Translations under genes and position numbers: made by a program | In this document: positions 1 to 64,000 of the stretch, piece after piece | Position numbering within the stretch: position 1 is the stretch's first letter | Layout: every line of letters starts with the position of its first letter | Origin: Desulfobulbaceae bacterium | GTDB taxonomy: Bacteria; Desulfobacterota; Desulfobulbia; Desulfobulbales; SURF-16 | Direction of reading: 5' to 3' | Assembly: GCA_024637145.1 (NCBI GenBank) | Contig: JAGXFQ010000034.1 | Coordinates: 1-64,000, forward strand | DNA length: 64,000 bases | Notes under the pieces: model-generated | What the model saw: only the letters and a program-made list of their open reading frames with translations | Database searches by the model: none | Told to the model about the DNA's origin: nothing

Positions 1-212
1 AAATCGGCTATGTTACGGCTGGCTCGGCCAGTAAAAGTGACAACGGGGCGCCATCAGATCCCGACAGCCACTGAAAAACGTGAAACCGGCCACCTGTGAT
101 ATCAGATTGTTGGCAGGTGGGCCAAATCGGGAATGGCTGGTGCTATGGGTGTTGCGGGGGATGGGGTTTTAGAGGAGCCTGCTGATCTGATTTTTCAGTC
201 CATCTTCGCGCA

Positions 213-287
213 ATGAGTTGTTACAAGGCCATCACGTTGGGTTGCCCCAAAGACAACCACAACAAGGAGGAACTAAATAATGGCTGA
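213..287 (+). other. Possible rimO-like N-terminal remnant (24 codons)
   Basis: A short open frame begins MSCYKAITLGCPKD and stops after 24 codons. The TLGCPK block resembles the N-terminus of RimO/MiaB radical-SAM methylthiotransferases, where the Cys binds the N-terminal cluster. Nothing downstream continues the family, so at best this is a fragment left by a rearrangement. I see nothing recognisable in 1-212. Confidence 0.2.
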
Positions 288-332
288 TCCCATTATTTAG
301 TAGTGTCAGGTGTCACTTGATACCTGACACTA
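273..332. repeat. Two abutting perfect hairpins
   Basis: Positions 273-283 and 290-300 form an 11-bp perfect inverted repeat (arm CTAAATAATGG). Immediately next to it, 301-311 and 322-332 form a second 11-bp perfect inverted repeat (arm TAGTGTCAGGT). Neither is followed by a T-tract, so they are not classical terminators. They sit just upstream of the broken higBA pair and could be a REP-like element or mark a rearrangement edge. Confidence 0.6.
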
Positions 333-350
333 CAGGATGTAGATTTAAAT

Positions 351-623
351 ATGATTAAAAATTTCCGTCATAAAGGACTGAAGAATTTTTTTGAAACAGG
401 TTCGCTAAAAGGGATTATGCCGGAGCACGCTAAGCGGCTCCGGCTGATCCTGGCCCAACTGGACGTTGCTGAGTCTTAAGACGATATGAACTTGCCAGGT
501 TTGCATCTTTTAAAGGGGGAGCTGTCCGGTGTATGGGCGGTGACTGTTTCGGGAAATTGGCGGGTATGTTTTAGGTTTGAAAACCAAAACGCCGTTGCTG
601 TTAATTACGGAGATTATCACTAA
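351..623 (+). pseudogene. higB: HigB-family toxin broken by an in-frame stop
   Basis: Read through, the frame encodes a full-length HigB (RelE-superfamily mRNA interferase): it starts MIKNFRHKGLKNFFETGS, continues with DDMNLPGLHLLKG and ends GNWRVCFRFEN...VNYGDYH. This matches the family's usual length and conserved C-terminal RxxFRF and YxDYH blocks. Codon 43 is TAA (477-479), just before the conserved DDMN motif, so translation would end at 42 residues. The antitoxin-like gene higA follows 17 bases downstream in the usual toxin-first HigBA order, and it is broken too. A sequencing error cannot be excluded from one read-out. Confidence 0.85.
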
Positions 624-640
624 AAAAGGGGGAGTAAAAA

Positions 641-929
641 ATGAAGATGCATAACCCGCCGCATCCAGGCGAAATAATTAGAGAACTTTGCCTGGAGCCG
701 TTGGGCCTTACCGTTACGGAGGCTGCAGAGGGCTTAGGAGTAGCAAGACAGACAGACCCTTTCCGAGTTGGTCAACTGTCGCTCCAGTGTTTCGCCTGAA
801 ATGGCTATCAGGCTTTCAAAGGCCTTCAGGGTCAGTGCCGAAACCTGGCTTAAACATCAAATGAAATATGATCTTTGGCAGGCGCAGCAGCATGAAAAAA
901 ATATTCATGTAAGGGCTTTTGCCGCCTAG
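641..929 (+). pseudogene. higA: HigA-family antitoxin frameshifted at an AGAC repeat
   Basis: The start [20 protein letters not shown] and the later segment [20 protein letters not shown] are the two halves of a typical HigA XRE helix-turn-helix antitoxin. They lie in different frames. Between them is AGACAGACAGAC (746-757), three copies of a 4-base unit. Deleting one copy restores a single 94-codon reading frame to the TAG at 927-929. The most likely cause is slipped-strand duplication. As read, translation would end about 20 codons after the repeat. Confidence 0.85.
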
Positions 930-1060
930 ACAGGAAGTCTTGCCTGACTGCCACTCTGTCCTATCACGTATCTGAACCACTAGTTTGATTTTAATGGGTG
1001 ACTCCATTATGCACTCTGACCGCCATTATTACTTTACTATGTTCGGCGGAACGTCTTTTT

Positions 1061-1176
1061 TTGGCTCCTCGACCAGCAATAAGTCGACCTCGGAAACCTG
1101 CTACCAGGCACGATCATTGGTCAGGACGTAATCAGCGCCGCAGGCAAGAGCGGTCACCAACTGAATGGCATCCGGT
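1061..1176 (-). pseudogene. C-terminal remnant of a PIN-domain toxin
   Basis: On the minus strand this stretch encodes a PDAIQL...ALACGADYVLTNDRAW block, the C-terminal half of a PIN nuclease with its conserved Asp residues. It is closely similar in DNA and protein to the 3' end of the intact PIN gene at 2748-3182. The Trp codon of DRAW is followed by TAG. The similarity stops abruptly at about 1176, beside the motif GGTCTGTCCCC. It is a truncated, nonfunctional copy. Confidence 0.75.
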
Positions 1177-1286
1177 CTGTCCCCTTTTGCTAACTTTACT
1201 CTTGCTAGCTTTCCGCGATTCACGCGCATTAAATCCGTATTTTACGACTTTAATTTCCGAAATTCACGTTGTTCCATTCCGATAAG

Positions 1287-1433
1287 GAGAGTGATCTGCG
1301 TGGCCTGAAAAAACTCGCCGGCATCGCGGGTGATCAGTTCAAGATGGGGGTGTTGTTCTACGACGGCACCGAGACGATGCCTCTGGGAGGCGGGATCTGG
1401 GCGGCGCCGTTATCGTCGCTGTGGGGGGCATAG
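1287..1433 (+). pseudogene. C-terminal remnant of a DUF4143-type ATPase
   Basis: A 48-codon open stretch encodes SDLRGLKKLAGIAGDQF followed by a VLFYDG...GIWAAPLSSLWGA tail. This matches the C-terminal end of the AAA/DUF4143 ATP-binding proteins common in accessory regions, which end with a similar DUF4143/PD-(D/E)xK-like segment. The ATPase domain and any start codon are missing. No frame links it to upstream sequence, so it is a gene fragment. Confidence 0.55.
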
Positions 1434-1568
1434 AAGTCAAAAGCGTGACAGCCCTGTCCCGAAAAAGACAGAATAATAAAATTTAATTTTGATCTGACCA
1501 AATTATTCCGGCTTCTCACCGGAATAGGTGTCCGGAATCACTGGAATGCGCACAAAAAATGGCTGGGG

Positions 1569-1904
1569 CTAGAGGATGTGCTTGGTAAAGCGTTTTAATA
1601 AAATATCCTCAATATTCTGCCGAGAATCCAAGACCGACAAGACATAAACAGTAGAATCAGCGATTCTGTATAGTATGCGCCATGGAGAAACAATGAGCTC
1701 TCGGTAGTGCATGATACCTTGATCATAGAGTTCTGGCGCGATGCGATATTTTTCAGGCGAGTAATACAGGTTGGATACGTCTTTCTTGATTTTCTGTAAT
1801 ATCTTTAAGGCATTATCTGGGCTGCTTTGCGCGAGATAGGTGATGATCTTAGAAAGATCATTCTCCGCAGTGCTGGCCCAGGTAACAGTGTATTCTTTCT
1901 TCAT
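1569..1904 (-). CDS. ParE/RelE-family toxin
   Basis: The 111-residue product begins MKKEYTVTWASTAENDLSKI and carries the central YYSPEKYRIAPELYDQGIMHYRELIVSPWRILYRI. These are features of the ParE/RelE toxin fold: an N-terminal helical pair, then a beta sheet with the RELxVxPxRIxYRI strand. RelE members cleave mRNA on the ribosome and ParE members poison gyrase; the sequence alone does not separate them. Its start overlaps the stop of the upstream antitoxin gene by 4 bases (ATGA), so the pair is translationally coupled with the antitoxin first. Length and motifs look intact. Confidence 0.85.
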   Translation of the reverse strand: MKKEYTVTWASTAENDLSKIITYLAQSSPDNALKILQKIKKDVSNLYYSPEKYRIAPELYDQGIMHYRELIVSPWRILYRIADSTVYVLSVLDSRQNIEDILLKRFTKHIL

Positions 1905-2176
1905 CTCGTCTTTAATTTTGCCTCAAGATCAGCGAAGACGGATTCCTGTGATTTAACACTCCCTGATTTTATATCTTCTTCTCCTTGAGAGAGCAGCTTG
2001 AGGATCCCAATGGCATTTCTCATGTTTTCATAGCTTTCAGGGTCTTGAAGAACGGCTCTTGGTTCGCCATTTTGCGTAATGATAACGGGCCGATGGGTTT
2101 CGTTTATTTGTTTTAATAAATCTGCGGCATGAGACTTGAGATAGGTGACAGGCTTTATTTCTTTTGTGATATTCAT
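1901..2176 (-). CDS. Phd/YefM-family antitoxin
   Basis: The 91-residue protein contains YLKSHAADLLKQINETHRPVIITQNGEPRAVL, the N-terminal DNA-binding fold of Phd/YefM antitoxins. A polar C-terminal tail follows, expected to wrap the toxin. A good ribosome site (GGAGG, about 8 bases before the ATG) supports this start. Members normally repress their own operon when bound to toxin. It is the first gene of a two-gene operon with the ParE/RelE toxin, with a 4-base overlap. Confidence 0.88.
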   Translation of the reverse strand: MNITKEIKPVTYLKSHAADLLKQINETHRPVIITQNGEPRAVLQDPESYENMRNAIGILKLLSQGEEDIKSGSVKSQESVFADLEAKLKTR

Positions 2177-2296
2177 GATAACGACCTCCGGTCTTTTTAT
2201 CGTACCATAAACGGTTTGATAGTCAAGTTCGGCAATTTTGATATCAAGGTCTAAAGTCTAAGGTCCAAGGTTCAAGGCGCACGGGTGCCTTGTTGT

Positions 2297-2395
2297 CTTT
2301 GCGAGCAGCGCGAAGCAATCCAGAGAGGTGTTGCTGTTGCGGTGCCACCCCTGCACTTCCTGGACTGCCGCGTCCCTCCGGTCCTCGCAGCGACG
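2297..2395. repeat. Imperfect inverted-repeat element
   Basis: The left end (TTTGCGAGCAGCGCGAAGCA) and the right end (CTGGACTGCCGCG...CTCGCAGCGACG) are imperfect reverse complements about 100 bases apart. They resemble the GCGAG...GCAATCC intergenic repeats seen in many bacterial genomes. A related right-arm half occurs at 11908-11950. The element lies between the Phd/ParE operon and the group II intron remnant. Open frames running through it on both strands look accidental. Confidence 0.45.
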
Positions 2396-2554
2396 TGGGG
2401 AGGGGAGGCGGCGGTGCGTTGGGCCGGCCGAGGACAGGAAAACGGCGTTGTGTCGATTTCCACGACGCGATCTCTACGAACATTATGGGCTGCTGAAGGT
2501 TTCCGGGAAAGCGGGTTGGGGATTGACGCATGCGTTGGCGTGAAGAACATCGGA

Positions 2555-2698
2555 AAGCCGGATGCGGGAAAACCGCACGTCCGGTTTGATGAGGGGAGGT
2601 TGATGAGCGAACATGTCGGTAGACACGTAGTAGCCGCGTGCGGCGAGGCGTCAAATAAAAGTCCTGACCATGATCGGGAAGTCAGCTTCCTACTCTAC
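2555..2698 (+). ncRNA. Group II intron 3' remnant (domains V and VI)
   Basis: Positions 2555-2587 fold as a domain V hairpin. The lower stem AGCCGGA (2556-2562) pairs with TCCGGTT (2580-2586) and includes the catalytic AGC triad with its G-U wobble. There is a two-base CG bulge at 2578-2579, an upper stem TGCGG/CCGCA and a GAAA-containing loop. A domain VI stem follows (GGAGGTTG 2595-2602 with CAGCTTCC 2683-2690) and then TACTCTAC, a typical intron 3' end. I find no reverse transcriptase ORF or domain I, so this is a truncated intron. It sits in the TA island, whose islands are common targets of such elements. Confidence 0.65.
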
Positions 2699-2747
2699 CC
2701 AGTTACAGTGGTAAAGGGTTTTTTGTGGTGATGAAAGTGCAGGTTAC

Positions 2748-3182
2748 TTACAGCTCGTCGACCAACAATAAGTCAACCTCAGTCACCTGCTGCCAGGCAC
2801 GATCGTTGGTCAGGACATAGTCAGCGCCGCAGGCTAGAGCTGTCCCCAGTTGAATGGCATCTGGTGTTTTGAGCTGATATTTGGCCCGCATCTGGACTGC
2901 AAAGTCGGCAATCTTGATGTCAAGGGGGAAGGTGCTGATGTTTTCAGAATTGCCAAGATAATCGCCATATTTACGCACAAGCTTGTCGTTGCCGAGGCGG
3001 GCAGGCTGGGTGGTCAACTCAATATACGTGATAATGGAAGTGATGACCTGGCAGTTTGTCTCATACACCTGGTCGAAAAAACGGGCCATGTGGTGAAAAT
3101 AGCGGTCGTGCTTCTCGAAAAAATAGATAAAGGGAGCCGTGTCGATAAAGATGATATCCGCTCCCTGGAAGTCTACTCCCAT
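2748..3182 (-). CDS. vapC: VapC-type PIN-domain toxin
   Basis: This 144-residue protein has the PIN nuclease pattern: IFIDTAPFIYFFEK near the N-terminus (first Asp), ITSIITYIELTT (Glu), then TPDAIQLGTALACGADYVLTND (two Asp). These acidic residues bind the metal in VapC ribonucleases, which cleave tRNA or rRNA. The ATG at 3182 is chosen because it follows the antitoxin's reading frame with a 10-base overlap. Upstream in-frame starts would add a non-homologous leader. A broken copy of its C-terminus lies at 1061-1176. Confidence 0.87.
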   Translation of the reverse strand: MGVDFQGADIIFIDTAPFIYFFEKHDRYFHHMARFFDQVYETNCQVITSIITYIELTTQPARLGNDKLVRKYGDYLGNSENISTFPLDIKIADFAVQMRAKYQLKTPDAIQLGTALACGADYVLTNDRAWQQVTEVDLLLVDEL

Positions 3183-3427
3183 TCCGAACGCTCCTTGTGG
3201 ACATATCTTTCGGCATCGACACCTGACCACACCTCACGGCCCAGTCCGGCTGCTTTACGGAAGTCAAGCTTGCCTTTAGGCCGCTCCTTTTGTGCGTTTA
3301 CAGGGGAGAGCTTGGCGATTTGTTTGCCCGCTCTTTCAATGATGATCTCCTCATGGCGCAAGAAAACACGATTGAGCACTTCCCCGAATTTTCTTCTGGC
3401 CTCCATGGCACTGATTGGTTGCGGCAT
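3173..3427 (-). CDS. Phd/YefM-like antitoxin of the PIN toxin
   Basis: The 84-residue product starts MPQPISAMEARRKFGEVLNR and contains EEIIIERAGKQIAKLSP, the Phd/YefM DNA-binding region. A charged tail follows (VWSGVDAERYVHKERSEWE). The ATG at 3427 is preceded by GAGGAA at good spacing, so the longer in-frame start at 3496 is unlikely. It overlaps the PIN toxin gene by 10 bases. A Phd-type antitoxin with a PIN toxin is a common mixed pairing. Neutralisation of the toxin and operon autoregulation are inferred from the family. Confidence 0.83.
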   Translation of the reverse strand: MPQPISAMEARRKFGEVLNRVFLRHEEIIIERAGKQIAKLSPVNAQKERPKGKLDFRKAAGLGREVWSGVDAERYVHKERSEWE

Positions 3428-3624
3428 GGCGTTGTTCCTCTTTGAATTTGTATGCAGTATGTTAATTAGTATAGTTGTGTTAATTGATATGGTCAAGTGG
3501 CTTTGATGGGGCAGAGTGCCAGGCCTTCTGGCTATTTGGCCGCAAACGCTTGCCTGGCTTTGAAGAAGAGGCCGGGACGGAGATGTTGTCAGGAAAACGT
3601 GGTCTGTCCAGATTCGATACCAAA

Positions 3625-3879
3625 TTAATAATGATAACGAAGTTGGGCAATAAGGATGGCGTCATCAAGGGGCTTGTAGACAAGGCGATGCTCATCATTG
3701 ATGCGGCGAGACCAATAGCCTGATAATGCATGACGGAGAGGTTCAGGCTTGCCGGTACCCTCGAAGGGGGTACGTTTGATCTCCTTGAGCAATGAATTTA
3801 TACGTTTAACGATTTTTTTGTTTGTATGCTGCCAGTACAGATAGTCGTCCCAGGCATGTTCAGAGAAGATCAGCTTCAC
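3625..3879 (-). CDS. yoeB: YoeB toxin
   Basis: At 84 residues this is the normal YoeB size. It has the family landmarks FSEHAWDDYLYWQ near the start, KRTPFEGTGKPEPL in the middle and GYWSRRINDEHRLVY with a terminal RYHY. YoeB is a ribosome-dependent mRNA interferase; the conserved Glu, Arg, His and C-terminal Tyr contribute to catalysis, and all are present. Its start overlaps the yefM stop by 4 bases. The pair reads as intact, unlike the neighbouring higBA. Confidence 0.95.
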   Translation of the reverse strand: MKLIFSEHAWDDYLYWQHTNKKIVKRINSLLKEIKRTPFEGTGKPEPLRHALSGYWSRRINDEHRLVYKPLDDAILIAQLRYHY

Positions 3880-4127
3880 TCGCTGAGTTCTCGTTCTTGC
3901 CCTTGACCGTTTTCAAGTTCGGAAACTGATTCAAGAAGCCGCCTGGCGCTTTTAGGGCTTCGTAACAAGTAGGCTGTTTCTTCCAAAGATTTATAGTCAT
4001 CAAGCGAGAGCATTACTACGGCGTTTTCTTTTTTGCGAGTGATGATCACCGGCTCGTGGTCTGCGCAAACCTTCTGCATAGTTTTGGCCAGATTACCTCG
4101 TGCTGAAGTGTATGTGATTGTGTTCAT
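3876..4127 (-). CDS. yefM: YefM antitoxin
   Basis: The 83-residue protein starts MNTITYTSARGNLAKTMQKV and continues with HEPVIITRKKENAVVMLSLDDYKSLEE, the classic YefM DNA-binding half. It is followed by TAYLLRSPKSARRLLES, the toxin-binding helix. AGGAG lies 8 bases upstream of the ATG. YefM binds YoeB and, as a complex, represses its own promoter. It is transcribed away from the flagellar cluster and ends the TA island. Confidence 0.95.
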   Translation of the reverse strand: MNTITYTSARGNLAKTMQKVCADHEPVIITRKKENAVVMLSLDDYKSLEETAYLLRSPKSARRLLESVSELENGQGQERELSE

Positions 4128-4253
4128 GAGTTTTCTCCTTTTATGTACAGCATACTGTACGCATTGCAGAGGGAGCTGTCAACCATGGATAGAATTAAAT
4201 GGTATACGGGTGAAGAAAATAAAAAACGTGGTCTGTCCCCATTTAATTCCGGA

Positions 4254-4327
4254 AGCCACCCGGAATCCACCGAAATCACGGAAAACATTTTGTTTGTTTT
4301 TTTCGTGGCTTCTGTGGATTCCGTGGC
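4254..4327. repeat. Hairpin with GGAATCCAC-type periodic arms
   Basis: The left arm (GCCACCCGGAATCCACCGAA...) and right arm (TTTCGTGGCTTCTGTGGATTCCGTGGC) are imperfect reverse complements built from short CAC-containing modules. It resembles the elements at 11772-11867 and 60929-60988. It lies between yefM and the fliC promoter, and the transcription unit boundary there makes a role as a bidirectional terminator possible. Confidence 0.5.
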
Positions 4328-4361
4328 AGGCTGTTTTTTTTGTTGCGTATCAAAAAAAACT

Positions 4362-4388
4362 TAAAGTTGTGGGGGGGGGGGCCGATAG
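4362..4388 (+). promoter_or_regulatory. Sigma-28 flagellar promoter with a poly-G spacer
   Basis: TAAAGTTG (4362-4369) and GCCGATAG (4381-4388) each match 7 of 8 bases of the sigma-28 (FliA) consensus TAAAGTTT-N11-GCCGATAA, and the spacer is exactly 11 bases. The spacer is one T followed by ten G. With the first G of the -10 box this makes an 11-base G homopolymer (4371-4381). It would drive fliC with a leader of roughly 160 bases. Homopolymer spacers are a known substrate for slipped-strand promoter switching in other genera. Confidence 0.82.
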
Positions 4389-4557
4389 GATTGTTGTAAC
4401 AGTTAGAAATAAGGCCGCCAAAGGGGGTGATGACGAAGAGCGCAGGCCGCTAACAGTAACAGTATAAGAAAAAAACGGAAAAAAGTGACTTGCCCGGCAA
4501 GGATGCCAGGCTGGTAAAAAAAGAAGTACAACAAAACTAACATGGAGGTTAGTAATC

Positions 4558-6135
4558 ATGGCAATTTCAGTAAACACCAATGTGGCGTCCTTAACCGCCC
4601 AGCGTAATCTGATGAATTCTCAGAACACCCTTAACAAGTCCCTGGCCCGTCTCTCCTCTGGTCTGCGCATCAACAGCGCCAAGGATGACGCAGCTGGTCT
4701 GGCCATCTCCGACCGGATGACGGCCCAGGTCCGCGGCCTCAACCAGGCGGCCCGTAACGCCAACGACGGCATCTCCCTGGCCCAGACCGCTGAGGGCGCC
4801 CTGCAGGAATCCACCAACATTCTGCAGCGTGTCCGCGAGCTGGCCGTGCAGTCCGCCAATGACACCAACACCCAAGCTGACCGCGATTCTCTGAATGCGG
4901 AGGTCACCCAGCTGGTGGACGAGCTTGACCGTATTGCCCTGACCACCGCCTTCAACGGCAAAAACGTGCTGGACGGGAATCTGGGTTCAGCCTCTTTTCA
5001 GGTGGGTGCCAATGCCGGACCGGGTCAGAGCATATCCTTTACTATTGGCAGTGCTCGCGCCGCTGCCCTGGGGGAAGTGGCCGTTGCTACTGGTGTAACA
5101 GGTACTGCGGCAACTCCTGCGACAGCTGCCTCTCTGACAACTGGTGGGCTTGTTGTTACCTCCCAAGAAACAGGTCTGGGCGGCAATGACATAACGGTCG
5201 CATTGGCAGCAGATGCAGTGGTGGATAGGACCGAAACCAATGCTTTTGATTTTACCGCAGCTACCATTGTTGATGCAGATGAATTTGTAATAGATGGCAT
5301 GACTGCGACAGTCGGAACCGCTGGTGTCACCACTGAAGCAGATTTGGCCAGTGCTTTTGCCGCTCATGCTGCCAGTGGTGGTACTTCGACTACTGTCGGT
5401 ACCGTTACCGTCACGAGTGTGGCTGCATACGCCGGCGACTGGACCTTTTCGGCCGCTGGTGATGTGCTAACTGCGACAAGTACCACTGCTAACACAGATG
5501 TAGGAGCTATTGCTTACACGGACGCTGACGCCATGGCTCCCACCGTAACCAACCTTGACGGCCAGGCCGCACAAGTTGGGCTCACTCTTGACATTACGGA
5601 TAATGCCATTACCGTCACCGCCAGTCAAGCTACTATAGACGCGGGAATAACCACAGCAGATATTGCCGCGCTGATTGATGGCAAGCAAACTACATTTGGC
5701 AGAGTTACCGCTACTGGTGGTACTGACGAGCTTACCGCTGTTTTTGGACCAACCAACTTGCTTGACGGTGCGGATGCTGCAGCTGCGAGTTCGGATTATA
5801 GTGTGGGAACTGTTGCTACAACGACGGTAGATCTGATTGACATTAGTTCCCTCCCGGATTCAGAAATTGCCATTGCCAGTGTTGATAAAGCTTTGAGCGA
5901 TATTTCAACCATCCGGGGCGGCCTTGGTGCGGTGCAGAACCGTTTCGAGTCCACCATCTCCAATCTGATGAACGTCTCCGAAAATATTGCGGCAGCCCGT
6001 TCCCGGATCCTGGATGCCGACTTTGCCGCAGAGACCTCGCAGATGACCAAGTCTCAGATCCTGCAGCAGGCCGGTATGGCCATGCTCTCCCAGGCCAACT
6101 CCATCCCCCAGGGTGCCTTGAGCCTTCTTCAGTAA
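4558..6135 (+). CDS. fliC: Flagellin
   Basis: This 525-residue protein forms the flagellar filament. The N-terminal D0/D1 region (about residues 1-165: [37 protein letters not shown]) and the C-terminal D1/D0 region (about 440-525, ending [13 protein letters not shown]) are textbook flagellin. The middle, about residues 175-430, is a Thr/Ala/Asp-rich variable segment with a visibly less GC-biased base composition, as expected for the surface-exposed D2/D3 domains. GGAGG precedes the ATG. The sigma-28 promoter at 4362-4388 and a terminator at 6163-6201 suggest a monocistronic transcript. FliS, encoded downstream, would chaperone it. Confidence 0.98.
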
Positions 6136-6162
6136 ATAAGTAACCTTGACGTTGTAATAGGG

Positions 6163-6201
6163 AAACCGGGGAGGGGGATTGCTCCCCTCCCCGGTTTTTT
6201 T
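6163..6201 (+). terminator. Rho-independent terminator after fliC
   Basis: A GC-rich stem (AACCGGGGAGGGG with CCCCTCCCCGGTT, small loop) is followed directly by a run of T. It lies 28 bases after the flagellin stop codon and before the fliD ribosome site. Confidence 0.9.
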
Positions 6202-6225
6202 GATTCTCAGTAACAGGAGTCCATC

Positions 6226-7650
6226 ATGACCATCGGCATAGGCGGTTTAGTATCCGGACTGGATACGGAATCCATAATCAGCCAGATGATGGCCCTTGAA
6301 AGGCGTCCCGTCCTCTTTTTGCAGGGACGTGAGGCCGACTTCCAGTCCAAGATTTCGGCACTGGGGACCTTGAAGGGTGGCCTGGCCGCCCTGCAGACAG
6401 CATCCGCCTCCCTGGGCGATGGTGACAGCTTTGTCTCCTTCAGTGCCACCTCAGCCAACCCCACTGCCCTGGATGCCATTGCCAGTGCGGATGCCGCCGC
6501 CGGCACCTACCAGGTGGAGGTCGCCGGCCTGGCCACCTCCCAGCAGGTGCGCAGTGCGGCCTTTGACTCTCTAGCTGTAGATGATGCTGTGGGCACCGGC
6601 ACCCTCACCATCCAGGTGGGCAGCAACACCAGTTTTGATATTGCCATCGGCGCTGATGATCAGACCCTGGCCGGCATTGCCGCGGCCATTAACGGGGCGG
6701 GCACCGATGTTTCGGCCGCAGTGGTGGATGACGGCAAAGGTAGTGTCTATCTCACCCTGGCCAGCTCCCGCACCGGCGCGGATAATACCATCAGCCTGAC
6801 CATGGCCGATGCTGACGGGGACAACACGGATGGAGCGGGTCTTTCCAGCCTCTACGAAACCCCCCTCACCCAGGGATTGTTTGAAACCCAGACCGCGGCC
6901 AATGCCCAGCTGACCTTGAACGGTATTGGGGTGGAGCGGGCCGCAAACACCATTGATGATCTCATTGCCGGGGTCACCCTGAGCCTGAAAGAGGCCGCTC
7001 CAGGCCAGCCCTTTGAGCTCACCGTGGCCCAGGATCTGACCACCATCACCAAGAAGGTGGAGAGTTTCGTTAAGCAATATAATGCCATGGTGGGCACCTT
7101 TGATTCCCTGCAGAGCTATGATGCCACGGCCGGTTCCGGCGGGATGCTGCAGGGGGACAGTACCACCCGCCAGCTGCAATCACGCCTGCAGGGCCTTCTC
7201 TATGGGGGAGTGGATGGGGTGGCAGAGGAGGTCAATGGCCTGAGCCGCCTGGGCATCGAAGTGGGCCGCGACGGTAAATTGAGCATCGATGGTGAGGCCC
7301 TGGCCGCTGCGGTGGCAGAGAACCCCGGCGGGGTGAGCAGTTTTTTCAGCAATGACGAAGCGGGTAATGATGGTATGGGTCGCCGGTTTGACGATCTGCT
7401 GGAGGGCTATCTCAATCCTTCCTCAGGGCTTTTTGTCTCCAAGGTGGATGGGCTTAAGGAATCCATTAAGGATATCGGTGAGCAGGTGGAGCGCATCGAA
7501 TTTAGGCTTGTGAAGCGGGAGGAGAACCTCAGGCAGCAGTTTCTGAATCTGGAGACGCTGCTGGCCGGCTTCCAGGCCACCCAGGGCGCCCTGGATCAGC
7601 AGCTGGAGTCGCTGTCCAACTTGAGCACCTATATCTCCACCAAGAAATAA
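6226..7650 (+). CDS. fliD: Flagellar filament cap protein FliD
   Basis: This is hook-associated protein 2, which caps the growing filament and assembles flagellin subunits. The 474-residue protein begins TIGIGGLVSGLDTESIISQMM, the signature FliD N-terminus. It has the conserved TYQVEVAGLATSQQVRS stretch at about residues 90-107 and a C-terminal coiled-coil region ending LSNLSTYISTKK. AGGAG sits 7 bases before the ATG. It follows fliC on the same strand but after a terminator, so it probably has its own promoter or depends on read-through. Length is normal. Confidence 0.97.
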   Translation: MTIGIGGLVSGLDTESIISQMMALERRPVLFLQGREADFQSKISALGTLKGGLAALQTASASLGDGDSFVSFSATSANPTALDAIASADAAAGTYQVEVAGLATSQQVRSAAFDSLAVDDAVGTGTLTIQVGSNTSFDIAIGADDQTLAGIAAAINGAGTDVSAAVVDDGKGSVYLTLASSRTGADNTISLTMADADGDNTDGAGLSSLYETPLTQGLFETQTAANAQLTLNGIGVERAANTIDDLIAGVTLSLKEAAPGQPFELTVAQDLTTITKKVESFVKQYNAMVGTFDSLQSYDATAGSGGMLQGDSTTRQLQSRLQGLLYGGVDGVAEEVNGLSRLGIEVGRDGKLSIDGEALAAAVAENPGGVSSFFSNDEAGNDGMGRRFDDLLEGYLNPSSGLFVSKVDGLKESIKDIGEQVERIEFRLVKREENLRQQFLNLETLLAGFQATQGALDQQLESLSNLSTYISTKK

Positions 7651-7813
7651 GGGTGGGGCGAAGCGTTTTGAAAAATGGACATGATGGGCAACAGGGAGAA
7701 ACCGGGCGCGGCCATCTGGCCAACTGGGAGATTTCTGCTGCTGGCCGCAATAACTTGGGGGCTCTGCGAGAGCTGTAAGCCGTTCATCAAAAAAACAAGG
7801 GACAAGTGAAATT

Positions 7814-8266
7814 ATGTATCCGAATCAGCAGAAGGTGTGTTCAGCGTATAAGCAGAATGAACTCAAGAACCTGGACCCGGCCGAGATCGTGGCCCGCCTC
7901 TACCAGGCCCTGGGCTTATCCCTGGTAACGGCCCGGCAGGCCGTGGAGCGCGGCGACAAAAAGGTGCAAGGCGAACAGGTCAGCCGGGCCCTGGCTATTA
8001 TCACCGAGCTCCATGCGGCCCTTAACATGGAGGAGGGCGGCGAGATCTCCGCCAACCTTAATGACCTCTATTTCTACCTCACCTCGGAGATTACCCAGGG
8101 TAATATTAAAAGTGACCCGAGCATGCTGAATAATGCCATTCGGACGGTGGAGCCCCTCAGCGAGGCCTGGGTGACCCTGGCCGCCAACCGCAAGGCGGAA
8201 ACAGCTCAGGCCGCCAGTCGGCCCGTTGAACCGGCGGAGCGCGGCGCCTTTCAGGCGGTTTATTGA
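7814..8266 (+). CDS. fliS: Flagellin export chaperone FliS
   Basis: FliS binds the C-terminal D0 helix of flagellin in the cytoplasm and prevents premature polymerisation. The 150-residue protein has the helical-bundle pattern of the family: YKQNELKNLDPAEIVARLYQALG, then a central GEQVSRALAIITELHAALNMEEGGEISANLNDLYFYL, close to the FliS consensus around L..D..GGE.a.nL..LY.y. The last 25 or so residues (AETAQAASRPVEPAERG) are a low-complexity tail. A gap of 163 bases separates it from fliD; I see no convincing gene there. Confidence 0.93.
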   Translation: MYPNQQKVCSAYKQNELKNLDPAEIVARLYQALGLSLVTARQAVERGDKKVQGEQVSRALAIITELHAALNMEEGGEISANLNDLYFYLTSEITQGNIKSDPSMLNNAIRTVEPLSEAWVTLAANRKAETAQAASRPVEPAERGAFQAVY

Positions 8267-8348
8267 AAAAGCAGGATTTTCCAGGAGAGGGCATCCTTTG
8301 CCCGCCGGCGGGGCAGGAAAGATGGAAAAGCAAAAAGGAGAGGCACTG

Positions 8349-8645
8349 ATGGCGGCAGCATTGTACCGCGATCTTCTGGCGATTACCGAGGAGATGGAGG
8401 CGCTGCTGGTCCTGGAGGGCTATGATGAGCGGCTCACCTCGCTCTTTATCCGGCGCCAGGAGCTCTTTGTTCGGCTGGCCCTGCTCCCTCCGGAGAAGCA
8501 GTACGCGGTGTTGATCAAGCGGATCAGACGGGCGGAAGAGAAATGCATGGCCCTGACCCGCGATAAGATGGCAGCCATTCAGGGCGATCTTGTGGCCATG
8601 CACACAGGCCGGCGGGCGGTGGCCGCCTACGGCCGGCAGGGCTAA
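8349..8645 (+). CDS. Small helical protein, possible FliT-like chaperone
   Basis: The 98-residue protein (MAAALYRDLLAITEEMEALL...) is predicted almost entirely helical and has no motif I can name with certainty. Its position directly after fliS, where fliT usually lies, its size and its pattern of amphipathic helices suggest a FliT-like chaperone for FliD. The ATG at 8349 is chosen because AAAGGAG lies 8 bases upstream. In-frame starts at 8226 and 8322 have no good ribosome site, and the first would overlap fliS. Function is inferred from context. Confidence 0.6.
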   Translation: MAAALYRDLLAITEEMEALLVLEGYDERLTSLFIRRQELFVRLALLPPEKQYAVLIKRIRRAEEKCMALTRDKMAAIQGDLVAMHTGRRAVAAYGRQG

Positions 8646-8802
8646 CAGAGATGGTGTGGACAAGGGCGGGGACGGGCGGCCCAAGGCACAGCTGCCCTGC
8701 CTGCAGAGAGAGACGCCAGGAAAGAGACCATTTGGTAAGCGGCAGGTGTGTTTGGCCGGCATGTCAGGGGTCAAATAGAGAGGAAGGTGGAGGATTTGGG
8801 TT

Positions 8803-9198
8803 ATGGACGTTAATATAAGTACAGAGATGAAAGGGGTAGGTCAGCCTGTGGTGTCGGCCGTGGAGATGGAAGACCGGGCCCGGCCGCAGGTGGCGCCGGT
8901 GGCCAAGAGCGGCGATTCGTCTCAAGGCAACCTGGGAGAGCAGGCCCTGCACGGCAGGAAGCCCCAGCCCTCCTCCAGCGCCGAGCTGGCGAAAATGGCG
9001 GAAGAGATTCAGGGCCGCTTTGACTCCATGGGTGCCACTCTGGGTTTTTCCATCCGTGACGAGAGCGAAGACATTGTCATGGAGGTCCGAGAGAGGGAAA
9101 GCGGGGACCTGATCCGACAGATTCCGTCGGAAGAGATCCTGGCCCTGCGTGAAAAGCTCAATGAACTGGTGGGCCTGCTTTTTGACAAACAGGTCTGA
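8803..9198 (+). CDS. flaG: FlaG-family flagellar protein
   Basis: The C-terminal half (about residues 75-131) matches FlaG: LGFSIRDESEDIVMEVRERE, then SGDLIRQIPSEEILALREKLNEL, with the diagnostic vIRQIPpEE block. The N-terminal 65 residues are polar and probably disordered. FlaG proteins influence filament length in some bacteria; the mechanism is not established. GGTGGAGG precedes the ATG at suitable spacing. It is the last gene of the filament cluster, followed by candidate terminators. Confidence 0.9.
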   Translation: MDVNISTEMKGVGQPVVSAVEMEDRARPQVAPVAKSGDSSQGNLGEQALHGRKPQPSSSAELAKMAEEIQGRFDSMGATLGFSIRDESEDIVMEVRERESGDLIRQIPSEEILALREKLNELVGLLFDKQV

Positions 9199-9291
9199 GT
9201 TTTAGGGGGCCGGTCGTTTTCAAAAGAGAGAGCACACCCTAGAGGTGCGTCTTTTTTTTGTGGCTGGCCACAGATATAGAGTTGTGAGCTG

Positions 9292-9325
9292 AAAGGCACC
9301 CCTTTTTGGGGCGGCCTTTTTTTTT
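9292..9325 (+). terminator. Terminator at the end of the flagellar cluster
   Basis: AAAGGCACCCC and GGGGCGGCCTTT pair around a short T loop, and a run of nine T follows. A weaker hairpin with a T-run lies at 9228-9260, just after flaG. Together they separate the flagellar cluster from sat. Confidence 0.75.
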
Positions 9326-9385
9326 ATCACGACTATAAAGTGCCCTCATGTTGGTTGCCAATTCTGTCAGCCTCTGAACTTTTCC

Positions 9386-9413
9386 TTGACATAAAATGCC
9401 AATTTACTAAAAT
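9386..9413 (+). promoter_or_regulatory. Sigma-70 promoter of sat
   Basis: TTGACA (9386-9391), a 16-base spacer and TAAAAT (9408-9413) form a near-consensus housekeeping promoter. Transcription from here would give sat a leader of about 180 bases. I see no riboswitch fold in that leader. Confidence 0.65.
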
Positions 9414-9599
9414 GGCCCTTTGAAAATGAATAATGGTTCATTGCAATTTATGCCCATTGTTTTCAAGTGGTAGAATTTAGTTACACGAAGCGCCAACCTA
9501 GACGCTCCAGGGCGCCTGTTGTCTGTTCCGCAGGTACAATCTGAAACGTACAAAAGGGCGCGCTATATCTTTTAATTTCCATTCCTAAGGAGACCTCAG

Positions 9600-10877
9600 A
9601 TGTCAAAATTAGTAGCCCCCCATGGTGGTAAAGGACTTGTTTGTGCCCTGTTACACGGTAAAGAGCTTGCCGCTGAAATCGAAAGAGCAGCCGGGCTGAA
9701 AAGAATCGACGTCAGTGATCGCGCCAAAGGCGACTTGATCATGATGGGCATCGGTGGTTTCTCTCCACTGACTGGTTTCATGAAAAAGGCGGACTGGAAA
9801 AACGTTTGCGAGAAATTCCAGATGGCTGACGGTACCTTCTGGCCCGTCCCCATTACCCTGGACGTTGATAAGGCTGAGGCCGATTCCCTCAAGCTGGGTG
9901 ACGAGGTTGCTCTCTATACCAAAGGCGAGCTCATGGCCACCATGAAGATCGAAGAAAAGTATGAGATGACCACCGCTGACAAGAAGTGGGAATGCGAGAT
10001 GGTTTTCAAGGGTGAAGGCGAAGAATCTGTCGATGGCAAGTTCTGGGAAATCGCTCCCAAGGATCATCCCGGCGTTATCATGGTTCAGAACCAGAAAGCC
10101 TTTAACATTGCCGGTCCTGTCAAGGTCCTCTCCCAGGGCGAGTATCCCACCGAGTACAAAGGTGTCTACCTCACTCCTGCTGAGACCCGTGCCATCTTTG
10201 AAGAGCGCGGTTGGTCCAACGTTGCTGCCCTGCAGCTCCGTAACCCCATGCATCGCTCCCACGAGTATCTGGCCAAGATCGCCATTGAAGTATGTGACGG
10301 CGTGCTGATCCATTCCCTCATCGGTAACCTCAAAGCAGGCGATATTCCTGCCCCTGTCCGCGTTAAGGCCATTGATATCCTCATCGAGAACTACTTTGTG
10401 AAGGATAACGTTGTCAACGCCGGTTATCCCCTTGATATGCGTTATGCCGGTCCTCGCGAAGGTCTGCTCCACGCCACCTTCCGTCAGAACTATGGTGTCA
10501 ACAACATGCTGATCGGTCGTGACCACGCTGGTGTTGGTGACTTCTACGGCCTGTTTGAGGCTCAGGAAATCTTTGAGAAGATCCCCACCACCGGTGACGC
10601 TGCTAAGGATCTGCAGTGCAAGCCCATGAAGATCGACTGGACCTTCTACTGCAAGGAATGTGATGGTATGGCTTCTCTGCGTACCTGTAATCACAGCAAA
10701 GAGTCCCGCGTTATTCTTTCCGGTACCAAGCTGCGTAAGGCCCTTTCCGAAGGTGCTGAGATCGTTGACCACTTCGGCCGTACCGAAGTTCTTGATCACC
10801 TGAAAACCTACTATGCCGGCCTCACCGAGAAGGTCGAGGTGAAGATGCAGGGTGCTGCTTCTGGTAGCTCCATGTAA
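9600..10877 (+). CDS. sat: Sulfate adenylyltransferase (ATP sulfurylase)
   Basis: This cytoplasmic enzyme makes adenosine 5'-phosphosulfate from sulfate and ATP, the activation step of dissimilatory sulfate reduction. The 425-residue protein carries [11 protein letters not shown] at about residues 204-214 (the QxRNPxHxxHE ATP/sulfate site), GRDHAGVG near 304 and a C-terminal [13 protein letters not shown] that matches the Cys cluster of dissimilatory sat proteins. AAGGAG precedes the ATG. It is monocistronic, between its own promoter (9386-9413) and a strong terminator (10907-10956). No aprBA or qmo genes adjoin it here. The less GC-rich, regular codon usage suggests high expression. Confidence 0.98.
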
Positions 10878-10906
10878 GAAGCCAGCTTTTTAAGCTGATT
10901 TTCTCT

Positions 10907-10956
10907 GCATAAAAAAAGGGAGACGTCTTTTTAAGACGTCTCCCTTTTTTTTATGC
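10907..10956. terminator. Long palindromic terminator after sat
   Basis: From 10907 to 10956 the sequence is almost a perfect palindrome: GCAT, an A-run, GGGAGACGTC, a short loop, GACGTCTCCC, a T-run and ATGC. It works as a Rho-independent terminator for sat and, by symmetry, in the opposite direction. Confidence 0.93.
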
Positions 10957-11148
10957 CTAGGAACCTGTCGGACTTAACGCTGATCTACTGCGGAAAAACT
11001 GGATTTGGCCATATTTCCCGATCTTTCTCGTTAAATAGATCCACTATTCTCCTCTAAAGATCGAAAAATCTGTCTCAACCCGGCTTTCCCTCGCTACGAT
11101 CGGTCAAACCAGACAGACTCCCAGCGTTGCGGCTTATTTTTTCCCGGA

Positions 11149-11598
11149 TTATTCTTTCAGGGCAACCATGTTGCCGTCACTGCTGAATTCTATTTTGTCC
11201 TCCCGGGCCAGCCAGCCCATGGCGGCCAGGACATTGGCCTGGCTCTGTTGCCTCTGCAGCATGGCGCCCACCACCCGGCTGGTGGGGGTGAGCCCCTTTT
11301 CCCCCAGATAATGGTAGATCTCGCCGGCAATAAGGCCGAATTGTTCGGGGATGGTTAGTCCCGGTCCGGCCTTGAAGGGCAGGGGGCTCTTTTTGTCTTC
11401 TGTGTCTTTCCCCGAACCTTTCAATTTGCTGACCCGCTCCATGGCCCCCTGGGCCTGTTTGGAAACCCGGGTGGCTAGTTCTCCCGCCTTTTTGTGGGCC
11501 ACCCGGCCGGCTGCTTCCGCCTTGAAGGTGGAACGGGCCACGGCCTTGCCAACCTTTTCTGTAGTCTCGTTGAGTTTGCTCTTCTTTGGTGATGTCAT
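11149..11598 (-). CDS. Winged-helix (DUF2582-like) protein
   Basis: The C-terminal 70 residues (LTIPEQFGLIAGEIYHYLGEKG... VLAAMGWLAREDKIEF) match the small winged helix-turn-helix family DUF2582, which has no established function. The N-terminal 75 residues are rich in Lys, Ala and Gly (KVGKAVARSTFKAEAAGRVAHKKAGELATRVSKQA) and resemble histone-like or DNA-binding tails. A nucleic-acid-binding role is plausible but inferred. It stands alone, convergent with sat. Confidence 0.72.
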   Translation of the reverse strand: MTSPKKSKLNETTEKVGKAVARSTFKAEAAGRVAHKKAGELATRVSKQAQGAMERVSKLKGSGKDTEDKKSPLPFKAGPGLTIPEQFGLIAGEIYHYLGEKGLTPTSRVVGAMLQRQQSQANVLAAMGWLAREDKIEFSSDGNMVALKE

Positions 11599-11771
11599 GG
11601 GGGCCTTATTCTCCTTAGGGTTGCCTGGCTATCATGGTTGCAGCATTTATATGGAACTTTATAAATAGCATGAACAGCGCCGCTCTTTTTGTCAAGAATG
11701 GCCTGGATTTTCTGGCCCTGGAGTTCGGAGTACCCTTGGAGTGCAGCGCTTCCGGCGCGCCCTTCAGGTTC

Positions 11772-11867
11772 AACACAAAGACACGAAGGCACAAAGATTT
11801 CGGGCTTTTATATTCTTTGCACCCCTCAAGGGGGTATTGTAAAGAATGTCTTTGTGTCTCTGTGGTG
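11772..11867. repeat. Hairpin with CACAAAGA periodic arms
   Basis: The left arm (11774-11797) has three 8-base units of the type CACAAAGA/CACGAAGG. The right arm (11847-11867: TGTCTTTGTGTCTCTGTGG) is its reverse complement with a few mismatches. The loop of about 50 bases contains a smaller hairpin (CCCCTCAAGGGGG). Related elements lie at 60929-60988 and, less closely, 4254-4327. A CTGGACTGCCGCG half-element like the one at 2360 follows at 11908-11950. The rest of the 634-base gap to aroB (to 12232) holds no gene I can support. Confidence 0.55.
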
Positions 11868-12232
11868 AAAAAAAGGATTTCCCCTGTGGCAGGATACTTT
11901 TCGTCTCTGGACTGCCGCGTTGCGGTACTCATCGCAGGGATGGGGGAGGGGCGTATTGAAGAGAAGGCCCTTGGGTTGCACCCCCTGGTGGGAATAGCTG
12001 CTGAGGCATGGCTGAAAGAGAATGGTAAGCAGATCTAAATTTGGTAATCCCTGGCATCCTGTGTTATGAAGAGCAGATTTGGTGTGCAGGCATAGCCGTT
12101 GTCCGGCAGGTTTCTCTCCACGACGGGTGCCTTGCCGGGCCCGGAATTATCTACTTATACCCACAGGGCATAAGTTTCGTATGAGCAGACAAGCTGCTCA
12201 ACTCAGCTTTAAAAAGGAACAAGGGCAGACGC

Positions 12233-13306
12233 ATGAAACAGCTCCAGGTTGGTTTAGAGGATCGGGCCTATCCCATTTTGATCAGGGAAGGTCTGCTCTC
12301 CGAGGTTGGTGAGGAACTTAAACTGCGGAAGATCGCCAAACGCTATATCATCATTGCCGATGACCATGTGGCCGAGCTCTTTGGCGGCCAGCTTGTGGAG
12401 TCTCTGCGCAAGGTTAATATCCCTGTTGATCTGCTCACCTTTCCGCGGGGCGAGGCCAGCAAGAACCTGACCACCATAGGCAGGTTGATCAGCGCTCTTG
12501 CTCAGCTGGGGGTGGATCGCCAGGACGCCCTGATTGCCCTGGGCGGCGGGGTCACCGGCGATATTACCGGTTTTGCGGCCGCCATCTACATGCGCGGCAT
12601 CCCCTTTGTCCAGGTGCCCACCACCTTGCTGGCCCAGGTGGACAGTTCCGTGGGGGGTAAGACCGGGGTGGATATCCCGGAGGGCAAGAACCTGGTGGGT
12701 TGCTTTTACCAGCCCCAAGCCGTCTTTATCGACACCCTGGTCCTTGGCCAGCTGCCCCGGGAAGAGCTGCTCAACGGCCTGGCCGAGGTGGTGAAATATG
12801 GGGTGATCAATGATCTCGATTTTTTTAATTTTCTGCTCTCCAATCAAAAAGATATTCTCGCCCTGGAGCCCGCCATTGTAGAGGCGGTGATCGCCCACTG
12901 CTGCACCATCAAGGCCCGGGTGGTGGAGGCGGATGAGCGGGAGGCGGATCTGCGCCGCATCCTCAACTACGGCCATACCCTGGGCCATGCGGTGGAGGCG
13001 GCCTCCAATTTCACCATTCCCCACGGTATGGCGATCAGCATGGGCATGGTGGCGGTGAATACAATAGCCATGGGCAAGGGCCTGTTGGCCGCAGAAAAGG
13101 CCCAGCGGATCAAGGATGCCTTGCAGGGCTTTGGGCTGCCGGTGGCAATCCCGCCGGAGCTTGACCGCTGCCAGATGACGGAGCTGCTGAAGAGCGACAA
13201 GAAAAGCGTGGGCGGCAGGCCCTTTTTCGTTTTGCCCATCCAGATCGGCAAGGTTATTATCAGCGATGAGGTGGATGACGCCCTGATTGCCCGGGCCTTT
13301 GGCTGA
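12233..13306 (+). CDS. aroB: 3-dehydroquinate synthase
   Basis: AroB converts DAHP to 3-dehydroquinate in the shikimate pathway, using NAD and a divalent metal. The 357-residue protein has the NAD-binding GGGVTGDITGFAAA at about residue 103, then VPTTLLAQVDSSVGGKTGV. It also has the metal-ligand regions LAEVVKYG (Glu), LNYGHTLGHAVE (His) and HGMAISMGM (His). All key residues are present and length is normal. AAGGAA lies upstream of the ATG. It stands alone here, convergent with the FGE-domain gene. Confidence 0.98.
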   Translation: MKQLQVGLEDRAYPILIREGLLSEVGEELKLRKIAKRYIIIADDHVAELFGGQLVESLRKVNIPVDLLTFPRGEASKNLTTIGRLISALAQLGVDRQDALIALGGGVTGDITGFAAAIYMRGIPFVQVPTTLLAQVDSSVGGKTGVDIPEGKNLVGCFYQPQAVFIDTLVLGQLPREELLNGLAEVVKYGVINDLDFFNFLLSNQKDILALEPAIVEAVIAHCCTIKARVVEADEREADLRRILNYGHTLGHAVEAASNFTIPHGMAISMGMVAVNTIAMGKGLLAAEKAQRIKDALQGFGLPVAIPPELDRCQMTELLKSDKKSVGGRPFFVLPIQIGKVIISDEVDDALIARAFG

Positions 13307-13441
13307 ACACCCGATTTTTTCCCCGGCCTGGGCCCTGGGGAGTCTCGCCTGGGGAGAGGGGCCAGGGCCAAGAGCGGTGCCGCCCTCGCTCTGTTTTCTC
13401 GGTGCGGCCTCTGCATAGAGATTTTACAAAATAACGACAGA

Positions 13442-16420
13442 TTATCTGCTTTTGTGATCACTTTGGCCCTCGTCACCATCCACCGCGCAGCGGAAGCCGA
13501 TGGTGTTGGACCAGGTGGCGGCCGGTTCGATGAGGCGGTGGGCGCAGGAGATCTGGGCGCTGGCCCACGACCCTCCTTTGAGGATGGCCAGTTGCCGGCC
13601 GCGGGGGCTCTTGTGGTTGCTTGCTGTCCACTCAAAGGTATTCCCCAGCATATCCAGGAGGCCAAAGGGGCTCAGGGATTGCCTGCCGAAATAATTGACC
13701 GGGGTGGTGCTACCTCTCTGGTGGGCCGCCAGGTTTGCCAAGGGCAGGAAGGTATTGCCCCAGGGAAAAAGGAGGCCGGCCCGGCCCCGGGCGGCTGCCT
13801 CCCATTCATCCTCGCTGGGCAGACGTTTTCCGGCCCAGGCGGCAAAGGCCAGGGCGTCCAGGCGGCTGACCTGGACCACGGGATGCTGGCCCCTGTTATC
13901 CAGGGAGCTGCCCGGACCATCAGGATGGCGCCAGTTGGCGCCTTTTAAGGGGCGGCTTATCACCCCCTGGTTGATGGTCAGGGTGTGCCGGCCTGTTTTC
14001 TGCTGCACCCCGCTGCACAGGCGGCCTGAGGTGACAAGCCCGTACCCCTGTTGCTCGGCCTCGGTCTGGTAGCCGGTTTCACGCACAAAGAAGTCAAAAA
14101 GATCGTTGGTGATGGGCAGTTGGCCGATATAGAATTGCGGCAGAACGACCCGGTCGGTCGGCCGGTCGGTCTGCCGTTTTTTGGGGCCGCCCACCGGATA
14201 GCTGCCGGCGGGGATCTTGATGAATTTCGGCATGAACCGGGCCAGGATCTGGCGTACATAGGCATCATTTTGTTCCTGGAGAATGTTGGGGTTGTTGTCC
14301 AGGGCCTCCTCTGCTTCAATATATTGCGAGAGGTCCATGGATTGGGTCAGGGCCGGCTTCGGGCCCTCTGGCCCGGGCGCTGCCATCTCCTCCCGGCCCC
14401 CCTTGTCATCTCTTTGTCCGCTCAGATCGGCCGGCTCCCTGATCTCGAAATCATCATCATCATCCATTACCTCGAAGGAATCCCAGTCGGCAGGGCTTGA
14501 GTCTCCTTCTGGGTCACCACCACCCCCGGCCTCTTCCTCCTCTAGGCCCAGCCCGCCAGCTGAGCCGGCTTCCGGCACCAGCGCCGCCGGTTCCAGGGAG
14601 GCAGGCTCCTCGAAATCCTCTTCCAGCTCCACCTCCTCAAGGTCATAATCGCCGGCCTCGCCAACCGCGTCCTGGGCCGAGATCTCTTCCTCTGCCTGCT
14701 GCTGTGGAGTAGTCGCGGCCAGTTCCTCCTCCAGCTCCGCAACGTCGAAATCATCGTTCTCCATTACCTCGAAGGAGTCCCAGTCGGCAGGGCTTGAGTC
14801 TCCTGCTGGGTCACTGCTCCCTCCAGCCTCTACCTCCTTATGGTCACCCTCCGCGGCCTCGCCAACACCGCCCTGGACAGAGGCCGGGCCATCACCTGCC
14901 GGGGCAGGGATCTCTTCCTCCATTCGGGGTTCCAGCTCCGTTGCCGGGGGCAGGAGGTGGTCTGCCCCCTCCATGTCTTCCACCCCTGTTGCCTCTGACG
15001 CTGCCCCTGGTTCTTTCTCCTCCGGCGGGCTGGGCACTTCGTCCAGCTCCACAACGTCGAAATCATCGTCCATCACCTCAAAGGAATCCCAGTCGGCAGC
15101 GCTTGAGTCCCCTCTGGGGTTACTGCCTCCCCCAGCCGCCACCTCCTCAAGGTCACCGTCCTCGGCCGCGCCAACACCGCCCTGGGCAGCGGCCTGGCCC
15201 TCACCTGCCGGGGCAGGGATCTCTTCCTCCTTTCGGGTTTCCAGCTCCGTTGCCGGGGGCAGGAGGTGGTCTGCCCCCTCCATGTCTTCCACCCCTGTTG
15301 TCTCTGACGCTGCCCCTGGTTCTTCCTCCGCCAGCGGGCTGGGTACTTCGTCCAGCTCCACAAGGTCGAAATCATCGTCAGCCAGCACCTCAAAGGAATC
15401 CCAGTCGGCAGCGCTTGAGTCCCCTCCTGGTCCACTGCCCTCCCCAGCCGCCACCTTCTCAATGGCACCCTCATCGGCCTCGTCAACAGCGCTTTGGGCT
15501 GAGGCGGCCGGGCCATCACCTGCCGGGGCAGGGATCTCTTCCTCTGCCTGCTGCTGTGGGGCAGCTGCGGTCAGATCCTCCTCCAGCTCCTCTTCCAATT
15601 CCACAACGTCGAAATCATCGTCCATCACCTCAAAGGAATCCCAGTCGGCAGCGCTTGCGTCCCCTCCTGGTCCACTGGCCCCCTCAGCCGCCGCCTCCTC
15701 ACGGTCACCGTCCTCGGCCTCGCCAACAGCGCCCTGGGCAGAGGCCGGGTCATCACCAGCCGAGGCAGGGATCTCTGCTTCATCCCCGGAGCCTTCTTCT
15801 TCAATGAACTCAATCACGGTGTCCGCATCGAGCTCTAACTCCTCAACCGGCTGCGGCTCATCCTCCTGGGGGGAAGGGGAGGCGCTCTTCTCGTCCTCCT
15901 TTTCGGTGAGACCGGCCAGTCTGGTGAGAATCTGGCGGGTGGCGTCAAGCTGGCCCAGGATTTTCAGGGCCTCGTTTGGGTCGGGAGGGGCTGCGGTGCC
16001 GGTGAGCATCTCGTTTAAGGTGGAGAGGGCGCTTAAGAGGGAGCTGCTGTCGCCGCCGGCCTGGACGAGTTTGTCCAGCAGCAGGTTCTTTTTTTCGTCG
16101 GCAATGATAAAAACATTGTCGCGACCGATGATGATACCGTCTGGATTGGCGTTGCTTTCGATCCCCTCTTTCAGGCTCTTGTTGATGCTTGATTTCAGGC
16201 TGCTGAGGTTCTTGCGCTTGGCCTTGATTTCAGAAGCGCCCTGCGGGTTCCACAGCTCATGGATGAGATCCAGGGGGGGGATGGCCGTAAGGGTGTCAAG
16301 GCTCTCCTCGTCGACAAAGCGCCGGTTAATGGCCCGGAGAAACCGGGCCTTGAGGGTGGTCTCGTTGAGGTGGAGATTGTCGATGGCTTGGGCAATGCCG
16401 GCCAGGCTGATAAGGGCCAT
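13442..16420 (-). CDS. Acidic repeat protein with a C-terminal FGE/sulfatase-modifying-like domain
   Basis: The 992-residue protein has three parts. Residues 1-170 are a helical domain I do not recognise (ALISLAGIAQAIDNLHLNETT). Residues about 200-650 are very acidic, with five copies of a DWDSFEVMDDDFD unit separated by Pro/Ala/Glu-rich spacers. Residues about 730-985 are a formylglycine-generating-enzyme fold (FIKIPAGSYPVGG, HPVVQVSRLDALAFAAWAGKRLPSEDEWEAAARG, GFRCAVD). In the active-site region KGGSWASAQISCAHRL, only one of the two FGE cysteines is present. Classical sulfatase activation is therefore unlikely, and the domain may bind ligand instead. No signal peptide is seen. It is divergent from the topoisomerase-like gene across 177 bases. 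Confidence 0.85.
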   Translation of the reverse strand: MALISLAGIAQAIDNLHLNETTLKARFLRAINRRFVDEESLDTLTAIPPLDLIHELWNPQGASEIKAKRKNLSSLKSSINKSLKEGIESNANPDGIIIGRDNVFIIADEKKNLLLDKLVQAGGDSSSLLSALSTLNEMLTGTAAPPDPNEALKILGQLDATRQILTRLAGLTEKEDEKSASPSPQEDEPQPVEELELDADTVIEFIEEEGSGDEAEIPASAGDDPASAQGAVGEAEDGDREEAAAEGASGPGGDASAADWDSFEVMDDDFDVVELEEELEEDLTAAAPQQQAEEEIPAPAGDGPAASAQSAVDEADEGAIEKVAAGEGSGPGGDSSAADWDSFEVLADDDFDLVELDEVPSPLAEEEPGAASETTGVEDMEGADHLLPPATELETRKEEEIPAPAGEGQAAAQGGVGAAEDGDLEEVAAGGGSNPRGDSSAADWDSFEVMDDDFDVVELDEVPSPPEEKEPGAASEATGVEDMEGADHLLPPATELEPRMEEEIPAPAGDGPASVQGGVGEAAEGDHKEVEAGGSSDPAGDSSPADWDSFEVMENDDFDVAELEEELAATTPQQQAEEEISAQDAVGEAGDYDLEEVELEEDFEEPASLEPAALVPEAGSAGGLGLEEEEAGGGGDPEGDSSPADWDSFEVMDDDDDFEIREPADLSGQRDDKGGREEMAAPGPEGPKPALTQSMDLSQYIEAEEALDNNPNILQEQNDAYVRQILARFMPKFIKIPAGSYPVGGPKKRQTDRPTDRVVLPQFYIGQLPITNDLFDFFVRETGYQTEAEQQGYGLVTSGRLCSGVQQKTGRHTLTINQGVISRPLKGANWRHPDGPGSSLDNRGQHPVVQVSRLDALAFAAWAGKRLPSEDEWEAAARGRAGLLFPWGNTFLPLANLAAHQRGSTTPVNYFGRQSLSPFGLLDMLGNTFEWTASNHKSPRGRQLAILKGGSWASAQISCAHRLIEPAATWSNTIGFRCAVDGDEGQSDHKSR

Positions 16421-16597
16421 GTCTGTTGGTTGGAGATGATTAAGGGTAAGGGGTGCAGGGCTTCTCTAGGGAATATCGGCGAAAGGTACCAAGGGAATAA
16501 GAAAATAACATATTTTCTTGGACATTTGTTTGATTTAGGCGAGAGCTGCCGTTAGAGTGGGCAGGAAGTACCATAACTTAAGGCCGGGAAGGGATGC

Positions 16598-19237
16598 ATG
16601 GGGCAAAGATATATTCTTGTGGAAAGCGCAGAAAAAAGAGAAGCGCTGGCGGCTGTCTGGCCCACCGGCAAGGGCGAGGTGCTGCTGGTGCCGGCCCTGG
16701 CTGCGGTGGTGGAGACCAAAAATATCGAATACCTGGCCCGGGGGGAGGCGGGTTTTCTCTTTCGGCCCGCCTCCGCCAGCCAGGCGGCCCTGCAGAAAGT
16801 GCTGCAGGATAACGGCGCCGATATCTACCTGGCCTTTGACCGCAGCGACCAGGGGGAGTACAGCAGCTGGCTCTGGACCGGCCTGGTGGCGCAGCTCTCC
16901 AAGGGCTCCCTCTACTGCCGGCGTCTTCATCTGGCCGCCCTTACTGAGGAGGGGATAGAGAGGGCCATGGCCCTGGTGGAGCCCGTTGATGCCGGCCGGG
17001 CCGCCGCCATTTATTTTGCCCACCGCTTTGAGGGCCTGCTGGCCACCCATCTGCAGCGCCTGCTCGGCACCCATACCGGGCCCGGGGGCCTGCCCCTGAC
17101 CATGCCGGTGCTGGCCATCCTGGCCCTGCTGTGGGAGCGGCAGCAGGAGGTCAAGGCCTTTGCCGGGGCGCCCACCTGGCAGGTCAGACTGTCCCTGCAG
17201 GGCCCGGACGGAGAGTTCGGGGTGGACCTCAAAGAGGTGTTTGGGATCAACTGCGACGGCATTATGACAGGCAGAGAGCAGGCCGGAGAGGTTGCCCGTG
17301 ACTTAGCGGGCCAATCTTTTGGCGTGGTTTACCGGCAGGAAAAGGATCTGGAGATCCCCGCCCCTCCCCCCTACACCCTCTATGAACTTATTTTTGACGC
17401 CCATTGCCAACCCCGGATTTCCGTGGCCGAGGCCATGGCCGCGGCCACGAGCCTGGCCACCGGCGTCCTTGTTGCCGGCAAGCGGCAGGCCCTGATTTCT
17501 TCTCTCTATCCGGTGGTCCTCACCAATGAGCAGCCCTTGGTGGAGGGGCTCCAGCAGGAGGTTGCCCAGCGGTTTGGCGGGGAGGCCTTGCAGGGCCGCC
17601 CCCTTGCCGCCCATGGCATCCTGCCCCTGGATCCGCAGCGCCCTCCGGAAGAGCTGGTGGATCTTTCCCCGGCCTGCCGGCAGGTCTATGATCTTGTCTG
17701 GCGCCGCGCCCTGGCCAGCCAGATGCCGGCGGCCAGGGGAAAAGAAGTGACCCTTGGTCTGGTGAATGATACGTATCGGCTGCAGCGAGACTTTCAGGTT
17801 GTTACGGAGCCCGGTTTTCGCCGGATCTATGACCAGGGCTTTGGCGACCTGGTGGGCCCCCAGGTGGCTACGGCGTTGCAGGAGGGTGATGAGGCCCGGG
17901 TTGCCCAGGTGGTTCCTGAACAGCGCTCGGCTGGAGCGCCGGAATGGTATACCCTGCCCGCCCTGGCCGCTGATCTTACTGAACTGGGTATTACCGATGC
18001 GGAAGAAGTGGTGCAGCTGGTGGGTCGGCTGGTGGCAGCCGATTATATCAAGGAGCAGGGCAACGGCGCCCTGCAAGACGGCGCCAATCTCGTTAAGGTG
18101 GTCCAGACCCTGAATCGGGCCTTTCCGGCCATGGCGGGCCTCAATTTTGTGGTCTATTACGGCCAGACCCTTGCCGAAGTGGCCTCTGGCCGCAAGCGTT
18201 TAGCCATGGCCCTTACGCAGTTTGACCAAAATCTGTTCATGCAGGGCAGGCCCCTGGTAAAGATCAAGATGCCCGACGCCCTTCTCCAGCGGGCCTCAAC
18301 ATCAAAAAGCATCATCAAGGGTGGGGGGCTGCCCCCCCGCCCGCAAAAGAAGGCGGCGGCCGGCAAGGAGCCGCACTTTACGGATTTTGCTGAACCAGAA
18401 GCGGCAGGGCCTGGCCAGGAGGCCCTTTCTGATGACAAGGCTTTCCCGCCGGCCCCTTCCCTGACAGAGACAAAACCAGAGGCCATAGCGGCCGGCGCCG
18501 GCCCGGCCGAGGAGCTGCAGCCGGTGGCCGCGGCTGTTGAGGAGCAGACCGGCACCGGTTCCCTCCTGGCCGGGGAGGCCGTCATCCCGGCCGGAGAGGA
18601 AGAAGGGCCGGCGGGCCCGGCGCCGGCCGGGGAAGAGGCGGCTGTTTTTCCGGAAACGGCCCGGCCTGAACTGCCGGAGGAGGAGAGCGTCCCAAAGGAG
18701 CCTGCTGCCGCCCCCGAGCCCAAAAAGCCGTTCCGGGAAGTGGCCCAGGTGGCCACCAGGCCCTGTCCCCAGTGCGGCCGGGCCATGGTTGCCAAGCATG
18801 ACCGCTTTGGCACCTACTGGGCCTGTACCGGGGCGCCGGCCTGCCGCCATACCGAAGGAGAGGCAGGGGAGGAGGATGAGGCGGAAACTCTGGTGTGCCC
18901 CTTGTGTTCTCAGGGCCGGCTGCTGGTCAAGAAGACGCCCACAGGCAAGGATATGTATCTCTGCTCCGATAAGGAGTGCGGATTCATGGCCTGGTCCCGG
19001 CCCCACCCCATCCCTTGCCCCCTCTGTGCTTCCCCCTATCTGGTGGAGAAAAAAGGAGCCCAGGGGCAGGTTGTTCTGCGCTGCCCCAAGGCCGGATGCA
19101 CTTATTGCCGGGAAGTTGCTGGCAGCGATGAAGGGCCTGAGGCGCCGGAGACCAGGAAAAAGGTGGTTGTCCGCCGCCTCAAGGGCAGCGGCAGCGGCGG
19201 CGCTCGGCGCAAGGTGATGGTGCGCCGCAAAAAATGA
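16598..19237 (+). CDS. Degenerate topoisomerase I-like protein with C4 zinc ribbons
   Basis: The 879-residue protein keeps the architecture of bacterial TopA: a Toprim-like start (YILVESAEK), the IA core, and three zinc-ribbon units near the C-terminus (first CPQC near residue 723, then CPLC...CSDKECG, then CPLC...CPKAGC). The active site is damaged. Where TopA has GLITYMRTDS this protein has ALISSLYPVV, so the nucleophilic Tyr and its Arg are replaced. The Toprim TDxDxEGE becomes AFDRSDQGE. A 150-residue Pro/Ala/Glu-rich linker (about 570-715) precedes the ribbons. It probably binds nucleic acid without cleaving it. A true topA would be expected elsewhere. Confidence 0.82.
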   Translation: MGQRYILVESAEKREALAAVWPTGKGEVLLVPALAAVVETKNIEYLARGEAGFLFRPASASQAALQKVLQDNGADIYLAFDRSDQGEYSSWLWTGLVAQLSKGSLYCRRLHLAALTEEGIERAMALVEPVDAGRAAAIYFAHRFEGLLATHLQRLLGTHTGPGGLPLTMPVLAILALLWERQQEVKAFAGAPTWQVRLSLQGPDGEFGVDLKEVFGINCDGIMTGREQAGEVARDLAGQSFGVVYRQEKDLEIPAPPPYTLYELIFDAHCQPRISVAEAMAAATSLATGVLVAGKRQALISSLYPVVLTNEQPLVEGLQQEVAQRFGGEALQGRPLAAHGILPLDPQRPPEELVDLSPACRQVYDLVWRRALASQMPAARGKEVTLGLVNDTYRLQRDFQVVTEPGFRRIYDQGFGDLVGPQVATALQEGDEARVAQVVPEQRSAGAPEWYTLPALAADLTELGITDAEEVVQLVGRLVAADYIKEQGNGALQDGANLVKVVQTLNRAFPAMAGLNFVVYYGQTLAEVASGRKRLAMALTQFDQNLFMQGRPLVKIKMPDALLQRASTSKSIIKGGGLPPRPQKKAAAGKEPHFTDFAEPEAAGPGQEALSDDKAFPPAPSLTETKPEAIAAGAGPAEELQPVAAAVEEQTGTGSLLAGEAVIPAGEEEGPAGPAPAGEEAAVFPETARPELPEEESVPKEPAAAPEPKKPFREVAQVATRPCPQCGRAMVAKHDRFGTYWACTGAPACRHTEGEAGEEDEAETLVCPLCSQGRLLVKKTPTGKDMYLCSDKECGFMAWSRPHPIPCPLCASPYLVEKKGAQGQVVLRCPKAGCTYCREVAGSDEGPEAPETRKKVVVRRLKGSGSGGARRKVMVRRKK

Positions 19238-19245
19238 GCGGGCCT

Positions 19246-19821
19246 TTACTGGTGGAGCTTTTTTAACAGCCAGGCCATGTTCTCCCCCAGGATGCGCATG
19301 GTTTCCATGCCTTCCTGGTCATCCTTGACGTCGCCGGGCTTGAGACCCACCCCGATATTCCAGTAGCTGGAGCTGGGAATGATCATCTCCGAGATGGTGA
19401 AGAGGTGGTTCATGGTGTCAAAGGCGTGCACGGAGCCGGCCCGGCGCATGGCCACCACTGCCGCCCCCACCTTGCGTCGCAAGAGGCCGCCGTTGACGCG
19501 GGACACATAACCGGCCCGGTCGATGAGGGCCTTGATTTCCGTGGAGACATCGGCGAAATAGGTGGGCGAGCCAAGCAGAATGCCGTCAGCGGCAATCATC
19601 TTCTCTATATATTCATTCATCTTGTCGTCGTCATTGGCGCAGCGTTTGTTTTTTGCCTTCAGGCATTTCATACACGCCGTGCAGCCCTGCACCAACTGGC
19701 CGCCCAGCTGCAGGGTCTCGGTCTCGATACCCGCTTTTTCCAGTTCAGCAAGGACCCTCTGCAGGAGGATGGAGGTGTTGCCGCCCTGGCGGGGACTACC
19801 GTTGATGGCGATGACTTTCAT
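19246..19821 (-). CDS. Flavodoxin-fold NAD(P)H-dependent reductase
   Basis: The 191-residue protein begins MKVIAINGSPRQGGNTSIL, the FMN-phosphate loop of the NADPH-dependent FMN reductase / iron-sulfur flavoprotein family. The segment GCTACMKCLKAKNKRC supplies four Cys in the place where such proteins carry a [4Fe-4S] site. GSPTYFADVSTEIKALIDR is the second conserved block. The ATG at 19821 has AAGGAG 6 bases upstream, so the 23-residue extension allowed by the open frame is unlikely. It probably moves electrons between NAD(P)H or ferredoxin and small acceptors. The substrate is unknown. Confidence 0.85.
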   Translation of the reverse strand: MKVIAINGSPRQGGNTSILLQRVLAELEKAGIETETLQLGGQLVQGCTACMKCLKAKNKRCANDDDKMNEYIEKMIAADGILLGSPTYFADVSTEIKALIDRAGYVSRVNGGLLRRKVGAAVVAMRRAGSVHAFDTMNHLFTISEMIIPSSSYWNIGVGLKPGDVKDDQEGMETMRILGENMAWLLKKLHQ

Positions 19822-19923
19822 GGGGAACTCCTTCTCATTTTTTTTAACCACATAAGAGCACAGTGAGGAGGGCATCTTCCTGGTAACCATGCCTTGCCTC
19901 AGCTGCGCTCGTAACCTTTTGTG

Positions 19924-20052
19924 TAACTGCTCACCCCCATGGTCACCTCAATTACAATAACCACCGGAGTTGTAATTGCTTGGCGGGTGCCGGAGATTTT
20001 CGCGATCAAGCCGGCCTGATCGCGGGAAGATTCGGTAGCCTGTGAGCAGTTA
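19924..20052. repeat. Nested-palindrome (MITE-like) element
   Basis: Perfect 11-base terminal inverted repeats (TAACTGCTCAC at 19924-19934, GTGAGCAGTTA at 20042-20052) enclose two further palindromes. The first is AATTACAA/TTGTAATT (19950-19957 with 19970-19977). The second is CGCGATCA...TGATCGCG (20001-20024). The whole 129-base unit can fold into a three-way structure. Its right end overlaps the TAA of the TPR-methyltransferase gene. No coding capacity is seen. It has the form of a non-autonomous mobile element or a structured 3' UTR. Confidence 0.65.
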
Positions 20053-21342
20053 GCATTTTGAAACCGTAAGCAGGTAGAGATTGCCGGTGATCCAGGCCCC
20101 TTCCTCCTGGCGGATATTTGCGGCCCGCACCTGGAGCATTGTGAAGCCGTGCTCATGGGCCAGCTCCCGGATGTAGCTTTCAGCGTGGCCGTAGCGGCCC
20201 ATGGGCTTCAGGCAGAAGCCCTGGCCGGCCAGCTCCGTGGAAAAGAGAAAGAGGCCGCCCGGGGCGGCCCGCTCTTTGACCAGGGAGAAAATCTCACGGA
20301 GATCACCTATATAGACAAAAACATCAGCGGCCACAAAGAGGTCAAAGAAGGCGGTGCCTTTTTTGAGGTAGGAGCAGATGTCTGTCTCGTAGAGCCGGTC
20401 GTAGAGGCCTTTTTTGCCGGCCACCTCAAGCATCTTGGGGGAGAGGTCCAGGCCGGTGAGCTCTTCGGTGAGATCCACAAAGGCCTCGCCGGAGAGACCG
20501 GTGCCGCAGCCCATGTCCAGGGTGGCCGGCAAGGGGTGGCTCTCTTGACTGATCAGCATCTCCCGGAGCTGGCTGGGAATGGTGTAGCCCAGCTTTTCCA
20601 CCAGGCTCTCGTCATAATGTTCGGAAAAACTATCAAAGACCGAGCGGATATAGGTGTCCGGGGCGGCGGCGGTGGTTGTGCCGGTGAGGGCGGCCAGCAT
20701 ATGGGTGGCCATGGTGGCGTTGTGGTCCAGGGCGATCAGTTTATGGTAGATGGCGATGGCCTTGTCCACTTCTCTTTCCATGTGATAGAGATAGCCGAGA
20801 TTGTTTAAGGCCTGGGGGTGGTCGGGGTTAGCGGCCACCACTTTTTCAAAGAACCAGATGCTGTCGGCATGGTGGTGCATGTCCTTGCAGAGGACCCCCA
20901 GATTGTAGAGGACATCCTCGGCATTCGGGGTGAGGGCCAGCACCTTTTGATAGCAGCTGAAGGCCTTATCCAGTTGCCCTAGTTTTTTCCTGGTCAGGGC
21001 CAGGTTGAAGAAGATGTCGGCGTCCTCAGGGCAGAGTCTGGCCGCCTCTTCATAGGCCTGCGCCGCCCGGGGGTACTCTTGCTGCTCAAAGAGGATGACT
21101 CCCAGGTTGTAATGGGCCGGGGCTGCCTGGGGGGCCAGGGTTATGACTTGGCTGAACCAGTGGCCGGCCTCATTCAATTGGCCCTCTTGGAAAAAGAGCA
21201 GGGCCAGGAGGTAGCACAGCTCCGGGTTGTCCGGGTCGTGGGCCAGCAGGGCCTGATACCCGGCCAGGGCCTGCTGGAAATCGCCATCCTGGTGGAATTG
21301 GCGGGTCTGGTCAAAGAGATTGATGGTTGCTGATGTCGTCAT
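20050..21342 (-). CDS. TPR-repeat protein with SAM-dependent methyltransferase domain
   Basis: Residues 1 to about 225 are six or so tetratricopeptide repeats (for example APAHYNLGVILFEQQEYPRAAQAYEEA). Residues about 235-430 form a class I methyltransferase with motif I LDMGCGTGLSGEA near 272 and a later DLFVAADVFVYIGD. It most resembles predicted TPR-methyltransferases of proteobacteria whose substrates are unknown; the TPR part probably recruits the target. The 3' end is overlapped by the palindromic element, which supplies the stop codon. It follows the PLD gene and the flavoprotein gene on the same strand, with a 49-base gap to the next gene downstream in coordinates. Confidence 0.87.
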   Translation of the reverse strand: MTTSATINLFDQTRQFHQDGDFQQALAGYQALLAHDPDNPELCYLLALLFFQEGQLNEAGHWFSQVITLAPQAAPAHYNLGVILFEQQEYPRAAQAYEEAARLCPEDADIFFNLALTRKKLGQLDKAFSCYQKVLALTPNAEDVLYNLGVLCKDMHHHADSIWFFEKVVAANPDHPQALNNLGYLYHMEREVDKAIAIYHKLIALDHNATMATHMLAALTGTTTAAAPDTYIRSVFDSFSEHYDESLVEKLGYTIPSQLREMLISQESHPLPATLDMGCGTGLSGEAFVDLTEELTGLDLSPKMLEVAGKKGLYDRLYETDICSYLKKGTAFFDLFVAADVFVYIGDLREIFSLVKERAAPGGLFLFSTELAGQGFCLKPMGRYGHAESYIRELAHEHGFTMLQVRAANIRQEEGAWITGNLYLLTVSKC

Positions 21343-21391
21343 AAATAGAGTGGAGGATTTTTGTGTTTGTGGAGGTGGTTAAGGCCTTTTT

Positions 21392-22210
21392 TTAACGGGG
21401 AGCCTCTGTTTCGATGGTGGCCAGGTAGGCGAGTAATTCCCCGGCCAGGGCCCGGTTGTCCAGCAGCAGGCTCAGCTCATGGTTGAAGGCCAGTGCCGAA
21501 TGGGTGAAATTGTGGCTGCCCACAAAAGAGAACCGCTTGTCAATGATGACCATTTTGGTGTGGGTGGTTTTTGCCAGCGCATCAAAACGGACCGTGATGT
21601 TCTCCTGCTGCAGCTGCTTGGCAAGGCTCTGGTTTTCCCGGTTCAGGAAGTCGTTATAGCTAGATTTTTCCAGAACGATCCGCACCTGCACCCCGCGGCG
21701 GCCGGCCTTGGTCAACTCCTCCACCAGCAGGGCCGGCCTGTTCTGTGCCGATTTGGTGGTCTTGAAGAGATACATGGCCATGTCAATCCGCTGGTGGGCG
21801 TCTTTGATGAAGTTGATCAGCACCGGGAAATAGTCCTGGTCGGTGAGCAGCATCACCTGGCTGCCTCCAAAGACCGCTTGCCCTTGCCGGCTGGAAAGGG
21901 CGGGAAGAGCCAGGTGGGGGAGGATGGCCGCCACCGACTTGGGGCCCAGGTTCTCCACCGCCAGCAAATCCTCACCCCGGCCAAAAGGGCCGTGGAGCTC
22001 TCTGTGGCGGACAATGGCCCGGGCCCGGTTGGTGCCGATATAGGGCAGGGTGGCCAGTTCTTCCACCAGGGCCGTATTAATGTTGATCTGGCCCGCTGCG
22101 GCCTGGCCGAGGAAAAGGATGAGGCAGGGAGGCAGCAGCAAGAGCCAAAAGAAAAAGCCCAGCCCTTGCCGGCGGCCCCTTGCCGCCTGGGTATTTGGTG
22201 AAGACGCCAT
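21392..22210 (-). CDS. Helix-hairpin-helix plus phospholipase D-like nuclease, exported
   Basis: An N-terminal hydrophobic segment (LGFFFWLLLLPPCLILFLGQAAAG) looks like a signal peptide or anchor. A ComEA-like helix-hairpin-helix region follows (ININTALVEELATLPYIGTNRARAIV...), then a PLD domain with one HKD motif, HTKMVIID, and the GSHNFTHSA loop. Single-HKD proteins dimerise to form the active site, as in Nuc nucleases. An extracytoplasmic DNA-degrading or DNA-binding role is inferred. The ATG at 22210 (GAGG upstream) is preferred over 22246, which would overlap the upstream gene by 16 bases. Confidence 0.82.
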   Translation of the reverse strand: MASSPNTQAARGRRQGLGFFFWLLLLPPCLILFLGQAAAGQININTALVEELATLPYIGTNRARAIVRHRELHGPFGRGEDLLAVENLGPKSVAAILPHLALPALSSRQGQAVFGGSQVMLLTDQDYFPVLINFIKDAHQRIDMAMYLFKTTKSAQNRPALLVEELTKAGRRGVQVRIVLEKSSYNDFLNRENQSLAKQLQQENITVRFDALAKTTHTKMVIIDKRFSFVGSHNFTHSALAFNHELSLLLDNRALAGELLAYLATIETEAPR

Positions 22211-22230
22211 GATTATGCCTCTGCCCCGGC

Positions 22231-23955
22231 CTATTTGGCAGGCCACCAGCTGGGCTCCATGCGGGTGATGACGTTGAAGCCGCCCCCCAGGACCAGGGTG
22301 TTGGTGAGGCCCACGGAGTCGAGAAATACCTGGGTCTCGTAGGAGCGGGTGCCGGCGTCACAGATAATGATCAGGGTCTTGTCCCGGGGCAGATCCTGGT
22401 GGTTGGCGCGGACCTGGTCATAGGCAAGTTCCAGCCAGGCGGCCCCGAATTTTTCCTTAAAGGCCTTGGTCTCAGCAGGATGCCTGATGTCGAGAGCCAG
22501 CCAGTCGGGCCGGCCGCTCAAATCATTCATCCAGGCCAGAAAGTCGGGGATGGCAAGGTTGCGCTGCCTGTTCATCTGCATATTGTCGGCCACATTGGCG
22601 GCGCTGTTGAGAGCGTCCAGGGCGGTGGCAAAGGGGGGCGCATAGGCCATTTCGCAGAGGCTGAAATCGTCAATGGTGCCGTTTTTGGCGATGAGGGCGG
22701 CGGCTGCGTCGATACGGGTCAGCACCGCGTCATTCATGGGGCCGAAACCCTGAACCCCCAGGACCCGGCGGCTGCGGCGGTCAAAGACCATCTGCAGGGG
22801 GATCTTGGCCTCGTTGGGGAAGAAATGGGCCCGGTCAGAGGGGGCGGTGATGGCGGCATCCGCATCAAAACCGGCGGCGCGGGCCGACTCCAGGGAGAGG
22901 CCGGTGGCGCCGATGGAGCGCTCAAAGGCCTTCATGATAAAGGAGCCCATGGCGCCGGGATAGGTGGAGGGGATGCCGGCCAGGTTGTCAGCCACGATGC
23001 GGCCTTCGCGGTTGGCCAGGGAGCCCAGGGGGGCCGTAAATTTCTGGCCGGAAACCATGTGGGTGACCTCAATGCAGTCACCGGCGGCATAGATGTTGGG
23101 GTCCGAGGTCTGCAGGCGGTTGTTCACCACGATGCCGAAAGGTGAGACCAGCAGCCCGGCATCGTGGGCCAGCTGGCTGCGGGGCCTGACCCCGGTGGCC
23201 ATGATGACGATGTCCGTTTCCAGGGTCCGGTGGGGGGTTACCACCTTGCAGGCCCGGCCGTTGTCATCGGCAATAATCTCTGAGGCGCCTTCGCCGGTGT
23301 GGATGTGGACGCCCATGGCCTCCATATGCCTCTGCAGCATGGTGGAGAACCAGGGGTCGATGATCCGCGGCAACAGCTGGGGCATGAACTCGACAACCGA
23401 GGTCTCCACTCCCCACAGATCGGTAAAGGCCTCGGCCATCTCCAGACCGATGGCGCCGCCGCCGATCACCACCGCCCTGCCGATCTTGCCGGTGGCCAGT
23501 TGCTGCTTGATGGCAATGGCCTTGTGCAGGTCGCTGATGGTGTAGACCCCCTCAAGTTCAGCGCCGGGGATGGGCAGGACAAAGGGCTGGCTGCCCGTGG
23601 CAATGACCAGCTTGTCATAGGGGATAGTGTCCTTGGTGCCGCTCTTGAGATCCTCCACCTCAAGGCATTTGGCCTTGCGGTCGATGGCCAGACAGCGGGT
23701 CAGGGTGCGGACCTGGATGCCCTTGGCGCGCAGGAAGAAATCCTCGTTGCGGGTCATGTGGAAGCTGGTCTTGCGCAGCTCGTCCTCATCGGCCACGTCA
23801 CCGGAGACATAGTAGGGGATGCCGCAGCCGCCGTAGGAGATCAGGCTGTCCTGATCAACAACGGTGATTTCCGCATCCGGCATCAGCCGTTTGGCCCGGC
23901 ATGCTGTTTTGGGCCCGGCAGCAACGCCGCCCACAATAACAATTTTCTCTCCCAT
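22231..23955 (-). CDS. FAD-dependent persulfide/CoA-disulfide reductase with rhodanese domain
   Basis: The 574-residue protein starts with a dinucleotide fold (KIVIVGGVAAGPKTA) and has the redox Cys in SYGGCGIPYY at residue 44. It has a second NAD-binding motif (VVIGGGAIGLEMAEA) and a C-terminal rhodanese domain whose loop CDAGTRSYE contains a Cys near residue 530. This is the layout of CoA-disulfide reductases and of the NADH-dependent persulfide reductase (Npsr) of Shewanella, which reduces sulfane sulfur to sulfide. In this organism a role in persulfide or zero-valent sulfur reduction is likely but inferred. AGGAGGG lies upstream of the ATG. The PLD gene follows in the same direction. Confidence 0.9.
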   Translation of the reverse strand: MGEKIVIVGGVAAGPKTACRAKRLMPDAEITVVDQDSLISYGGCGIPYYVSGDVADEDELRKTSFHMTRNEDFFLRAKGIQVRTLTRCLAIDRKAKCLEVEDLKSGTKDTIPYDKLVIATGSQPFVLPIPGAELEGVYTISDLHKAIAIKQQLATGKIGRAVVIGGGAIGLEMAEAFTDLWGVETSVVEFMPQLLPRIIDPWFSTMLQRHMEAMGVHIHTGEGASEIIADDNGRACKVVTPHRTLETDIVIMATGVRPRSQLAHDAGLLVSPFGIVVNNRLQTSDPNIYAAGDCIEVTHMVSGQKFTAPLGSLANREGRIVADNLAGIPSTYPGAMGSFIMKAFERSIGATGLSLESARAAGFDADAAITAPSDRAHFFPNEAKIPLQMVFDRRSRRVLGVQGFGPMNDAVLTRIDAAAALIAKNGTIDDFSLCEMAYAPPFATALDALNSAANVADNMQMNRQRNLAIPDFLAWMNDLSGRPDWLALDIRHPAETKAFKEKFGAAWLELAYDQVRANHQDLPRDKTLIIICDAGTRSYETQVFLDSVGLTNTLVLGGGFNVITRMEPSWWPAK

Positions 23956-24167
23956 GTTCCTATCCCTCCTAAGGCGTAAGAATATATTTTAAAAGGCAGC
24001 TGATAAACAAGGTTTAAAAAAAACAAAGTCACCGGAAAAATAGGGGAAAAGAGCCCTTTGGTAAGACTTTTTTTGTCTGGAAATCAGCAAACGATGAACA
24101 ATATCGTGATTGCCTGGGACTGTCAATGTTCGCGGGAAAGAATATTAGCGAACCCTTAAATTCTTCC

Positions 24168-24205
24168 TTGACAGGCCGCGGGCAGGGCTGTAGATATGAG
24201 CATAT
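24168..24205 (+). promoter_or_regulatory. Promoter and possible operator upstream of the DUF302 gene
   Basis: TTGACA (24168-24173), a 17-base spacer and TAGATA (24191-24196) form a good promoter. A perfect palindrome ATATGAGCATAT (24194-24205) overlaps the -10 box. Its ATATG...CATAT form recalls operators of some ArsR/SmtB-type repressors, and the position would block RNA polymerase. No regulator gene lies next to it except the DUF134 gene further down. Confidence 0.5.
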
Positions 24206-24264
24206 GCACACAATGTAAGGGTTTCTTTTGATCTCCAATGTGAAATATCTGTCAGGAGGGTGTC

Positions 24265-24675
24265 ATGCAAAAAGATCAGGTTTATGCCACGGAAACATCA
24301 AAAAGCACCAAGGAGTTTGCGCAATCGTTGGGTGCAGTCGCCAAGAAATATGGCTTTGTAATCCATAATGAAAACAATATGGATATGGCCCATTCCTTTG
24401 GGAAGCATGGTGCGGAGGTTGCCGAGGGATTTGATCTGCACATGATCCAGATCTGTAAGCCGGAAAAGGCGGCCAAGAGTTTGAGCGGCAACCCTGAACG
24501 CGCCATTCTTATGCCGAAATTCATTATGACCTTCACTAAAGACGGTAAAACCCAGATTCGTTTCTTAAGCTTCAGCGAGGCGAATATTCGGGCCGTGGTT
24601 GATGATGATCTCTTCCCTGCCTCTCTCGTCGAAACATTTGCGAAGATCCGTTCCATGATAGATGAGGCCAGATAA
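24265..24675 (+). CDS. DUF302-family protein
   Basis: This 136-residue cytoplasmic-looking protein has the DUF302 pattern: KEFAQSLGAVAKKYGFVIHNENNMDMA, then FDLHMIQICKPEKAAKSLS and PERAILMPKFIMTF. DUF302 proteins are small alpha/beta folds of unknown function that often lie beside transporters and redox genes in anaerobes. GGAGGG precedes the ATG. A terminator-like hairpin follows (24674-24722) before the BASS transporter gene, so the two genes may be expressed at different levels from one promoter. Confidence 0.87.
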   Translation: MQKDQVYATETSKSTKEFAQSLGAVAKKYGFVIHNENNMDMAHSFGKHGAEVAEGFDLHMIQICKPEKAAKSLSGNPERAILMPKFIMTFTKDGKTQIRFLSFSEANIRAVVDDDLFPASLVETFAKIRSMIDEAR

Positions 24676-24722
24676 AAAAGGGGCGGCACTCCGGAGCTTG
24701 CCAGACGCGCACACCCCTTTTT
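24674..24722 (+). terminator. Terminator-like hairpin after the DUF302 gene
   Basis: AAAAAGGGG and CCCCTTTTT pair at the ends of a 49-base hairpin whose interior can also pair (GGCACTCC.../...GCC). A short T-run follows. It lies between the DUF302 gene and the transporter gene. Confidence 0.6.
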
Positions 24723-24761
24723 GGCTTCCTCGATTCTTCATTTTCAATTCCCGGTGTCTTC

Positions 24762-25748
24762 ATGTGGAAATTTCTTATAAAAATAAATAAAAACCTGATC
24801 TACGCCATCCCGACCTTAATGGTGGCAGGGTTTTTTGTCGGAGCCAATGGTGATCCGGCCCTGGTGCAGAAGCTGAAGTCGTGGATTATGCCGCTGACCT
24901 TTCTCATGGTCTACCCCATGATGGTCACTCTCAATATCAAACATCTGCGCCAGGGGCTGCAGAATGTCAAGCTCCAGGTCTTGACCCAGGCAATAAATTT
25001 CGGGGTGATCCCCTTTGTGGCCTATGGTCTGGGCCTCCGGTTCTTCCCGGCCCAGCCCTATATGGCCTTGGGACTCCTGCTCGCCTCCCTGCTTCCCACC
25101 AGTGGCATGACCATCTCCTGGACCGGTTTTGCCAAGGGCAATATGGGCGCGGCCATCAATATGACGGTGATCGGCCTGACCCTGGGCTCTCTGGCGACTC
25201 CCTTTTACGTCAAGGCCCTTTTGGGGGCCAAGGTGGACGTTAATGTCATGCTGGTGGTAAAGCAGATTCTTCTCATTGTCTTTATCCCCATGCTCCTGGG
25301 TTATATAACCAGAACCGCCCTGCTTAAAAAATATTCCATGGCGGAGTTCAAAGAAAAGATAGCGCCTCGTTTTCCGGCCCTCTCCACCGTGGGAGTCCTG
25401 GGGATCGTCTTTGTGGCCATGGCCCTGAAGGCCAAAACCGTGATGACAAATCCGGCAATCCTGGGCACAATTTTGGTGCCGGTTTTGATCATTTATATCC
25501 TTAATTTTTCGCTCTCTACCCTTGTCGGTAAACTTATGTTTAAGCGGGGTGACGCCATCGCCCTGGTCTATGGCACGGTCATGCGCAACCTCTCCATTGC
25601 CCTGGCCATTGCCATCAATGCCTTTGGCGAGGCCGGCGCCAACGCCGCCCTGGTTATTGCCCTCTCCTATATTGTCCAGGTGCAGTCTGCAGCCTGGTAT
25701 GTCAAATTGACAGAGCCGATTTTCGGACCAGCCACTGATGAGGCATAA
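24762..25748 (+). CDS. Bile acid:sodium symporter (BASS) family transporter
   Basis: The 328-residue protein has about nine or ten hydrophobic segments and the BASS/ACR3 superfamily signatures LPTSGMTISWTGFAKGNMGAA (near residue 110) and GTVMRNLSIALAIAIN in the second half. ACR3 arsenite exporters have a conserved Cys in the fourth helix; none is seen at the equivalent place. The substrate could be an organic anion or an oxyanion. It sits between DUF302 and NifX-like genes. The substrate cannot be stated from sequence. Confidence 0.86.
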   Translation: MWKFLIKINKNLIYAIPTLMVAGFFVGANGDPALVQKLKSWIMPLTFLMVYPMMVTLNIKHLRQGLQNVKLQVLTQAINFGVIPFVAYGLGLRFFPAQPYMALGLLLASLLPTSGMTISWTGFAKGNMGAAINMTVIGLTLGSLATPFYVKALLGAKVDVNVMLVVKQILLIVFIPMLLGYITRTALLKKYSMAEFKEKIAPRFPALSTVGVLGIVFVAMALKAKTVMTNPAILGTILVPVLIIYILNFSLSTLVGKLMFKRGDAIALVYGTVMRNLSIALAIAINAFGEAGANAALVIALSYIVQVQSAAWYVKLTEPIFGPATDEA

Positions 25749-25890
25749 CTGGATTCGTGAATGAGAGATAAAGGGATGTTGTCCAAACTGTTGTTAAGGT
25801 GGTGCCTGACCTGGTGGGAGAAATGTCAGAAAGTCCGACAGGCTCCAGGGCATAAGCTGAATAATCAATTTATAAAATGAGGTTTATGGC

Positions 25891-26286
25891 ATGAGTGAAC
25901 AGAAAGTTGTAGTTCCAACAAATAATCCCGGCGGCATGGATGCCGAAAGGTCGGATCATTTTGGCCATTGTGATGTGTTTACCGTGGTAACGGTGCGCAA
26001 TGGAGAAATTTCCAACGTCGAAACCATGGGCCAGATCGAACATGGAGCAGGTGGCTGTATGGTGCCAGTAAAAACATTGAAGGATTACGGGGCGCATGCC
26101 ATTGTTGTAGGTGGTATTGGGGCGCGGCCCCTGTCAGGATTTGCTGAGGTGGGCATTGATGTTTATTTTGCCCCACGGGAGCAGATCGGCACCGTTGCCC
26201 AGGTGATGGAGGCGTTTTTGGCAGGGAATCTGCCCATTATGCAGCCTTCCCAGTCCTGCCAAGGCGGAGGGGATTGCCATCATTGA
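25891..26286 (+). CDS. NifX/NafY-like (dinitrogenase Fe-Mo cofactor family) protein
   Basis: The 131-residue protein has the MTH1175/NifX-like fold: VVVPTNNPGGMDAERSDHFGHCDVFTVV at the start and GAHAIVVGGIGARPLSGFAEVGIDVYFAP in the middle. The tail CQGGGDCHH has two Cys and two His that could hold a metal. Family members carry or transfer iron-sulfur or Fe-Mo clusters; stand-alone copies are common in sulfate reducers without nitrogenase. It follows the BASS gene by 142 bases on the same strand and is convergent with the DUF134 gene. Confidence 0.88.
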   Translation: MSEQKVVVPTNNPGGMDAERSDHFGHCDVFTVVTVRNGEISNVETMGQIEHGAGGCMVPVKTLKDYGAHAIVVGGIGARPLSGFAEVGIDVYFAPREQIGTVAQVMEAFLAGNLPIMQPSQSCQGGGDCHH

Positions 26287-26387
26287 AAAAAGAGGGCGGC
26301 CTTCCCGCAGCCCCGGGTGTTTTGAGGGGAGCAACCAGGCTGATCTGACGGTGTGCTGTCCCTGAATCCTCGAATTGTGTAGTCTCT

Positions 26388-26672
26388 CTACTGATGAGGA
26401 TCGGTGAGCATAAGGGCCTCGCCATTGACAATGGCTGAGGCCGTTTTTTTTCTGGCCGTGGTCAGAATTCTCTGCACCGTTCCCCGCGACACCCCCATCT
26501 GTTGCCCGGCCTGCTCCTGGGTGAGTCCCTCCAGATCACAGAGACGCAGGGCCTCTATCTCGTCATAGAAAAGCTCCACCTGCTTCAGTTCAGACAAGGG
26601 GCGACGAATGGGCTTAAAGGCCTTGCCGCTTATAATGCCTTCGCAAAATCGTTTTTTTTTGGTGCGGGCCAT
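26388..26672 (-). CDS. DUF134-family putative DNA-binding protein
   Basis: The 94-residue product has the DUF134 pattern: MARTKKKRFCEGIISGKAF, then ELFYDEIEALRLCDLEGLTQEQAGQQMGVSRGTVQRIL, a helix-turn-helix region like that of sigma-70 region 4. Such proteins frequently neighbour NifX/MTH1175-like genes and may regulate them. The ATG at 26672 is chosen because homology begins there; the longer open frame adds 73 residues with no family similarity. It is divergent from dsrA. Confidence 0.87.
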   Translation of the reverse strand: MARTKKKRFCEGIISGKAFKPIRRPLSELKQVELFYDEIEALRLCDLEGLTQEQAGQQMGVSRGTVQRILTTARKKTASAIVNGEALMLTDPHQ

Positions 26673-26919
26673 GGTCAGGGTCGTGGTATTGGCTTGAGTA
26701 AGAGACACTTTGTCGGCAAAGGGGCGGTGCGAAGGGTACCGTACTCTTGCTGAAATCGGTAAGGATATAAATAACGGATGCGCAAAATTAATAAAATAAA
26801 AAATGGTGGAAAGTTCCCCTGGCGCCTGGGATAATGTTGCTGCCGTCTGTCTGGTAAGATGCTGTAATTTGGTGGTCATTGCCGGCCTCAACGTGCCGGT
26901 TTGTTGTGTAAAATTTAAG

Positions 26920-26948
26920 TTGACAAATAGAGGTGCGAAGGCTAAGTT
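26920..26948 (+). promoter_or_regulatory. Sigma-70 promoter of dsrABD
   Basis: TTGACA (26920-26925), a 17-base spacer and TAAGTT (26943-26948) lie about 140 bases before the dsrA start. This matches the arrangement of the sat promoter (9386-9413). The DUF134-dsrA intergenic region (26673-27088) holds no gene that I can support. Confidence 0.6.
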
Positions 26949-27088
26949 CTCAAAACTGAATTTGTATTCAGAAAAAGTTTTTTCTCAGCGTGGCTCTTTT
27001 TTGGGACCATCAGGGTGTCAAAATTGGTAACGTTGAATAGATGTATAGGCTTTTTTATATTAAAGATCCTTAAGGAGGAAACGAGAAA

Positions 27089-28363
27089 ATGCCAAAGCAT
27101 GATACGCCCTTAATGGACGAGCTCGAGAAAGGTCCTTGGCCATCCTTTGTAACTGACCTCAAGCGTCAGGCGGAGACCAAACCGGAATGTTGGGACATTC
27201 TGGGCCAGATGGAGCTGTCCTTCAAAGACAGAATTACTCATTGGAAGCACGGCGGAATCGTTGGTGTCTTCGGTTACGGTGGTGGTATTGTTGGTCGTTA
27301 TTCTGACTCACCTAAGCAGTTCCCCGGAGTTGCCCACTTCCATACCGTCCGTCTGAACCAGCCTTCCAGTAAATTTTACAGCAGCGCCAAGCTTCGCGAC
27401 ATCTGTAATCTTTGGGAGAAGTATGGTTCCGGCATGACCAACATGCATGGTTCCACAGGCGACCTTGTTCTCCTTGGCACCCGTACTGAAAATCTGGAGC
27501 CCCTGTTCTATGACCTGACCCATGATCTGAAGCAGGATCTTGGTGGTTCCGGTTCCAACCTGCGGACCCCTGCCTGTTGTATCGGTAGTGCCCGCTGCGA
27601 ATGGTCTTGTTATGACACCGCTTCCATCTGTCATCATCTGACCATGCATTACCAGGACGAAATCCATCGTCCAGCTTTCCCTTATAAGTTCAAATTCAAA
27701 TTTTCCGGTTGTCCGAACGACTGCGTTGCTTCCATTGCCCGTTCTGACTTTGCCCTTATCGGGACCTGGAAAGATGATATTCGTATTGATCAGGATGCTG
27801 TTCAGGGTTATATCAAAGGCGACTACAAGCCAAACGGCGGTGCCCGCGCCAAGTCCAAACCTTTTGATATCGACGAAGACGTCCTTGCTCTCTGTCCTAC
27901 CGCTTGTATGCGCATGAAAGACAACAAGCTGCAGATTGACAACAAGAACTGTACCCGTTGTATGTTCTGTCTCAACATGATGCCTCGCGCTCTGCGTCCT
28001 GGTGTGATTAAAGGTGCTTCCATTCTCTGCGGTGCTAAGGCCCCTATCCTTGATGGTGCCCAGCTTGCCACCCTTATCATTCCTTTCGTTGAAGTGACTG
28101 CTGATAATGAGTATGAGAATATTATCGAAGTTATTGAGAGCATTTGGGATTGGTGGATGGAAGCTGGTAAGAACCGCGAGCGTCTTGGTGAGACCATGCA
28201 GCGCCTTGGTCTGCCCACCTTCCTGAAAGTTATGGATGTGACCCCGATTCCTCAGCATATCAAGATTCCACGTGAGAACCCCTATGTCTTCTGGACCGAT
28301 GAAGAGGTTCCTGGTGGGTTTGAGCGCGATATTAGGGAATTCCGTAAGAAGCACGCCCAGTAA
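27089..28363 (+). CDS. dsrA: Dissimilatory sulfite reductase alpha subunit
   Basis: DsrA and DsrB form the cytoplasmic enzyme that reduces sulfite with DsrC as partner. The 424-residue protein has the sirohaem-[4Fe-4S] cysteines in CCIGSARCEWSC (about residues 163-174) and SGCPNDC (about 207-213), and an inserted ferredoxin domain with CPTAC and CTRCMFC (about 268-294). AAGGAGG precedes the ATG. Length and motifs are those of the reductive bacterial type, and the dsrD gene downstream supports this. Third-position use is less GC-rich than neighbouring genes, as expected for very high expression. dsrB follows after 67 bases. Confidence 0.99.
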   Translation: MPKHDTPLMDELEKGPWPSFVTDLKRQAETKPECWDILGQMELSFKDRITHWKHGGIVGVFGYGGGIVGRYSDSPKQFPGVAHFHTVRLNQPSSKFYSSAKLRDICNLWEKYGSGMTNMHGSTGDLVLLGTRTENLEPLFYDLTHDLKQDLGGSGSNLRTPACCIGSARCEWSCYDTASICHHLTMHYQDEIHRPAFPYKFKFKFSGCPNDCVASIARSDFALIGTWKDDIRIDQDAVQGYIKGDYKPNGGARAKSKPFDIDEDVLALCPTACMRMKDNKLQIDNKNCTRCMFCLNMMPRALRPGVIKGASILCGAKAPILDGAQLATLIIPFVEVTADNEYENIIEVIESIWDWWMEAGKNRERLGETMQRLGLPTFLKVMDVTPIPQHIKIPRENPYVFWTDEEVPGGFERDIREFRKKHAQ

Positions 28364-28430
28364 TCAGACCTCTGATTGTTGGTAACGGAAAAGTTAAATA
28401 AATTCATTCTTATATAGAAGGAGGTTTATT

Positions 28431-29561
28431 ATGGGTTACGATCCGAAAAATCCCATGGTGGACAGAATTACAGATATTGGTCCTCCACATTTCGAACAAT
28501 TTTATCCCCAGGTTGTTAAAGACAACAAGGGTAAATGGCTCTATCACGAAGTGGTTCAGGCTGGTGTTCTGGTCCATGTCTCTGAGAGTGGTGCTGAGTG
28601 TTACACCGTCCGTGTAGGTTCTGCCCGTCTCATTTCCATTGAGCATATTCGCGAACTCTGTGACATTGCTGACGCCCATTGCGACGGTTTTCTCCGTTTC
28701 ACCACCCGGAACAACGTTGAGTTCATGGTGGACAACAAGGCCAAGGTTCAGCCGTTGCTGGATGACCTGGCCAGCCGTGGGAACAAGTTCCCCGTGGGTG
28801 GTACCGGTGCCTGTATTTCCAACTGCGTACATACCCAGGGTTGGATTCATTGCCATACTCCTGCCACAGACGCCTCTGGTGTTGTTAAGGCGGTTATGGA
28901 TGAGCTCTTTGACCATTTCGTCAACATGGACCTGCCTGCCAAGGTTAAGATGGCCCTGGCCTGCTGCCTGAACATGTGTGGTGCTGTACATTGCTCCGAT
29001 ATCGCTATCCTCGGTGTCCATCGCAAGCCACCCATGGTAGATCATGACGCCATCTCCGGCCTCTGTGAGCTGCCTCTGGCCATTTCCGCCTGCCCCCTTG
29101 GTGCTGTTAAGCCTTTTAAGGCCACCAACTCCGCCGGTGAGGAAGTGAAGTCCGTAACGGTTAACGCTGAGCGTTGTATGTTCTGCGGTAACTGTTACAC
29201 CATGTGTCCTGCCATGCCTCTTGCTGATCCTGATGGTGACGGTATTGCTATTCTTGTTGGTGGTAAGGTTTCCAATGCGAAATCCAACCCTACCTTCTCC
29301 AAGATGGTAATCCCCTTCCTGCCTAACACGCCTCCGCGCTGGCCAGAGACTGTTGCTGCTGTTAAGAATATTCTCGAGACCTATGCCAAGGATGCCAACC
29401 AGTACGAGCGTATTGGTGAGTGGGCGGCCCGCATCGGTTGGGAGATGTTCTTTGAAAAGACTGGTATTCCATTTACCATGAAGTCCATTGATGACTATCG
29501 GTTGGCTTATGATACCTGGAGAACCACCACGAACTTCAAGTTCACCAGCCACTGCAAATAA
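28431..29561 (+). CDS. dsrB: Dissimilatory sulfite reductase beta subunit
   Basis: The 376-residue beta subunit of the sulfite reductase carries the catalytic sirohaem. It has [17 protein letters not shown] (about residues 125-141) and [11 protein letters not shown] (about 178-188) as cofactor Cys regions. A ferredoxin domain has CPLG and [13 protein letters not shown] (about 220-260). GGAGG lies 7 bases before the ATG. It is co-transcribed with dsrA; a stem-loop (29586-29620) separates it from dsrD. Confidence 0.99.
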
Positions 29562-29585
29562 TTTTAGTTCATTATAAGCAGATAG

Positions 29586-29620
29586 GTGCGGATAGCTGGC
29601 TCAAGTCCGGTTATCCGCAC
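29586..29620 (+). promoter_or_regulatory. Stem-loop between dsrB and dsrD
   Basis: GTGCGGATA (29586-29594) and TATCCGCAC (29612-29620) form a perfect 9-bp stem, extended by weaker pairs, and TTTTGGTTTT follows. The T-run is interrupted, so it may act as a partial terminator or an RNA-stabilising or processing site that sets dsrAB and dsrD levels apart. Confidence 0.6.
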
Positions 29621-29660
29621 TTTTGGTTTTATCAGGAACTTAATTTAATGGAGAACTCCC

Positions 29661-29903
29661 ATGGCATTATCTGTAGATGAGCTGAAAGCTGCTATCATCG
29701 AGAAGGCAACGAAGGCCCCTAAGCCCCAGCTGTATATCAAAGATTTCTATGCATGCGATGCTGACAGCAAGCCCCGTGTTATCAAGAATGTTGCCAATGA
29801 TCTGGTGAAAGAGGGGAAACTGATGTTCTGGTCTTCCGGTTCCACCACCATGTATGCCCTTCCTTCCCGTATTAAGAACGAAGAGACCAGGCCTCAGGAT
29901 TAA
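29661..29903 (+). CDS. dsrD: DsrD sulfite reductase activator
   Basis: The 80-residue protein (MALSVDELKAAIIEKATKAP...) has the small winged-helix fold known for DsrD, with KPRVIKNVANDLVKEGKLMFWSSGSTTMYALPSR typical of the family. DsrD is reported to activate DsrAB allosterically and is a marker of the reductive sulfate or sulfite pathway and of disproportionation. GGAG lies 8 bases before the ATG. It is followed by a strong palindromic terminator. Confidence 0.97.
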   Translation: MALSVDELKAAIIEKATKAPKPQLYIKDFYACDADSKPRVIKNVANDLVKEGKLMFWSSGSTTMYALPSRIKNEETRPQD

Positions 29904-29931
29904 TTATTGCCGGTCTGAGCATTTTCAAGAA

Positions 29932-29982
29932 GCACAAAAAAATCCCGTTACTCAAAAGTTGAGTAACGGGATTTTTTTGTGC
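29932..29982. terminator. Palindromic terminator after dsrD
   Basis: The region is a near-perfect palindrome: GCAC, an A-run, TCCCGTTACTC, a 4-base loop, GAGTAACGGGA, a T-run and GTGC. It can end the dsr operon and, in the other direction, the TPR/HEAT operon. The 243 bases from here to 30225 hold nothing recognisable. Confidence 0.93.
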
Positions 29983-30225
29983 AAAAAAGCCTGGAGTGCA
30001 ACCAGCCAGAGGCGGGGCAAAGAGAAGAAGAGCCTCGTGGGCAGATCCCTCTTATCCCTGACAAAGGCGGCCAAAGAACAGGACAGATATTATTGAGGTG
30101 TTCTTATGGCCCTGGTGGGCCGCTCCTCCTGGTCAGGCAAGGTGCCAGCGGCAAAGACATTATGTCGACCAGATGAGACCGGTCTGGGCCGGTCACCAGC
30201 TCTGCGTGGGCAGGAGGATGGGTGA

Positions 30226-30819
30226 TTATGCCACGAGGTCGGCTGCCTTGGCCTCATACTCGGCAGCCTCATCAGGATGCTTGAAGTTGCGGTGGGTCTT
30301 GGCGATCATCTGGTAGCAATTGGCGGCCTTTTCCTGGTCAGCTGTCTTGATGAAGATCTCTGCCATGGTTTCCAGGGTGGCAACAGCCCCGGCCGGATCC
30401 TGGTTGGCGGTATATTCGTCCAGGATGTCCCAATATTGAGCCAGGGCCTCATCGAAGCGTTCCAATTGGGCTAAAAGGGCGGCCTTCTTTCTTTCCAGGG
30501 CAAAGAGGGAGAAACGGTCATAATCGTCGGTACAGATCTTATAGGCCCGGTCATAATGGGCGAAGGCATTGTCGAAATCGCCCCGTTCAGCACAGATGTC
30601 GCCAAGCTGATCAGAGGCGTTGGCCACGCCATGGAGATTTTCTTCTTCCTCCCAGCCCTTGAGGGCGTTATGGAAGGCGTTGGCAGCCATGGCCAGCTCT
30701 TTGTTCTTCAGATAATCAAGACCCTCGTTATAATCCTTTTTGGGCTGGGTCATGGTGGCCGCCGTCTCGGCGACTTCCTGGGGATTGGTGGGGATAACTC
30801 TCAGCGAACCGTCATTCAT
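30226..30819 (-). CDS. TPR-repeat protein (third gene of the operon)
   Basis: The 197-residue protein is helical with tetratricopeptide-like repeats (YNEGLDYLKNKELAMAANAFHNALKGWEEEENL; GDICAERGDFDNAFAHYDRAYKI; AEIFIKTADQEKAANCYQMIA). It has no signal peptide, so it probably acts in the cytoplasm as a scaffold. The ATG at 30819 follows AGGA; a TTG five codons upstream is less likely. It ends an operon of TPR, zinc-ribbon/HEAT and TPR genes facing dsrD. A role linked to sulfite reduction is suggested by position only. Confidence 0.83.
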   Translation of the reverse strand: MNDGSLRVIPTNPQEVAETAATMTQPKKDYNEGLDYLKNKELAMAANAFHNALKGWEEEENLHGVANASDQLGDICAERGDFDNAFAHYDRAYKICTDDYDRFSLFALERKKAALLAQLERFDEALAQYWDILDEYTANQDPAGAVATLETMAEIFIKTADQEKAANCYQMIAKTHRNFKHPDEAAEYEAKAADLVA

Positions 30820-30850
30820 GATATCGTCCTGCAATAAGTAAAATTAATAT

Positions 30851-32041
30851 TTATAAGGTGGTGTTGCCTAAGGTAAGTGGCGTAAGTGGCGCCGGGCTGC
30901 TCTTCTGGGTCATGACAGCCATGTTCTCCAGGGCCTCCCTGGCCAGGGTGCCCACTGTGGTGTGCCGGGGCCGGCCATCCTCATAGATGGTCAGCTCTGC
31001 TGGGTCGTTGACCAGTTGTTCAATCTCGCTTTTAACCTCCATGGCATTAATCAGGCCAAAGAGACGGACAGCATTGCCGCGGGTGAGGGGCTCTTCATGC
31101 CGGATAAAGTCGAAGACCGCGTAGATCGGGGTTTGCCGGATCACTTCCGGGCTCTCCTTGGCAATGGTGGCCATGCCCCATAAGACCAGGGCGCGGCTGG
31201 AGTCAACGCCACGGTACATGAGGAGATGGCGTGAAAAGGAGCCAAAGAGGTCGGTGCGGCCGGCAATGATAGAGGCGATGCTCTCCAGCAGTCCCCAGTG
31301 GGTGGAGGCGGAATCCGTGCACGACTCATACATGCGGTGCAGCAGGTCGCTCACCATCCCTGGCTTAAGGGTGGAAACCCGGCGACAGACCTGGGCCAAG
31401 ACATGGGCGGTATGGTACCGTTCCTCTTCACTGGGCGAGTAGAGCAGCCGCTGGATGAAGCGCAGGGTCTTGCCGTCGTCAAGGGTAAGGCGGACAAGGG
31501 CATCAATATTGCTTTCTGCCACCCACTTCTTGACATCACCCTTGGTGGCCCGCTCTTTTATCCTTTTGGGATCAGGCCTGGGTTCCATTGCCGGCACCTC
31601 AAAGGTGCCGATGGCCGTTGCCTTCAGCTTGGCTGAGTGGCCCTTTTTATGGTCTTTCAGCTTGCTGGAAAGGTCCGATAAATCCTTGGTGAGGCGGATG
31701 AAGTAGAGAATGCCACTGATCCGGCGGCCTTCATGTTCGCGGGATTCGTAAACATAATGAGTTATTTCGTCATAGTTCTCAATTCGCCCCGAGAGATAGT
31801 CGACATCGGGTTCAAGTTCCCAGGCCAGATCCGGATTGTCATCGCAGGCCGCCACCATGCATTCAACAATGGCTGAGCCCACATTGAAACCCGTGGGTTC
31901 GGAAACATAGACAGCGCCGCACTGGCACTGGCCCAGGAGAAACTCATCCATTTTTCTTTCCCTGGGCTCCTGGGGCCGCTCGACATCCTGGCTGCAAAAG
32001 GGACACCAGGGCCGGGTTTTGATCATTGGTCCTTTTTTCAT
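30851..32041 (-). CDS. Zinc-ribbon and HEAT-like repeat protein
   Basis: Residues 12-42 have a zinc-ribbon pair (WCPFCSQDVE ... GQCQCGAVY). From about residue 170 the protein is built of helical pairs like HEAT/PBS-lyase repeats (LLYSPSEEERYHTAHVLAQV; RALVLWGMATIAKESPEVI; EPLTRGNAVRLFGLINAMEV). I recall a related family in Desulfovibrio (DVU0298 type) but cannot verify it here. Both halves point to protein-protein interaction. It lies between two TPR genes with gaps of 12 and about 30 bases, so the three are surely co-transcribed. Function unknown. Confidence 0.78.
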   Translation of the reverse strand: MKKGPMIKTRPWCPFCSQDVERPQEPRERKMDEFLLGQCQCGAVYVSEPTGFNVGSAIVECMVAACDDNPDLAWELEPDVDYLSGRIENYDEITHYVYESREHEGRRISGILYFIRLTKDLSDLSSKLKDHKKGHSAKLKATAIGTFEVPAMEPRPDPKRIKERATKGDVKKWVAESNIDALVRLTLDDGKTLRFIQRLLYSPSEEERYHTAHVLAQVCRRVSTLKPGMVSDLLHRMYESCTDSASTHWGLLESIASIIAGRTDLFGSFSRHLLMYRGVDSSRALVLWGMATIAKESPEVIRQTPIYAVFDFIRHEEPLTRGNAVRLFGLINAMEVKSEIEQLVNDPAELTIYEDGRPRHTTVGTLAREALENMAVMTQKSSPAPLTPLTLGNTTL

Positions 32042-32053
32042 GGCGTTCTTTCT

Positions 32054-32683
32054 TTAAACCTTTTCGGCCAGAATTTTTTTAAACATGGGTTCCACAGGGT
32101 AACCAAGGGCTTCCGCCTTTTTTATCGATTCTGCAGCGGCCTGGTAATCGTCATTGTAAAACTGGGCAACGGCCAGATTATTATGGGCCATGGGATATTT
32201 CGGATCGTGTTCCACCCCTTTCCGGGCAGCAATGAGGGCGTCGGCAAAGGCGCCGGCGCCGATTTGGGCGGCAGCAAGATTGATCCAGGCAAAGGCCAGT
32301 TTGGGGTCGTTAATGGTGGCCTTGGTATAGGAGTCAATGGCCTTGTCGTTTTCTCCCCGCTGCTGGTGGATAAGGCCGATATTGCAATGGGCCTGGGCCG
32401 GATTGACGGCATGGATCAGGGCCTTCTTGTTGGCCTCCAGGGCCTCGTCCAGCTTGCCCAGTTCAAAATAGAGGGCACCCAGGTTGATATAGGCCTCGGC
32501 AGAGGCGTCATCGATTTCCAGACATTTTTTCAGTTCCCGGATGGCATCGTTATGGCGGCCGGCCTTGTGATAAACCATGCCCAGATGGTGGTGGGCCACA
32601 AAGTTGCCGGGAAGTTCTTTGACTTTCTCTTCCAGTTCAGCAATAACCTTATTTAAGTCTGTGGAAACGGTTCTGTCGGACAT
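32054..32683 (-). CDS. TPR-repeat protein (first gene of the operon)
   Basis: The 209-residue protein has at least four canonical TPR motifs (VAHHHLGMVYHKAGRHNDAIRELKKCLEID; AEAYINLGALYFELGKLDEALEANKKAL; AQAHCNIGLIHQQRGENDKAIDSYTKA; AFAWINLAAAQIGAGAFADALIAARKG). The ATG at 32683 has AGAGG 6 bases upstream; an in-frame TTG two codons earlier is less likely. No signal peptide is seen. It heads the TPR/HEAT/TPR operon. Confidence 0.87.
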   Translation of the reverse strand: MSDRTVSTDLNKVIAELEEKVKELPGNFVAHHHLGMVYHKAGRHNDAIRELKKCLEIDDASAEAYINLGALYFELGKLDEALEANKKALIHAVNPAQAHCNIGLIHQQRGENDKAIDSYTKATINDPKLAFAWINLAAAQIGAGAFADALIAARKGVEHDPKYPMAHNNLAVAQFYNDDYQAAAESIKKAEALGYPVEPMFKKILAEKV

Positions 32684-32842
32684 GGTCAACCTCTTAAATT
32701 AATTAAAATTAAACGGTCAAAAGACCGGTATGTTCCTGGTTTGAGCTCTTCACTTTAAGCATGGATGGAAAAATTACAAGGCCTCATAATTACCATAGGA
32801 TGCTTTGATTCGCTTAAAAAGTTTTGCCGGAATTGCTCAACC

Positions 32843-33033
32843 TTGATGGACTCCTGAAAAGTTAAGCGTATCGCTTGAGATGGCTAAGCAACAACTTTGA
32901 TAGGCAGGTAAGCGAACATCGTGAGACTCCGAGGAGTGGTGGTTTCAAGGGCGCGGAAGCGTACATGTGGTACGCTCAAGCACCTGAGATCCCGCCACGA
33001 CGCAGGAGCTCGGAGTTTCTGCGACGCCATCAA
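32843..33033. repeat. Large imperfect palindromic repeat upstream of dsrN
   Basis: Outer arms TTGATGG (32843-32849) and CCATCAA (33027-33033) enclose further nested complementarity (GACTCC/GGAGT) and a perfect inner hairpin GCGTAC-ATGTG-GTACGC (32959-32975). The CAACCTTGA motif occurs beside both outer arms. It has the look of a dispersed intergenic repeat of about 190 bases. I looked for a cobalamin riboswitch because the next gene is CbiA-like but found no B12 box. The remaining gap back to 32690 shows only AT-rich sequence, probably the minus-strand promoter region. Confidence 0.5.
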
Positions 33034-33104
33034 CCTTGACAGGAGAAGAGGGGCGTGGAATGTATCTCTTTGGTGCTGTGAAGTCGAATTGATAAGGAGA
33101 AAGG

Positions 33105-34472
33105 ATGAAAGGGATTGTGGTTGCCGGGCTGTCCGGAGGCGCTGGAAAGAGTGTCGTTGCCGTGGGTCTGGTTGCCCATTACGCCAGGGAGGGCAGGGTG
33201 GTCCTGCCCTTTAAGAAAGGGCCTGATTATATCGATGCCGGCTGGCTCTCTCTGGCCAGTGGCCGTTCCTGCTTCAATCTGGACCCCTATCTCATGGAGC
33301 GTCATGACCTGGTCCGTTCCTTTCAGGACCGGGCCGCCGAGGGAGAAATCGTCATTGTGGAGGGCAATCGCGGCCTCTTTGACGGGGTGGATGCCCACGG
33401 CGGCTACTCAACAGCAGAGCTTGCCAAGCTCCTCAAGCTGCCGGTGCTTTTGGTGGTTGATTGCACCAAGACCACCCGGACTGTGGCCGCCCTGGTGTTA
33501 GGCTGTAAGCATCTCGATCCGGAGGTCGATATCTGCGGAGTGGTGCTCAACCGCATCGGCAGTGACCGCCATGAAAAGATTGTCCGGGAGGCCGTTGAGA
33601 CCTATACCGGGATTCCGGTGCTGGGGGCCTATCGCCGCGCCAAAAAGGATATCTTCCCCATGCGCCATCTCGGGGTCACCCCTTTTCAGGAATATGACGG
33701 GGCCCCGGCCGCCCTTCTTGAGCTGGCCCGGGGGGCGGCTGGAAGTCTTGACCTGGAGGCCATCGAAAAGCGGATGGCTCCCCTTGATTTTGCGGCCCCC
33801 CATAAGGCCGGGACAAAAATGGCTGCGGCGCCCGGCGTCAAGATAGGGGTGTTGCGGGACGCTGCCTTTCAATTTTATTATCCGGAGAATCTGCGGGCCC
33901 TGGCCGCTCACGGCGCCCAGGTGGTGGAGATTAATTCCCTCACGGCCCGCGCTCTGCCGGCGGACCTTGATGCCCTCTATATCGGTGGTGGTTTTCCGGA
34001 AACAAGCGCCCGTCTCCTGTCCGAAAATGAGAGCTTCCGTTCTTCTGTCAAGGATGCCGCCCAGGCAGGATTGCCCATCTACGCCGAATGCGGCGGCCTC
34101 ATCTACCTTGGCGACAAGATCACTCTTGAGGGCGAGGATTTCCCCCTGGTGGGTCTCTTTCCCGTGCATTTCACTCTGGAACAGAGGCCCCAGGCCCATG
34201 GCTACACCATCCTCAAGGCCGGCCCCCACAACCCCTTTTATCCGGAAAATACCCGGATCAAGGGGCATGAATTTCGCTACAGCCGGGTGGCGTACTGGCC
34301 GGGCAACCCGGAGGAACTGGGCTTTGTCATGGAAAGAGGGGTTGGTTTTGCCCAGGGCAAAGACGGCCTCATCTACAAGAATGTTCTGGCCCTCTATACC
34401 CACATCCACGCCGTGGCAACCCCGGAATGGGCCCCTGCCCTGGTGGCCCGGGCCCGGGAGTTTAGAAAATAA
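33105..34472 (+). CDS. dsrN: DsrN/CbiA-type amidase (sirohaem or cobyrinate a,c-diamide synthase)
   Basis: The 455-residue protein is of the CobB/CbiA family: an N-terminal ATP-dependent domain (VVAGLSGGAGKSVVAVGL; FKKGPDYIDAGWL) and a C-terminal glutamine amidotransferase domain with the catalytic Cys in PIYAECGGLIYLG and His in YTHIHA. CbiA amidates cobyrinic acid; the DsrN homologue encoded in dsr loci amidates sirohaem for sulfite reductase. Position near dsrABD favours DsrN, but the two are not separable by sequence here. AAGGAG lies 7 bases before the ATG. Confidence 0.87.
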   Translation: MKGIVVAGLSGGAGKSVVAVGLVAHYAREGRVVLPFKKGPDYIDAGWLSLASGRSCFNLDPYLMERHDLVRSFQDRAAEGEIVIVEGNRGLFDGVDAHGGYSTAELAKLLKLPVLLVVDCTKTTRTVAALVLGCKHLDPEVDICGVVLNRIGSDRHEKIVREAVETYTGIPVLGAYRRAKKDIFPMRHLGVTPFQEYDGAPAALLELARGAAGSLDLEAIEKRMAPLDFAAPHKAGTKMAAAPGVKIGVLRDAAFQFYYPENLRALAAHGAQVVEINSLTARALPADLDALYIGGGFPETSARLLSENESFRSSVKDAAQAGLPIYAECGGLIYLGDKITLEGEDFPLVGLFPVHFTLEQRPQAHGYTILKAGPHNPFYPENTRIKGHEFRYSRVAYWPGNPEELGFVMERGVGFAQGKDGLIYKNVLALYTHIHAVATPEWAPALVARAREFRK

Positions 34473-34758
34473 TCGGCCCCTTTCACCGCCCTTGAGGGTG
34501 GCGTGATTGCCTGTGCCGACGGCCCATCCGAGTCCTATTCCCCTTTGTTGCGGATTGCAGCCCTTTTTGCCGGCAGCGCGCCAATCAGGGACTGGCGTGC
34601 AATGAAAAACTTTCCTGGCAATAATAGAATCAAGGTTACATCATAATGAGGGGTAGCCCTTTGGACTGCTCAATGGGCTCTTGGTGCAAGACAGCTCTTT
34701 GCCGTTGCCAGGGCGGGCCCGGCCGGCAAGATGCCAGGCACTCTTGGGGAGGGAAAAA

Positions 34759-35142
34759 ATGGAGAGCTGCACAATTGAATGGCGCCATCTCGAGGTGGAG
34801 GGGGAAACCTGTGACCGCTGCGCCGAGACCGGCCAGGCAATCGGGGAACTGGTCCACCGACTGCAGGCGGAGTGCCGGGCCAAGGGTGTGGAGATCCTCT
34901 TCAGGGAAACCAGGCTGGCGGCGCCTGAAATCGGCCAGTTAAACCTCATTCTCCTCAATGGCGTGCCCCTGGAGAGCCTACTGCTGCGGAGCACGGTCTC
35001 GGAAAGCAGCTGCTGCTCCTGCAGTGAACTCACAGGCCAAGAAGAGTGCTGCCGGACCATAATCAGAGACGGGCGGGTGTATGAGGCCATTCCCAAAGAA
35101 TGGCTCAGGGAGGTGATCTGCCGGGTGGCCCGGTGTTGCTGA
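34759..35142 (+). CDS. DUF2703-family cysteine-rich protein
   Basis: The 127-residue protein starts MESCTIEWRHLEVEGETCDRC and continues AKGVEILFRETRLA, LILLNGVPLESLL, then SSCCSCSELTGQEECCRTI and ends CRVARCC. This is DUF2703, a thioredoxin-like Cys-rich family of anaerobes and metal-stress clusters with no proven role. The numerous Cys pairs suggest metal or thiol binding. GGGGAGGG is upstream of the ATG at 34759; longer in-frame starts have no support. A SufC-like fragment follows. The 286 bases before it (34473-34758) hold nothing recognised. Confidence 0.85.
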   Translation: MESCTIEWRHLEVEGETCDRCAETGQAIGELVHRLQAECRAKGVEILFRETRLAAPEIGQLNLILLNGVPLESLLLRSTVSESSCCSCSELTGQEECCRTIIRDGRVYEAIPKEWLREVICRVARCC

Positions 35143-35179
35143 ACCCTCACATGCCGCTGCTCTCCATGAAAGAACACAG

Positions 35180-35418
35180 CTGGGCATCACCATGGTCTGG
35201 CAGGAGCCGGTACGCTTTGAAGGCCTCTCTGTGGCCGCTATCTCACTTTGAACAACAGGGGTCTGGATCCGGCCCCCCTTCTGGAACTGCTCGGCCTTGA
35301 TCCGGCACGCTATCTGAGCCGGATGGTGGATAGGTCTTTAAGTGGCGGCGAAAGGAAACGGATCGAGCTTGCCGCCATTGTGGCCCTGGGTCCCAGGCAG
35401 ACCCGGCCTGCTGGCAGA
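35180..35418 (+). pseudogene. SufC-like ABC ATPase fragment
   Basis: Two frames together spell part of a SufC-type ATPase: LGITMVWQEPVRFEGLSV up to a stop at about 35250, then in another frame RGLDPAPLLELLGLDPARYLS followed by the signature region SLSGGERKRIELAAIVAL. The Walker A end is missing upstream and Walker B is absent downstream, where the frame continues into unrelated residues. It is therefore a decayed fragment, probably of an Fe-S assembly or SufC-related transporter gene. Confidence 0.7.
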
Positions 35419-35492
35419 AGGAGGCATCACCCCAGGTGGAAGACAATCCCGTGGCTAGAGCGAATTTGCAGCAAGCAAGAGGAACTTAAGGC

Positions 35493-35855
35493 CTAATGAA
35501 CCGGCTGGGAGCCGATGACCTTGTTGGTGATCATCTCTTTGGTGGCATCGTCCAGCTCTTTTTCCCAGTGGATGAACTGTTCTTTGACGCGGACAAAGGC
35601 GCCATCGTCCTCTTGGCACTGGTCGCAGATAGATTCGGCCTGGTCACGGTACATGATGACCTTGGAGGCGGCCTCACCTTTGGCATCCACGGCCGCCATC
35701 TTCCGGCAGCCGCACTCCATGCGGACCACCACCACGCCCACGGCATCGGGACTTCCTTCCATGATGCCGGCAATCATGGCCATTTCATTCTTAATGGTTA
35801 TCTGGCGATCTTCTTTGCTGTTATTTTGGCGCTGTATTTTACGTTTAAGGCTCAT
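35493..35855 (-). CDS. Uncharacterised Cys-containing protein
   Basis: The 120-residue product (MSLKRKIQRQNNSKEDRQITIKNEM...) is not one I recognise. It has MECGCRKMAAVDAKGEAASKV followed by ICDQCQEDD, so four Cys (CxC and CxxC) could bind zinc or a cluster. The start at 35855 is chosen on a weak GGATGG site. An ATG at 35921 would add CPHCLCHS, another possible metal site, but its AGG is too close. It is divergent from the ferredoxin gene. Confidence 0.6.
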   Translation of the reverse strand: MSLKRKIQRQNNSKEDRQITIKNEMAMIAGIMEGSPDAVGVVVVRMECGCRKMAAVDAKGEAASKVIMYRDQAESICDQCQEDDGAFVRVKEQFIHWEKELDDATKEMITNKVIGSQPVH

Positions 35856-36081
35856 GGTAATACCATCCAGGGTCATTTTTTTGCTGTGGCAAAGGCAATG
35901 AGGGCAACGGGCGGTCGCCATCCTGCAAAATTAGAGAGAACAAAAAGTAAATGATCGCGCTCTTAAGGTCAACCGCTAAGCCGGGACTGCCATCTTTTTG
36001 CCCCCAGGGCGGCTGGCAGCCCCTTGGGTGCTGCGGGCTGCAGGCCCTGGAGTGGCAAACATTTTAATGCACACATTGTTG

Positions 36082-36110
36082 TTGACAAAAGGGTGGCTTT
36101 GCTTTATCCA
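36082..36110 (+). promoter_or_regulatory. Promoter of the ferredoxin gene
   Basis: TTGACA (36082-36087), 17 bases, then TATCCA (36105-36110). The -35 is perfect and the -10 matches four of six. It lies about 120 bases upstream of the ferredoxin ATG in an AT-rich, otherwise geneless gap (35922-36231). Confidence 0.5.
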
Positions 36111-36231
36111 ATTTTATTGATTTTTCTTAAATTGTTTTCAGTTTAAGAAGGGTCAAAACGCCTGAAGCGGTGATTATATTGATGGGTATGTTGCCCATTA
36201 ACTTTTTTCTTTTATGTTAGGAGGTTGTACT

Positions 36232-36417
36232 ATGTGGCAGATTGATATTGATATCGACAAATGCACCGGCGACGAAGAATGTGTAAACGCTTGCCCTGCT
36301 TCCGTGCTTGCTATGGAAGATGGTCATGCCGTTGCCGCCGAGCCTGATGAATGTCTGGGCTGTGAGACCTGCGTTGAGGTTTGTCCTGAAGGCGCCATCA
36401 CCGTATCTGAGGTCTAA
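36232..36417 (+). CDS. Ferredoxin with one Asp-substituted cluster motif (ferredoxin III type)
   Basis: This 61-residue protein is an 8Fe-type ferredoxin. The second motif is complete (CLGCETCVEVCPEG). The first reads CTGDEECVNACP, with Asp where the second cysteine normally lies. The same seven-Cys pattern with Asp is known from Desulfovibrio africanus ferredoxin III, whose first cluster is [3Fe-4S] and can take up a fourth metal. The strong site TAGGAGG precedes the ATG. It likely carries electrons to sulfite reduction or another low-potential step. The partner is not shown. Confidence 0.93.
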   Translation: MWQIDIDIDKCTGDEECVNACPASVLAMEDGHAVAAEPDECLGCETCVEVCPEGAITVSEV

Positions 36418-36448
36418 TCTCGGTTATTGGCCCAGGAAACTGGACATC

Positions 36449-36486
36449 AAACAAGGCCTGTCTCCTTTTGGGGGCGGGCCTTGTTT
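36449..36486 (+). terminator. Terminator after the ferredoxin gene
   Basis: AAACAAGGCC (36449-36458) and GGCCTTGTTT (36477-36486) form a 10-bp perfect stem followed by a T-rich stretch. It ends the short ferredoxin transcript. Confidence 0.85.
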
Positions 36487-36599
36487 GTTTGGTGACAGGA
36501 AGCCGCCCCTCGCCGGCCACATGCTGGCGGTGGGATGGGGGCTGGGGCTGAGGAGTGGCGCTTAGGCAGGAGAGGGAATTTTTGGCTTTGGAAGGGTGG

Positions 36600-37013
36600 A
36601 TGGGAGCAAAGGTAGAGCCGCAGGTCCTTCTTTTTCTGGGCGCTTTGTGCTGGTTGCTGGTGGGGCTGGGCCTGGTTTTCAAGGGCGGCCATATCCTGGA
36701 CTGGAGCCCGGGCTGGCTGGCCGCGGCCCTGGTGGCCGGGACACTGAAGGCCTTTTTTATCCTGGACAGGATTGCCCGCCGCAATATCCAGCGTCTTCAG
36801 GGCTACCGGCAGCCCGTTTTTATCAGCCGTCTGTTTGCCGGCCGCACCTGGGTTATCATTGGCGCTATGATCATTCTGGGTCGCCTGCTGCGTCTGCCCG
36901 GGGTGGCCCCGGAGGTGTCCGGATTCTTTTCCCTGGCCGTGGGCTGGGCCCTTTTTGTGGCCAGCCGTCTCTCTTGGCAGGCCTGGTTGCGGGGCCTTAA
37001 AAAAAGACCATGA
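36600..37013 (+). CDS. Small membrane protein of unknown function
   Basis: The 137-residue product has about four hydrophobic segments (VLLFLGALCWLLVGLGLVF; GWLAAALVAGTLKAFFIL; VIIGAMIILGRLLRL; SLAVGWALFVA), with a basic loop (DRIARRNIQRLQGYRQP) between the second and third. I do not recognise the family. Its stop overlaps the alr start (ATGA), which suggests translational coupling with alr. The start is uncertain: 36600 (ATG) is used, but the open frame extends to 36555. Confidence 0.65.
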   Translation: MGAKVEPQVLLFLGALCWLLVGLGLVFKGGHILDWSPGWLAAALVAGTLKAFFILDRIARRNIQRLQGYRQPVFISRLFAGRTWVIIGAMIILGRLLRLPGVAPEVSGFFSLAVGWALFVASRLSWQAWLRGLKKRP

Positions 37014-38116
37014 ATTCAGTTCGTATTGACAGGCAGGCCATTCGGCGCAATTACCAGGCCCTGGCGGCCCAGCTGGGCGGTCAGGCCCAGGTGATGGCGG
37101 TAATCAAGGCCGACGGCTATGGTCATGGCATGGTGGAAATGGCCACTATCCTGCAGGGGGTCGGCGCCTCTCATTTTGCGGTGGCCACGGTGGAGCAGGG
37201 GGTGCTTCTGCGGCAGGCCGGTATCCGGGGGCGCCTGGTTGTTTTGTTGGGCGGCCTGGCCGCGGAAATTTCGGCCATGCAGAGCTACGCCCTGGAGCCG
37301 GCCCTGTTTGATGCCGACCAATTCGCCCAGTTTAGCGCTGCTGCTGCCCGGTTGCCGGCCCCGCTGCCGGTTCATCTCAAGGTGGATTGCGGTATGGGGC
37401 GCCTGGGTTTTAACCCGGCTGAGGTGGGGGCCTGGAGTGAGAAGCTCCGGGCCGCCCGCGGCCTGGAGCTGGTGGCCCTTATGAGCCATTTCCCCTCGGC
37501 GGATGGGGATCTGGAACTCACCCGCCGTCAAAATGAGGTGTTTGGCAGATGCCTGGCAACGGTGCGGAGCCACCATGCCGGGGTCAAGGCCCATATTGCC
37601 AATTCCGCCGCCACCCTGCTGGGCCGAGAGTTCCATTGGGACCTGGTGCGACCCGGCCTGGCCCTCTATGGCTGTTATCCCTCCCCTGATCCGCAGTGGC
37701 GGCACACCCCCCTGGTGCCGGCCATGTCCGTTGCCACCACCCTTGTGCAGGTGGAGGCGGCCCCGGCCCACAAGGGTGTCAGTTATGGTCACCTTGACAG
37801 GACCAGCCGTCCCAGCCGTCTCGGGGTTCTGCCCCTGGGCTATGCGGAAGGTTTTTCGCGCCGCCTCTCCGGCGGGGTGGGCCAGGTCTTAATTCGCGGC
37901 CAGCGCGCCCCGGTTATGGGCCGGGTCTGCATGAATGTGACGGTGGTTGATGTCACGGATATCCCCGGGGCCTGCCGCGGCGACGAGGTGATCATCATGG
38001 GGCAACAGGGTAACGACCAGATCAGGGCCGAGGAGATCGCGGCCTGGATGGGCACCATCAACTATGAGGTCCTCTGTCTGCTCGGCAAGAGTATGCCGCG
38101 CCACTATTTTAATTAG
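37010..38116 (+). CDS. alr: Alanine racemase
   Basis: Alr interconverts L- and D-alanine for peptidoglycan synthesis using PLP. The PLP lysine is K33 in MAVIKADGYGHG. The second catalytic base region and substrate loop are present (SYGHLDRTSRPSRLGVLPLGYAEGFSRRLS; MGRVCMNVTVVDVTDI). The 368-residue length is normal. The start overlaps the upstream membrane-protein gene by 4 bases. A cytoplasmic enzyme in a housekeeping stretch preceding argS. Confidence 0.98.
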   Translation: MNSVRIDRQAIRRNYQALAAQLGGQAQVMAVIKADGYGHGMVEMATILQGVGASHFAVATVEQGVLLRQAGIRGRLVVLLGGLAAEISAMQSYALEPALFDADQFAQFSAAAARLPAPLPVHLKVDCGMGRLGFNPAEVGAWSEKLRAARGLELVALMSHFPSADGDLELTRRQNEVFGRCLATVRSHHAGVKAHIANSAATLLGREFHWDLVRPGLALYGCYPSPDPQWRHTPLVPAMSVATTLVQVEAAPAHKGVSYGHLDRTSRPSRLGVLPLGYAEGFSRRLSGGVGQVLIRGQRAPVMGRVCMNVTVVDVTDIPGACRGDEVIIMGQQGNDQIRAEEIAAWMGTINYEVLCLLGKSMPRHYFN

Positions 38117-38243
38117 CAGCCAGAAGAAAGAATTGAGGAATCAGGGCCCTCTTGTTTCCCCAAGAGCAGCCCTGTTTTAGAATTGAGAAGACGGCATACC
38201 CGAGGGTTTCGGGCAGCCGTGCAAACAGAGATGGCAAAAAAAG

Positions 38244-39923
38244 ATGATTAAATCACAGTTGAAAGAGTGGCTTGATGCCTGTTTCCAGCAAGGTGTTGCC
38301 CAGGGGTATTGGTCGAAGGCGGCGGCCGGGGATTTTGTGGTGGAAGAGCCCAAGCATGAGGGGCAGGGCGATTATGCCACCAATGCCGCCATGATCATCG
38401 CCGGCAAGGAGAAAGCGGCCACCGGCAGCAAGGTCAATCTCCGCGCCCTTGCCGAACAATTTGTCCATCTCCTGGCGGCCAAGGAGACCCTGCTGGCCAA
38501 GGTGGAGATCGCCGGACCCGGCTTTATCAATTTTTTCCTCAATGAGGCGGTGTGGGCCCAGGTGGTGCCGGCAGTTGCCGCGGAGGGTGCCCGGTTCGGC
38601 CTGGCCCCCCGCAAGAACGGCCAAAAGGTGCTGGTGGAGTTTGTCAGCGCCAACCCCACCGGCCCCCTCTCCATCGGCCACGGCCGACAAGCCGTTCTCG
38701 GCGACACCATTGCCCGGCTGCTGGCGGCGGTGGGTTACGAGGTGGAGCGCGAGTATTATTATAATGACGCCGGCCGCCAGATGCGGGTGCTCGGCGCCTC
38801 CACCCAGGCCCGCTATCTCGAGCTCCTTGGCCTGCCCAGCACCTTTCCTGAGGACGGCTACCAGGGCGACTATATCCGCGACATTGCCCAGGGTCTTCTG
38901 GACGAGGTGGGTGATCGCTATAAAGATGAGACCGAGGTCGAGGTCTTCAAGGTGGCCGCGGAAAAGGCGGTTTTTGCCAATATAAATCAGACCCTGGAGA
39001 GGATGGGGATCATCTTTGATTCCTATTATAACGAGCACACCCTCTACGATGAGGGGCATGTGGAGGAGGTGGTCCGGCAGCTGCGGGACAAGGATCTGGT
39101 CTACGAAAAGGATGGCGCCACCTGGTTCAAGACCACTGCCTTTGGCCATGAGCAGGACCGGGTGATCATCAAGTCCAGCGGCGAACCCACCTATCGCTTG
39201 CCCGATATTGCCTATCATTGCGAGAAATTCAAGAGGGGCTATGACTGGCTGGTCAATGTCTTTGGTTCCGACCATATTGCCACCGTGCCCGATGTCCTGG
39301 CCGGCGTCGAGGCCCTGGGCTATGACAAGTCCAAGGTCACGGTGGTCCTGCATCAGTTCGTCACCCTGATGCGCCACGGCAAGCAGGTGAAGATGTCCAC
39401 CCGCAAGGCCACCTTTGTCACCATTGATGAGCTCATTGATGAGGTGGGCATTGATGTGGTCCGTTTCTTTTTCCTCATGCGCAAGGCAGACAGTCAGCTG
39501 GAGTTTGATCTCGACCTGGCGGCCAAGGAGGGCAAGGAAAACCCTGTTTTTTATGTCCAGTACGGCCATGCCCGGATTGCCTCCATCCTCCAGAAATGTG
39601 AGGAGAAAGGCGTGGTCCTGGGGGCGTTCGGGGATGCGGATCTCTCCCTGCTCGCGCTGCCTGAAGAGCTGAAGATAATGAAAACCATGGCCGCCTTTCC
39701 GGCGCTGGTCAGGGAGGCGGCCCACGATCTGGCGCCCCACCGTATCGTCACCTATCTGCAGGAACTGGCCGGCCTTTTTCATCGTTATTACCATGAACAC
39801 CGCGTTGTCGATCCGGAAGCGCCGGAACTCTCCAGGGCCCGCCTCCGGCTGATGGCCAGCCTGGGCACGGTTTTGTGCAACGGCCTGCAGCTTATCGGCG
39901 TGACAGCCCCTGATTCCATGTAG
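38244..39923 (+). CDS. argS: Arginyl-tRNA synthetase
   Basis: This class I synthetase charges tRNA-Arg. The 559-residue protein carries the HIGH-type motif in ANPTGPLSIGHGR (near residue 142), KMSTRK in place of KMSKS (VKMSTRKATFV), an N-terminal additional domain and a C-terminal anticodon-binding domain ending in a Met residue after TAPDS. A typical bacterial ArgS length and complete motif set. It follows alr by 127 bases. Confidence 0.98.
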   Translation: MIKSQLKEWLDACFQQGVAQGYWSKAAAGDFVVEEPKHEGQGDYATNAAMIIAGKEKAATGSKVNLRALAEQFVHLLAAKETLLAKVEIAGPGFINFFLNEAVWAQVVPAVAAEGARFGLAPRKNGQKVLVEFVSANPTGPLSIGHGRQAVLGDTIARLLAAVGYEVEREYYYNDAGRQMRVLGASTQARYLELLGLPSTFPEDGYQGDYIRDIAQGLLDEVGDRYKDETEVEVFKVAAEKAVFANINQTLERMGIIFDSYYNEHTLYDEGHVEEVVRQLRDKDLVYEKDGATWFKTTAFGHEQDRVIIKSSGEPTYRLPDIAYHCEKFKRGYDWLVNVFGSDHIATVPDVLAGVEALGYDKSKVTVVLHQFVTLMRHGKQVKMSTRKATFVTIDELIDEVGIDVVRFFFLMRKADSQLEFDLDLAAKEGKENPVFYVQYGHARIASILQKCEEKGVVLGAFGDADLSLLALPEELKIMKTMAAFPALVREAAHDLAPHRIVTYLQELAGLFHRYYHEHRVVDPEAPELSRARLRLMASLGTVLCNGLQLIGVTAPDSM

Positions 39924-40104
39924 AAATGGGAAAAAGGGCACCGCGGAGCAGGGGATGGACTGCTAACACTCCTTGATTTTTTTTTACACTACAAGAAAGA
40001 AAAGGTGTAGATGTTGGGCCTGTTGTCATGCCTGAACGAAGAATGACAAACTCGTAAAAGGTCTCGGGATAACTAAGTAAAAAGTTTGATTAATATAGGG
40101 AAAA

Positions 40105-40662
40105 ATGGCAAAAAAAAGCAGCGCCAGAAAGAAAAAAAAATTTGCCGTTCGTTTTGAGCTGGGTCTGGGCGGACTGCTGGGTCTTGCCACCATCACTTTT
40201 TGTATTTTCCTGTGGCTTTTTCTCCTCGGGGTGTGGGCCGGACAGACGGTGTTGCTGCCCTCTGGCGCCGGGGAGACGGCCCGGGCCGTAAGCCGCTTTT
40301 CCGAAAAGCTGTGGGCCCAGGGGCAAGGGTCGGACCGGCCGGAAAAGGCCTTGCCGACCAGGGCTTTAGTACCCAAAGAGGGCAAAAAGGCCAAGGCAGT
40401 GGACGAGGAGGAACCCTCCTTTTTTACCCTGCAGATGGGGGCTTATGAGAGCGAGGATGGCGCCCGCCAGGAGATGCTCAACTGGCAGGCCCGGGGGGAG
40501 GATGCCTTTTTCTCCGAACCCCCGGCCGGCTCCGGCCTTTTCCGTGTTTTTTTAGGGCGCTATGAGACGCTGGCCGCTGCTGATGCCAAGGTGGAAGAAC
40601 TGGAAGAGATGGAAGATCTGCAGGCCTTTATTACCCTGCTGCCTGCTGCCGGCAACAAATAA
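40105..40662 (+). CDS. SPOR-domain membrane protein
   Basis: The 185-residue protein has a Lys-rich start (MAKKSSARKKKKFAVRF), one transmembrane helix (GLLGLATITFCIFLWLFLLGVW, about residues 23-44), a linker, and a C-terminal SPOR domain (FTLQMGAYESEDGARQEM ... FRVFLGRYETLAAADAKVEEL, about 110-180). SPOR domains bind denuded peptidoglycan at the division septum. This topology matches DedD- and FtsN-like proteins. A division-associated role is inferred. Confidence 0.86.
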   Translation: MAKKSSARKKKKFAVRFELGLGGLLGLATITFCIFLWLFLLGVWAGQTVLLPSGAGETARAVSRFSEKLWAQGQGSDRPEKALPTRALVPKEGKKAKAVDEEEPSFFTLQMGAYESEDGARQEMLNWQARGEDAFFSEPPAGSGLFRVFLGRYETLAAADAKVEELEEMEDLQAFITLLPAAGNK

Positions 40663-40764
40663 GGCTGGGGCCGGGGTAAATATGGGTCTGCTGCCGCGGC
40701 AAAACAGCTGCTGGCCGCGGTTTGCTTTCTGTATACGCATTTTGGAAAAGAGATAGGTGGCTTC

Positions 40765-41223
40765 ATGATACGCAAGGCAACCATGGCAGATGTGAAGGCA
40801 ATTTACGCATTGCTGCATCATTTTGCCGATAAGGGTCTGCTGCTGGGACGCTCCTACAGCTCACTCTATGATCAGCTCCGGGATTTCCAGGTGGTGATGA
40901 GCGAAGATGGCCATCGCCTCATCGGCTGTGGGGCCCTGCACATCAGCTGGGATAATCTGGCTGAAATCAGATCACTGGCGGTGGTGGAAGAGGAACAGGG
41001 CAAGGGGGTGGGAGGCCGTCTGGTGGAGAGCTTTCTGGCTGAGGCGCGCTCTTTTGAGATCAGCAAGGTTTTCACCCTCACCTATCAGCCCACTTTTTTC
41101 AGCCGCCTCGGGTTTAAGCCCATTGATAAGGGGGAGCTGCCCCACAAGGTCTGGAGTGACTGCGTGCACTGCCCCAAGTTTCCCGATTGCAATGAAGAGG
41201 CCATGGTCTGGCAGGCCAAATAG
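40765..41223 (+). CDS. argA: Single-domain N-acetyltransferase, ArgA-like
   Basis: The 152-residue GNAT-fold protein begins MIRKATMADVKAIYALLHHFADKG and has the acetyl-CoA loop EEQGKGVGGRLVESFL. It ends with KVWSDCVHCPKFPDCNEEAMVW, the C-rich end of short ArgA-type N-acetylglutamate synthases. With argJ downstream it would make N-acetylglutamate for arginine synthesis. Sequence alone does not exclude another acyl acceptor. It precedes secA. Confidence 0.82.
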   Translation: MIRKATMADVKAIYALLHHFADKGLLLGRSYSSLYDQLRDFQVVMSEDGHRLIGCGALHISWDNLAEIRSLAVVEEEQGKGVGGRLVESFLAEARSFEISKVFTLTYQPTFFSRLGFKPIDKGELPHKVWSDCVHCPKFPDCNEEAMVWQAK

Positions 41224-41394
41224 AGAAGAGGCAAGGCGTTAGTGGTAAGGGGCAAGAATGAATGGTATAGTTACCCTTTGTTGACGTGATAGATTCAGGA
41301 AACTAAAAAGGAATCCAGTGTGATTTTGTTGGCGGGCATGGTCTGCCGGCGGCAGAGCGCGGCTTTCCTCTCGTTTTCATAGCCAGGAGTAGAT

Positions 41395-43947
<2,553 letters not shown>

Positions 43948-43952
43948 GAGAG

Positions 43953-44059
43953 AAGTTAAAGGAGGTAGAGAAGGTAGAGAAGGTAGAGAAGAGGGAGGGC
44001 TTTTTTATTCCTTTACCTCCTTTACCTCCTTTACCTCCTTTAACTCCTTTACCTTCTTT
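43953..44059. repeat. Long hairpin of 9-base tandem repeats between secA and argJ
   Basis: The left arm has three GGTAGAGAA units (43974-43990 region) after GTTAAAGGA, and the right arm (44010-44059) has five CCTTTACCT-type units. The arms are reverse complements with few mismatches, separated by GGGAGGGCTTTTTTATT, which includes a T-run. It may act as a bidirectional terminator. Its mode of construction matches the elements at 11772-11867 and 60929-60988. Confidence 0.7.
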
Positions 44060-44097
44060 GCATTTTATGCATTCCTTCAATTGATGGCTCGAATGGC

Positions 44098-45327
44098 ATG
44101 AGTAACGAAAAAAAAGTCGCAGTTTCCCTCGACGACCCTGCCGAACTGATGGTCCCCGGCTTTCAGGCGGCGGCAATCAAAGCCGGTATCCGGGGTAAAG
44201 ACCGCCTTGATATGGCCCTGATTTATTCGGAAAAACCGGCCGCTCTGGCCGGGGTCTTCACCACCTCCCAGGTCAAGGCGGCGCCGGTGCTTCTTGGTAT
44301 GGAACATCTGCAGGGCGGCCGGGGTCAGGCCATTCTGGTCAACTCCGGGGTGGCTAATGCCTGTTCCGGGGCCCAGGGCATGGAACTGGCCCGCAATACC
44401 GCTGCCATGGCGGCCCAGGCCCTGGGGGTGAAGATAACGGATGTCCAGGTCTGCTCCACCGGAGTCATCGGCGAACAGCTCGATCCGGCCTGGTTTGCCA
44501 AGGGGGTGCCTGCCCTGGTGGCGGGGCTGGGCAGCGATGGTTTTGCCCAGGTGGCCCGGGCCATGATGACCACGGACACCGTGGCCAAGGTGGAAAAGGT
44601 GAGCCTGGAGATCGGCGGTCGGGAGGTCACCATTCTGGGCCTGGCCAAGGGGGCCGGCATGATCATGCCCAATATGGCCACTATGCTCAGTTTTATCATG
44701 ACCGATGGCGCCATTGCCCCTGATCTGCTCCAATCCATGCTGCTTAAGGCGGTTGAGCGCTCTTTCAATGCCATTACCGTGGATGGCGATACTTCCACCA
44801 ATGATACGGTGCTCCTGCTGGCCAACGGGGTGGCCGGCCATGCCCCCATCACCGCCATGGCCACTCCGGAGGCCCAGGCCTTCCAGCAGGCCCTGGAGCG
44901 GCTCACCCGGAATCTGGCCCTGAAGATCGTTGCCGACGGTGAAGGGGCCACCAAGCTCATTACCGTCCGGGTCCAGGGGGCCTCCAGCCGCCGGGACGCC
45001 GAAAAGATCGGCCGGACCATTGCCAACTCGCCGCTCTTTAAGACCGCCTGTTTCGGCGAGGATGCCAACTGGGGCCGGATCTTTGCCGCCGCCGGCCGGG
45101 CCGGGGTGGCTTTTGAGCAGAACAGGGTGGATATCTTCTTTGATGCGGTGCAGATGGTGGAGCAGGGCCTGGGGCTCTTTGCCAACGAAGCGGCTGCTAC
45201 CGAGGTCCTCAAGCAGGATGATTTTGTAGTCACCGTGGATCTCCATGCCGGTCAACAGAGTTGGGAGATCTATACCTGTGATTTGAGTTATGACTATGTG
45301 AAGATCAATGGCGACTACCGCAGCTGA
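44098..45327 (+). CDS. argJ: Bifunctional glutamate N-acetyltransferase/ornithine acetyltransferase
   Basis: ArgJ recycles the acetyl group in arginine synthesis and, if bifunctional, also makes N-acetylglutamate. The 409-residue precursor has the autoproteolysis site at A-T in MPNMATMLSF (Thr nucleophile near residue 193), then MTDGAIAPDLLQ and SFNAITVDGDTSTNDTVLLL. Cleavage gives the alpha and beta chains. Length and motifs are normal. An argA-like acetyltransferase gene lies upstream, separated by secA. Confidence 0.97.
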   Translation: MSNEKKVAVSLDDPAELMVPGFQAAAIKAGIRGKDRLDMALIYSEKPAALAGVFTTSQVKAAPVLLGMEHLQGGRGQAILVNSGVANACSGAQGMELARNTAAMAAQALGVKITDVQVCSTGVIGEQLDPAWFAKGVPALVAGLGSDGFAQVARAMMTTDTVAKVEKVSLEIGGREVTILGLAKGAGMIMPNMATMLSFIMTDGAIAPDLLQSMLLKAVERSFNAITVDGDTSTNDTVLLLANGVAGHAPITAMATPEAQAFQQALERLTRNLALKIVADGEGATKLITVRVQGASSRRDAEKIGRTIANSPLFKTACFGEDANWGRIFAAAGRAGVAFEQNRVDIFFDAVQMVEQGLGLFANEAAATEVLKQDDFVVTVDLHAGQQSWEIYTCDLSYDYVKINGDYRS

Positions 45328-45487
45328 TCGACCTGCAGTACATATTTTCGCCGCTCTCCCCCGCCCGTCCTTCTGTGATGAAGGGCGGCCGTTGTCCTTT
45401 GCCGTGGCTGATCAGACCTGCAGTTCCCACAGGCAACCCACGCAACAGACGCGTGCAGGCCATCTTTTTTACAGGGGAGAAGCACCC

Positions 45488-46360
45488 ATGGTCAGAAGTC
45501 CCAAAGCTTTTTTCTTCTTGCTGCTTTTAGCAGGCGCTCTTGCCGTGCTCTTGCCCAGGACAGGGGCCGCTGCAGACCATGGCGTCCCCGCCGCTCATGC
45601 CGCCAAAACCTATACCTTTCACACGGCATATGAAACACCCATCAGGGAGATCCTGGCAGGTCGCATCAAGGAGGCCTTTGCCAGGCTTGATCTCAAGGCG
45701 GAGCTGCTTTATACCCCTTCCAGCCAGCGGGCCTTAATGCGGGCCAATCAAGAGGGGGATGGCGATGCCGCCCGGGTGACGGATATCAAGGAAATTGCCC
45801 CGGCCCATACCGCTAATCTTATTCTGGTGCCGGAGCCCATAATGATCATGGAGCTTGCGGTATATAGCAAGGACCTTGCCTTCCCTGTCACCGGCTGGCA
45901 AGCCCTGCAGAACTCTCATAACGGCGCCCGCATTGGCGCCAAGATTCTGGAAAAAAATATCCCCGGCAAAACAACCTTCTTGCCCACCACGGTGCAGTTG
46001 GTTCGTATGCTTGACGCCGGCCGCATTGACACCATGGTTGAATGGAAGCACCTGGCCGAGCATGCCATCCGCAGTGTGGGGAGTACGGAAATCAGGCAGC
46101 TGACGCCGCTCTTGAAGGTCCAGCCCTTTCATCTCTGTCTGCACAAAAAACATGCGGCCCTTGTCCCCAAACTGGATAAAGTGATCAGGGAGATGAAAGA
46201 AGAGGGCCTTCTTGATGACGGAAGCAAGGAGTTTGCCTATACCGGGGTTCCCTCTGATCAGACGGCAGGCCTATACCATGGTGCGGAAGTTGCGCCCGCC
46301 CCTGATCAATGTGCTAACCTACCCCCTCATTCACCAGCAACATCAGGATTTGAGTCCTGA
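45488..46360 (+). CDS. Periplasmic solute-binding protein (PBP type II)
   Basis: The 290-residue protein has a signal peptide (MVRSPKAFFFLLLLAGALAVLLPRTGAAAD) and a substrate-binding domain of the ABC amino-acid type 3 / transporter PBPb kind (TPIREILAGRIKEAF; ARVTDIKEIAP; TFLPTTVQLVRMLDAGRIDTMVEW). The ATG at 45488 has GGGGAGA upstream, and a longer open frame to 45308 overlaps argJ and is rejected. No permease genes are adjacent. A hybrid histidine kinase follows 106 bases on, so it probably feeds ligand information to it. Confidence 0.8.
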   Translation: MVRSPKAFFFLLLLAGALAVLLPRTGAAADHGVPAAHAAKTYTFHTAYETPIREILAGRIKEAFARLDLKAELLYTPSSQRALMRANQEGDGDAARVTDIKEIAPAHTANLILVPEPIMIMELAVYSKDLAFPVTGWQALQNSHNGARIGAKILEKNIPGKTTFLPTTVQLVRMLDAGRIDTMVEWKHLAEHAIRSVGSTEIRQLTPLLKVQPFHLCLHKKHAALVPKLDKVIREMKEEGLLDDGSKEFAYTGVPSDQTAGLYHGAEVAPAPDQCANLPPHSPATSGFES

Positions 46361-46466
46361 AAATCGTCAAGGCCCGGCAAGAGATAAAGGCTCACGGGAC
46401 ATATTCCAGGATAGAAGAAGAGGTCCGCAATGCATTTGAACCCTCCCCATAGGATGGCGGCCAGCT

Positions 46467-48650
46467 ATGCCTAAAAGTATCAGACGGGACTTAAGCGTCC
46501 GCATCAGCCTGCTTATTTTTCTGGTCACTCTGGCCATTGGCGCCGGCTACTATACCTACGCTGTTGGTCTGCATCAAAAAACATTCAGAGCTTTTGTCGA
46601 GCAGCACACAGACCATATCGCTGCCCCCGTCACCTTGCAGCTCTGGCTCTTTGACCTCCCCACCACCCGTCAGCTCTGTCGGATCTTTGCAGAAGACCCC
46701 GATGTCGTGGGGTTGCTTCTCCTGGACCACAACAAAGAAGTTGTTTTTCAAAAGGAGTTGTCCGACACCGGCCAAAATACCCTGGCGGTCCGCCGCCAAC
46801 TTCGCCATGACGGCGAGCAGCTGGTTGGTTACCTTGAAATATTCTATGCCGACAGCGGTTGGCAGATGCAGCGCAAGAGCATATTGCTGGTGGGGATCTT
46901 GATGGCTTCAGGGACCATATTCGGCTCCCTGCTCTTTATCAATATTCTCCTCAGGCGCTATCTCACCAAGCCCCTGGATGACCTGCGCGATGATATGGCC
47001 TTGCTGGCGCAAGGGAACTTTCCCCAATCCGGCCTGGTGAACCAGAAGGCCGAAATTCAAGGCATCAGTGATGCCTTCAACAGCCTGACCAGCAGCCTGC
47101 AGGAGCGCGACAGCGCCTTGCGGGAAGCCACCACCATCATCAACCGCAGCCCGGCGGTGGCCTTTCTCTGGAAAAACCAAGAGACGTGGCCGGTGGAATT
47201 TGTGTCGGAGAATGTCGTCAAGTTGGTGGGCTATTCCCGGCAGGAGCTGGTGGACGGCAAGGTTTCCTATCTTGATCTTATTTTCCCGGATGACAGGCCC
47301 AGGGTCGCCGCCGAGTTGGCAAGCGCCACTGAAGGGGGCGGCCTTGCCACCTTTGCCCATAAGCCGTACCGGATTAGGGCTAAAAACGGCGTGGTGAAGT
47401 GGGTGAAGGCGCAAAGTTATATTCGCCGGGATCTCCAGGGGGTTATCAGCCATTTTGAAGGGATTGTCCTTGATATCACCGAAGAGGTGGAGCTGGAAGA
47501 ACGGCTGCAGCAGGCCCAGAAGATGGAAGCGGTGGGTACCCTGGCCGGCGGCATTGCCCATGATTTCAATAATATTCTTATGGTGATTCTGGGTTACAGT
47601 GAGATGGCCAGGGATGAGGCCCCTGCCGGTTCAAATATTGCCTGGGAACTGGATGAGGTTATTATAGCCGGCAATCGAGCCGCAGAGCTGGTCAAACAGA
47701 TCCTGGCCTTCAGCAGACAGGCCAAGGTTGAACGGCTACCTTTGCAGCTGCAGTCGCTCATTAAAGAGGCGCTGAAATTGCTGCGCTCTTCCATACCGAC
47801 AACCATTGCGATCAAAGAGGAGATAGATTCACGCTGTGGACCGGTCTTGGTGGATCCCACCCAGGTTCATCAGATATTAATGAACCTCTGCACCAATGCC
47901 AATCATGCCATGGAAAAAAAGGGCGGGGTGCTGACGGTTGCGCTGCAGCCGGTGGTTATTGACAGGGAAAATGGTGCCCCGACAGGAAACCTGAAAGCTG
48001 GGGAGTATACCGTCTTATCGGTCTCCGATACAGGCACCGGTATCGCCCCTGAGGTGCTGCCCAAGATTTTCAACCCCTATTTCACCACGAAAATGGTGGG
48101 TAAGGGAACCGGCATGGGGCTTGCCATTACCCATGGTATCGTTGCTGATTACGGAGGGGCCATCATAGTTGACAGCCAGGCCGGAAAGGGAACAACGTTT
48201 CAGGTCTATTTGCCTGTTGCCGACCAGCAGGAGGAGCCGGCCGCAGAAGATGCGGGGCCGCTGCCCAGGGGAGGCGAACGGATCCTTTTCGTGGATGACG
48301 AGAAGCTGCTTGTCCAGATGGGCAAAGAGATGCTGTCACGGCTTGGCTACAAGGTGACAACCCGAGACAACAGCCTCGAGGCCCTGGCAACATTTCAGCA
48401 CAGCCCGGCCGACTTTGACCTTGTTATCACTGATCAAACCATGCCGAACATGACCGGCCTGGACCTGGCCCGCCGCATGTTGCAGATACGGCCGGACATG
48501 CCCATCATTCTCTGCACCGGCTACAGCAACCTGGTGGACGCGACCAAGGCCAAATCATTGGGCATCAAGGAGTTTGCCCTCAAACCACTGACCACAGGGA
48601 TGGTTGCCAAACTCATCCGTAAGGCCCTTGGTGGGCCGTCTAGCGGTTGA
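46467..48650 (+). CDS. Hybrid sensor histidine kinase with PAS and receiver domains
   Basis: The 727-residue protein has one transmembrane helix near residues 12-30, a periplasmic segment to about 135, a second helix (140-160), HAMP, PAS (about 225-345), a histidine-kinase domain (phospho-His in GGIAHDFNNILMVI, near residue 364) with a HATPase_c domain (NANHAM; GTGMGLAITHGI), and a C-terminal receiver (ILFVDDEKLLVQM; DQTMPNMTG phospho-Asp). It is likely to pass phosphate on to an unseen regulator. The periplasmic binding protein gene upstream is the obvious partner. Confidence 0.9.
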   Translation: MPKSIRRDLSVRISLLIFLVTLAIGAGYYTYAVGLHQKTFRAFVEQHTDHIAAPVTLQLWLFDLPTTRQLCRIFAEDPDVVGLLLLDHNKEVVFQKELSDTGQNTLAVRRQLRHDGEQLVGYLEIFYADSGWQMQRKSILLVGILMASGTIFGSLLFINILLRRYLTKPLDDLRDDMALLAQGNFPQSGLVNQKAEIQGISDAFNSLTSSLQERDSALREATTIINRSPAVAFLWKNQETWPVEFVSENVVKLVGYSRQELVDGKVSYLDLIFPDDRPRVAAELASATEGGGLATFAHKPYRIRAKNGVVKWVKAQSYIRRDLQGVISHFEGIVLDITEEVELEERLQQAQKMEAVGTLAGGIAHDFNNILMVILGYSEMARDEAPAGSNIAWELDEVIIAGNRAAELVKQILAFSRQAKVERLPLQLQSLIKEALKLLRSSIPTTIAIKEEIDSRCGPVLVDPTQVHQILMNLCTNANHAMEKKGGVLTVALQPVVIDRENGAPTGNLKAGEYTVLSVSDTGTGIAPEVLPKIFNPYFTTKMVGKGTGMGLAITHGIVADYGGAIIVDSQAGKGTTFQVYLPVADQQEEPAAEDAGPLPRGGERILFVDDEKLLVQMGKEMLSRLGYKVTTRDNSLEALATFQHSPADFDLVITDQTMPNMTGLDLARRMLQIRPDMPIILCTGYSNLVDATKAKSLGIKEFALKPLTTGMVAKLIRKALGGPSSG

Positions 48651-49629
48651 ACTTCTCTTCGCAGGAGAGGCGCAATTCCTGCTCGGCATCAGCGAGTACC
48701 TGGCGGGCCTGCTCCACATCAAGGTTGATCTGGGTCACCAGTTCGGCCGGGCCGGAGAATCTTTTTTCGTCACGCAGGAAGCGCAGCAGATTGACCTTGA
48801 TCTGCTTGCCGTAGATATCCTCGTTAAAGTCAAAGATAAAGGTCTCGGCAGTGATGCGGCGGTTGCCCTCGGCATCATGGGTAAAGGTGGGGTTGATGCC
48901 GATATTGAGGACCCCCCCGTAGCAGGTGCCCCCATAAACCACCTGGCAGACATAGACCCCGTGCCTGGGGCAGAGATCCTCGCCGGAGATATGCAGGTTG
49001 GCGGTGGGGAAGCCGAGCTCGGCAGCGCCGCGCTGTTTGCCCATCTGCACCTCGCCGTGGATTTGGTAATAGCGGCCCTGGAGCTTGCGCACCGCCCGCA
49101 TATTGCCTTCAGCCACCAGGCGCCTGATCTCGGTGCTGGAGGCAACTACCCCCCCCACCTCATACGGTTCCATGACCGTGACCGGAAAACCCTTGCGTCT
49201 GCCCTGTTCCTGGAGGAAGGCGGTGTCGCCCTCTCTGCCCTTGCCGAAGCAGTAGTCATAGCCCACCACCAGTTCTGCCATGCCTATTTTCTTGAGCAGG
49301 ACCTCATCCACAAACTGGGCGGCCGGGGTGGCGGCGAATTCTTTGGTAAAGGGGATGATGATCAGCACGTCAATGCCGGCATGGGCAATGAGTTCCCGTT
49401 TCTGGTTGCAGGTGGAGATCAGCTTGATGCCGGCCTCAGGACGCACCACCTGCAGGGGGTGGGGGTTGAAGGTGATGACCACACTGGTCCCCTTGTTCCT
49501 GTAGGCCCGGGCCACCACCTCGCTGAAGAGGTACTGGTGACCGACATGGACACCGTCAAAATTGCCGATGGTGACGTACGGTTTAACAAAAGGCTCTTTT
49601 ATCTCATCAAGGTCTGTATATATTTCCAT
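48640..49629 (-). CDS. ribF: Bifunctional riboflavin kinase/FAD synthetase
   Basis: RibF converts riboflavin to FMN and FAD. The N-terminal FAD-synthetase half has VTIGNFDGVHVGHQYLF (about residue 20) and GYDYCFGKGREGD; the C-terminal riboflavin-kinase half has GFPTANLHI...GVYVC and FDEDIYG-like FNEDIYGKQIKVN. The ATG at 49629 is chosen because homology begins there. The convergent hybrid-kinase gene overlaps its 3' end by 11 bases. Confidence 0.97.
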   Translation of the reverse strand: MEIYTDLDEIKEPFVKPYVTIGNFDGVHVGHQYLFSEVVARAYRNKGTSVVITFNPHPLQVVRPEAGIKLISTCNQKRELIAHAGIDVLIIIPFTKEFAATPAAQFVDEVLLKKIGMAELVVGYDYCFGKGREGDTAFLQEQGRRKGFPVTVMEPYEVGGVVASSTEIRRLVAEGNMRAVRKLQGRYYQIHGEVQMGKQRGAAELGFPTANLHISGEDLCPRHGVYVCQVVYGGTCYGGVLNIGINPTFTHDAEGNRRITAETFIFDFNEDIYGKQIKVNLLRFLRDEKRFSGPAELVTQINLDVEQARQVLADAEQELRLSCEEKFNR

Positions 49630-49903
49630 AGTTTTCCAGCTGGTTAAGAGGGCGGTCACGGCAGGCGGGGGCTTTTGCCGCGGCCGCCCGGTTTTTATGG
49701 CGTGCCGCGCTATTATATTGTGATTGCCCCTTTATTGCACCATGCAAATCAGCAAATAAAAGAGCAGACAAAAGCCTTGACAAGGGGGGGCTAAAGTCGG
49801 TACATTCGCTTCCAGTTAACTCGCTCCAGCTTCTTTCTGATCTGGCAGCGGGCAGGGTGAAAGACCTGGCCCCGTATCTCCCTGATGGGCGAACTTTCAA
49901 CAT

Positions 49904-49990
49904 GCCGAAGTGGTGGAATTGGTAGACACGCTAGGTTCAGGGTCTAGTGGGTGCAAGCCCGTGGAAGTTCGAGTCTTCTCTTCGGCACCA
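49904..49990 (+). tRNA. tRNA-Leu (anticodon CAG)
   Basis: The 87-base sequence includes an encoded CCA end, the 7-bp acceptor stem GCCGAAG/CTTCGGC, a D arm with GGTAGA, and anticodon CAG at 49938-49940 in a CTAGG...TCTAG stem. It has the long variable arm (TGGGTGCAAGCCCG) of type II tRNAs and a T arm with GTTCGAG. Anticodon CAG reads CUG codons, which suit this GC-rich genome. A terminator follows at once. Confidence 0.97.
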
Positions 49991-49998
49991 CTTATATT

Positions 49999-50037
49999 AA
50001 AAGCCTGTAACTTTAAATAGTTACAGGCTTTTTTTTT
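49999..50037 (+). terminator. Terminator after tRNA-Leu
   Basis: AAAAGCCTGTAACT and AGTTACAGGCTTTT pair perfectly around TTTAAAT-like loop bases, and a run of T follows. It ends the single tRNA transcript. Confidence 0.93.
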
Positions 50038-50306
50038 GGGTCCCGGCCCGGGCCCTGCTGGTTTGTCCTACAGGGTGCATCTCCTGCCCGCCTTCTCCGG
50101 ACCTTTCCTGGGGCCCCTCCTGCTTTCCTCTGATCTCTGCACGAACCATAGCCCTCAGACCGGCCCGGGGCAACCGGCTGCGGTTTTTTTCTGCCGGCCG
50201 CCCCGCCCAAAGCGGAAATAAAAATTCACCTTAGACGCTATTTGTCCTACCTGTCTGGTTATCATGGCTGAAAATAGAGACGCTGTCTAACCTTAAGGAG
50301 GATGTC

Positions 50307-50522
50307 ATGATCAGGAATATCACGGTTTATCTCGACAATCAGCAGCAGGAATTTTATGAGAGCATCCGGTGCGGTTTCATTGTTGCCGAAGATGACCAGG
50401 GCGCAGAAACCTTTCATACCGATTTGCTCGACAATTCCGAATATCACGGGGTCCAGGAATTGATCGACGATATCGTCGGCATTTTCCAGATCCGCCGCCA
50501 CCAGATCCTGGTGGCGGCCTGA
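50307..50522 (+). CDS. Small conserved-looking hypothetical protein
   Basis: A 71-residue protein (MIRNITVYLDNQQQEFYESI...) with no motif I recognise. It is acidic and appears to be a small alpha/beta fold. The site TAAGGAGG lies 5-6 bases before the ATG, which makes it a likely real gene, although a reverse-strand open frame covers the same bases. It is convergent with the large hybrid kinase. Confidence 0.65.
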   Translation: MIRNITVYLDNQQQEFYESIRCGFIVAEDDQGAETFHTDLLDNSEYHGVQELIDDIVGIFQIRRHQILVAA

Positions 50523-50563
50523 TCCCGGCCCCTGCGCCGGGCAGGACAGGGATTTACGGGGCC

Positions 50564-53500
50564 TCAGTCGGCGGTGGTGGTTGGGCTGTATTGTGCCTGC
50601 AGGGTGAGGGCTACTTTCAGGGCCTCCTGGTGCTGAAAATTTTCCACATGAAGAGAAAGCCTGGTCAGCTTTTCCTGGTAAGGGGAGGTCGGGATTTCCT
50701 GTTTTATTTTGTTCAAGATATCCCTGGCGCCATAGCTGTTCTTCCTGAGCAGAGTGATCAGCTCACTAAACAGGGGGGAAAGGTTCTGCCTGTTGGCGGT
50801 GGCCGGAGCGCCCTTTTTATTAAGGGGGCGGGCGGGCTGGGCATTGATCTCATCTATGGTGTCCAGCATCGCCTGCAGCGCTGTGCTGAAGGAGATGCAG
50901 GCCTCTTCAAAATCATCGCCTTCCTCCTCAATGGTGCTCTGCAGGGTGCGGGCGGTGCGGGCCAGGTGGTCAGCGCCGAGATTGGCACCAGCACCGACAA
51001 TGGTATGGGCAAGGCGGCTGGCCGTCTCTCTGTCGCCTTTGTGGTGGGCCGTCCTGATGAGCGTGGCCACGCTGCTGTATTCCTCCCGAAAGAGGCTGAG
51101 CAGCTGGTGGAGAAAATCTTTGTTGCAGCCGAGGCGCTTGAGAACGGCCTCCACATCTATGGCCCGCTGGTTATCGGCTTCTGAGGGCTCGGGGGAGGTG
51201 GGCTCTGGCCCTCTTTCTGCTGGGGCTGCGGCAGGGGAGAAGATCTGCATGTGGTTGGCCAGGGTCGCAAAGAGATGCTCCTGGTCAATGGGTTTGCTGA
51301 TAAAATCATCCATGCCGGCCGCCAGGCACTTGGCGCGATCCGCGGCAAAGACCTGGGCGGTCATGGCAATAATGGGGAGGGCTTTTTCTCTCTTTTTCTC
51401 CATTTGGCGGATCTGCCGGGTGGCCTCCAGGCCATCCATCTGCGGCATCTGGATATCCATGAGAATGGCCGCCAGGGGTTCTTTCTGCTCCTCTTGAAAC
51501 TCCTTCCTGACGGCCGCCACCACTTCTGTGCCGTTGGTGACGCACTCCACCTGGAATCCCGCCCTGGTGAGAATCTTCAGGGCCACCTCGCGGTTGATGA
51601 GGTTGTCTTCCGCCAGCAGCACTCTTCTCCCGGCTGCCCCTTCCGGGGCAACCGGCGCTCCCCTTTTTGCCGGAGTATCTCTTGCCGGCAGGCCAAGGGC
51701 CTTGAGGATGGCGTCATGGAGTTGCTGTGCCGTCACAGGCTTGCTGAGTATGGCATCAACTTTGCCCTGGGCTTGTTGGGCGAATTCCTGAGGGTTCCAG
51801 CCGCTTTGGAGAATAATGGGCAACTGGGTAAATCTTGTGTTCGCTTTGATCCGGGCGATGGTTGCCAGGCCATCCATGTCAGGCATCTGCCAGTCGATGA
51901 GGAGCAGGGCGAAGGGGTCGTCAGTCGTGGTCAGAGTCAAGGCCTCCAGGGCGGCCCGGCCGCTGGCCACCACGGTGGGGCGCAGGTCAAAAGCGCGGAG
52001 AAAATCGGCAATGATCCGGCCCACGGTCTCATTGTCATCGGCAACCAGGACGCGGGCCTTGCGCAGGGCCGGGGGGGTGGCAAAGTCCTGCTGCTGCTGG
52101 GTCCTCTCCTGGACCTGGCAGGGCACACGGAAGGAGAAGATGCTGCCCTGGCCAGGCTCGCTGCGCACCACAAGATTGCCGCCCATCAGCTCAACCAGCT
52201 GCTTGCAGATGGTAAGGCCGAGCCCGCTGCCCCCATAGCGGCGGCTGATACTGGAATCCGCCTGCTGAAAGGGGGAAAAGAGGTCGGCCATGTGTTGGGG
52301 GGGGATGCCGATACCGCTGTCCTGTACGGAAAATTCCAGCTCAACAGAGCCTGGCCCCTGGCTGGTTTTTTTGATGGTGACCAGGATTTCACCATGCTCG
52401 GTAAATTTGAGGGCATTGCCGATCAGGTTGATCAGGACCTGGGTCAGACGCATATCATCCGCCAGGAGAGTGTGGGGGACGTCTTCTTCGATCTGGAACA
52501 TCAATTCCAGATTTTTCTCCCACACCTTGCTGCTGAAGAGATTGGCCAGGCCGTCTACGAGCACGTTGATGTTGAATGTTCGGGCGGCAATGATGAGGCC
52601 GCCGGCTTCAATTTTGGAGAAATCGAGAATGTCGTTGATAATGCCCAGAAGCGAGCGGCCGGCCTGGTGAATGTTGGCGAAATATCTTTTGGTCTCTGCC
52701 TCCATCTCCATATCCAGGGCCAGTTCGGAAAGACCGATAATGGCATTCATCGGGGTCCTGATTTCGTGGCTCATGTTGGCGACAAAATCGCTTTTGGCCT
52801 GATTGGCCCGTTCTGCCTCCATCTTCGACTTTTGCAGGTTCGCCAGAATCTCTTTTTCCCTGGTGATGTCCTCTTTGATGGCCACAAAATGGGTGATGCC
52901 CCCTTCCTCGTCACGGAGGGGGGAGATGGAGGCCCTTTCCCAATAAAGGTCGCCGTTTTTGCGGCGGTTGGCGAATTCGCCATGCCACTCCTTGCCGGCC
53001 CGCAGGGTGCGCCACATCTCCTGGTAATGTTCCGAAGTCTGCTCCCCAGATTTCAAGACCCGCGGATTGGCGCCCATGACCTCTTCGCGGCTGTACTGGC
53101 TGGTCTGGCAGAACTTGGGGTTGACATACTCGATGCAGCCCTTGTCATCGGTGATGACGATGGAGACGGGACTCTCCTCCACGGCCAGGGAGAGTTGGCG
53201 GAGATGGGCATCCGCCTCCTTGCGGGCGCTGATATCGCGCAGCAGGCCCACCCCCTGCCACTGGTTGTTGATCAGAACAGCGGTAAGGGCGATTTCCAAG
53301 GGTACTTCCTCGCCATTCTGGCGCCGGCCCGTCACCTCCTCTGTCTGGCCGATAAAGCCGGCCCTGCCACTCTTGATGAATTGCGGAAAGTTGTCACTAA
53401 AGTCCTGGCGATAGGGAGAGGGGGCAATAATGGTGAGCATCTCCTGGCCCATGATCTCTGAGGCCGTGTAACCGAAAATACGCTCTGCCGCGGGATTCCA

Positions 53501-54676
53501 AAAGGAGATCTTGCCGTGGTGATCCATCATGATGATGGCGTCGTAGGAGGAGTTGGCAATGGCGATATTCTTGGTGGTGGCAATCTGTTTTTCCAGACGC
53601 CCTTTGCTGATCAGCAGGCAGCCCATGGCCAGGATGATCAGCAGGATAAGGAGTAAAAAATAGGCGTATTCAAAATTCTCATGGAAGATGGCCTGCTGCT
53701 GGTCTGAGGAGAGCGTTGAGACTAAAAGCCAGCGCCTGGCGTCGGGGTCAAGGGCCAATGAGCCGGGATTGCTTTTTTCCATGCTGCTGGTGACTGAATC
53801 TGCCTGGAGGCGAGTGGGAAAAACAGTGCGGAAAAGAGTAAGGCCGCTGTCAGCCTTATAGACCCCGCTGGCCCGTTCGTGCATGAAGTGCCAGGCCTCT
53901 GGTTGGCGGTGGGCAAAGAGGGCGGGGTTACCGGCCAAGGAGCCTCCTGCAGCCGCTGGTTCCGGGGTCTGGAGAGAACCCCCATCCTGGTCGAGGAATA
54001 AGAAGTCAGCAGGGGAGTGGGCCATGATCTTGCGCAGGTTGGCCAGCATAGAGTCGGCAAGGTAGTTAACAACAAGAAATCCTTTTGCTTCTCCCTGGCT
54101 GTCGCTGATCATGGCCATGAAGCGGATTATGGGTTTGTTCTGCTTTCTGCCCAGATCAAGGGGGGAGATGGCGATATTGCCGCCGGCCATGGCCTCGGGC
54201 AGGGGGGGGAAAGCAGGCTGCCCTTGCTGCTGCAGCTCGTGGCGGGGCACGATATGGCTGTTGTTCTCCCTCCTGTTGACCCGGCTGATCTCCCTGCCGT
54301 TGAGGTCAAGGAGGCACACCTGGTCGTAGAAAAGGGCGGCCTGGCTGATTGCCCGCAGGGTCTGGTCAAGATGCTCAAGGGCGGCAACTCTTTGGGGGTG
54401 GGCAAAGAAATCGGCAATGGCCGGCGCCTGGCTGAGATAATCGATGTCGTGCCGGATGGTCTGCATATCCCGGTAGACCGCGGCAGCGGCAATTTCCAGG
54501 GTGGCTTCCTCCTTGTGGATATGTTGCTGGACACGCATGTCAATATCATGGCTGACCAGGGTAAAGGCAATGGCCCCCAGGAGCAGGGCCAGGGGCAGAA
54601 AGAGGCGCAAGAAATGGCCGAGCTGGGAGGGGGCGGCAAGTGTGGTGATCTCTGGAGTTCTCTTTTCAGGGGGCAT
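50564..54676 (-). CDS. Very large hybrid histidine kinase (Cache, PAS, HisKA, two receivers, Hpt)
   Basis: The 1370-residue protein has a transmembrane helix at about 20-40, a periplasmic sensor region to about 335 (Cache-like), a second helix near 340-360, two PAS domains (about 370-620, the second ending with a PAC-like HFVAIKEDITREKE), HisKA with MSHEIRTPMNAI near residue 633, HATPase_c, two receivers (VLVADDNETV near 875; VLLAEDNLINREV near 1017) and an Hpt domain (AHTIVGAGANL near 1222). It forms a complete His-Asp-His-Asp phosphorelay within one chain. It follows the HD-GYP gene by 21 bases and probably controls it. Confidence 0.93.
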   Translation of the reverse strand: MPPEKRTPEITTLAAPSQLGHFLRLFLPLALLLGAIAFTLVSHDIDMRVQQHIHKEEATLEIAAAAVYRDMQTIRHDIDYLSQAPAIADFFAHPQRVAALEHLDQTLRAISQAALFYDQVCLLDLNGREISRVNRRENNSHIVPRHELQQQGQPAFPPLPEAMAGGNIAISPLDLGRKQNKPIIRFMAMISDSQGEAKGFLVVNYLADSMLANLRKIMAHSPADFLFLDQDGGSLQTPEPAAAGGSLAGNPALFAHRQPEAWHFMHERASGVYKADSGLTLFRTVFPTRLQADSVTSSMEKSNPGSLALDPDARRWLLVSTLSSDQQQAIFHENFEYAYFLLLILLIILAMGCLLISKGRLEKQIATTKNIAIANSSYDAIIMMDHHGKISFWNPAAERIFGYTASEIMGQEMLTIIAPSPYRQDFSDNFPQFIKSGRAGFIGQTEEVTGRRQNGEEVPLEIALTAVLINNQWQGVGLLRDISARKEADAHLRQLSLAVEESPVSIVITDDKGCIEYVNPKFCQTSQYSREEVMGANPRVLKSGEQTSEHYQEMWRTLRAGKEWHGEFANRRKNGDLYWERASISPLRDEEGGITHFVAIKEDITREKEILANLQKSKMEAERANQAKSDFVANMSHEIRTPMNAIIGLSELALDMEMEAETKRYFANIHQAGRSLLGIINDILDFSKIEAGGLIIAARTFNINVLVDGLANLFSSKVWEKNLELMFQIEEDVPHTLLADDMRLTQVLINLIGNALKFTEHGEILVTIKKTSQGPGSVELEFSVQDSGIGIPPQHMADLFSPFQQADSSISRRYGGSGLGLTICKQLVELMGGNLVVRSEPGQGSIFSFRVPCQVQERTQQQQDFATPPALRKARVLVADDNETVGRIIADFLRAFDLRPTVVASGRAALEALTLTTTDDPFALLLIDWQMPDMDGLATIARIKANTRFTQLPIILQSGWNPQEFAQQAQGKVDAILSKPVTAQQLHDAILKALGLPARDTPAKRGAPVAPEGAAGRRVLLAEDNLINREVALKILTRAGFQVECVTNGTEVVAAVRKEFQEEQKEPLAAILMDIQMPQMDGLEATRQIRQMEKKREKALPIIAMTAQVFAADRAKCLAAGMDDFISKPIDQEHLFATLANHMQIFSPAAAPAERGPEPTSPEPSEADNQRAIDVEAVLKRLGCNKDFLHQLLSLFREEYSSVATLIRTAHHKGDRETASRLAHTIVGAGANLGADHLARTARTLQSTIEEEGDDFEEACISFSTALQAMLDTIDEINAQPARPLNKKGAPATANRQNLSPLFSELITLLRKNSYGARDILNKIKQEIPTSPYQEKLTRLSLHVENFQHQEALKVALTLQAQYSPTTTAD

Positions 54677-54697
54677 GGCGTGGTTTTTATGGGTGAA

Positions 54698-55765
54698 TTA
54701 GCCCTGATGGCGGGCGGCGATGCTCTGGAACTCTTTTTCCAGGCGCACAAAGGCATCGGTGACCTGGGGATCAAAATGGCACTGCCGTCCTGCCGTGATG
54801 ATGCCCACCGCCTTGTCGTGGTTGAAGGCCTCTTTGTAGACCCGTTTGCTGATCAGAGCGTCATAGACATCGGCAATGGCCATGAGGCGGGCGGCCAGGG
54901 GGATTTCCTGGCCGGCAAGTCCCAGGGGATAGCCGGAGCCGTCCCATTTTTCATGGTGGCTGTAGGCGATCTCTGTGGCGTATCTCAAAAAGCTGTTCCG
55001 GCTGCCATCCCCTAAGACCTTTTCGGCGGCAACCAGGGCGTCGCGGCCATAGGTGGTGTGCTTCTTCATCTCCTCGAATTCCGCCCAGGTTAATTTGCCC
55101 GGTTTAAGCAGAATGTTGTCTGCCACCCCCACCTTGCCGATGTCGTGTAAGGGCGCGGATTTCTCCATGAGGGCAATGACCTCGGGGGGGAGCTGGTCTG
55201 TAAAAGGGGCCGTGGCGGCGAGCTCTGTCGCCAGGGTGCGCACATAGATACTGGTGCGAATAATGTGGGCCCCTGTTTCATTATCCCTGGTCTCGGCCAA
55301 GACGGCCAGGCCGTGGATGGTGGCATCCCTGGCCTGGAGGAGTTCCCTGGTCCTGGTTTTGACCAGTTCTTCCAGGTGGCGGGTCTGATCATAGAGGGCC
55401 AGGTGGGTGCGGACGCGGGCCCTCACCAAGGGGGGGCTCACCGGTTTGGCTATATAGTCCACCGCCCCCAGGTCAAACCCCATTTTTTCGGCGGCCACAT
55501 CCGCCTTGGCGGTCACAAAGATAACCGGTATCTGGGCGGTGAGGGGATTTTCCTTGAGATGCCGGCAGACGGTGTAGCCGTCCATCTCCGGCATCATGAT
55601 GTCCAGGAGAATGAGGTGGGGAAGAGGATATTGCCGGGCCAGGCGGAGGGCCTCCTGGCCATGGGTGGCCACGATAATATCGTAGAGGTCGGCCAGGGCA
55701 TTGCCCAGAATGGTGATATTGATGGGGGTGTCGTCGACAATAAGTATCCGGGGCCGGGTGGTCAT
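54698..55765 (-). CDS. Response regulator with HD-GYP domain
   Basis: Residues 1-125 are a receiver (ILIVDDTPINITIL, phospho-Asp in LLDIMMPEMDG). The rest is an HD-GYP phosphodiesterase with HDIGKVGVAD (near residue 205) and the diagnostic HHEKWDGSGYPLGL. HD-GYP proteins hydrolyse cyclic di-GMP. The catalytic HD and GYP residues are present. It is the first gene of an operon with the large hybrid kinase, 21 bases apart, so phosphorylation from that kinase would set cyclic di-GMP levels. Confidence 0.95.
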   Translation of the reverse strand: MTTRPRILIVDDTPINITILGNALADLYDIIVATHGQEALRLARQYPLPHLILLDIMMPEMDGYTVCRHLKENPLTAQIPVIFVTAKADVAAEKMGFDLGAVDYIAKPVSPPLVRARVRTHLALYDQTRHLEELVKTRTRELLQARDATIHGLAVLAETRDNETGAHIIRTSIYVRTLATELAATAPFTDQLPPEVIALMEKSAPLHDIGKVGVADNILLKPGKLTWAEFEEMKKHTTYGRDALVAAEKVLGDGSRNSFLRYATEIAYSHHEKWDGSGYPLGLAGQEIPLAARLMAIADVYDALISKRVYKEAFNHDKAVGIITAGRQCHFDPQVTDAFVRLEKEFQSIAARHQG

Positions 55766-56137
55766 GGTGTTATTACCGAGGCTTTAAGGGGAAAAAACAA
55801 GGGCGGGAGGAGTGTTGAGGCCCGGGCCCAGGGCAGATTTGCCCTTTCCCATCATGAGAGTCGAGCCCTTCACCGGCGGCAGGTTGAGGGGTGAGAGTTT
55901 GAGTCAGTTATTATTACTATAAAGTATAAGCGCTTGCAAACGTATTGTACGTTTCTCAGGGATGGCCGGAAAATCTCCTTTTTTCTCTTCTGGTCTGGTG
56001 CGCAGAGTGGCACAGTGGTGTATTTTGTGGTGGAGATGACCTTTGTTGCCTGGGTGGCAAGAAGGGGGGGAACCTGGTGGCTGGTTAAGAAAAAAAGTAG
56101 GTGCCCTTGGCGGCATTGAAGTGGAGGCAAGGTGCGG
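55766..56137. other. Geneless gap with a perfect short palindrome
   Basis: No gene can be supported in these 372 bases; the short open frames lack ribosome sites and family similarity. AAACGTA-TTG-TACGTTT (55938-55954) is a perfect 7-bp inverted repeat and may be an operator for either divergent gene. Next to it, read on the minus strand, TTGCAA and TAATAA with 17 bases between could be the promoter of the HD-GYP gene. Confidence 0.45.
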
Positions 56138-56767
56138 ATGAGCACGGAAAAATTTGATAAGGCAGCGGCAACCTGGGATGAAAAACCGAAACGGCAGGAG
56201 CTGGCCGCCGCTCTGGTGGCGGCCATGAAAAAGAGCCTCCCCCTCTCCGGGGAGATGGCCGCCTTGGAGATTGGCTGCGGCACCGGCCTGCTCACCTGTG
56301 CACTGGCGGGTCTCCTGAAAAGTATTGTGGCCACCGATACCTCAACCGGCATGCTGGCCGTCCTGGATGATAAAATCGCTGCCCTGGGGCTGCATAACGT
56401 CGAAACAAAGCGTCTTGATCTGCTCAGCCACCACCTGCTGCCAGCCGCCAGCTTTGATCTGATCTACAGCGGCATGACCCTCCATCACATCAAGGAGACC
56501 AGGGCCGTGTTGGCGGCCTGTTTTGCCCATCTGAAACCAGGCGGCACTCTGGCCCTGGCTGATCTGGACAAGGAGGACGGCTCCTTCCATGATGATATGG
56601 GCGGGGTGGCGCATTGCGGCTTTGACCGCAACCAACTGGCAGATCTTGCCGCCTCCTGCGGTTTTGACCAGATCCGCTTCAGCACGGCCCACAGCCTGCT
56701 TAAGGAAAAGGGCAAGGGCCACATGGTTGCCTACCCGGTCTTTCTGATGACCGCCATAAGGCCGTAG
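56138..56767 (+). CDS. Class I SAM-dependent methyltransferase
   Basis: The 209-residue protein has motif I LEIGCGTGLLTCAL (about residues 44-57), TDTSTGMLAVLDDK (motif post-I region), DLIYSGMTLHHI and LKPGGTLALADLDKEDGSFHDD. It belongs to the UbiE/SmtA-like small-molecule methyltransferases; the substrate is unknown. The ATG at 56138 is used. A GTG six bases upstream has better spacing from GGAGG and may be the true start. Confidence 0.87.
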   Translation: MSTEKFDKAAATWDEKPKRQELAAALVAAMKKSLPLSGEMAALEIGCGTGLLTCALAGLLKSIVATDTSTGMLAVLDDKIAALGLHNVETKRLDLLSHHLLPAASFDLIYSGMTLHHIKETRAVLAACFAHLKPGGTLALADLDKEDGSFHDDMGGVAHCGFDRNQLADLAASCGFDQIRFSTAHSLLKEKGKGHMVAYPVFLMTAIRP

Positions 56768-56833
56768 GCGCCCTTGGGCAGCCGAAGTTTTTGCCCCGGT
56801 TCAGCAAGGGCCCAGGGCCCTTGCTGAACCGCT

Positions 56834-59389
56834 CTAGCGGCCGGCGGCGAGTTCCATTTGCACTGCCCCTCCCAGCTGGGTCATGGTGTATGGTTTTTTG
56901 ATATATTGTCCCGCCCCCATACTGAGTGTCTCTTTAACGGCCTCACTTTGGGAAAAGCCACTGGCGATAATGGCCTTTTGCCCCGGATGCAGCTCCCTGA
57001 TTCGGGCATAGGTCTCTTTACCGTTTATGCCGGGGGTCATAATCATATCCAGGACAACAAGGTCAACGCCCTGATCCCGGAGAGAGTCTATGGCCTCTTC
57101 GCCTGAGGCCGCGGTCCGGACCCGGTAGCCCATGGCGGTCAGGATCTTCTTACAGATAAAGCGCTGCTGCTTATCGTCATCCACCACCAGGATTGTCTCG
57201 TTGTTGCCCTGGTAGGCAGCCAGGTCTGTCTCTTGGGCGGTAAGGGTTATTTCTTCATGGCAGGTGGGGAAGTAGAGTTTGAAGCAGCTCCCCTGCGTGG
57301 AACTGGCAGCAGTGACTACTCCCCCATGGTCCCGCATGGTGTTCCAGACCACGGTAAGCCCCAGGCCGGTGCCGCTTCTCCCCATGAGTTTCTTGGTGAA
57401 AAATGGTTCGAAAATCCGGTTAAGATCATCCGCGGCCAGGCCCGGGCCGTCATCGGAGATGGCCAGGACGCTGTATTCGCCCGGGGCGATATCATGCTCC
57501 AGGGCAAAATAATCTTCCAGCTGCTCCTGGCTGCTGCTGATGGTGATCACCCCTCTGCCGTTGATGGCCTCGGCCGCGTTATTGATCAGGTTGGTGAGGA
57601 CCTTCATGATGTGGACCTCGGAGCAGCGAATATTCTGCAGATCCGTGGCCAGGTTGGTATGAATCAGGACCAGGGGGTGGCAGCGGCACAGTTCGTTGTG
57701 TTCCGCGGATTGCAGATAGAACTCGATGAAATTGTTGGGATTGGCCACCTCAGTGGCCTTTGCCACCCCGCGGGCCACCGTCAGGAGGTCGGCCACCACG
57801 GCCGCGGCCCGTCGACCCGAGTCCTTGATGGTCTCCAGGGGGCTACGCATGGAGCTGTTGGCGGGGAGCTGCATGAGAAGGAGTTCCGGGTAGCTGACAA
57901 TGCCAGACAGGATATTGTTGAGTTCATGGGCCACTCCGCCGGCCATGACACCAATGTCCTCCATCTTCTGGGCCCGGCTGAGCTGTTGGGCCATCATGAC
58001 TTGTTTGGCCTGGGCCTCCTGCAGATCCCTGAGGTTGACATCCACGGAGTAGATTTCAGGCTCGCCCTGGCCTTTGTAGGTCATGGCATGACTGGAAAAA
58101 ACCGGAACAGGGCTGCCGTCCCTGTGGCGCAGGGTGCATTCCGAGGAGGGAATGGTGACGCCCAGATCCAGCCAGCCGCTGATGGCGGCCACCATATCAA
58201 AACTGCTCTCTGGAGGAATGATCAGTTCCTCAAGATTGCGGCCCAGGGCCTCCTGCTGGCTGTAACCGTACAGCAGTTCACTCCCTTTATTCCAAAGGAC
58301 AACCCGCCTCTGCTGGTCATAGCCGCGCACGGCGATATTGGGCAGATCGTGGACCAGCAGGCGGAAACGGGATTCGCTGGTGCGCAGGGCCTCTTCACTC
58401 TTTTTTCTTTCCTTGATCTCTCTAAGCAGAACGTCCATCACCTTGCTGAAATAAAAAGAGACCACAAAAAGGGTCATGGCCAGCAGCAAGGCGCTGAAAA
58501 TAATCGATTGCAGGAGAAAGGTCTTTTTGGCAGCCAGGGTCTCGGTGATGTCCTGCAGCACCAGAATGCCGCCGATATTCTGCTGTTGAAAATCTTTAAA
58601 GATAGAGCGGCAATAAAGAATATAGCTGTGCCCCGCCATGGTCAGGCGCTGGGAAGGTTTGCTGCAGTTGATGGAGGCAGGGAGGTGGTGGAAGAGGTCT
58701 TCCCGGCTGTGGCTAAGCAACTGGAAGCGGCCAAGCTGGGGCAGGTCTTCCTGGTCAAAGAGCAGGGCCTTTGCCAAGACATCCTGGTCAAAATAGGTGG
58801 TGACGTGCAGTTCTTCTTCTCTTTCCAGCAGGTCCCGAATCTGGTTGGCGACAATGCCGAACTCAAGGGCCCCCAGATAGACGCCGTTATGGAAGATGGG
58901 CTCCACCACGCGGAAAAAAGGGCCGAACCGGCCCACTTCAAAGCCGGAGGTGGGTTTCTGGTGTTCATTGACCCAGGCGATCATGGGCCGGATCAGGGTA
59001 AGGTCGTCGTCGTAGAAATCAGGTTCGTGGGCGCGGAGGAAGGTTCTGCCGTTGGGGAGATGGAAATGCATGATCTTGAAAAACCTGTTCTCAAGCTGCA
59101 TGGCCTCATATTTGGGTAAGACCGTGTTAAGGAGGAGTTGCCGGTCCCGGGTCGCAAAGGCCGCACCGATCTCCGGGTTAGTCTCCAGCAGATTTTTGAT
59201 GCGTTTGCGATAGGGGGTAAAGGAAAAGGCCTCCATGGTGGAGATGGAGGCCTGCAGCTCAGCCTGGGCCGTCTCGATCTGGTTTTCCAGGAGCCGGGCG
59301 TGTTGCCGTGTCCCTTGCCAGACCAGGGAGATTGCCAGAAGGGTGATGATGAGACTGACGATGAGAGTCGCTTTCTGCTTTTCGTTCAT
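56834..59389 (-). CDS. Hybrid sensor histidine kinase with PAS and receiver domains
   Basis: The 851-residue protein has a transmembrane helix at about residues 8-26 and a periplasmic double-Cache-like region (FYDDDLTLIRPMIAWVNEHQKPTSGFEVGR). A second transmembrane helix lies near 295-320, then PAS (about 345-460), a histidine kinase (phospho-His in GGVAHELNNILSGI near 480) with HATPase_c (RSGTGLGLTVVWNT), and a C-terminal receiver (ILVVDDDKQQRF, phospho-Asp in VLDMIMTPGINGKET). The ATG at 59389 is chosen by homology; the open frame extends 44 codons upstream without similarity. It is a sensor of an unknown extracytoplasmic ligand. Confidence 0.9.
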   Translation of the reverse strand: MNEKQKATLIVSLIITLLAISLVWQGTRQHARLLENQIETAQAELQASISTMEAFSFTPYRKRIKNLLETNPEIGAAFATRDRQLLLNTVLPKYEAMQLENRFFKIMHFHLPNGRTFLRAHEPDFYDDDLTLIRPMIAWVNEHQKPTSGFEVGRFGPFFRVVEPIFHNGVYLGALEFGIVANQIRDLLEREEELHVTTYFDQDVLAKALLFDQEDLPQLGRFQLLSHSREDLFHHLPASINCSKPSQRLTMAGHSYILYCRSIFKDFQQQNIGGILVLQDITETLAAKKTFLLQSIIFSALLLAMTLFVVSFYFSKVMDVLLREIKERKKSEEALRTSESRFRLLVHDLPNIAVRGYDQQRRVVLWNKGSELLYGYSQQEALGRNLEELIIPPESSFDMVAAISGWLDLGVTIPSSECTLRHRDGSPVPVFSSHAMTYKGQGEPEIYSVDVNLRDLQEAQAKQVMMAQQLSRAQKMEDIGVMAGGVAHELNNILSGIVSYPELLLMQLPANSSMRSPLETIKDSGRRAAAVVADLLTVARGVAKATEVANPNNFIEFYLQSAEHNELCRCHPLVLIHTNLATDLQNIRCSEVHIMKVLTNLINNAAEAINGRGVITISSSQEQLEDYFALEHDIAPGEYSVLAISDDGPGLAADDLNRIFEPFFTKKLMGRSGTGLGLTVVWNTMRDHGGVVTAASSTQGSCFKLYFPTCHEEITLTAQETDLAAYQGNNETILVVDDDKQQRFICKKILTAMGYRVRTAASGEEAIDSLRDQGVDLVVLDMIMTPGINGKETYARIRELHPGQKAIIASGFSQSEAVKETLSMGAGQYIKKPYTMTQLGGAVQMELAAGR

Positions 59390-59542
59390 AGGGCCCTGCA
59401 CTTCGCCTTGACAGTGAGACTCAGCTAGCAAGGCGTCCCTGTTAACTGAGAAAAGAACTTCTGTACTCTTTGTATAAATACGCAGAGTTGTCAAGATATG
59501 CCTTGTTCTGCCCCGGAACAAGGCCCTTTTGTCAGCAAATTG

Positions 59543-60913
59543 TTAGAGAGAGGCCAGCCAGCGCTTGAGGCTCTGGAGGGCCAGGTGGCTGCGGAAGGCG
59601 GCCTTGTCTCTTTTGGAGATGCGGGAACGACGCCGGCCCTTTTGGGGGAGCGGCGGCAGTTCCGGCTGGCTGGCCCGGAAGGCCCCTTTGTCAAAGGGGG
59701 CAAAGAGGCTGTAGTTGACGTTGGAGGGCTGGAAATGCTTGCCCAGCGGCTCGGTGAGGTGGCGGATCAGGGCACCGTGGGCTGTGTCTGGGGGCGGCAG
59801 CAGGGGCGCTAGGCCCTGGTGGAGGCGGGCGGCGTTACGGCCGGCCAGCAGGCCCATGGCCGTGGATTCCACATACCCCTCCACGCCGCTGATCTGACCG
59901 GCCAGCAGGATATGGGGATGGTTTTTGAGCTGCAGGGAGGGCAGCAGTACCTCCGGAGCACAGACAAAGGTGTTGCGGTGGATGGAGCCGAGGCGGGCAA
60001 ATTCGGCCTCTTCCATGCCGGGAATGAGGCGAAAGACCTCCTTCTGGGCCGGGTAGCTGAGCTTGGTCTGGAACCCCACCATATTATAATGACTGCCCTC
60101 CTTGTTTTCCAGGCGCAGCTGGACCACGGCGTAGGGATCACGCCCGGTGCGGGGGTCGGGCAGGCCCACTGGTTTCATGGGCCCAAAGCGCAGGGTGTCC
60201 ACCCCGCGCTCAAGCATCACCTCAATGGGCAGACAGCCCTCAAAATATTTCTGGGCCTCAAAGCTCTTTAACGGCACCTTGTCAGCGGCGGCCAGGGCCT
60301 CGATGAAGCGTTGGTACTCTGCCGGGCTGAAGGGGCAGTTGAGGTAATCGCCGGGACCATCATCGTAGCGGGAGGCCTGATAGATGATGGTGCGGTCCAG
60401 GGAGTCGGCCGTGACAATGGGAGCAATGGCATCGTAGAAGGCCAGGTGTTCGGCCCCGGTGTGGCGGGCCAGATCCGCGGCCAGATCCGTGGCGGTTAAG
60501 GGGCCTGAGGCCAGGATGGTGATGCCGTCAGCAGGCAGTTCCTTTATCTCCTTACGGATAATTTCAATATTGGGATGGTCGGTAATGGCTCTGGTGATGG
60601 CGGCGGCAAATTTCTGGCGGTCCACTGCCAGGGCCTGGCCGGCTGGTACCCTGGTCTCTTCGGCCACGGCCATGAGCAGGGAGCCAAGGAGGCGCATTTC
60701 TTCTTTAAGAAGACCCACGGCAGAGGCGGGATCATTGGAACGAAAAGAGTTGGAACAGACAAGTTCCCCTAAATCCGGTGATTCATGGGCCGGACTGAAG
60801 ACGTCCGGTTTCATGTCGTAGAGGGTGACCTGGGCGCCGTGATTTGCCGCCTGCCAGGCCGCCTCGCAACCGGCCAGGCCGCCGCCGATGATGGTGATAG
60901 GTGAATTGGTCAT
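59543..60913 (-). CDS. trmFO: FADH2/folate-dependent tRNA (uracil-5-)-methyltransferase
   Basis: TrmFO methylates U54 of tRNA with 5,10-methylenetetrahydrofolate as carbon donor and FAD as reductant. The 456-residue protein starts PITIIGGGLAGCEAAWQAANHGAQVTLYDMKP and has ELVCSNSFRSNDP. It ends AGRNAARL followed by a Lys/Arg-rich tail (KGRRRSRISKRDKAAFRSHLALQSL). Family landmarks are complete. It lies upstream of nothing else on the minus strand; adk is beyond the periodic-arm hairpin at 60929-60988. Confidence 0.97.
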   Translation of the reverse strand: MTNSPITIIGGGLAGCEAAWQAANHGAQVTLYDMKPDVFSPAHESPDLGELVCSNSFRSNDPASAVGLLKEEMRLLGSLLMAVAEETRVPAGQALAVDRQKFAAAITRAITDHPNIEIIRKEIKELPADGITILASGPLTATDLAADLARHTGAEHLAFYDAIAPIVTADSLDRTIIYQASRYDDGPGDYLNCPFSPAEYQRFIEALAAADKVPLKSFEAQKYFEGCLPIEVMLERGVDTLRFGPMKPVGLPDPRTGRDPYAVVQLRLENKEGSHYNMVGFQTKLSYPAQKEVFRLIPGMEEAEFARLGSIHRNTFVCAPEVLLPSLQLKNHPHILLAGQISGVEGYVESTAMGLLAGRNAARLHQGLAPLLPPPDTAHGALIRHLTEPLGKHFQPSNVNYSLFAPFDKGAFRASQPELPPLPQKGRRRSRISKRDKAAFRSHLALQSLKRWLASL

Positions 60914-60928
60914 GGGTACCCTGCTTTA

Positions 60929-60988
60929 AAACCACAAAGGCACAAAGACACAAAGAAAAAACTCTGTGCCTTTGTGCCTTTGTGTTGA
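60929..60988. repeat. Hairpin with CACAAAGG periodic arms
   Basis: The left arm has three 8-base CACAAAGR units (60932-60955), and the right arm has TGTGCCTT units (60965-60985). They are near-perfect reverse complements with a short A-rich loop. The element lies between adk and trmFO and could stop transcription from either side. Its units are almost those of the element at 11772-11867. Confidence 0.7.
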
Positions 60989-61026
60989 GAAAAAACGGTG
61001 AGCCTAATAGCGTCAGCCTTCAGCCT

Positions 61027-61674
61027 TTAAATTCCCAGCTCTTTCTTGATGCCGTTAACCACGGCGTCACTGGAGGTGCCGGTGATGGTCTTCAGCAGGC
61101 CTTTCTTCTCGTAGAAGCCGGCCAGGGGCGCGGTTTTCTCATTATAGGTGTCCAGGCGATGGGCAATGGCCTCTTGGGTCTCATCGGCCCGCTGCACAAT
61201 GGGGCTGCCGCACTTGTCGCAGATACCCTCTTTCTTGGGGGGCATGCTCTTGACGTTGTAAATGGCCTGACACTTGGTGTTCTCGCAGGTGCGGCGGGTG
61301 CAGAGCCGGTCAAAGATGACGTCGCGGGGCACATCGATGTTGACCACCATGTCCAGGCTGATGTCCAGCTTGGCAAGGAGTTCTGTGAGGGCCTCGGCCT
61401 GGGGAATGGTGCGGGGGAAACCGTCGAGCAGAAAACCTTTTTCACAGTCATCTTCCTGCAGGCGTGCTTCCATGATCCCCATGATCAGGCTGTCTGGGAC
61501 CAGGTCGCCGCGGTCCATGTAGCCTTTGGCCTCTTTACCGAGTTCACTGCCGGCCTGCACAGCGCCGCGCAGGATGTCGCCGGTGGAGATCTGGACGGAG
61601 CCGTCGAGTTGGGTGAGTTGTTTGGCCACAGTGCCTTTGCCGGCACCGGGGGCGCCTAAGAGAATAATTTTCAT
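61027..61674 (-). CDS. adk: Adenylate kinase
   Basis: Adk equilibrates ATP, AMP and ADP. The 215-residue protein has the P-loop MKIILLGAPGAGKGT, the AMP site STGDILRGAV, GFPRTIPQAEAL, and a long LID with a zinc-type Cys set (CTRRTCENTKC...CDKCG), as in many gram-positive and deltaproteobacterial Adks. The ATG at 61674 has GGAGG 8 bases upstream; the open frame runs back 106 codons into the small-RNA unit and that extension is not used. The final codons are KKELGI. Confidence 0.98.
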   Translation of the reverse strand: MKIILLGAPGAGKGTVAKQLTQLDGSVQISTGDILRGAVQAGSELGKEAKGYMDRGDLVPDSLIMGIMEARLQEDDCEKGFLLDGFPRTIPQAEALTELLAKLDISLDMVVNIDVPRDVIFDRLCTRRTCENTKCQAIYNVKSMPPKKEGICDKCGSPIVQRADETQEAIAHRLDTYNEKTAPLAGFYEKKGLLKTITGTSSDAVVNGIKKELGI

Positions 61675-61860
61675 GGGGGTGTCCTCCGAATTATATTGAT
61701 ATTGCCTGAAGTTGCACGATTTTTCTGGACGGACCAGAGAAGGCGGAGAATATACCAGAAAAAATGAAAAGTGGCAAAAAAAGAGTCCCCTGCAGGCCCT
61801 TTTCCTTACATTCCCCCGGCGCTTTTTTTGGGCTCTGTTGTGAGGATGGCTGATGGGCAC

Positions 61861-62003
61861 AAAAAAAGACCGATGCTTGGGAGGAGCATCGGTCTTTTCC
61901 ACCTTCCTTGCAGAAGGTGAGGAGAGAAAAAAATGAAGAAAGGAGAGCATGCATTTGTATGCAGACTTAAAATAAAGAGTTCCCCCGGGCAAAGAGGTTC
62001 CGT
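61861..62003 (-). ncRNA. Candidate small RNA, tandem copy 1
   Basis: Read on the minus strand, the unit ends in a perfect intrinsic terminator: GACCGATGCT and AGCATCGGTC pair around CCTCCCA (61868-61894) and a run of seven T follows (61861-61867). Before it lies a second perfect hairpin, CACCTTC/GAAGGTG (61901-61920 region), a CT-rich stretch with CTCCT motifs, and a small TGCAT/ATGCA inverted repeat. The loop CCUCCC is complementary to Shine-Dalgarno sequences, as in multicopy CCUCCUCCC-type sRNAs of Alphaproteobacteria. The promoter is not identified. The other two copies lie at 62159 and 62464. Confidence 0.6.
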
Positions 62004-62158
62004 GTTTTTTTCCATTGAGCCAAACTTTTCTCGCCGTCTAAAAGAGAGCGCCCCACAAGGGGGCCTGCTCTTGCTTCCGGCAGACGGCAGAGGCCTGCTG
62101 CTGGTGGCAAGATCGGTTTCAATAAGAAGGGCGCGGCCGCTGCGTGCTTAAAAGGCAT

Positions 62159-62303
62159 AAAAAAAGGTCGATGCCAGGGAGGGGGCATCGACCTTTTCCA
62201 CCTTCCTTGCAGAAGGTGAGAGGAGAAAAAAATGAAGAGAGGAGTACATGCATTTGTATGCAGTCTTAAAATAAAGAGTTCCCCTGGGCCAAGAGGTTCC
62301 GTG
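62159..62303 (-). ncRNA. Candidate small RNA, tandem copy 2
   Basis: Same layout as copy 1. The terminator stem here is GGTCGATGCC/GGCATCGACC with loop CCCTCCCT and a seven-T run. Compared with copy 1 three base pairs have changed on both sides (A-T to G-C, C-G to T-A and T-A to C-G), so pairing is kept. The CACCTTC/GAAGGTG hairpin is unchanged. The intervening CT-rich region differs by small substitutions that leave its length about the same. Confidence 0.6.
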
Positions 62304-62463
62304 TTTTTTTATTTCAGGCAGAATTTTTCTCACCAGGGAAATAAAAGAGAGTGCCCCGCCAGGGGACCTGCCGGCGGAAGAAGGCCGGGGCAGGGGCACG
62401 GCGTTGTGGTGTCAAAAAAAAGGCCTCTTTGCAGAGGTGGCTGCTGCTTGGCTGAAAAGGCAT

Positions 62464-62607
62464 AAAAAAAGACCGATGCTTGGGAGGAGCATCGGTCTTT
62501 TCCACCTTCCTGGCAGAAGGTGAAGAGGAGAAAAAAATGAAGAAAGGAGTGAATGCATTTTATTGCAGTCTTAAAATAAAGAGTTCCCTCTGGCCAAAGG
62601 GTTCCCG
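62464..62607 (-). ncRNA. Candidate small RNA, tandem copy 3
   Basis: Same layout. The terminator is identical to copy 1 (GACCGATGCT stem, CCTCCCA loop, seven T). The second hairpin CACCTTC/GAAGGTG has a changed loop base only. One base is added in the CT-rich region, which would shift any minus-strand reading frame relative to copies 1 and 2. This argues against a peptide and for an RNA. No further copy is seen beyond 62607. Confidence 0.6.
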
Positions 62608-63091
62608 TTTTTTATTTTGCCCCGTTCTTTTCTTCGCCGCGGCCTCCCCGCCTGGGGCCTGGAGGGAATTTGGATCCGGGAGCTATGGCTTGTCCTATTG
62701 TTATAGATATTTCCTATTTGAATTATTGGTTAAATTCGATATTGTTTGGCGCGGTCATTATTAATTTGTGAAGGATATCCCATGCTATGTAGTCCAGGTA
62801 AGAGATACTGAGGAAGCTGTTTCGGTAACCGGCGAGATCAAACGGACCCGGTACGGAGAACTGCGTCGCCGTCATTGCCGGAAATGGCGGCCTCCTTTTG
62901 TCCTCAAGGTATCGCTGCTCTCGGCTTATGGCTTGGCCCCCTCTTTTTTTCCGCTTTTTCGGAATCGCAAAAAAGCGACTTCGTGTTCTCTGGTGGGGAT
63001 TTTCCCGATAAATAATGGTGAAATCCCTAACGGATCCCCCCCCGCCATGCCCCTGTTCCCAAAAAAAAGGAAGCCTCCCTTGAATTTCCAG
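62608..63091. other. Geneless stretch before the tusA-like gene
   Basis: No gene can be supported here. The 109-codon open frame from 62768 has no ribosome site and no recognisable family. The sequence is AT-rich near 62690-62760, and may hold the promoter of the small-RNA array on the minus strand, but I cannot define one. Confidence 0.4.
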
Positions 63092-63128
63092 CCATAACAG
63101 CAGGCAAGACTCTTTCTTGCTGTTATGG
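63092..63128. repeat. 11-bp perfect inverted repeat upstream of the tusA-like gene
   Basis: CCATAACAGCA (63092-63102) and TGCTGTTATGG (63118-63128) are perfect reverse complements, with further partial pairing inside the 15-base loop (CAAG/CTTG). There is no T-run. It may be a leader structure or a repeat. Confidence 0.6.
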
Positions 63129-63163
63129 CCCGGATCTTGCTCTCTAAAGGCGCAAGGATATTA

Positions 63164-63186
63164 TTTTGATAAAAACTCGATCAAAA
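63164..63186 (+). promoter_or_regulatory. Palindrome just before the tusA-like start
   Basis: TTTTGAT (63164-63170) and ATCAAAA (63180-63186) form a 7-bp perfect inverted repeat with a 9-base spacer, 16 bases before the ATG at 63203. It overlaps the leader in the place expected for an operator or a translational control hairpin. Confidence 0.35.
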
Positions 63187-63202
63187 TCATGGGAGGTCGC
63201 GC

Positions 63203-63445
63203 ATGGATGTGGAAAGCATTACACCGGATCAAATCTTGGATACGAAAGGCTTGAGTTGCCCGATGCCGCTGCTCAAAACGAAAAAGGCAATCAATGATCT
63301 CAATTCAGGACAAATTTTAGAGGTTATGGGTACGGATCCAGGTTCCCAGAACGATCTGCCAAACTGGTGTGACCGTTGCGGCCATCTCTTTCTTGGCGAT
63401 AAGAAGGGGGATGGTTTTTTCAGGTTTTTTATCCGCAAAGGCTAG
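63203..63445 (+). CDS. TusA-family sulfur carrier
   Basis: The 80-residue protein has the TusA signature LSCPMPLLKTKKAI (the Cys of CPMP carries the persulfide) and DPGSQNDLPNWCDRCGH, the second family block. TusA-like proteins relay sulfur to DsrE-type partners, molybdopterin or tRNA modification. In sulfur-metabolising bacteria they are often part of sulfur trafficking. Length is normal. The second Cys pair (WCDRC) resembles the longer TusA variants of sulfate reducers. GGGAGGT precedes the ATG. Confidence 0.9.
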   Translation: MDVESITPDQILDTKGLSCPMPLLKTKKAINDLNSGQILEVMGTDPGSQNDLPNWCDRCGHLFLGDKKGDGFFRFFIRKG

Positions 63446-63474
63446 TTGGAGAACCCGCAAGGTCTGGAAGGGCG

Positions 63475-63515
63475 TCTCAAAAACCCCAGACCGGAGAGGA
63501 CCTCCTTTTTTGAGA
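63475..63515 (+). terminator. Possible terminator after the tusA-like gene
   Basis: TCTCAAAAA and TTTTTTGAGA flank a GC-rich segment (CCCAGACCGGAGAGGACCTCC) that can itself pair weakly (GGTC-like/GGAGG with CCTCC). The arms are AT-rich, so this is only a possible terminator. Confidence 0.35.
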
Positions 63516-63693
63516 TCTTCTCCTTGGCTCCCCCTCTTGTCAGCCCCGATACTTTTCAGTAAGCCTGCTTTGCAGGAACCCAGACCCGTTATCGTTAACA
63601 AGCCGCCGTGAAGTTTTCAGCGGCTCGTGCCCCGTCCCGTGGCTGTTTTATGGGCTCTGGTCCCATTTTTGCCAGGGGAGATCCAGTGCCGCG

Positions 63694-64000
63694 TTAAGGG
63701 GCCAGGGTGAGGATGCTCTCGCCGTGGAGCAGCAGGGTGAAGGGCATCTCGTCGACGCTGAAATGCCAGCTGAGGCAGGGGGGGGCCGGGCAGGTGATGG
63801 GTCCTGCGGCGCCGGCCGGGATGCCGAGGCTGAAGCCCTGTTCCGGCGGCAGGATGGCGGCTAGAAAACGACCGGCAATGATGTTAAGCAACTCAGCCAG
63901 AAAATCTTCTTCAAGGCTGCTGTTGATCGCGGCGAAGGAGGGGCCGTAGACCAGAGTGCTTAGATGGGTCAGTAGTTCCTGGTCCATAAAGAGCAGAAAT
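63694..64000 (-). CDS. CheX/CheC-like chemotaxis phosphatase domain, partial
   Basis: The open frame runs to the window edge without a start and ends at 63694. The central segment DFLAELLNIIAGRFLAAILP contains the ExxNxxxG-type helix of the CheX/CheC/FliY phosphatase family (LxNIIaGrF). CheX dephosphorylates CheY-P. An earlier in-frame ATG at 63987 exists, but the family region begins before it. The 248 bases between the tusA-like gene and this gene hold nothing else recognised. It is incomplete here. Confidence 0.6.
   Translation of the reverse strand, partial: FLLFMDQELLTHLSTLVYGPSFAAINSSLEEDFLAELLNIIAGRFLAAILPPEQGFSLGIPAGAAGPITCPAPPCLSWHFSVDEMPFTLLLHGESILTLAP

Follow-up and report, generated by a model that had tools for sequence, protein, structure and literature searches.

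A TopA-like putative pseudoenzyme without the active-site tyrosine and its undescribed partner in Desulfobulbales

We identified a family of topoisomerase I-like proteins which has lost the catalytic tyrosine, is maintained by selection, is paired with a dedicated partner and occurs in reduced forms outside the order Desulfobulbales; these four features were demonstrated by sequence comparison. The protein studied here (P0001) is encoded, together with its partner (P0002), in a stretch of 64,000 nucleotides of a Desulfobulbaceae bacterium (contig JAGXFQ010000034.1; the whole stretch analysed is referred to below as the window), and it has been filed as a pseudoenzyme with an undescribed partner. 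It is probably a non-cutting pseudo-topoisomerase scaffold that binds nucleic acids and acts with P0002. Type IA topoisomerases are regarded as near-universal and are defined by their tyrosine chemistry. The literature covered by our search (most subscription journals lay outside it) yielded no paper describing a type IA family that naturally lacks the tyrosine.

The P0001 gene starts with ATG and its frame is open over 879 codons (16598-19237, plus strand), which confirms, by the ORF read, the intact frame claimed in the initial annotation. The P0002 gene lies upstream in the divergent orientation. The features of both genes are listed below by their position in the window, with the strand and the basis of each assignment.

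13442..16420, minus strand: partner P0002, 992 aa, with an N-terminal domain, an acidic linker and an FGE-like domain (PF03781, conserved neighbour)
13484..14230, minus strand: FGE/SUMF1-like domain of P0002, residues 731-979 (PF03781, 1.2e-49)
15989..16420, minus strand: N-terminal domain of P0002, winged-helix-like, without a Pfam family (alignments, model pLDDT 83.5)
16421..16597, no strand: divergent intergenic region of 177 bp between the P0001 and partner genes (coordinates)
16598..19237, plus strand: TopA-like protein P0001, putatively catalytically dead, 879 aa (open frame, Pfam, AlphaFold2 model)
16598..16981, plus strand: Toprim-like part, residues 1-128 (matches Toprim domains, e.g. 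6z2b_A, Z 10.1)
16982..17167, plus strand: domain IV match, first half, residues 129-190 (retained in reduced forms)
17168..17935, plus strand: domains II/III region with the lost active site, residues 191-446 (missing in reduced forms)
17501..17503, plus strand: Ser302 codon, at the column of the TopA catalytic tyrosine, which is Y319 in E. coli TopA (alignment with the genome's own TopA)
17936..18283, plus strand: domain IV match, second half, residues 447-562 (retained in reduced forms; dN/dS 0.15)
18284..18745, plus strand: fast-evolving, low-confidence linker, residues 563-716 (pLDDT below 50 over 568-705; dN/dS 0.54)
18746..19123, plus strand: three C4 zinc ribbons (conserved Cys)
19124..19234, plus strand: basic C-terminal tail of the KKVVVRR...RKVMVRRKK type (net charge of the last 25 residues)

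The TopA architecture with three zinc ribbons, recognized in the initial annotation, was borne out by Pfam, by the fold match and by the C4 ribbons themselves. P0001 matches Topoisom_bac (PF01131, 1.8e-20) and Zn_ribbon_Top1 (PF01396, 9e-10), and its score against the NCBIfam equivalog model topA_bact (110 bits) falls below the cut-off of 456. The AlphaFold2 model, which was built from 37 family sequences, has a mean pLDDT of 77.6: residues 1-550 are nearly all confident (most 10-residue blocks reach at least 84) and the zinc ribbons are folded, with low confidence in the linker (568-717). Over residues 1-558 the model aligns with topoisomerase I of E. coli (1cy0; Z 28.4, rmsd 4.6, 507 aligned residues) and of S. 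mutans (6ozw; Z 28.7, rmsd 4.5, 520 aligned residues). On the basis of this modelling against TopA, which had been recommended earlier, we can state with confidence that P0001 is predicted to carry the type IA topoisomerase fold.

Several parts of the protein are strongly conserved. The family motif GTxxGP, located within residues 129-190, occupies the place of TopA SAGRVQ, and G157, G161 and P162 are invariant in the 39 aligned rows. The zinc ribbons comprise the C722-C749 region, C767-C794 and C807-C834. The second and third are near-invariant (C767, C770, C789, C794, C807, C810, C829 and C834 are invariant in the 39 rows); the first is absent from some relatives, and at least three CxxC motifs are present in 31/39 orthologues. 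The tail is basic in every case (net charge of the last 25 residues +7 to +15 in 39/39 orthologues and +9 to +16 in 8/8 reduced forms).

In a MAFFT alignment with the genome's own TopA (from which row L012, an antisense frame, was disregarded), ALISSLYPVV at residues 298-307 aligns with GLITYMRTDS, exactly the replacement pointed out originally. The proposed check for orthologues with the same loss gave a uniform answer: in the 39 orthologues, the tyrosine column, assigned through sequence alignment and not by residue-level superposition, contains Ala (16), Ser (15), Thr (6), Asn (1) or Pro (1), and Tyr in 0/39. Because this holds for all 39 of them, the loss of the tyrosine is not a matter of chance. 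The Arg and Asp of YMRTDS and the histidine of HEAIRP are missing as well (LYPVV and xxILPL stand in their place), and these residues around the tyrosine are gone in every orthologue read. As for a functional tyrosine at another position, the outcome that according to the initial annotation would speak against its reading, the alignment of the 39 orthologues revealed none. Y304 was rejected (Tyr in 4/39 rows, and in 5/39 at position 303), as were the columns with at least 80% Tyr (77, 259, 364, 451, 483, 520 and 787), which lie elsewhere; the positions of Y364 and Y483 are also Tyr in the active E. coli TopA.

The Toprim acidic set had been described as altered, which proved to be correct in part: P0001 has Ser in place of the second Asp of DxD, but E9, D81 and E87 are kept, and the four positions are mostly D/E in the family (27/27, 33/38, 35/38 and 35/38 non-gap rows). 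Toprim acids of RNase M5 and OLD-type nucleases hold Mg2+, and these enzymes cut or trim nucleic acid. P0001 could likewise be a tyrosine-independent metal enzyme, as the acidic positions of the family and the match of its Toprim part to RNase M5 (6z2b_A) would allow. We nevertheless consider this unlikely, given the Ser at the second Asp in the window gene and its genus, the P, T or A found at the first in several rows, and the complete lack of the Toprim part (residues 1-128) in the reduced forms outside the order, which begin at approximately profile column 128 and have the same partner. The retention of Toprim acids in full-length members would be odd for a pure scaffold, and is the strongest result against one; since these members mostly keep the acids, metal-dependent chemistry may be possible in some of them.

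The initial annotation had interpreted the gene as a maintained pseudo-enzyme and not a decayed one, an interpretation that is well supported by the intact frames of its relatives, by purifying selection, by the formation of one clade and by the separate topA gene. A clear orthologue (E of 6e-40 or lower; the remaining matches, at about 1e-20 or weaker, are at the TopA level) is present in 45 of the 97 genomes searched (its own and relatives), and these 45 belong to 11 of the 15 families of Desulfobulbales. The scan of named genomes yielded 45 pseudo-topoisomerase loci, every one from MAGs, labelled Desulfobulbaceae, Desulfurivibrionaceae, Desulfurivibrio, Desulfocapsa, Desulfobacterales or more broadly (Desulfurivibrionaceae and Desulfocapsa fall within Desulfobulbales). 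The orthologue alignment leaves out seven partial loci of the 45 (L059, L067, L069, L071, L072, L074 and L077). A tree was computed from 38 dead proteins (37 of the 39 aligned, L060 and L076 being excluded for unknown residues, plus the first frame of G322), 15 TopA and one TopB. The dead proteins form one clade and all TopA another, each supported at 100/100; the tree program flags long branches, that of G322 among them. ITYMRTDS, or a slightly different version that still contains YMRTDS, is found in each of the 15 TopA proteins, which were taken from this order and phylum.

The dN/dS ratio of the pseudo-topoisomerase is 0.15-0.33 (11 close pairs; the most distant, the window versus L034, is near saturation), and when the regions were analysed separately (10 pairs), the folded parts had values of 0.11-0.18 and the linker one of 0.54. 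Such values demonstrate, at the level of codon comparison, that purifying selection acts on the fold, the zinc ribbons and the basic tail. The explanation of P0001 as a decaying duplicate or an assembly artefact could draw on G322, in which a full-length pseudo-topoisomerase from outside the class (L089:1743-4670, minus strand) is split among three overlapping frames by assembly errors or real decay. With 39 aligned orthologues in intact frames, a single order-wide clade and the above dN/dS values, this explanation is hardly conceivable, and a decayed duplicate was rejected. A viral origin was rejected as well, as no relative was found in viral contigs (a scan limited to two peptide patterns). 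Neither P0001 nor P0002 was matched by PADLOC (a single weak match, 3e-5, concerned the ParA described below), and a defence system was rejected on this basis.

The genome itself contains three type IA matches: the P0001 gene, a topB-like gene (contig 18) and a normal topA gene (contig 9). The latter, which the initial annotation had advised looking for, encodes a TopA with an intact ITYMRTDS. The coexistence of these genes, together with a fold and ribbons as in TopA, might suggest that P0001 is a regulator of the real TopA or of RNA polymerase, i.e. a dead copy competing for single-stranded DNA or protein contacts. This role seems rather doubtful, if less so than that of a metal enzyme: it leaves unexplained both the dedicated partner and the fact that in other classes the TopA-like body has largely disappeared, and P0001 has low identity to TopA and lies on a long separate branch. 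A non-cutting scaffold acting with P0002 is the reading we prefer.

The partner, P0002, which the initial annotation had overlooked, appears to be built around a second altered enzyme domain. The motif GGSWASAQISC of its FGE domain has Ser at the position of the first catalytic Cys, and this Cys is missing in all partners with a readable motif. Weak NCBIfam matches of the domain are to EgtB, SenA, GldK and PvdO. The linker carries a net charge of about -154, and the linkers of 16 partner proteins range from -24 to -204 (approximate boundaries; one contains unknown residues). Repeats such as ADWDSFEVMDDDFDVVEL were observed in the acidic linker of P0002 (approximately 14300-15900, minus strand). 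Structurally, the N-terminal domain comes closest to winged helices of the OmpR type (Z up to 7.5); Foldseek with the model of this domain gave a best E of 0.62 and a PDB profile search a best E of 0.73. Its resemblance to a winged helix is offered as a suggestion only, from the predicted model.

Clustering of neighbouring genes placed the partner gene beside the pseudo-topoisomerase gene in 36 of the 46 sources (45 loci and the window). One of the ten others (L068) has a partner according to a later search (G028, same contig coordinates), and in the remaining nine the pseudo-topoisomerase lies at or near a contig edge. Of 242 class genomes, 49 carry the two genes, two the pseudo-topoisomerase only (G025, at a contig edge, and G083, a partial match), two the partner domain only (G523, 60% complete, and G524, match 6e-4) and 189 neither; shared ancestry makes these counts non-independent, and neighbouring genes may disappear together. 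The weak partner-domain matches in G371 (7e-4) and G524 were taken as chance, G524 still being counted as “partner only”. Among 297 genomes of the phylum, a strong partner-domain match was found in 14, and a pseudo-topoisomerase in 14/14 of these.

The two genes might also be mere neighbours within a conserved chromosome block, without a joint function. Other genes nearby are indeed conserved in the order: a 574-aa reductase gene in 34/46 sources, and a HhH and PLD-nuclease gene (PF12836, PF13091; 21392-22246, minus strand), with a hydrophobic N-terminal stretch and located downstream of the pseudo-topoisomerase, in 38/46. The partner, however, accompanies the pseudo-topoisomerase gene in other classes too, where at least four further arrangements occur, and the other conserved neighbours were not seen there (no systematic search was made), so that mere proximity is improbable, about as much so as metal-dependent catalysis. 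Besides the divergent orientation, the pair is found on the same strand (family f31), convergent (G221), divergent with intervening genes including ParA (f47 and f89) and on unlinked contigs (G322). The HhH-PLD gene, syntenic within the order, was considered as a third partner and rejected, since none was seen beside the reduced forms (again without a systematic search).

The reduced pseudo-topoisomerases, of about 460-520 aa, occur in 10 of the 14 phylum genomes with a strong partner match (G112, G149, G184, G212, G239, G221, G276, G297, G339 and G378; the gene of G276 is divided between two contigs, the second of which holds its end). In these proteins, profile columns of about 128-190 are followed immediately by about 447-870. 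They lack the Toprim part and the tyrosine region, and retain both domain IV stretches (placed by the domain limits of E. coli TopA) together with two zinc ribbons and the basic tail. Among solved topoisomerase I chains, the matches of their profile are confined to the second domain IV stretch. Because these distant relatives keep only the domain IV match, two ribbons and a basic tail, binding without cutting, as proposed in the initial annotation, gains indirect support, and P0001 most likely binds DNA or RNA in this manner. A further reduced form, in G131, has no partner match and lies near the end of its contig; beside it is the terminal part of an acidic repeat protein (L123:7947-8309, minus strand), truncated where the contig stops.

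In three genomes of f47 and one of f89, the reduced form is preceded by two genes, one encoding a ParA-type ATPase (PF13614) and the other a small acidic protein that has no family assignment. This arrangement was found only in these two families and four genomes, and no ParA ATPase was found beside the window gene. Both components were also observed without the pair in G319 (L125:5670-7045), and the small protein alone in G226 (L124:6607-7107). Because they occur there without a pseudo-topoisomerase, the two look like a separate module which has joined it in some lineages. The ParA-like protein beside the reduced form of G276, the f89 genome (L112:1275-2003, minus strand), has an altered P-loop (NSKSGKT versus KGGVGKT), and is possibly a third disabled enzyme, judging from this motif.

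Taken together, these data suggest a conserved family of pseudo-topoisomerases with a single origin in an ancient type IA topoisomerase. P0001 would grip single-stranded DNA or RNA (or RNA polymerase) without breaking the strand, using the parts that hold a single strand in TopA. With its partner it might form a non-catalytic nucleoprotein complex, perhaps through its own basic tail and the acidic linker of P0002, and in lineages with an adjacent ParA the ATPase may position the complex on the nucleoid. A more specific proposal, that two disabled enzymes mark or hold a chromosome site or nascent transcripts (with positioning by the ParA-type ATPase in some lineages), is put forward tentatively, as one possibility.

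In many families of one order, a normal TopA is accompanied by a copy devoid of the tyrosine, which has a partner dedicated to it; a conserved gene pair without known function has now been named. If our interpretation is true, the strand-gripping half of a type IA enzyme became a stand-alone binding device, and these proteins are natural separation-of-function forms for the roles of domain IV and the zinc ribbons without cleavage.

P0001 resembles TopA in its fold over residues 1-558, the position of Toprim, the domain order and the C4 zinc ribbons. It differs from TopA in lacking the active-site tyrosine, RTDS, HEAIRP and SAGRVQ, and its family has invariant motifs of its own (GTxxGP, QTxxEVxSGRK and ribbons 2-3), a dedicated partner and reduced forms without the catalytic domains. 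The C-terminal domain of P0002 is related to FGE/SUMF1 proteins (PF03781: FGE, EgtB, PvdO and GldK), but without the first catalytic Cys, and it shares its polypeptide with an acidic linker and an N-terminal domain resembling a winged helix. The ParA-like ATPase and small acidic protein that precede the reduced form in some lineages recall ParA/MinD positioning, from which they differ in that no ParB or other known adaptor was identified and no ParA was found beside the window gene. Like pseudoenzymes in general, P0001 has kept its fold under selection after loss of the nucleophile; unlike them, it belongs to a family to which a partner of this kind and the reduction of domains appear to be specific.

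What the first reader, a model, noticed from the sequence alone, without database searches (positions are those of the whole stretch)
61861..62607. Three tandem copies of a minus-strand small RNA with an anti-Shine-Dalgarno terminator loop
Three units of about 144 bases recur every 300 bases (61861-62003, 62159-62303, 62464-62607). On the minus strand each ends in a perfect intrinsic terminator with loop CCUCCC(A/U) and seven U. Copy 2 has three compensatory base-pair changes in that stem. A second hairpin CACCUUC/GAAGGUG and CU-rich CUCCU motifs are kept. A frame-changing base in copy 3 argues against a peptide, and the plus-strand frame shows mostly non-synonymous changes. The layout recalls the multicopy CCUCCUCCC-loop sRNAs of Alphaproteobacteria (cuckoo/alpha-r15 and CcsR types), but this is a different lineage and no family member is known to me here. 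On the plus strand the same loops present GGA motifs, so a CsrA-binding sponge is an alternative.
Basis: partly seen in the sequence, partly recalled or inferred. Interest (0 to 1): 0.85.

Follow-up and report, generated by a model that had tools for sequence, protein, structure and literature searches.

The report
Tandem envelope-stress small RNA genes
Three near-identical small-RNA genes stand in a row in this sulfur-cycling bacterium, each with its own stress-type start signal and stop signal; they belong to an undescribed RNA family that probably shuts off production of exported and outer-membrane proteins when the cell surface is under stress, in bacteria where the usual helper protein Hfq was not found.

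Summary
Three tandem minus-strand units end in perfect intrinsic terminators with CCUCCC loops. Two corrections: the first ~33 bases of each unit are most likely a promoter (GGAAC, about 17 nt, then TC), and the RNA is ~108 nt, three hairpins around a ~26-nt unpaired CU-rich strand. That strand is the reverse complement of a Shine-Dalgarno, A-rich spacer and AUG-AAG-AAA start region. A covariance model found relatives in 20 of 22 genomes of the family and in others of the order, often as arrays of 2-5 copies; all three helices show compensatory changes. No Rfam family reaches threshold (ar14 35 of 58.8 bits; CcsR1 24 of 65.3). The promoter motif also lies at an RpoE-like ECF sigma gene. No Hfq was found in 22 family genomes. 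The best complementary sites in relatives are mostly starts of exported proteins: TonB receptor, efflux protein, putative porins, multihaem cytochromes. Best explanation: multicopy sigma-E-type sRNAs that repress envelope-protein synthesis at the start codon; in role like MicA/RybB and FoxI/FoxJ, in anatomy like LhrC, with homology to none of these shown. Expression and targets are untested; unbiased target enrichment was modest.

The parts
61861..61968 (-). sRNA copy 1 (about 108 nt; 5' end inferred)
   Evidence: CM hit 155.6 bits (model built partly from it); three-hairpin fold
61974..62001 (-). ECF-type promoter motif of copy 1: GGAAC 62001-61997, -10-like CTCTTT 61979-61974
   Evidence: sequence; in homologues GGAAC-N17-GTC or GGAACCTTT-N14-TCTTA
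61920..61945 (-). unpaired CU-rich strand of copy 1, reverse complement of SD-A7-AUGAAGAAA
   Evidence: fold; region 91% identical between genomes versus 31% for the H2 loop
61861..61899 (-). terminator hairpin of copy 1, loop CUCCUCCC, U7
62159..62267 (-). sRNA copy 2
   Evidence: CM hit 143.5 bits; fold
62273..62300 (-). ECF-type promoter motif of copy 2
   Evidence: as copy 1
62219..62242 (-). unpaired CU-rich strand of copy 2
62159..62198 (-). terminator hairpin of copy 2 with three compensatory changes
62464..62572 (-). sRNA copy 3
   Evidence: CM hit 152 bits; fold
62578..62605 (-). ECF-type promoter motif of copy 3
   Evidence: as copy 1
62523..62550 (-). unpaired CU-rich strand of copy 3
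62464..62502 (-). terminator hairpin of copy 3
61027..61674 (-). adk (adenylate kinase), downstream neighbour; order array-adk-trmFO kept in relatives; not part of the sRNA unit
   Evidence: ORF; tblastn synteny; sigma-70-like promoter 61777-61749 between array and adk

Best explanation
The array is three independently transcribed copies of a trans-acting small RNA. Each copy is switched on by an RpoE-like ECF sigma factor, presumably when its membrane anti-sigma factor senses envelope stress. Each ~108-nt RNA folds into a short 5' hairpin, an open CU-rich strand, a second hairpin and a CCUCCC-loop terminator. The open strand, helped by the C-rich loops, pairs with the Shine-Dalgarno plus AUG region of mRNAs for exported and outer-membrane proteins and blocks ribosome entry. 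Several copies raise the dose. Shown here: copies, structure with covariation, a promoter motif shared with the sigma gene, distribution, no Hfq found. Inferred: transcription, sigma dependence, the stress signal, targets and repression.
For: Covariation: in ten close copies 8 pairs have two-sided changes and 94.5% of cells pair, versus 34-54% when slid; 0/500 shuffles reach the paired percentage. In 49 copies 27 of 29 pairs have two-sided changes (alignment fitted to the model). Relatives in 20 of 22 family genomes, arrays of up to five. The CU strand and terminator loop are 91-92% identical between genomes while the promoter spacer (46%) and H2 loop (31%) drift. GGAAC begins 48 of 49 copies, and 44 of 49 have GGAAC-N14-19-TC. 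Of 19 strict GGAACCTTT-N13-15-TCTNA sites in 22 genomes, 16 are sRNA promoters and one precedes the ECF gene (my tally). The motif lies near the ECF start in 15 of 15 orthologues and 117 nt upstream, non-coding, in three genomes. The sigma factor is RpoE/SigW-like, next to an anti-sigma-like gene. The complement pattern has 76 sites against 31 for the reversed control; of the non-sRNA ones about 38 open frames of 100 aa or more, nearly all exported-looking by eye, including a TonB receptor, OEP, DUF3373 and multihaem cytochromes. A Gcw_chp-like protein recurs in six genomes with predicted duplexes of -24 to -30 kcal/mol to that genome's own sRNA.
Against: No transcript data. In a ~16% sample of the window's genome, complementarity to start regions is only modestly above shuffles (copy 3: 0/100 shuffles reach the mean; copy 1: 12/100) and signal-peptide genes are not favoured. 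Target sites were picked by pattern, so exported MKK starts are partly built in. In the window copies the -10 reads CTCTTT rather than GTCTTA, and no strict motif occurs in this genome. In the window's genus the motif at the ECF gene overlaps an open hydrophobic frame. The covariance model contains GGAAC, a mild circularity. The strict motif as a whole is not enriched over its reversed control (36 vs about 38).
Confidence: 0.66

Rival explanations
1. A minus-strand sRNA family with general anti-SD loops (cuckoo/CcsR-like in action) working on metabolism or general stress, not on envelope proteins, perhaps under another sigma factor.
For: CCUCCC loops, multicopy layout, weak ar14/CcsR1 scores; the unbiased sample shows no exported-gene preference.
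Against: RpoE-type motif shared with the ECF gene; CAU conserved inside the CU strand (29 of 49 copies have CAU, pyrimidine run, CUCC-type motif versus about 3 expected); best sites in relatives are exported-protein starts.
Confidence: 0.2
2. A plus-strand GGA-rich RNA that sequesters CsrA.
For: GGA motifs lie in loops and in the purine-rich strand of the plus strand.
Against: The promoter motif and the longer U-tract are on the minus strand in all copies; G-U cells on the minus strand exceed A-C cells 39 to 26 (weak); the H2 loop is the least conserved part.
Confidence: 0.04
3. A cis-acting leader or attenuator of the downstream adk gene.
For: The array precedes adk in the same direction in ten loci with a full-length adk.
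Against: Each unit has its own promoter motif and terminator; a sigma-70-like promoter lies between array and adk; loci in G009, G006, G011, G018 and G019 have no full adk within the flanks held.
Confidence: 0.05
4. A small peptide gene on either strand (plus-strand MKKGVNAF..., minus-strand MHSLLSSFF...).
For: Good SD and ATG on the plus strand in every close copy, as expected if the minus strand mimics the complement of a start region.
Against: The plus frame runs 14 to 77 codons with little shared beyond the first eight residues; hairpin-loop and U-run length changes break the frames; compensatory stem changes.
Confidence: 0.03

Closest known systems
MicA / RybB / MicL (Escherichia coli)
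   Same: Small RNAs of the RpoE (sigma-E) regulon that repress outer-membrane protein mRNAs (PMC12249550)
   Different: Single copies and Hfq-dependent (established knowledge); no family of this kind reached its Rfam threshold here
FoxI / FoxJ (Fusobacterium nucleatum)
   Same: sigma-E-dependent sRNAs with C-stretch seeds that repress envelope proteins in a bacterium lacking Hfq; promoter boxes shared with rpoE (PMC11005410)
   Different: Not a tandem array of one RNA; different phylum; no homology shown
LhrC1-5 (Listeria monocytogenes)
   Same: Multicopy 111-114-nt RNAs, each with three redundant CU-rich sites in a stem-loop, a single strand and the terminator; envelope-stress induced; acts on a surface-protein mRNA without needing Hfq (PMC4132741)
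   Different: Induced by the LisRK two-component system, Gram-positive; no LhrC match in the Rfam scan
CcsR1-4 / ar14 / cuckoo RNAs (Alphaproteobacteria)
   Same: Hairpins with CCUCCUCCC anti-SD loops, often several copies (PMC3927594; PMC10253847)
   Different: CcsR1-4 are cut from one ccaF1-CcsR transcript behind an RpoHI/RpoHII promoter; here each copy has its own promoter motif and terminator; bit scores are below gathering

Membership tests
Rfam ar14 (RF02344) | score at or above gathering, 58.8 bits | tested here: not met
   35.2, 30.0 and 23.8 bits for copies 3, 1 and 2
CcsR / cuckoo (RF02791) | score at or above gathering, 65.3 bits | tested here: not met
   at most 23.6 bits
CcsR / cuckoo | cotranscription with a DUF1127 gene and processing from one precursor | tested here: inconclusive
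   each copy has its own terminator and promoter motif; neighbouring ORFs were not scanned for DUF1127
LhrC (Rfam) | covariance-model match | tested here: not met
   no LhrC match at E up to 5 in the array
sigma-E-dependent sRNAs (functional class) | RpoE-type promoter shared with the sigma gene | tested here: met
   GGAAC-N-TC in 44 of 49 copies and near the ECF start in 15 of 15 orthologues; the -10 is weaker in the window copies, and it is a motif match, not a mapped promoter
sigma-E-dependent sRNAs (functional class) | expression depends on the sigma factor | not testable with these tools
   no expression data
sigma-E-dependent sRNAs (functional class) | base-pairs with envelope-protein mRNAs | tested here: inconclusive
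   strong predicted duplexes in relatives; modest unbiased enrichment
Hfq-dependent sRNAs | Hfq present in the host | tested here: not met
   PF17209 not found in 22 of 22 family genomes, 15 of them at least 90% complete

The most novel reading that the evidence does not exclude
A new RNA family in which an Hfq-less lineage runs the RNA arm of its sigma-E response through tandem arrays of sRNAs that carry a near-complete antisense of an exported-protein start region (SD, spacer, AUG and MKK codons), so that one RNA can silence a set of signal-peptide genes without that chaperone, with the dose set by copy number.
Probability: 0.4. Interest if true: 0.8.

Novelty: new variant of a known kind. 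Interest (0 to 1): 0.62.

Why it matters
I found no paper on sRNAs of Desulfobulbales in the held library. A sigma-E sRNA arm in a lineage without detectable Hfq would parallel Fusobacterium and suggest that RNA brakes on envelope-protein synthesis arose repeatedly. Tandem copies with independent promoters offer a natural test of why bacteria multiply sRNA genes, and the predicted multihaem cytochrome targets would tie envelope stress to electron transfer in sulfur-cycling bacteria.

Tried and rejected
Rfam at gathering thresholds: nothing in the array. Plasmid collection: no match. An apparent covarying hairpin at the 5' end of the window copies (GGAACC...GGGGAAC) was dropped when homologues showed a promoter motif there. 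A generic anti-start-region model: the genome sample gave only modest enrichment and no signal-peptide preference. One pattern hit in an Intestinimonas MAG (L096) is taken as chance: no model match. Window 10877-10951 (33.7 bits) and three reverse-strand hits are terminator-like hairpins without the rest. A second ECF gene (L107) shows no GGAAC-N-TC motif just upstream of it. A sample of 395 genomes of the phylum gave no member outside the window's family.

Full report
OBSERVATION. On the minus strand each ends in a perfect hairpin with a CCUCCC loop and a U7 tract. Three compensated pairs distinguish copy 2.

RELATIVES. A DNA search found two copies in each of three congeners and one in a genome of another family of the order. 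A covariance model from ten copies found matches in 62 of 258 genomes of the order, including 20 of the 22 genomes of the window's family (best E 4e-8 or lower in each). Arrays reach five copies in G018, whose contig is deposited as Desulfurivibrio sp. SURF_16. Single matches outside the family with E above about 1e-5 should not be trusted on their own. A sample of 395 genomes of the phylum gave hits only in the window's family at E 1e-5. NCBI places Desulfurivibrio in Desulfobulbales.

ANATOMY. All ten close copies fold alike: 5' hairpin, about 26 unpaired CU-rich bases, second hairpin, terminator. Pair counts support the three helices: on a sequence-only alignment of the close copies 94.5% of cells pair, 8 pairs have two-sided changes, and none of 500 shuffles is as high (the terminator stem carries 6 of the 8). 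With 49 copies 27 of 29 pairs have two-sided changes (that alignment was fitted to the model and leans towards it). The CU strand and terminator loop are the most conserved unpaired parts (91-92% between genomes); the H2 loop (31%) and promoter spacer (46%) are the least.

PROMOTER. Each unit starts with GGAAC and, 14-19 nt on, TC (44 of 49); in the wider family it is typically GGAACCTTT-N14-TCTTA. From established knowledge this is the RpoE-type consensus (GGAACTT, then GTCTAA). The genome has an RpoE/SigW-like ECF gene followed by an anti-sigma-like gene (scores are below the equivalog cut-offs). A GGAAC-N-TC motif lies near its start in 15 of 15 orthologues and 117 nt upstream of it, clearly non-coding, in G009, G011 and G017. 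Of 19 GGAACCTTT-type strict sites in 22 genomes I count 16 at sRNA copies and one at the ECF gene; the GGAACTTTT variant is mostly background, and the whole strict pattern is not enriched over its reversed control. Caveats: in the window's genus the ECF motif overlaps an open hydrophobic frame, and the window copies have CTC instead of GTC.

TARGETS. The CU strand CUCCUUUCUUCAUUUUUUUCUCUCC is the exact reverse complement of GGAGAG-A7-UGAAGAAAGGAG, that is an SD, an A-rich spacer and AUG-AAG-AAA. Several of the strongest partial matches in the first BLAST searches were already starts of exported genes. Searching the complement in the family gave 76 sites versus 31 for the reversed pattern, about 14 being the sRNA genes themselves. 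About 38 others open frames of at least 100 codons, nearly all with signal-peptide-like starts by eye (no signal-peptide predictor was available). Pfam confirms a TonB receptor, an OEP efflux protein, DUF3373 and multihaem cytochromes; the Gcw_chp match is below its cut-off. Duplexes with each genome's own sRNA are strong, but these sites were chosen by complementarity. The unbiased test, 260 confident start regions from about 16% of the genome, is weaker: copy 3 beats all 100 dinucleotide shuffles, copy 1 does not, and signal-peptide genes are not favoured, although genes whose second codon is Lys are (P 0.009-0.05). So specific envelope targets are likely; a universal anti-start RNA is not shown.

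HFQ. Not found in 22 of 22 family genomes, while control genomes are positive.

CONTEXT. The array lies upstream of adk and trmFO in ten loci, but arrays also occur without a full adk in the flanks held, and a sigma-70-like promoter lies between array and adk here, so it is unlikely to be an adk leader.

HOW IT WORKS. Steps shown: repeated genes, structure under selection, terminators, a promoter motif shared with the ECF sigma gene, phylogenetic range. Steps inferred: envelope stress frees the ECF sigma factor, all copies are transcribed, the CU strand and loops pair with start regions of exported-protein mRNAs, translation falls.

LITERATURE. LhrC (PMC4132741), CcsR (PMC10253847), the CCUCCUCCC RNAs of Rhizobiales (PMC3927594), the sigma-E sRNAs of E. 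coli (PMC12249550) and of Fusobacterium (PMC11005410) are the nearest systems. The passages read of an ncRNA survey in a sulfate reducer (PMC11124144) showed nothing like it. No paper on sRNAs of Desulfobulbales was found in the held library; subscription papers are mostly missing there.

Noticed in passing
window 60918-60999: Near-perfect 38-nt inverted repeat of CACAAAGGCACAAAG-type units between trmFO and adk; a similar hairpin lies near a copy in L022.
   Followed up: no
L108-L114, L118 (ECF sigma loci): The ECF sigma frame has a conserved hydrophobic in-frame N-terminal extension (MELFFLLAPLLLI...) whose ATGGAACTT codons overlap the promoter-like motif.
   Followed up: partly
L080 1801-1932; L098 4588-4719: Only a 44-residue adk-like fragment (59%) lies beside the array in G019, an apparent adk remnant.
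   Followed up: no
window 62039-62068 and 62342-62371: GC-rich hairpin repeated upstream of copies 1 and 2 (degenerate at copy 3), part of a longer duplication unit.
   Followed up: no
window 2553-2698: Rfam group II intron match, 53 bits.
   Followed up: no
L214 and L225: RpoE-type motif in front of a lipoprotein gene (MKHAKKIYMTTALVLALAF...) in two genomes of genus g5, a possible further regulon member.
   Followed up: no
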